From the NCBI GenBank assembly GCA_019312695.1, contig JAFDCT010000270.1:1-12391 (forward strand): 12,391 nt of DNA. Direction: 5' to 3'. The DNA is from Deltaproteobacteria bacterium (lineage in GTDB: Bacteria; Desulfobacterota; Desulfobulbia; Desulfobulbales; BM004). A model generated the notes under the pieces. The model was given only the letters and a program-made list of their open reading frames with translations, did not search any database and had not been told where the DNA came from. The position numbers and the translations under genes are program-made. Numbering within the stretch: position 1 is the first letter of the stretch; each line of letters opens with the position of its first letter. Shown here piece by piece: positions 1-12,391 of the stretch.

Positions 1-462
1 ATACCAGTCACCGGCAAGGTCATCGGTATCGTAATAAATGGTAAACGAGGGCGCGAGCAGCACATCATAGCTCAGGGTTCCGTAAAATTCCTGGGTATCG
101 GAACCAAGAATCGAGTAATATATCCAACCAACACCGTATCCAAGTTTTTCATAGGCCCCATCATAGGATAGCGTGAAGTCGGTTTCATACCAGCTGTGAC
201 TATTCGTGTCATAATAATCTGTATCCAGGCTGGCCCAGAGGTTGGCACCAAACCCCTTATAAGAGACTGATAGTGACGGTTGAATTACCATCGAATCATC
301 ACTTTGTTCAAAACCGCGCCAGACATACTTTGAGTAAAATCCAATCGAGGCATCTGCTGACGGCACTTCTTCTTCTGCCAAGGCAGCCGGAATTCCGGCT
401 GCAAGTATTACGGCAGTTGCTGCAATTCCAGTTAAAAGTTTTTTTGTTACAGTATGTTTCAT
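1..462 (-). CDS. Putative outer-membrane porin (TorF/TIGR02001-like), 3' end outside window
   Basis: Reading leftward from the ATG at 460-462, 154 codons remain open to the window edge, so the C-terminus is missing. Residues 1-29 form a clear signal peptide: KK near the start, a hydrophobic core, and an A-L-A cleavage site before EEE. The mature part opens with G-F-Y-S-K-Y-V-W-R-G and then alternates aromatic and polar residues in short strands (for example SVSYKGF, LGYGVGWIYYSI), as in beta-barrel outer-membrane proteins. The opening resembles the TorF/TIGR02001 putative porins, which I recall next to glnK-amt pairs in other proteobacteria. An AGGAG ribosome binding site lies before the ATG. 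The gene starts 77 bp after amt1 on the same strand with no visible terminator between, so it is probably the last gene of a glnK1-amt1-porin operon. A role in passing ammonium or small nitrogen compounds across the outer membrane is inferred from context only. Confidence 0.75.
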   Translation of the reverse strand, partial: MKHTVTKKLLTGIAATAVILAAGIPAALAEEEVPSADASIGFYSKYVWRGFEQSDDSMVIQPSLSVSYKGFGANLWASLDTDYYDTNSHSWYETDFTLSYDGAYEKLGYGVGWIYYSILGSDTQEFYGTLSYDVLLAPSFTIYYDTDDLAGDWY

Positions 463-539
463 TGTTAGATTCTCCTTTTGTGTTATTAGTTTTACTTATC
501 TCCTCTATGGTGTGATACGCCTTTTTGTTTATGATGCTG

Positions 540-1865
540 TTACTTGTTAGTGAATTCAGGATAGGCTTCCAGGCCGCATTCTGAGATATCCACACCTTCG
601 AGCTCCTCTTCTTCACTGACACGGATTCCCATAACCGCTTTCATAATGGACCAGACAACTATACTTGTCCCAAAGACCCAGCCAAAGATGACACCAATAC
701 CGGCGAGCTGAGCCGCTAGCGAGCCTTCCGGATTAGTAAATGCTACGGCAATCAAGCCCCAAATACCGACCACTCCGTGTACTGAAATAGCACCTACCGG
801 GTCATCAATTCGAGCTTTGTCGAGAAAGACGATGGATGGTACTACGATTATACCGCCAATCAAGCCTACTAGAGTTGCAACAAATGGTGTCGGGGTTAAT
901 GGTTCTGCCGTAATGGCAACGAGACCTGCTAAAGCGCCGTTGAGAGCCATGGTAAGGTCAGCTTTGCCAAACCATAACTTGGAGAGTAGGAGTGCAGCAA
1001 CAAGACCACCGGCTGCAGCCATATTAGTGTTAACAAAAACCATCGATACTGCATTGGCTTCTTCGATATTACTGATCATCAGCTCAGAGCCACCATTGAA
1101 ACCAAACCATCCCATCCAGAGGATAAAGGTACCCAGGGTAGCGAGGGGCAAGTTGGAGCCTGGTATGGCATTGACTTTTCCACCCTCATACTTGCCTTTC
1201 CGTGCGCCAAGAATCAGAACACCGGCAAGGGCGGCCGAGGCTCCACAGAGATGAACAACACCTGACCCGGCAAAGTCAAGGAACCCGAGGCTGTCGAGGA
1301 AGCCGCCGCCCCATTTCCAATACCCTTCAACGGGATAGATAAACCCGGTAAGGACCATTGCGAAAATCAGAAAACTCCAGAGTTTCATTCTTTCAGCAAC
1401 CGCACCTGATACAATAGACATAGCTGCGCCTACGAAAACGACCTGGAAGAAAAAATCGGACAAAGTGGAATAATAAATATCTCCCCCGCTTGATAATACT
1501 GCGTCAACAGCATTGTCCGGACCAAGAAAAAAACTGAAGCCAGGGATAAAGCCATTTGGTCCACCACCATACATAATGTTATACCCAACAAGCATGTACA
1601 TGATGCTGGCTATTGCGTACAGGGCGATGTTTTTGGTCAAAATTTCAACCACATTCTTGCTGCGAACCAGACCTGCCTCCAGCATAGCAAACCCACAAGC
1701 CATCCACATGACAAGGGCTCCGGACATAAGAAAATAAAAAGTGTCAATTGAGTACGCTAAATTTATAAGGGTGTCACCCACGCTTGGCTCCTCAGCAGAT
1801 GCCAAAGAAGCAAATAAGACTGACAGTACCAGCGATGCCAGTGACATAAATAGTTTAGGTTTCAT
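540..1865 (-). CDS. amt: Ammonium transporter Amt1 (signal-peptide type)
   Basis: A 441-residue Amt/MEP/Rh-family channel for ammonium in the inner membrane. Residues 1-24 are a cleavable signal peptide ending A-S-A before EEP, which gives the usual 11-helix, N-out topology. The pore residues are present: Asp197 (FLDFAG), the twin histidines His205 (VVHLCG) and His363 (SVHGVVGIWG), Phe144 in the periplasmic gate region and Phe256 in GWFGFNGGS. Two features differ from Amt2: the segment YSIDTFYFLMSGALVMW, and the tail ELEGVDISECGLEAYPEF. An AGGAG site precedes the ATG. The gene follows glnK1 by 32 bp, the classic glnK-amt pairing in which PII plugs the channel from the cytoplasm when ammonium rises. 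A perfect TTACA-N4-TGTAA palindrome fills most of the 32-bp gap. Confidence 0.95.
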   Translation of the reverse strand: MKPKLFMSLASLVLSVLFASLASAEEPSVGDTLINLAYSIDTFYFLMSGALVMWMACGFAMLEAGLVRSKNVVEILTKNIALYAIASIMYMLVGYNIMYGGGPNGFIPGFSFFLGPDNAVDAVLSSGGDIYYSTLSDFFFQVVFVGAAMSIVSGAVAERMKLWSFLIFAMVLTGFIYPVEGYWKWGGGFLDSLGFLDFAGSGVVHLCGASAALAGVLILGARKGKYEGGKVNAIPGSNLPLATLGTFILWMGWFGFNGGSELMISNIEEANAVSMVFVNTNMAAAGGLVAALLLSKLWFGKADLTMALNGALAGLVAITAEPLTPTPFVATLVGLIGGIIVVPSIVFLDKARIDDPVGAISVHGVVGIWGLIAVAFTNPEGSLAAQLAGIGVIFGWVFGTSIVVWSIMKAVMGIRVSEEEELEGVDISECGLEAYPEFTNK

Positions 1866-1882
1866 TGTGTCATCTCCTTTAA

Positions 1883-1896
1883 TTACAAAATTGTAA
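1883..1896. promoter_or_regulatory. Putative operator, perfect TTACA-N4-TGTAA palindrome (glnK1-amt1 gap)
   Basis: TTACAAAATTGTAA, with perfect arms TTACAA/TTGTAA around AA. It lies 2 bp beyond the glnK1 stop codon and 17 bp before the amt1 start. It is the best-matching member of the palindrome family seen across the locus. No sigma-54 promoter is visible next to it, so it could be a repressor site, an internal promoter element or an mRNA structure. Confidence 0.45.
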
Positions 1897-1897
1897 A

Positions 1898-2275
<378 letters not shown>

Positions 2276-2300
2276 TTATAAATCATTTTGACATCTTTAA

Positions 2301-2318
2301 TTCAACAATTGTGCCAAA
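2301..2318 (-). promoter_or_regulatory. Near-consensus sigma-54 promoter for glnK1-amt1-porin
   Basis: On the minus strand TTGGCAC-AATTG-TTGAA matches the -24/-12 consensus TTGGCAC-N5-TTGCW except that the -12 GC reads GA. GG-to-GA spacing is the required 10 bases. The predicted start is near 2290, giving a leader of about 54 nt. The off-consensus -12 element suggests a weaker promoter than those of amt2 and glnK2. Confidence 0.55.
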
Positions 2319-2504
2319 ATAAAAGATTAAACGTAAATTTTATAACTATATATTTAATATTATTGAATAAAAATTTTATTTACGAGAAGGGCAGCCCCCG
2401 CAAATGAAGCAATTATTTACATATTTGAAATAAATTTTTAAAATTGCATTAAATAAAATTACAAAAATGAAATATATTGGATGGAATTTAGAAATAAAGT
2501 TGCC

Positions 2505-2572
2505 AGGTTTTTTCCGGGCACCCGGAAGTGCCTGCCGGGGAAAGCCAGCATGGCTCTTCGTGGAATTTTTTT
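2505..2572. other. GC-rich hairpin island inside AT-rich intergenic region
   Basis: Two consecutive hairpins: GGCAC (2517-2521) pairs with GTGCC (2528-2532) around CCGGAA, with flanking TTTCC (2511-2515) able to pair with GGAAA (2539-2543). Then AGCCA (2543-2547) pairs with TGGCT (2551-2555) around GCA. A run of seven T (2566-2572) follows about 10 bases later. Composition contrasts sharply with its surroundings. It could be the 3' end of a small RNA, a degenerate repeat or a structured upstream element. No known RNA family is recognised. Confidence 0.35.
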
Positions 2573-2584
2573 ACAATAATGTAA
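2571..2584. promoter_or_regulatory. Putative enhancer/operator 1 of amt2
   Basis: TTACAATAATGTAA, arms TTACA/TGTAA around ATAA. Its centre (2577.5) is about 116 bp upstream of the -24 GG of the amt2 sigma-54 promoter and 32 bp (about three helical turns) from the second site. Together with the flanking T it forms half of a perfect 13-bp inverted repeat with 2606-2618. Confidence 0.55.
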
Positions 2585-2602
2585 TTTTGCCCATCAAATA
2601 AA

Positions 2603-2616
2603 TTGCATTATTGTAA
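2603..2616. promoter_or_regulatory. Putative enhancer/operator 2 of amt2
   Basis: TTGCATTATTGTAA, one mismatch from TTACA-N4-TGTAA. Its centre (2609.5) is about 85 bp upstream of the -24 GG of the amt2 promoter. The overlapping 13-mer CATTATTGTAAAA is the exact inverse of 2569-2581 and a direct copy of 2257-2269. Confidence 0.5.
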
Positions 2617-2690
2617 AAGTATTTTTGTTCGTTTAGGTGGGATAAGAAGTAAATTCCCATAATTTTGAGGTGTTATGCGTAAGGCTAATT

Positions 2691-2708
2691 TCTGGCATGT
2701 CATTTGCT
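2691..2708 (+). promoter_or_regulatory. Sigma-54 promoter of amt2
   Basis: CTGGCAT-GTCAT-TTGCT fits the sigma-54 consensus (TGGCAC-N5-TTGCW), with GG at 2694-2695, exactly 10 bases, then GC at 2706-2707. The predicted start is near 2719, giving a leader of about 73 nt before amt2. Two palindromes about 85 and 116 bp upstream are candidate enhancer sites. Confidence 0.8.
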
Positions 2709-2791
2709 AAATATACTTAAATAGAGTTTCACTTATACACATTTGTTTAAGATGTTAGCTGCGAAATAAAATTTAAAAGGAGGATGTTTCA

Positions 2792-4006
2792 ATGAATAGT
2801 GGAGATACGGCATTCATGCTAGTGGCTACAGCCTTGGTCATGCTTATGACCCCGGGCCTCGCCTTATTCTACGGAGGCCTTGTGCGTTCAAAAAATGTGC
2901 TGGCAACCATAATGCAAAGCTTTATCTGCCTGGGGCTCATTTCCATTACCTGGGTCCTTTTTGGTTATTCGCTTGCCTTTGGGCCTGATATAGGCGGTTT
3001 TATAGGCAATCTTGACTGGGCCTTATTAAAAGGTGTAAGCCTTTCTCCTGGGCCTTATTCTGATACTATCCCGGATCTTCTTTTTGTCGCCTTTCAGATG
3101 ATGTTTGCCATCATTACTCCGGCCCTGATAACCGGGGCTTTTGCTGAGAGGATGAAATTTTCAGCATATATAATTTTTGCCCTGCTGTGGAGTACGCTGG
3201 TATACCTGCCTGTTTGCCACTGGGTCTGGGGAGGCGGCTGGATCGGAGGACACGGGGCTCTTGATTTTGCGGGTGGGACCGTTATCCATATCAATTCCGG
3301 TGCTGCTGCCCTGGTTGCCGCCATTGTTATTGGTAAACGCAAAGGATATGGTAAGGAGCCCTTCCATCCCCACAATCTGACCATGACTATCCTCGGGGCA
3401 TCCATCCTCTGGGTTGGCTGGTTTGGCTTTAATGCCGGTTCTGCTTTGTCCGCAGGAGATATTTCAACCCTGGCCTTTTTTACAACCCAGGTTGCAGCAG
3501 GCGCAGCCGCCCTTTCATGGGTTATTGCTGAATGGATGATCCAGGGAAGGCCGACGACTCTCGGTGCTGCATCAGGAGCTGTAGCCGGACTGGTAGCCAT
3601 CACGCCTGCTGCTGGATTTGTCAGTCCCGTTTCCGCAATTATTATAGGGCTGGTAGCCGGTGTTATCTGCTACCTGGCTGTGCTGCTCAAGGGTAAACTT
3701 CGCTACGATGATGCCCTCGATGTTGTGGCGGTACACGGTATTGGCGGCCTCTGGGGAGCCTTGGCAACAGGTCTTCTTGCCAGCACTGCTTGGAACCCAG
3801 GAGGGGCGGATGGGCTGTTCTATGGCAATCCAAAGCTGTTTGCAGTTCAGGCCTATGGCGCTTTTGCAACAATCGTCTATTCGATGATAGTTACCTTTAT
3901 TATTCTAAAGGTTATCGATCTTTTGATCGGATTGCGGGTTGATGCTGAGGCGGAAGTTCGAGGACTTGACCTGGCAGAGCACAGTGAAGCTGGATACACC
4001 ATCTAA
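2792..4006 (+). CDS. amt: Ammonium transporter Amt2 (no signal peptide)
   Basis: A 404-residue Amt-family ammonium channel of the inner membrane, starting directly with the first transmembrane helix (DTAFMLVATALVMLM) without a signal peptide. The conserved elements are complete: FYGGLVRSKN (residues 26-35), Phe101/Phe105 in AFQMMFA, GAFAERM, Asp158 and His166 in LDFAGGTVIHINSG, Phe213 in GWFGFNAGSAL, His315 in VAVHGIGGLWG, and the cytoplasmic tail GLRVDAEAEVRGLDLAEHSE that meets PII. The AGGAGG site at 2778-2783 fixes the ATG. It is a clearly different branch from Amt1 and closer in layout to typical AmtB. It is followed after 256 bp by the broken glnK2, and is transcribed from its own sigma-54 promoter, so expression is probably induced under nitrogen limitation. 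Confidence 0.95.
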   Translation: MNSGDTAFMLVATALVMLMTPGLALFYGGLVRSKNVLATIMQSFICLGLISITWVLFGYSLAFGPDIGGFIGNLDWALLKGVSLSPGPYSDTIPDLLFVAFQMMFAIITPALITGAFAERMKFSAYIIFALLWSTLVYLPVCHWVWGGGWIGGHGALDFAGGTVIHINSGAAALVAAIVIGKRKGYGKEPFHPHNLTMTILGASILWVGWFGFNAGSALSAGDISTLAFFTTQVAAGAAALSWVIAEWMIQGRPTTLGAASGAVAGLVAITPAAGFVSPVSAIIIGLVAGVICYLAVLLKGKLRYDDALDVVAVHGIGGLWGALATGLLASTAWNPGGADGLFYGNPKLFAVQAYGAFATIVYSMIVTFIILKVIDLLIGLRVDAEAEVRGLDLAEHSEAGYTI

Positions 4007-4050
4007 CCGGGAGTCAGGAGTTGAGGGTCAGCGACTGGCACAAATACGTA

Positions 4051-4064
4051 ATACAATTTTGTAA
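4051..4064. promoter_or_regulatory. Putative enhancer/operator 1 of glnK2
   Basis: ATACAATTTTGTAA, one mismatch from TTACA-N4-TGTAA, with perfect inner arms TACAA/TTGTA. Its centre (4057.5) is about 116 bp upstream of the -24 GG of the glnK2 sigma-54 promoter, the same offset as at amt2. Confidence 0.55.
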
Positions 4065-4080
4065 TAAAATTAGTATTTTT

Positions 4081-4094
4081 TTACAATTATGTCA
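4081..4094. promoter_or_regulatory. Putative enhancer/operator 2 of glnK2
   Basis: TTACAATTATGTCA, one mismatch from TTACA-N4-TGTAA. Its centre (4087.5) is 30 bp from the first site and about 85 bp upstream of the -24 GG, copying the amt2 arrangement. Confidence 0.5.
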
Positions 4095-4169
4095 ATTACT
4101 GTGTATGGGTTTTGTGGGTTGGAACCAAATAAATATAAGAATAATAATGGGTTATGTTCACCCTGTCCA

Positions 4170-4187
4170 CTTGGCATTCAATTTGCT
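4170..4187 (+). promoter_or_regulatory. Sigma-54 promoter of glnK2 (and probably glnD-glnA)
   Basis: TTGGCAT-TCAAT-TTGCT matches the sigma-54 consensus, with GG at 4173-4174, 10 bases, then GC at 4185-4186. The predicted start is near 4198, about 65 nt before the glnK2 ATG. Two palindromes lie upstream at the same offsets as at amt2. It makes glnK2 and the genes after it transcriptionally independent of amt2. Confidence 0.8.
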
Positions 4188-4262
4188 TATAACAAAGAAA
4201 ATTTATACTTAGGATACAATGCATGAGCGTTCAAGTCATTCATTATATAAAAGGAGTATGCC

Positions 4263-4598
<336 letters not shown>

Positions 4599-4601
<3 letters not shown>

Positions 4602-4612
4602 CAATTTTGTTT
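4599..4612. promoter_or_regulatory. Palindrome overlapping the glnK2 stop codon
   Basis: The core ACAATTTTGT (4601-4610) is a perfect ACAA/TTGT palindrome sharing one base with the glnK2 stop codon; the outer bases do not match the family consensus. The same core, read on the glnK1 strand, follows the glnK1 stop by 3 bases. It may be an operator, or sequence retained from a glnK duplication. Confidence 0.3.
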
Positions 4613-4676
4613 ATCTTAGAGAGTTGTGCAACGCAATACTTATGAAAACACTGGAGAAAGCTACGGTCTCTCAGGC

Positions 4677-7241
4677 ATGGCACAGACAACAATAGAGCCC
4701 CAGGATTTTAGCGGTCTCCAGGCTCGGCGGCAGGCCCTTGATGCTTATTGGCTGCAGGGGATCAGCGGTAATGCTCTTGTTCGCAAGCACTCCGAATTTA
4801 TTGATCATCATCTGGCCAGCGGTTTTGCCAAGGGCGTCAGCGCTGAGGAAGGTTTTGCTTTGGTGGCCTTGGGGGGGTACGGCAGGCAGGAGCTTTATCC
4901 ATTTTCAGACATAGACCTTATGCTGCTCTATAATCCTGAACAGAATGATCAACTCAATAGTGTTATTGAAGCAATTCTTTATCCTCTTTGGGATACGGGG
5001 CTTGAGGTCGGCCATGCGGTTCGCACCCTGGATGAATGTATAAGCCATGCTGCTGAAGACTTTTTTTTCAGGGTGGCAATGCTTGATGCCAGGCTTATTG
5101 CAGGTTCTGTTCCGCTTTTTGCCAAGCTCATCGCAAGGTACAAGACAGAATATATTGAGGGCAAGCGCCAGGAGTTCCTTGATGATATGCTCGAACAACG
5201 TTCAAAGCGGGAGACTCAATACGGCCGTCATGCGTATCTTCTCGAACCGCACATAAAGGAAAGCTGCGGCGGATTTCGCGATATCCAGTCCATGGTCTGG
5301 ACAGCCCATGTTGTTTTTGGACTCAAGGATCTGCTCTCACTGCAGGAGGCAGGATTGCTTACCAAGCAAGAACTAGAGAGATTCGAGCAGGCACAGGATT
5401 ACCTGATTCGCATACGCAACAGGCTGCACTATGTAAGCGGTCGTAAAAATGATCAGCTTTACTTTGAACATCAGGAAGAAATGGCGCACGCTTTCGGCTT
5501 TAGAAATGAAAGGGACATGCTTGCGGTTGAACATTTCATGCGTGAAGTATACGGACACATGCAGACCATATCAGTAACCACAGATCTTTTTTTTGAGCAT
5601 GTTGAGGAAGTTCTTGGCAATGAGGAAAGCTCAGAGAAAACAAAGGTTCTTGAACCCGGAATTGAGGTGCGGCACGGCAAGATTCACTTGACTAATGCCG
5701 AGCTTCTTCAACATAAACAAAAACTCTTCATGCGGCTTTTTTATCAGTCGGCCAAGACAGGAGTACCTCTGCATTTCAGAACACGCAAAGCCATAACAGC
5801 CAACCTGAGTCAAGTAGATGACAAGCTGCGCCGGTCGCGTAGAAATGCAAAACTCTTCATGACGATTCTGGGCACCACTCATCCTTTCAGGGTTATGGAA
5901 GATATGCTTGATACAGGTTTTTTAACTGCCTATCTACCTGAATTTACCAAAGTTGAATCCCTGGCTCAGCATGATGTATACCATGTTTATACCGTTGACC
6001 GTCACCTCGTTCAAACAATTAAAGAACTAGAATCATTAAAAGAAGAAGAAGCAAACATTTATGCAGCGGTAAGTGAAGCACATCTTTTGTTTCTGGCCGG
6101 GCTGCTGCATGATGTAGGCAAGGGCTTTGGTAACGACCATGCTGACAGGGGCGCTGACATGGTTCGGCAGATGGGCGAACGGCTGAATTTAGCAGCCGAT
6201 GAGCTTGAAACCCTTGATTTCCTGGTGCGCAACCATCTTTTTCTTTCTCATACTGCTTTGCGGCGTGACCTCGAGGACGAAGAATTTCTCATGCGTTGTG
6301 CCAACATGATCCAATTCCCTGAATTGCTAGCCATGCTCTATCTGCTAACCATTGCCGATGCCAGGGCAACCGGCCCTACGGTCTGGAATGACTGGAAAGC
6401 AGCTTTACTGCTTGAGCTTTACTTGAAAATTGCCCTGCTGCTTGATAGAAGTGACCTTTCTCAGCAGGAACAAGCTCTCAGTGCTGAACTCGGAGCGCAA
6501 TGGATCCGGGAAAAGGCTTCGGAGCTTTTGCCGGATTCGGCTAAAATAGATTTTGATCTTTTTTCAGATGATTATTTACTCAGTTTCCCACCTGCGGTTA
6601 TAGTAGATCATATTACGCAAGCGAATAAACTGGGAAAGCAAAAAGTTATATTTTCCCATGAGCAAAACAAAGAGTCCTGGTCGCTGCTCGTTATGACCAG
6701 GGACCGCCCTGGTTTACTGGCCAGAATATTTGGTGTGCTTGCATTGCACAACCTCAATGTACTGGCTGCAAAGATCTTTACCTGGGCAGATGGTACTGCT
6801 GTTGATACAATCGAGGTTTCTTCTGCCATATCGGAATCATATGAGGGCCAGGATTGGGCAGCGATGGAAAAGGAACTGCATCTGGCCATCCAACAGCGTC
6901 TGGGGCTGGAGTATCGCTTAAGCAAAAAGCTGGCGCCGTTGCGCAATAAACCTCAGGGAGTACAACCGCGCCTTGCTGCAAAGGTAACAATAGATAATAA
7001 GGCATCGGAATTATTTTCGGTGATTGAGGTATTTTCAGAGGATAGGATAGGAATTCTTTACGATATAACCAAAACCCTGTCTGATTTCGGCATCAGTATT
7101 TACAGGGCAAGGATAGGCTCGAAAGCCGACCAGGTAGTAGATGTTTTTTATGTCCTGGATTATGACAGGAAAAAGATTGAAGACCCCGACTTTAAAAAAG
7201 AACTGCAACAGGGGCTGCTCCATGCAGTCACATGTGCATAA
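4677..7241 (+). CDS. glnD: Bifunctional [PII] uridylyltransferase / uridylyl-removing enzyme GlnD
   Basis: A cytoplasmic glutamine sensor of 854 residues that adds UMP to Tyr51 of PII when glutamine is low and removes it when glutamine is high. Domains in order: a nucleotidyltransferase with GGYGRQEL (66-73) and S-D-I-D (77-80); a central region with the family motif ESCGGFRDIQ; an HD domain with LLHDVGKG (His478-Asp479) for UMP removal; and two C-terminal ACT domains, about 669-740 (MTRDRPGLLARIFG) and 781-850 (FSEDRIGILYDITKTLSDFG), for glutamine binding. Length and order match E. coli GlnD. The start is uncertain. ATG 4677 is chosen, but an in-frame GTG at 4626, 24 bp after glnK2, would add 17 residues, and neither has a well-placed ribosome binding site. 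It probably shares the glnK2 transcript and leads into glnA. Confidence 0.95.
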   Translation: MAQTTIEPQDFSGLQARRQALDAYWLQGISGNALVRKHSEFIDHHLASGFAKGVSAEEGFALVALGGYGRQELYPFSDIDLMLLYNPEQNDQLNSVIEAILYPLWDTGLEVGHAVRTLDECISHAAEDFFFRVAMLDARLIAGSVPLFAKLIARYKTEYIEGKRQEFLDDMLEQRSKRETQYGRHAYLLEPHIKESCGGFRDIQSMVWTAHVVFGLKDLLSLQEAGLLTKQELERFEQAQDYLIRIRNRLHYVSGRKNDQLYFEHQEEMAHAFGFRNERDMLAVEHFMREVYGHMQTISVTTDLFFEHVEEVLGNEESSEKTKVLEPGIEVRHGKIHLTNAELLQHKQKLFMRLFYQSAKTGVPLHFRTRKAITANLSQVDDKLRRSRRNAKLFMTILGTTHPFRVMEDMLDTGFLTAYLPEFTKVESLAQHDVYHVYTVDRHLVQTIKELESLKEEEANIYAAVSEAHLLFLAGLLHDVGKGFGNDHADRGADMVRQMGERLNLAADELETLDFLVRNHLFLSHTALRRDLEDEEFLMRCANMIQFPELLAMLYLLTIADARATGPTVWNDWKAALLLELYLKIALLLDRSDLSQQEQALSAELGAQWIREKASELLPDSAKIDFDLFSDDYLLSFPPAVIVDHITQANKLGKQKVIFSHEQNKESWSLLVMTRDRPGLLARIFGVLALHNLNVLAAKIFTWADGTAVDTIEVSSAISESYEGQDWAAMEKELHLAIQQRLGLEYRLSKKLAPLRNKPQGVQPRLAAKVTIDNKASELFSVIEVFSEDRIGILYDITKTLSDFGISIYRARIGSKADQVVDVFYVLDYDRKKIEDPDFKKELQQGLLHAVTCA

Positions 7242-7333
7242 AAAGAAAAAGGGAGGCGCGGTAATAAATAAACAGTAACATGAGTTTTGATGTTCCAGAA
7301 AAAGATAACCCCAAAAATAAAAGGAGACAGAAA

Positions 7334-8665
7334 ATGACAAGAAATCAAATCATGAAAATCATCAAGGATAAGAATGTCCAGTTTTTCAGACTGCAGTTTA
7401 TTGATATAAACGGCATCATGAAAAATGTTGCTGTACCGAAAAGCCAGATCGAAAAAGCCCTTAACGGAGACATAATGTTTGATGGATCATCCATTGACGG
7501 CTTTGTTCGTATCAATGAGTCAGACATGTATCTAAAGCCAGATTACAATACCTTCACTGTTCTGCCCTGGAGAATCAAGGAAGGTGTTGCTGCGGCCAGG
7601 ATAATCTGTGATGTTTACATGGCAGATGGCAAGACCCCGTTTGGCGGCTGCCCCAGGGTTAATCTGAAACGGGTTCTGGCGGAAGCCAAGAAAATGGGAT
7701 TTACCATGAATGTTGGCACCGAAGCAGAGTTCTTCCTTTTCAAACGCGATGAAAGTGGAGACGCTACCACGGAAACCCATGACACAGCTGGATATTTTAC
7801 GGTTGATACCGATGACGAAGGCATTGACTGCAGGCGCGAGATTATTCTTACCCTCGAGCAAATGGGATTTGAGATCGAAGCTTCCCATCATGAGGTTGCC
7901 GAGGGCCAGCACGAGATTAATTTCAAATACGCTGATGCAATAACTGCAGCAGACAATACTGTGACCTTTAAATGGGTGGTCAAGACCATTGCCAAGAAAT
8001 ACGGCCTGCATGCCACCTTCATGCCCAAACCTGTTTTCGGTATAAATGGTAGCGGTATGCACACCAACCAGTCGCTGTTCAACCTCGACGGTTCAAACGC
8101 TTTTTTTGATAAAAAGGACAAATTGCAGCTTAGCAAGGTGGCCTACCAGTATATAGCAGGTATTGCCAAAAATGCCCGCGGTTTTGCTGCTGTTACCAAT
8201 CCCCTGGTAAACTCCTACAAGCGTTTGGTACCCGGTTACGAGGCTCCTGTATATGTTGCCTGGTCAGCTTCCAACCGATCCGCCCTAATGCGTATTCCTT
8301 CTGCTCGAGGTATGAGTACCAGGGTAGAGGTCCGTAACCCGGATCCAACCTGTAATCCCTATATGGCTTTTGCCATGATGCTCAATTCTGGCCTTGACGG
8401 CATCAAGAACAAGCTGACTCCGCCTCCATCAACAGATGTCAATATTTACGATATGACTCCGAACCAGATGAAGAGAGCAAAAATCAAGAGTATGCCTGCA
8501 TCATTGCTGGAAGCACTTGAGGAGCTAAAGAAAAATCCCATTGCCAAGGATACCCTTGGACCGCATATTTATGAGAAGTATGTTGAGAGCAAGGAAAAGG
8601 AATGGGATAGCTTCAGGATTCATGTTACCGATTGGGAGATCGAGAACTATCTGAAGATCTATTAA
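7334..8665 (+). CDS. glnA: Glutamine synthetase, type I-alpha (443 aa)
   Basis: Makes glutamine from glutamate, ammonia and ATP in the cytoplasm as a dodecamer. Visible motifs: latch DGSSIDGF (50-57), metal-binding Glu130/Glu132 in [20 protein letters not shown] (191-201), [11 protein letters not shown] then GSGMH (His243), the flap Glu303 in [14 protein letters not shown] (314-322) and RVEVRNPDP (330-338). The length and the absence of the NLYDLP adenylylation motif place it in the short alpha class. Arg59 in [10 protein letters not shown] sits where Bacillus GS has Arg62, the residue for glutamine feedback. The ATG at 7334 has AGGAGA 7 bases before it; an upstream in-frame ATG at 7280 would add 18 unconserved residues and is rejected. 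The gene follows glnD by 92 bp and ends at a strong terminator. Confidence 0.96.
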
Positions 8666-8683
8666 TTGTTTAATTTTAAGATT

Positions 8684-8722
8684 ACTGAAAAAGCCCGAGG
8701 TTCTGCCACGGGCTTTTTCAGT
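8684..8722. terminator. Bidirectional intrinsic terminator between glnA and the sigma-54 activator gene
   Basis: A perfect 14-bp inverted repeat: ACTGAAAAAGCCCG (8684-8697) and CGGGCTTTTTCAGT (8709-8722) around an 11-base loop. The A-run before and T-run after the GC core let it end transcription from both sides, which suits the convergent genes ending at 8665 and 8748. Confidence 0.92.
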
Positions 8723-8747
8723 GTTGGAAATAAAACCTTAAAAAGAT

Positions 8748-10307
8748 CTATTTCTTTACCTTGAATTTTTTTGTATCAATTTCATAATGGTGGATCTTGT
8801 AATTGATGATCCTGAGGCTGGTATCGAGCTCCTTAGCCGCCCTGGTCTGGTTCCCGCTGGTACGTTTCAGGGCCTCGACAATAAGTTCGCGTTCAAAATT
8901 TTCCACGGCACCGGCCAGGGAAAGGGCCTGCTTGGAATTAACGCTTTCCGAGGTCTGCAGGCTGGGCGGCAGATGGTAGCTTTTGATGGACTCCTCGTCG
9001 CAGATGAGGACAGCTCGTTCGATACAGTTCTGCAGTTCCCGCACATTGCCCGGCCAGTGGTACTGCAGCAGCAGGTCAATAGCAGGCGTTGATATTCTTC
9101 TAATTCCTTTATTGTTTTCATCATTGTATTTTTTAAGAAAATATTCGGTCAGCAAAAGTATATCCGTTCTTCTTTCCCGCAAAGGCGGCAAATAAATGGG
9201 AAAGACATTGAGGCGGTAATAAAGATCTTCACGAAAGTGCTTTTCTGCCACTGCCTTTTCCAGGTCACGGTTTGTGGCGGCCACAAGCCGGACATCGCAC
9301 TTTATGGGACTAACGCCTCCCAGTCGCTGGAATTCCCGGTCCTGGACAACCTGCAATAGTTTGACCTGAACCGACTGACTCAATTCCCCGATTTCATCAA
9401 GAAAAAGGGTGCCACTCTCGGCAAGTTCAAAACGTCCTTTCTTCATGGCATGGGCTCCGGTAAAGGCCCCTTTTTCATGACCGAAAAGTTCACTTTCAAG
9501 CAGGGTTTCAGGCAGGGCGGAACAGTTGACCACGATGAACGGCTTTTTGGCTCTGCTGCTGTTGTAATGAAGAGCCCTGGCTACCAGTGTCTTGCCTGTG
9601 CCAGATTCACCCCGTAATAAAACAGTGGCATTGGAATCCGAAACCCGGTGCAGCATTTCAAACATTTCCTGCATGCGGCTGCTGTTGCCGATTATATTTG
9701 CGACCCGGTATTTTTCCGAAAGCTCCTTTTTCAGCTCAATATTCTCCTGGGTCAACCGTTCCCGGTTTTCTTTTTCCGCCTGTATCCGCAGGGCAGTCTG
9801 GGCAATGAGACCGCTTACAATAGTGAGGTAGCGCAACTCATCTTCATAGTTCAGGTCTTCCTTATATTGCAGGTCAATGCTCAGGGCCCCGAGAGTGCGC
9901 TTATCATGTTTGATCGGTACACATATAAAGGAGTTCTGCTGTTTGCTGATATCGCCGCGGGTGCGTGTCCGGTTAAGGAACTGGGCTTCCTCCCCGATAT
10001 GGGGGATAACAATCGGCTGGCCCGTTGCAACAACTCGGCCAGTTATTCCTTCGCCAACTTTGTATTTTCCCCTTTTTCTTGCTTCTGCTGGCATGTTATG
10101 TGCTACCTCAATCTCCAACTGCCCAGTGAGAGGGTTGACAATGGTTAACGTACCGTTGTGCATGCCTTTGCGTTCTGAAAGGATTTTGACAATTTCTTCC
10201 AGGCTGTCCCGCAGATCAATGGATGAGGCAAGCACCTTTGTTACTTCGTACAGGCAGGTGATATCCTCAAGTTCTTTATTTATGGTTTCTTTTTTGAGCG
10301 GGGCCAT
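8748..10307 (-). CDS. NifA/NtrC-like sigma-54-dependent transcriptional activator (GAF-AAA+-Fis)
   Basis: A 519-residue bacterial enhancer-binding protein that would open sigma-54 promoters by ATP hydrolysis. An N-terminal GAF sensor (about 24-175, with GEGITGRV at 85-92) leads through a coiled linker (178-200) to an AAA+ domain: Walker A GESGTGKT (233-240), the sigma-54 contact loop GAFTGA (280-285), Walker B LFLDEIGE (301-308), VAATNRDLE (342-350) and the sensor-2 stretch [10 protein letters not shown] (418-427). The C-terminus is a Fis-type helix-turn-helix ([20 protein letters not shown], 485-504). This is NifA architecture, but no receiver domain, nif gene or oxygen-sensing Cys-X4-Cys motif is seen. 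Its upstream DNA carries the same palindrome found before amt2 and glnK2, so it may be the activator of this locus, with its own gene under control. This link is inference. The ribosome binding site before ATG 10307 is weak. Confidence 0.9.
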
Positions 10308-10417
10308 GGTTTATTACAGCCTTTTCGTTCTTGCCACAATACTCTTCACCGGGTTATCCGATTGAGATGATTTTTGTAAGCAGGCTTTCAAATTTGTTTA
10401 TAAAAAGAAGACGAATA

Positions 10418-10440
10418 TTACAAAATTGTCATAATTTTGT
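10418..10440. promoter_or_regulatory. Putative operator upstream of the sigma-54 activator gene
   Basis: TTACAAAATTGTCA (10418-10431) is one mismatch from the locus consensus TTACA-N4-TGTAA. It sits inside a second perfect inverted repeat, ACAAAATT (10420-10427) and AATTTTGT (10433-10440) around GTCAT. It lies 110 bp before the activator start codon and fits autoregulation or control by the same factor that acts on amt2 and glnK2. Confidence 0.5.
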
Positions 10441-10498
10441 CCAGCAACTTTTACGGCTTGCAGGTCCGTCGCCCCTTAAGGGTCATGTGACAAACCGG

Positions 10499-10527
10499 TT
10501 GACACCATGGATTGAAAAGGAATAGAT
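10499..10527 (+). promoter_or_regulatory. Possible sigma-70 promoter for yjbQ
   Basis: A perfect -35 TTGACA (10499-10504) is followed after 17-18 bases by a weak -10 (ATAGAT or TAGATT). It would start transcription near 10535, about 94 nt before yjbQ. Confidence 0.3.
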
Positions 10528-10628
10528 TCCTCCCAAAAGGGTCGGTATTAATGCGCAGCCGGTTGTTTAAAGATGCTGTGGTGTGAGGGATATGCCCTGC
10601 AAATAGAGATACAGGAGGAAAAACGGTG

Positions 10629-11024
10629 ATGGGAGCAGGAACCTTTTCAGTAGCAACAGGCAGTAGAATGGAATTTCTGGACATCACGGGCCAGGTGCAG
10701 AAGGAAGTTGCCCGCTCCGGCATAAGTGACGGTATCTGTTATGTTTACAATCCGCACACCACTGCAGGATTGACTATAAATGAAGGGGCAGACCCTGCAG
10801 TCCAGGATGACATTCTGGCGGTTCTCAAGAAAATCATACCGTTTGACCACCCTTACAGGCACATGGAAGGTAACTCGCCGGCCCATATAATGGCATCGCT
10901 CTTGGGCAGTTCGGTGACTGTTTTCATCGAGAACGGCCAGCTGGTTCTCGGCACCTGGCAAAAAATTTTTTTCTGTGAATTTGACGGCCCCCGTTCCCGA
11001 AAAGTAAAATGGAAGCTGCTGTAA
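10629..11024 (+). CDS. yjbQ: YjbQ family protein (secondary thiamine-phosphate synthase-like, UPF0047)
   Basis: A 131-residue cytoplasmic protein of the YjbQ/UPF0047 family (TIGR00149), whose E. coli member has weak thiamine-phosphate synthase activity; the true role is unsettled. All family motifs are present: NPHTTAGLTINE (41-52, His43), HMEGNSPAH (78-86), GTWQ (108-111) and EFDGPRSR (117-124). His43, His78 and His86 are the likely metal or active-site residues. The AGGAGG at 10613-10618 serves ATG 10629; a GTG directly before it (10626) is an equally spaced alternative adding one residue. It heads a plus-strand cluster with an unrecognised small gene and a ubiD-like gene and has no evident link with the nitrogen genes. 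Confidence 0.93.
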   Translation: MGAGTFSVATGSRMEFLDITGQVQKEVARSGISDGICYVYNPHTTAGLTINEGADPAVQDDILAVLKKIIPFDHPYRHMEGNSPAHIMASLLGSSVTVFIENGQLVLGTWQKIFFCEFDGPRSRKVKWKLL

Positions 11025-11051
11025 AAATACTCTCCTGCTCATCGGTCTAAT

Positions 11052-11300
11052 ATGAAAAAAAAAATATCACCTCCCCTGGAAATTACCCAGCCGCATGGTA
11101 TTGTTTTTGGCTTTGACAGGAAGACTGACGAACAGTCCCTTGCCGCGTTTGTGCTGCGATTTGCTGATAAAGAATTACTGAAAGTGCTCCTGCCGCGCCT
11201 GCAGGATGAGGATATTCTGGCAACTGTCGATTTTCTTACAACAATCATGCGGAAGTACCTGTCCGAGAAAGAATACCATTCCCTGTTCCTGGCCGATTAG
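11052..11300 (+). CDS. Hypothetical small protein, 82 aa
   Basis: Not recognised. The frame opens 27 bp after the yjbQ stop and has no other possible start codon, so ATG 11052 is forced if the gene is real. No ribosome binding site is visible, which lowers confidence and suggests coupling to yjbQ translation. The product starts MKKKISPPLEITQPHGIVFG and continues as two or three amphipathic, mostly helical segments (SLAAFVLRFADKELLKVLLP, ATVDFLTTIMRKYL). It has no signal peptide, membrane span or cysteine. Base composition and codon use resemble its neighbours. Its tight placement between yjbQ and the ubiD-like gene on the same strand suggests co-transcription. Confidence 0.6.
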   Translation: MKKKISPPLEITQPHGIVFGFDRKTDEQSLAAFVLRFADKELLKVLLPRLQDEDILATVDFLTTIMRKYLSEKEYHSLFLAD

Positions 11301-11338
11301 CAGGCACGGAGAGGGATTGACCATAGAGGTAAGAGCTG

Positions 11339-12391
11339 ATGAATTCAGGGATCATTGAAGACCTGCCCGCATTTCTGCAGATCCTGAAAAAGGAGTCGGA
11401 ACTGCTTGAAATAGACACGCAGGTTGATCCGTATCTGGAAATTGCGGAAATTCACCGCAGGGTTATTGCCCGGGGTGGACCGGCTCTGCTTTTTACCAAC
11501 GTGGTCAACAGTCAGTTTCCGGTGGTAACCAACCTGTTCGGCACGAACCATAGGATGGAGCTTGCCTTCGGCACCCGGCCCCAGCAGTTTGTCAGAGAAC
11601 TGGTACGGGCTGCGGAAACTCTGATGCCCCCTAGCCTGGAAAAGCTCTGGTCGGTGCGGGGTCTCATATTTGACGGCCTCAAAGTTGGAACCAGAACTGT
11701 TAAGTCCGGCCCGATTCTCGAGGTTCATAAAGAACCGTCAAAACTCACCGAGTTGCCGCTTCTGACCTCCTGGCATTCGGATGGGGGGCCTTTTGTTACC
11801 CTGCCGCTTGTCTATACTGAACATCCTGAGGGTAAAGGCCACAACCTGGGGATGTACCGCATACAGCGTTATGATGATGCTACCACAGGTATCCATTGGC
11901 AGATCCACAAAGGTGGAGGCTACCATTATCATGCCGCAGAATTAAGAAACGAAGTATTGCCCCTTACCCTTTATATTGGAGGTCCTCCGGCATTGATGCT
12001 GGCTGCAATTGCCCCATTGCCGGAAAATATTCCGGAGCTCATTCTGGCCTCGCTGCTGCTGGGCAAAAAACTTGAAATGGTCAAGAACCCCCACGGAGGA
12101 CATCCGCTTGTTGCCCGGACAGAATTTGCTCTTACCGGAATTGTGCCGCCGCATATCAGGCGGCCAGAGGGGCCCTTTGGCGATCATTACGGGTACAATT
12201 CCCTGCAGCATGACTACCCTGTCTTCCAGGTGCAGCACATGTATCACCGCAGGAATGCCGTATATCCCGCTACAGTTGTCGGCCGGCCGCGCCAGGAGGA
12301 TTTTTTTATCGGTGACTTTCTGCAGGACCTGCTTTCGCCCCTGTTCCCTCTGGTAATGAGCAGTGTCCGCCAGCTGAAAACCTTCGGTGAA
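11339..12391 (+). CDS. UbiD-family prenylated-FMN decarboxylase, 5' part
   Basis: 351 codons are open to the window edge. The protein opens like UbiD enzymes: LPAFLQILKKESELLEID, then DPYLEIAEIHRRV, GGPALLF and TNLFGTNHRME. It holds the cofactor and metal region NLGMYRIQRYD (169-179) with WQIH (187-190), IGGPP (213-217) and the catalytic-loop motif EGPFGDHYGY (277-286). Asn169, His190 and Glu233 fall about where fungal Fdc1 places its metal ligands, and Arg174, Glu277 and Asp282 where the catalytic residues lie. UbiD enzymes remove or add carboxyl groups on aromatic or unsaturated acids using prenyl-FMN. The sequence style recalls the menaquinone-pathway decarboxylase branch (TIGR03701, futalosine route), but the missing C-terminus prevents a firm choice. 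GAGGT at 11326-11330 fixes the ATG. Confidence 0.9.
   Translation, partial: MNSGIIEDLPAFLQILKKESELLEIDTQVDPYLEIAEIHRRVIARGGPALLFTNVVNSQFPVVTNLFGTNHRMELAFGTRPQQFVRELVRAAETLMPPSLEKLWSVRGLIFDGLKVGTRTVKSGPILEVHKEPSKLTELPLLTSWHSDGGPFVTLPLVYTEHPEGKGHNLGMYRIQRYDDATTGIHWQIHKGGGYHYHAAELRNEVLPLTLYIGGPPALMLAAIAPLPENIPELILASLLLGKKLEMVKNPHGGHPLVARTEFALTGIVPPHIRRPEGPFGDHYGYNSLQHDYPVFQVQHMYHRRNAVYPATVVGRPRQEDFFIGDFLQDLLSPLFPLVMSSVRQLKTFGE

Follow-up and report, generated by a model that had tools for sequence, protein, structure and literature searches.

Helically phased pairs of palindromes upstream of sigma-54 promoters at a nitrogen locus of the Desulfobulbales, and a one-component activator as their probable reader

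The DNA analysed in this study (hereafter the window) is a stretch of 12,391 nucleotides, contig JAFDCT010000270.1 of a deltaproteobacterial genome assembly (GCA_019312695.1) assigned to the order Desulfobulbales. It carries the following genes:

540..1865, minus strand: amt1, a second ammonium transporter, downstream of glnK1 (TIGR03644, 666.4 bits)
1898..2236, minus strand: glnK1 (PII; PF00543)
2792..4006, plus strand: amt2, ammonium transporter (TIGR00836, 486.9 bits)
4263..4601, plus strand: glnK2 (PII), with an in-frame TGA at 4341 that interrupts it in the present assembly
4626..7241, plus strand: glnD, PII uridylyltransferase (PF08335), 24 bp 3' of glnK2
7280..8665, plus strand: glnA, glutamine synthetase (PF00120), 38 bp 3' of glnD
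8748..10307, minus strand: one-component GAF-AAA+(sigma-54)-Fis activator (PF01590, PF00158, PF02954)

Uninterrupted copies of glnK2 are found in congeners, and the GAFTGA motif of the activator is visible in its translation. The regions upstream of amt2 and glnK2 contain these predicted elements (the palindromic sites have no strand):

2571..2584: predicted distal enhancer site of amt2, TTACAATAATGTAA, exact, centre at -116.5 from GG
2603..2616: predicted proximal enhancer site of amt2, TTGCATTATTGTAA, 1 mismatch, centre at -84.5 from GG
2693..2707, plus strand: sigma-54 promoter of amt2, TGGCATGTCATTTGC, GG at 2694
4051..4064: predicted distal enhancer site of glnK2, ATACAATTTTGTAA, 1 mismatch, centre at -115.5 from GG
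4081..4094: predicted proximal enhancer site of glnK2, TTACAATTATGTCA, 1 mismatch, centre at -85.5 from GG
4172..4186, plus strand: sigma-54 promoter of glnK2, TGGCATTCAATTTGC, GG at 4173

Both promoters fit the -24/-12 pattern TGGCAY-N5-TTGC with a score of 21, the maximum of the scheme, and both are preceded, approximately 80–150 bp upstream, by paired in-phase dyads. Transcripts would be expected to begin near 2719 and 4198. Our measurements reproduced the offsets given in the initial annotation (116.5 and 84.5 bp upstream of the GG for amt2, 115.5 and 85.5 bp for glnK2). Its description of the pairs as identical holds for their geometry, which agrees to about 1 bp, but not for their sequences, which differ, one of the four sites being exact. 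The motif reads TTACA-W4-TGTAA, and the position matrix revealed a strictly conserved core, ACA-N4-TGT.

Nine sites with at most one mismatch were detected in the intergenic DNA of the window (1,447 bases) and none in its coding DNA; 500 dinucleotide-preserving shuffles gave 0.13 on average and never more than 2. Two such sites in each of the two promoter regions were obtained in none of 5,000 shuffles, in agreement with the original view that the matched geometry is unlikely to be accidental. In the whole genome, the bare motif (at most one mismatch) occurs at 62 places, near the 54 of a reversed control; the real sites are marked by position and conservation, not by frequency. These near-equal counts are what one would expect if the palindromes were chance products of AT-rich intergenic DNA, a reading which is hardly credible in view of the window shuffles, of the conservation across the order, and of the promoter-anchored offsets and whole-turn spacing described below.

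Alignment with related sequences of the genus showed that the distal site of amt2 is retained as TTACA-N4-TGTR in the window and all three congeners aligned. Congeners also carry a counterpart of the proximal site at -83.5 to -85.5, weak in some of them. TGGCA and ATTTGC of the amt2 promoter are invariant in the four genus sequences, and the proximal site of glnK2 (4081–4094) aligns with an exact site upstream of amt3 in four congeners. A peculiarity of a single genome was rejected as an explanation, the pairs and exact matches recurring in congeners and in other genomes of the order.

Besides the four sites initially annotated, the window contains five others (again without strand), two of which accompany a third candidate sigma-54 promoter:

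1883..1896: exact site between glnK1 and amt1, TTACAAAATTGTAA
2254..2267: site in the glnK1 leader, directly upstream of the ribosome-binding site, TTTCATTATTGTAA, invariant in 4/4 genus sequences
2302..2316, minus strand: candidate sigma-54 promoter of glnK1-amt1, TGGCACAATTGTTGA, score 18/21, GG at 2315, TGGCA conserved in 4/4
2417..2430: candidate enhancer site of glnK1, centred 108.5 bp before GG 2315, ACA-N4-TG core in 4/4 sequences of the genus
2459..2472: further candidate enhancer site of glnK1, 4 turns (42 bp) beyond 2417..2430, well defined in the window and in G003 but weak in G004 and G005
10418..10431: site within the promoter of the activator gene, ACAATTTTGTAA, between TGGACA (10438–10443) and TAATAT (10415–10420)

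The site in the glnK1 leader is possibly an operator. Judging by its -10-like box, the activator gene would be transcribed from about 10408.

The exact motif accompanied by a sigma-54 promoter was found 15 times in 13 of the 257 genomes of the order and 22 times in 19 of 395 genomes of the phylum, while reversed-pattern controls gave no match with a sigma-54 promoter in either set; a scan of this kind had been proposed in the initial annotation, and its outcome favours real sites. When 34 amt promoters of the order were aligned on the GG, the six best motif offsets were -117.5, -84.5, -24.5, -86.5, -115.5 and -116.5, five of which correspond to the two enhancer positions (amt regions shorter than 250 bp, e.g. 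L137, were left out of this alignment; L021, which has no upstream DNA, was dropped). Where the -24/-12 elements of orthologous promoters are strong, the sites are mostly retained, contrary to a refuting condition set by the annotation: pairs were present in 39 of 47 regions of the order (0.15 expected), part of which had served to train the matrix. In the phylum, 18 of 40 regions outside the training set had a pair (0.05 expected). L173 (short upstream region) and L241 (7 bases) were excluded from the matrix and the pair counts, and the phylum count was made with one genus collapsed, i.e. without four of the five near-identical promoters of genus g85.

In all 57 pairs (39 from the order and 18 from the phylum), the two sites are 20–21, 30–32 or 42–43 bp apart, mostly 30–32 bp, values near integral multiples of the helical repeat. 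The distance between pair and promoter varies mainly by steps of about 11 bp, pairs being found at about -51, -61, -74, -85, -96, -108 and -119. Whole-turn pairs at fixed distances before sigma-54 promoters have the appearance of activator enhancers, and all 57 fit this description. The palindromes might instead be the sites of a different protein, a repressor or global regulator (e.g. CRP/FNR-like), and lie upstream of sigma-54 promoters by coincidence, as the location of some sites near start codons or within sigma-70-like promoters (1883, 2254, 10418, gltB) could suggest; against the regularity of the pairs, we regard this as highly improbable. An IHF-like bend site between pair and promoter, matching 8 or more of the 9 consensus bases, was detected in 16 of 34 promoters of the order (3.3 expected, maximum of 9 in 200 shuffled sets); the amt2 and glnK2 promoters of the window have only 7 of 9.

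Twelve of the 15 exact matches in the order precede amt, which supports the original proposal of an enhancer of a nitrogen activator; the other three lie upstream of glnD, of a NifA-like activator gene and of a porin gene. The porin (TorF-like) is of the type that adjoins amt1 in the window. The phylum matches add glnA (6) and gltB (1) among 20. The genome studied here has direct sites at amt2, at glnK2 (which precedes glnD and glnA), at gltB and at the activator gene itself; over several genomes, sites were found at amt, glnK, glnD, glnA, gltB and the gene of the activator. Inspection by eye revealed no sigma-54 promoter near the gltB site in the genus (L198 and L199 were left out). On contig C67, an exact match is located between two metabolic genes that look divergent; visual inspection disclosed no sigma-54 promoter there. 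On contig C319 there is an exact pair (3376/3396, 20 bp apart) upstream of TGGCATGAAATTTGG and a 48-aa frame. It resembled a further promoter, but a search of 8 congeners recovered no more than a portion of the DNA 3' of the pair, in one genome, so that the pair may be a hairpin.

Which protein reads the sites? The one-component activator encoded at 8748–10307 is, judging from sequence comparisons, probably the reader. Its own-promoter site (ACAATTTTGTAA) is invariant in 7/7 loci of the genus, where no sigma-54 promoter was seen at this gene. Across the order, 12 of 28 loci have a site with at most one mismatch upstream of the activator gene (0.33 expected; 6 of the 12 come from one genus) and 16 have none; L067, whose gene is truncated, and L085, with 18 bases of upstream DNA, were not counted. 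Of the 74 phylum genomes with both genes listed, 14 have the activator gene no more than 1 kb from amt and 20 no more than 5 kb from it. It adjoins glnA in the genus and in three other genera of the family, and several families have it beside amt, glnA or genes for glutamate synthase. The recognition helix is kept in most of the orthologs seen (L073 left out). The ortholog in Desulfobulbus propionicus is 72% identical to the window activator. Moreover, pairs were present in 22 of 44 phylum regions from genomes with the activator, the other 22 having no pair, versus 1 of 19 from genomes without it (Fisher p=5e-4), although the activator and the pair both track phylogeny and the genomes are therefore not independent. 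There are also exceptions: five genomes of the order (G022, G033, G037, G045, G049), in which no full-length ortholog was found, carry pairs (L117, L025, L115, L039 and L136); no ortholog was found in G002 (63% complete), which nevertheless has an exact match; and G354, without the activator, has a pair 22 bp apart.

NtrC sites are GCAC-type dyads and the NifA consensus is TGT-N10-ACA. An NtrC-type site was rejected on the basis of the conserved core, ACA-N4-TGT, and the linked activator carries a GAF rather than a receiver domain. The initial annotation, which placed the site with neither NtrC nor NifA, is thus upheld by the core and also by the recognition helix of the activator, which differs from that of its GAF paralogs (WVQARAAR-LG-T-RQ-GY, presumably the NifA type); a NifA site and helix were rejected on the same grounds. 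By its sequence, the activator resembles NifA but differs in the recognition helix: it scores 528.0 bits with the TIGR01817 nifA model, just under the cut-off of 528.85, and the best stretch (16–448) stops before the HTH. This near-miss, the name Nif-specific regulatory protein given by some sources to relatives of the activator, and the presence in four pair-bearing genomes without the window-type activator (G022, G037, G045, G049) of other GAF activators 44–47% identical to it would suit sites read by a genuine NifA. We consider this very unlikely, as ten full-length paralogs, including those of the four genomes, share the common helix, unlike the window type, and the site does not match the NifA consensus. 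In addition, one NifA-like gene (L096) itself has the motif and a sigma-54 promoter upstream, which suggests that it is a target.

Another unlikely reading, though less so than a genuine NifA, is that a two-component regulator of the NtrC family, an analogue of DVU3220 or of GnfM (reportedly the subject of work by Ueki and Lovley), e.g. the protein encoded on contig C281, recognizes the same enhancer, the GAF activator being merely one of its targets. The five genomes of the order that have pairs and no GAF activator are consistent with it; moreover, according to the available part of PMC3333781, DVU3220 bound the amt-glnK-glnD promoter of D. vulgaris in EMSA, and its conservation extends to other sulfate reducers, Desulfotalea among them. 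C281-like proteins occur in 184 of 198 phylum genomes (E<=1e-120), a presence that does not discriminate because the threshold is loose, and they are also found in most genomes whose amt regions have no pairs. The own-promoter site, the linkage to amt, glnA and glutamate synthase genes and the significant co-occurrence all attach to the GAF activator, and the available text of PMC4641369 gives no DVU3220 motif and names the one-component DVU1949 as the regulator of the larger nitrogen regulon.

We therefore favour, as the likely explanation, that the paired palindromes are upstream activating sequences of a nitrogen regulon, bound by the activator 8748–10307, which would reach the sigma-54 polymerase by looping and would repress its own gene. 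The sites, their geometry, conservation and whole-turn spacing, the own-promoter site, the gene linkage and the co-occurrence are computed; binding by this activator and the direction of regulation we infer from them. Two activator dimers would occupy the paired sites on the same helix face, three turns apart, and jointly nucleate the activator ring; by analogy with NtrC, the ring would then, via DNA looping, remodel the polymerase waiting at amt2 and glnK2-glnD-glnA under nitrogen limitation. Bound to 10418–10431, in the spacer of the sigma-70-type promoter of its gene, the activator may limit its own synthesis. The signal, by analogy with NifA, might be 2-oxoglutarate and/or GlnK, sensed by the GAF domain.

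A broader reading, which we offer tentatively and would put a little short of an even chance, is that, in much of the Desulfobacterota, a NifA-derived one-component protein has taken the place of NtrC as general master regulator of nitrogen. A single cis code (two ACA-N4-TGT dyads, separated by whole turns and phased with the promoter), evolving by whole turns, would serve as an enhancer at the sigma-54 promoters of amt, glnK, glnA, gltB and sometimes nifA, and as an operator at sigma-70 promoters, i.e. that of its own gene and perhaps those of gltB and glnK1. If true, the control of ammonium uptake and assimilation, in a phylum whose members cycle sulfur and metals and for which regulation of the NtrC type is readily presumed, would be legible from a cis code and attached to a specific candidate protein, and the naming of the activator as Nif-specific by automatic annotation would be accounted for. 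The natural series of pairs (about -51 to -119) is material for studying the face-of-helix limits on sigma-54 looping.

The NtrC (NRI) enhancer of E. coli glnAp2 consists of two dyads about 32 bp apart, approximately 110–140 bp before the start site, and NtrC also represses a sigma-70 promoter. The present pairs resemble this system in the two-dyad geometry and the proposed sigma-70 repression, whereas NtrC differs from the window activator in being a two-component regulator of GCAC-type dyads. The upstream activating sequence of NifA is similar in the related GAF-AAA+ architecture of its reader, in sigma-54 and perhaps in the IHF-type bend, but differs in the site (TGT-N10-ACA) and recognition helix. 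The paired sites and activator are probably a further case of an already predicted type of regulon: a similar nitrogen regulon, with DVU1949 as the activator, was predicted in Desulfovibrio in 2015 (Kazakov et al., PMC4641369). As described in the available part of that study, DVU1949 of D. vulgaris is, like the window protein, a one-component sigma-54 activator with GAFTGA, is proposed to be autoregulated, and has predicted targets in nitrogen metabolism and transport (DVU1231-1233, DVU1258, DVU3392, DVU1952-1949, DVU1823-1821 and others). That study concerned Desulfovibrionales, and the pair geometry, phase and putative own-promoter operator described here are absent from its available text. 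Tolerance of the DNA helical repeat by sigma-54 enhancer sequences was confirmed, according to the accessible part of PMC4740811, for 61 Vibrio qrr genes; the whole-turn pattern is alike, the regulator and genes differ, and in the present pairs the whole-turn shifts are seen between families of one phylum.

Computational analysis revealed that the sigma-54 promoters of ammonium genes are preceded by paired, phased and conserved sites (TTACA-N4-TGTAA-like palindromes with the core ACA-N4-TGT), and that a further copy lies inside the sigma-70-like promoter of the gene encoding a one-component GAF-AAA+-Fis activator. The window (contig C270 of a 2.01-Mb genome in 383 contigs, 88% complete) carries, in order:

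1-462, minus strand: TorF-like putative porin, adjoining amt1
minus strand: amt1
minus strand: glnK1
plus strand: amt2
plus strand: glnK2
plus strand: glnD
plus strand: glnA
8748-10307, minus strand: GAF-AAA+-Fis activator
plus strand: UPF0047 gene
small frame
plus strand: last frame, presumably UbiD-like

Closely related loci encode activators 88-93% identical to that of the window and belong to MAGs labelled Desulfobulbaceae, Desulfobacterales or Deltaproteobacteria. An in-frame TGA was observed in glnK2 at 4341-4343, about one quarter into the gene; congeners have intact copies, and the TGA may stem from an error in the assembly or from a true loss beside an intact glnK1.

The initial annotation had placed two sites upstream of each of the sigma-54 promoters of amt2 and glnK2 (GG of the -24 element at 2694 and 4173), and a window scan recovered both promoters and all four sites at those positions. 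Five extra sites with at most one mismatch (1883, 2254, 2417, 2459 and 10418) are all intergenic, beside nitrogen genes or the activator gene, which brings the count to 9 in 1,447 intergenic bases versus 0.13 expected from dinucleotide-preserving shuffles. When the glnK1-amt2 intergenic region was aligned for four species of the genus, the sites stood out from surroundings that align poorly. All four species have TTACA-N4-TGTR at the distal amt2 site, the glnK1 leader site TTTCATTATTGTAA shows no change, and TGGCA of the divergent candidate sigma-54 promoter of glnK1 is invariant; a core ACA-N4-TG, located in the window 108.5 bp upstream of the GG of the latter promoter, is also conserved (4/4). 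The glnK2 promoter region aligns with that of an additional amt gene, amt3, in four congeners; a search of the window's genome gave amt1 and amt2 only, and no amt3.

Within the order, 66 regions 250 bp or longer upstream of amt genes and of the window's glnK2 were examined, and 34 contain a strong sigma-54 promoter. Averaging of motif matches per offset from the GG placed the six top offsets at -117.5, -84.5, -24.5, -86.5, -115.5 and -116.5 (means of 3.88-4.06 of 10); no offset in 300 Markov-shuffled sets averaged above 3.76. The -24.5 peak falls in an AT-rich stretch, where IHF-like matches are also located. The exact pattern (TTACA-N4-TGTAA, 62-92 bases, TGGCAY-N5-TTGC) had 15 matches, spread over 13 of the 257 order genomes; its reversed control had none. 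The downstream genes were amt (12), glnD (1), a GAF activator gene (1), whose product is 45% identical to the window's activator, and a TorF-like porin gene (1; Pfam score 22.0, below the cut-off of 24). There are hints that the TorF-like porin may be a nitrogen-controlled outer-membrane channel. In another family, a relative of the porin lies downstream of an exact motif with its sigma-54 promoter, and in genome G260 a protein that looks alike but has no Pfam match holds the same position (porin loci listed: L093:1682-2464 and L284:1888-2742).

A matrix built from 32 order sites was then used to score 107 regions upstream of amt in a sample of 198 phylum genomes. Of these regions, 60 belong to genomes that encode the activator (E<=1e-140) and 47 to genomes that do not; a strong sigma-54 promoter is present in 44 and 19, respectively. 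Pairs (two sites of at least 5 bits each, spaced by 20 to 45 bp) were found in 22/44 regions with the activator in the genome versus 1/19 without (Fisher p=5e-4); activator presence and pair co-occur, yet this presence tracks phylogeny. With five near-identical promoters of one genus collapsed, pairs were present in 18/40 regions versus 0.05 expected. When the best 30-32-bp pair was instead tested against shuffles (p<=0.01), the counts were 28/44 versus 4/19; none of these four has two good sites at 30-32 bp, and the promoter of one, from G304 (82% complete), closely resembles that of its activator-carrying congener G267.

The exact pattern with a 50-80-bp gap produced 22 matches in 19 of 395 genomes (reversed control, 0). 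Outside the order, 20 matches precede glnA (6, four of them from one genus), amt (3), gltB (1), a weak partial glnA (1) and other genes (9). Several of these nine have no apparent nitrogen link, and in seven the central four bases contain G or C, bases seldom found at these positions in the order matrix. One of the nine is a homocitrate-synthase-like gene of G328 (L302:368-1471; TIGR02660 score 392.8, under the cut-off of 462.9), for which a link to nitrogen fixation is possible. A drifted palindrome, CTACA-N4-TGTAG, was observed in some families (loci L242, L252, L268 and L270).

The geometry of the pairs is restricted. Although spacings of 20-45 bp were searched, every one of the 39 order pairs and of the 18 phylum pairs left after collapsing falls at 20-21, 30-32 or 42-43 bp; the sole pair from an activator-less phylum genome has 22 bp. 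The proximal sites cluster near -61, -74, -85.5 and -95 from the GG; -51.5, -108.5 and -119.5 occur once each. In the phylum set, the mean resultant length was 0.61 for a period of 10.5 bp, 0.79 for 11 bp and 0.85 for 11.5 bp, a formal p-value for phase being unreliable because the promoters are related. Clustering and periodicity therefore indicate that the pair-promoter distance shifts mostly in whole turns. In 16/34 order promoters (3.3 expected), the DNA separating pair and promoter contains an IHF-like match of 8 of 9 or better, and forward matches begin at -32 to -29 or -42 to -40; the amt2 and glnK2 promoters of the window reach no better than 7 of 9.

The sigma-54 activation domain has 16 matches in the genome, some partial. 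The strongest candidate for reading the sites is the activator of the window, because of the site in its own promoter, gene linkage, co-occurrence, a nearly constant recognition helix and the parallel with DVU1949 of Desulfovibrio vulgaris. In its promoter, ACAATTTTGTAA is unchanged in 7/7 genus loci between TGGACA and a -10-like box (TAATAT in five, near variants in two; spacer 16-17 bp), a layout that reads as sigma-70-like. Own-promoter sites with at most one mismatch occur in 12/28 order upstream regions versus 0.33 expected; one genus supplies six, and the others cover three families in all. The activator gene adjoins glnA in the genus and three more genera of its family, and lies within 1 kb of amt in at least 14, and within 5 kb in at least 20, of the 74 phylum genomes listed with both; in one genus the order is glutamate-synthase GXGXG gene, activator, amt. 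The recognition helix is almost constant in most orthologs seen, to about 60% identity, with the variant ITQRIINYKI in one family; it differs in 10/10 full-length paralogs examined.

Pairs are also kept in five order genomes without a full-length ortholog (G022, G033, G037, G045 and G049; completeness 78-99%), where a different protein may read them, the assembly may lack the activator gene, or the sites may be mere remnants. The NifA-like paralogs of G022, G037, G045 and G049 have a clearly different recognition helix.

Other genes were observed around the activator. In G053, a gene encoding NrpR regulatory domains (L087:460-1470) stops 13 bp short of the activator gene, and amt lies downstream; NrpR is known mainly from archaea, as a nitrogen repressor. 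Many further loci of the order (L074, L075, L077, L078, L080, L082, L084, L085 and others) share a conserved neighbour: a small gene with an LLH-x-CC-x-PC start, which we take to be queH-like, follows the activator gene within about 20 bp.

The gltB gene of the genus (contig C253) has an exact site 86-91 bp upstream of the start codon in 4/5 sequences, 3' of TTGACA and a weak -10-like box. Given this placement, and since no sigma-54 promoter was noticed there by eye, repression would also fit. In four gltB upstream sequences from outside the genus, no site within one mismatch was found. Comparison by eye showed another conserved palindrome, GACAAAC-N2-GTTTGTC, upstream of gltB (L190-L193) and a block resembling it ahead of the activator gene (window about 10470-10500); both promoters also contain an ACA-N4-TGT site, and this other palindrome perhaps belongs to a second regulator. 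At L003:3369-3416, a near-perfect inverted repeat consists of two exact copies of the motif and is followed by a sigma-54-like sequence and a 48-aa frame; this repeat was not found in eight congeners.

The paired sites are real and conserved, and every computational test save bare genome-wide frequency marks them as functional. Their mechanism is ordinary: two activator dimers on the same DNA face would seed the AAA+ ring, which DNA looping would carry to the sigma-54 polymerase, the promoter being opened through ATP hydrolysis. The nitrogen signal would arrive via the GAF domain and via the PII proteins, whose genes lie alongside, and activator bound within the -35/-10 spacer would restrict its own synthesis.

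Tolerance of the helical repeat by sigma-54 enhancers has already been reported, in the accessible text of PMC4740811, for 61 Vibrio qrr genes. Our search of the open-licence literature found no explicit cis code with phase, no phylum-wide spread of such a code and no link to the window's activator. In D. vulgaris, DVU1258 and DVU3392 are presumably glnA-like and DVU1821-1823 gltB-like. For DVU3220 and DVU1949, only PMC4641369 and PMC3333781 were found. The response regulator DVU3220 binds the amt promoter of DVU1231-1233 (Rajeev et al. 2011, accessible text of PMC3333781); its motif is not given in the accessible part of PMC4641369. In that part, Kazakov et al. (2015) predict that the one-component DVU1949 controls amt-glnK-glnD (DVU1231-1233) and further nitrogen metabolism and transport operons, and is autoregulated. 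The DVU1949 regulon is the published parallel to the window's activator, a likeness drawn from the predicted regulon.
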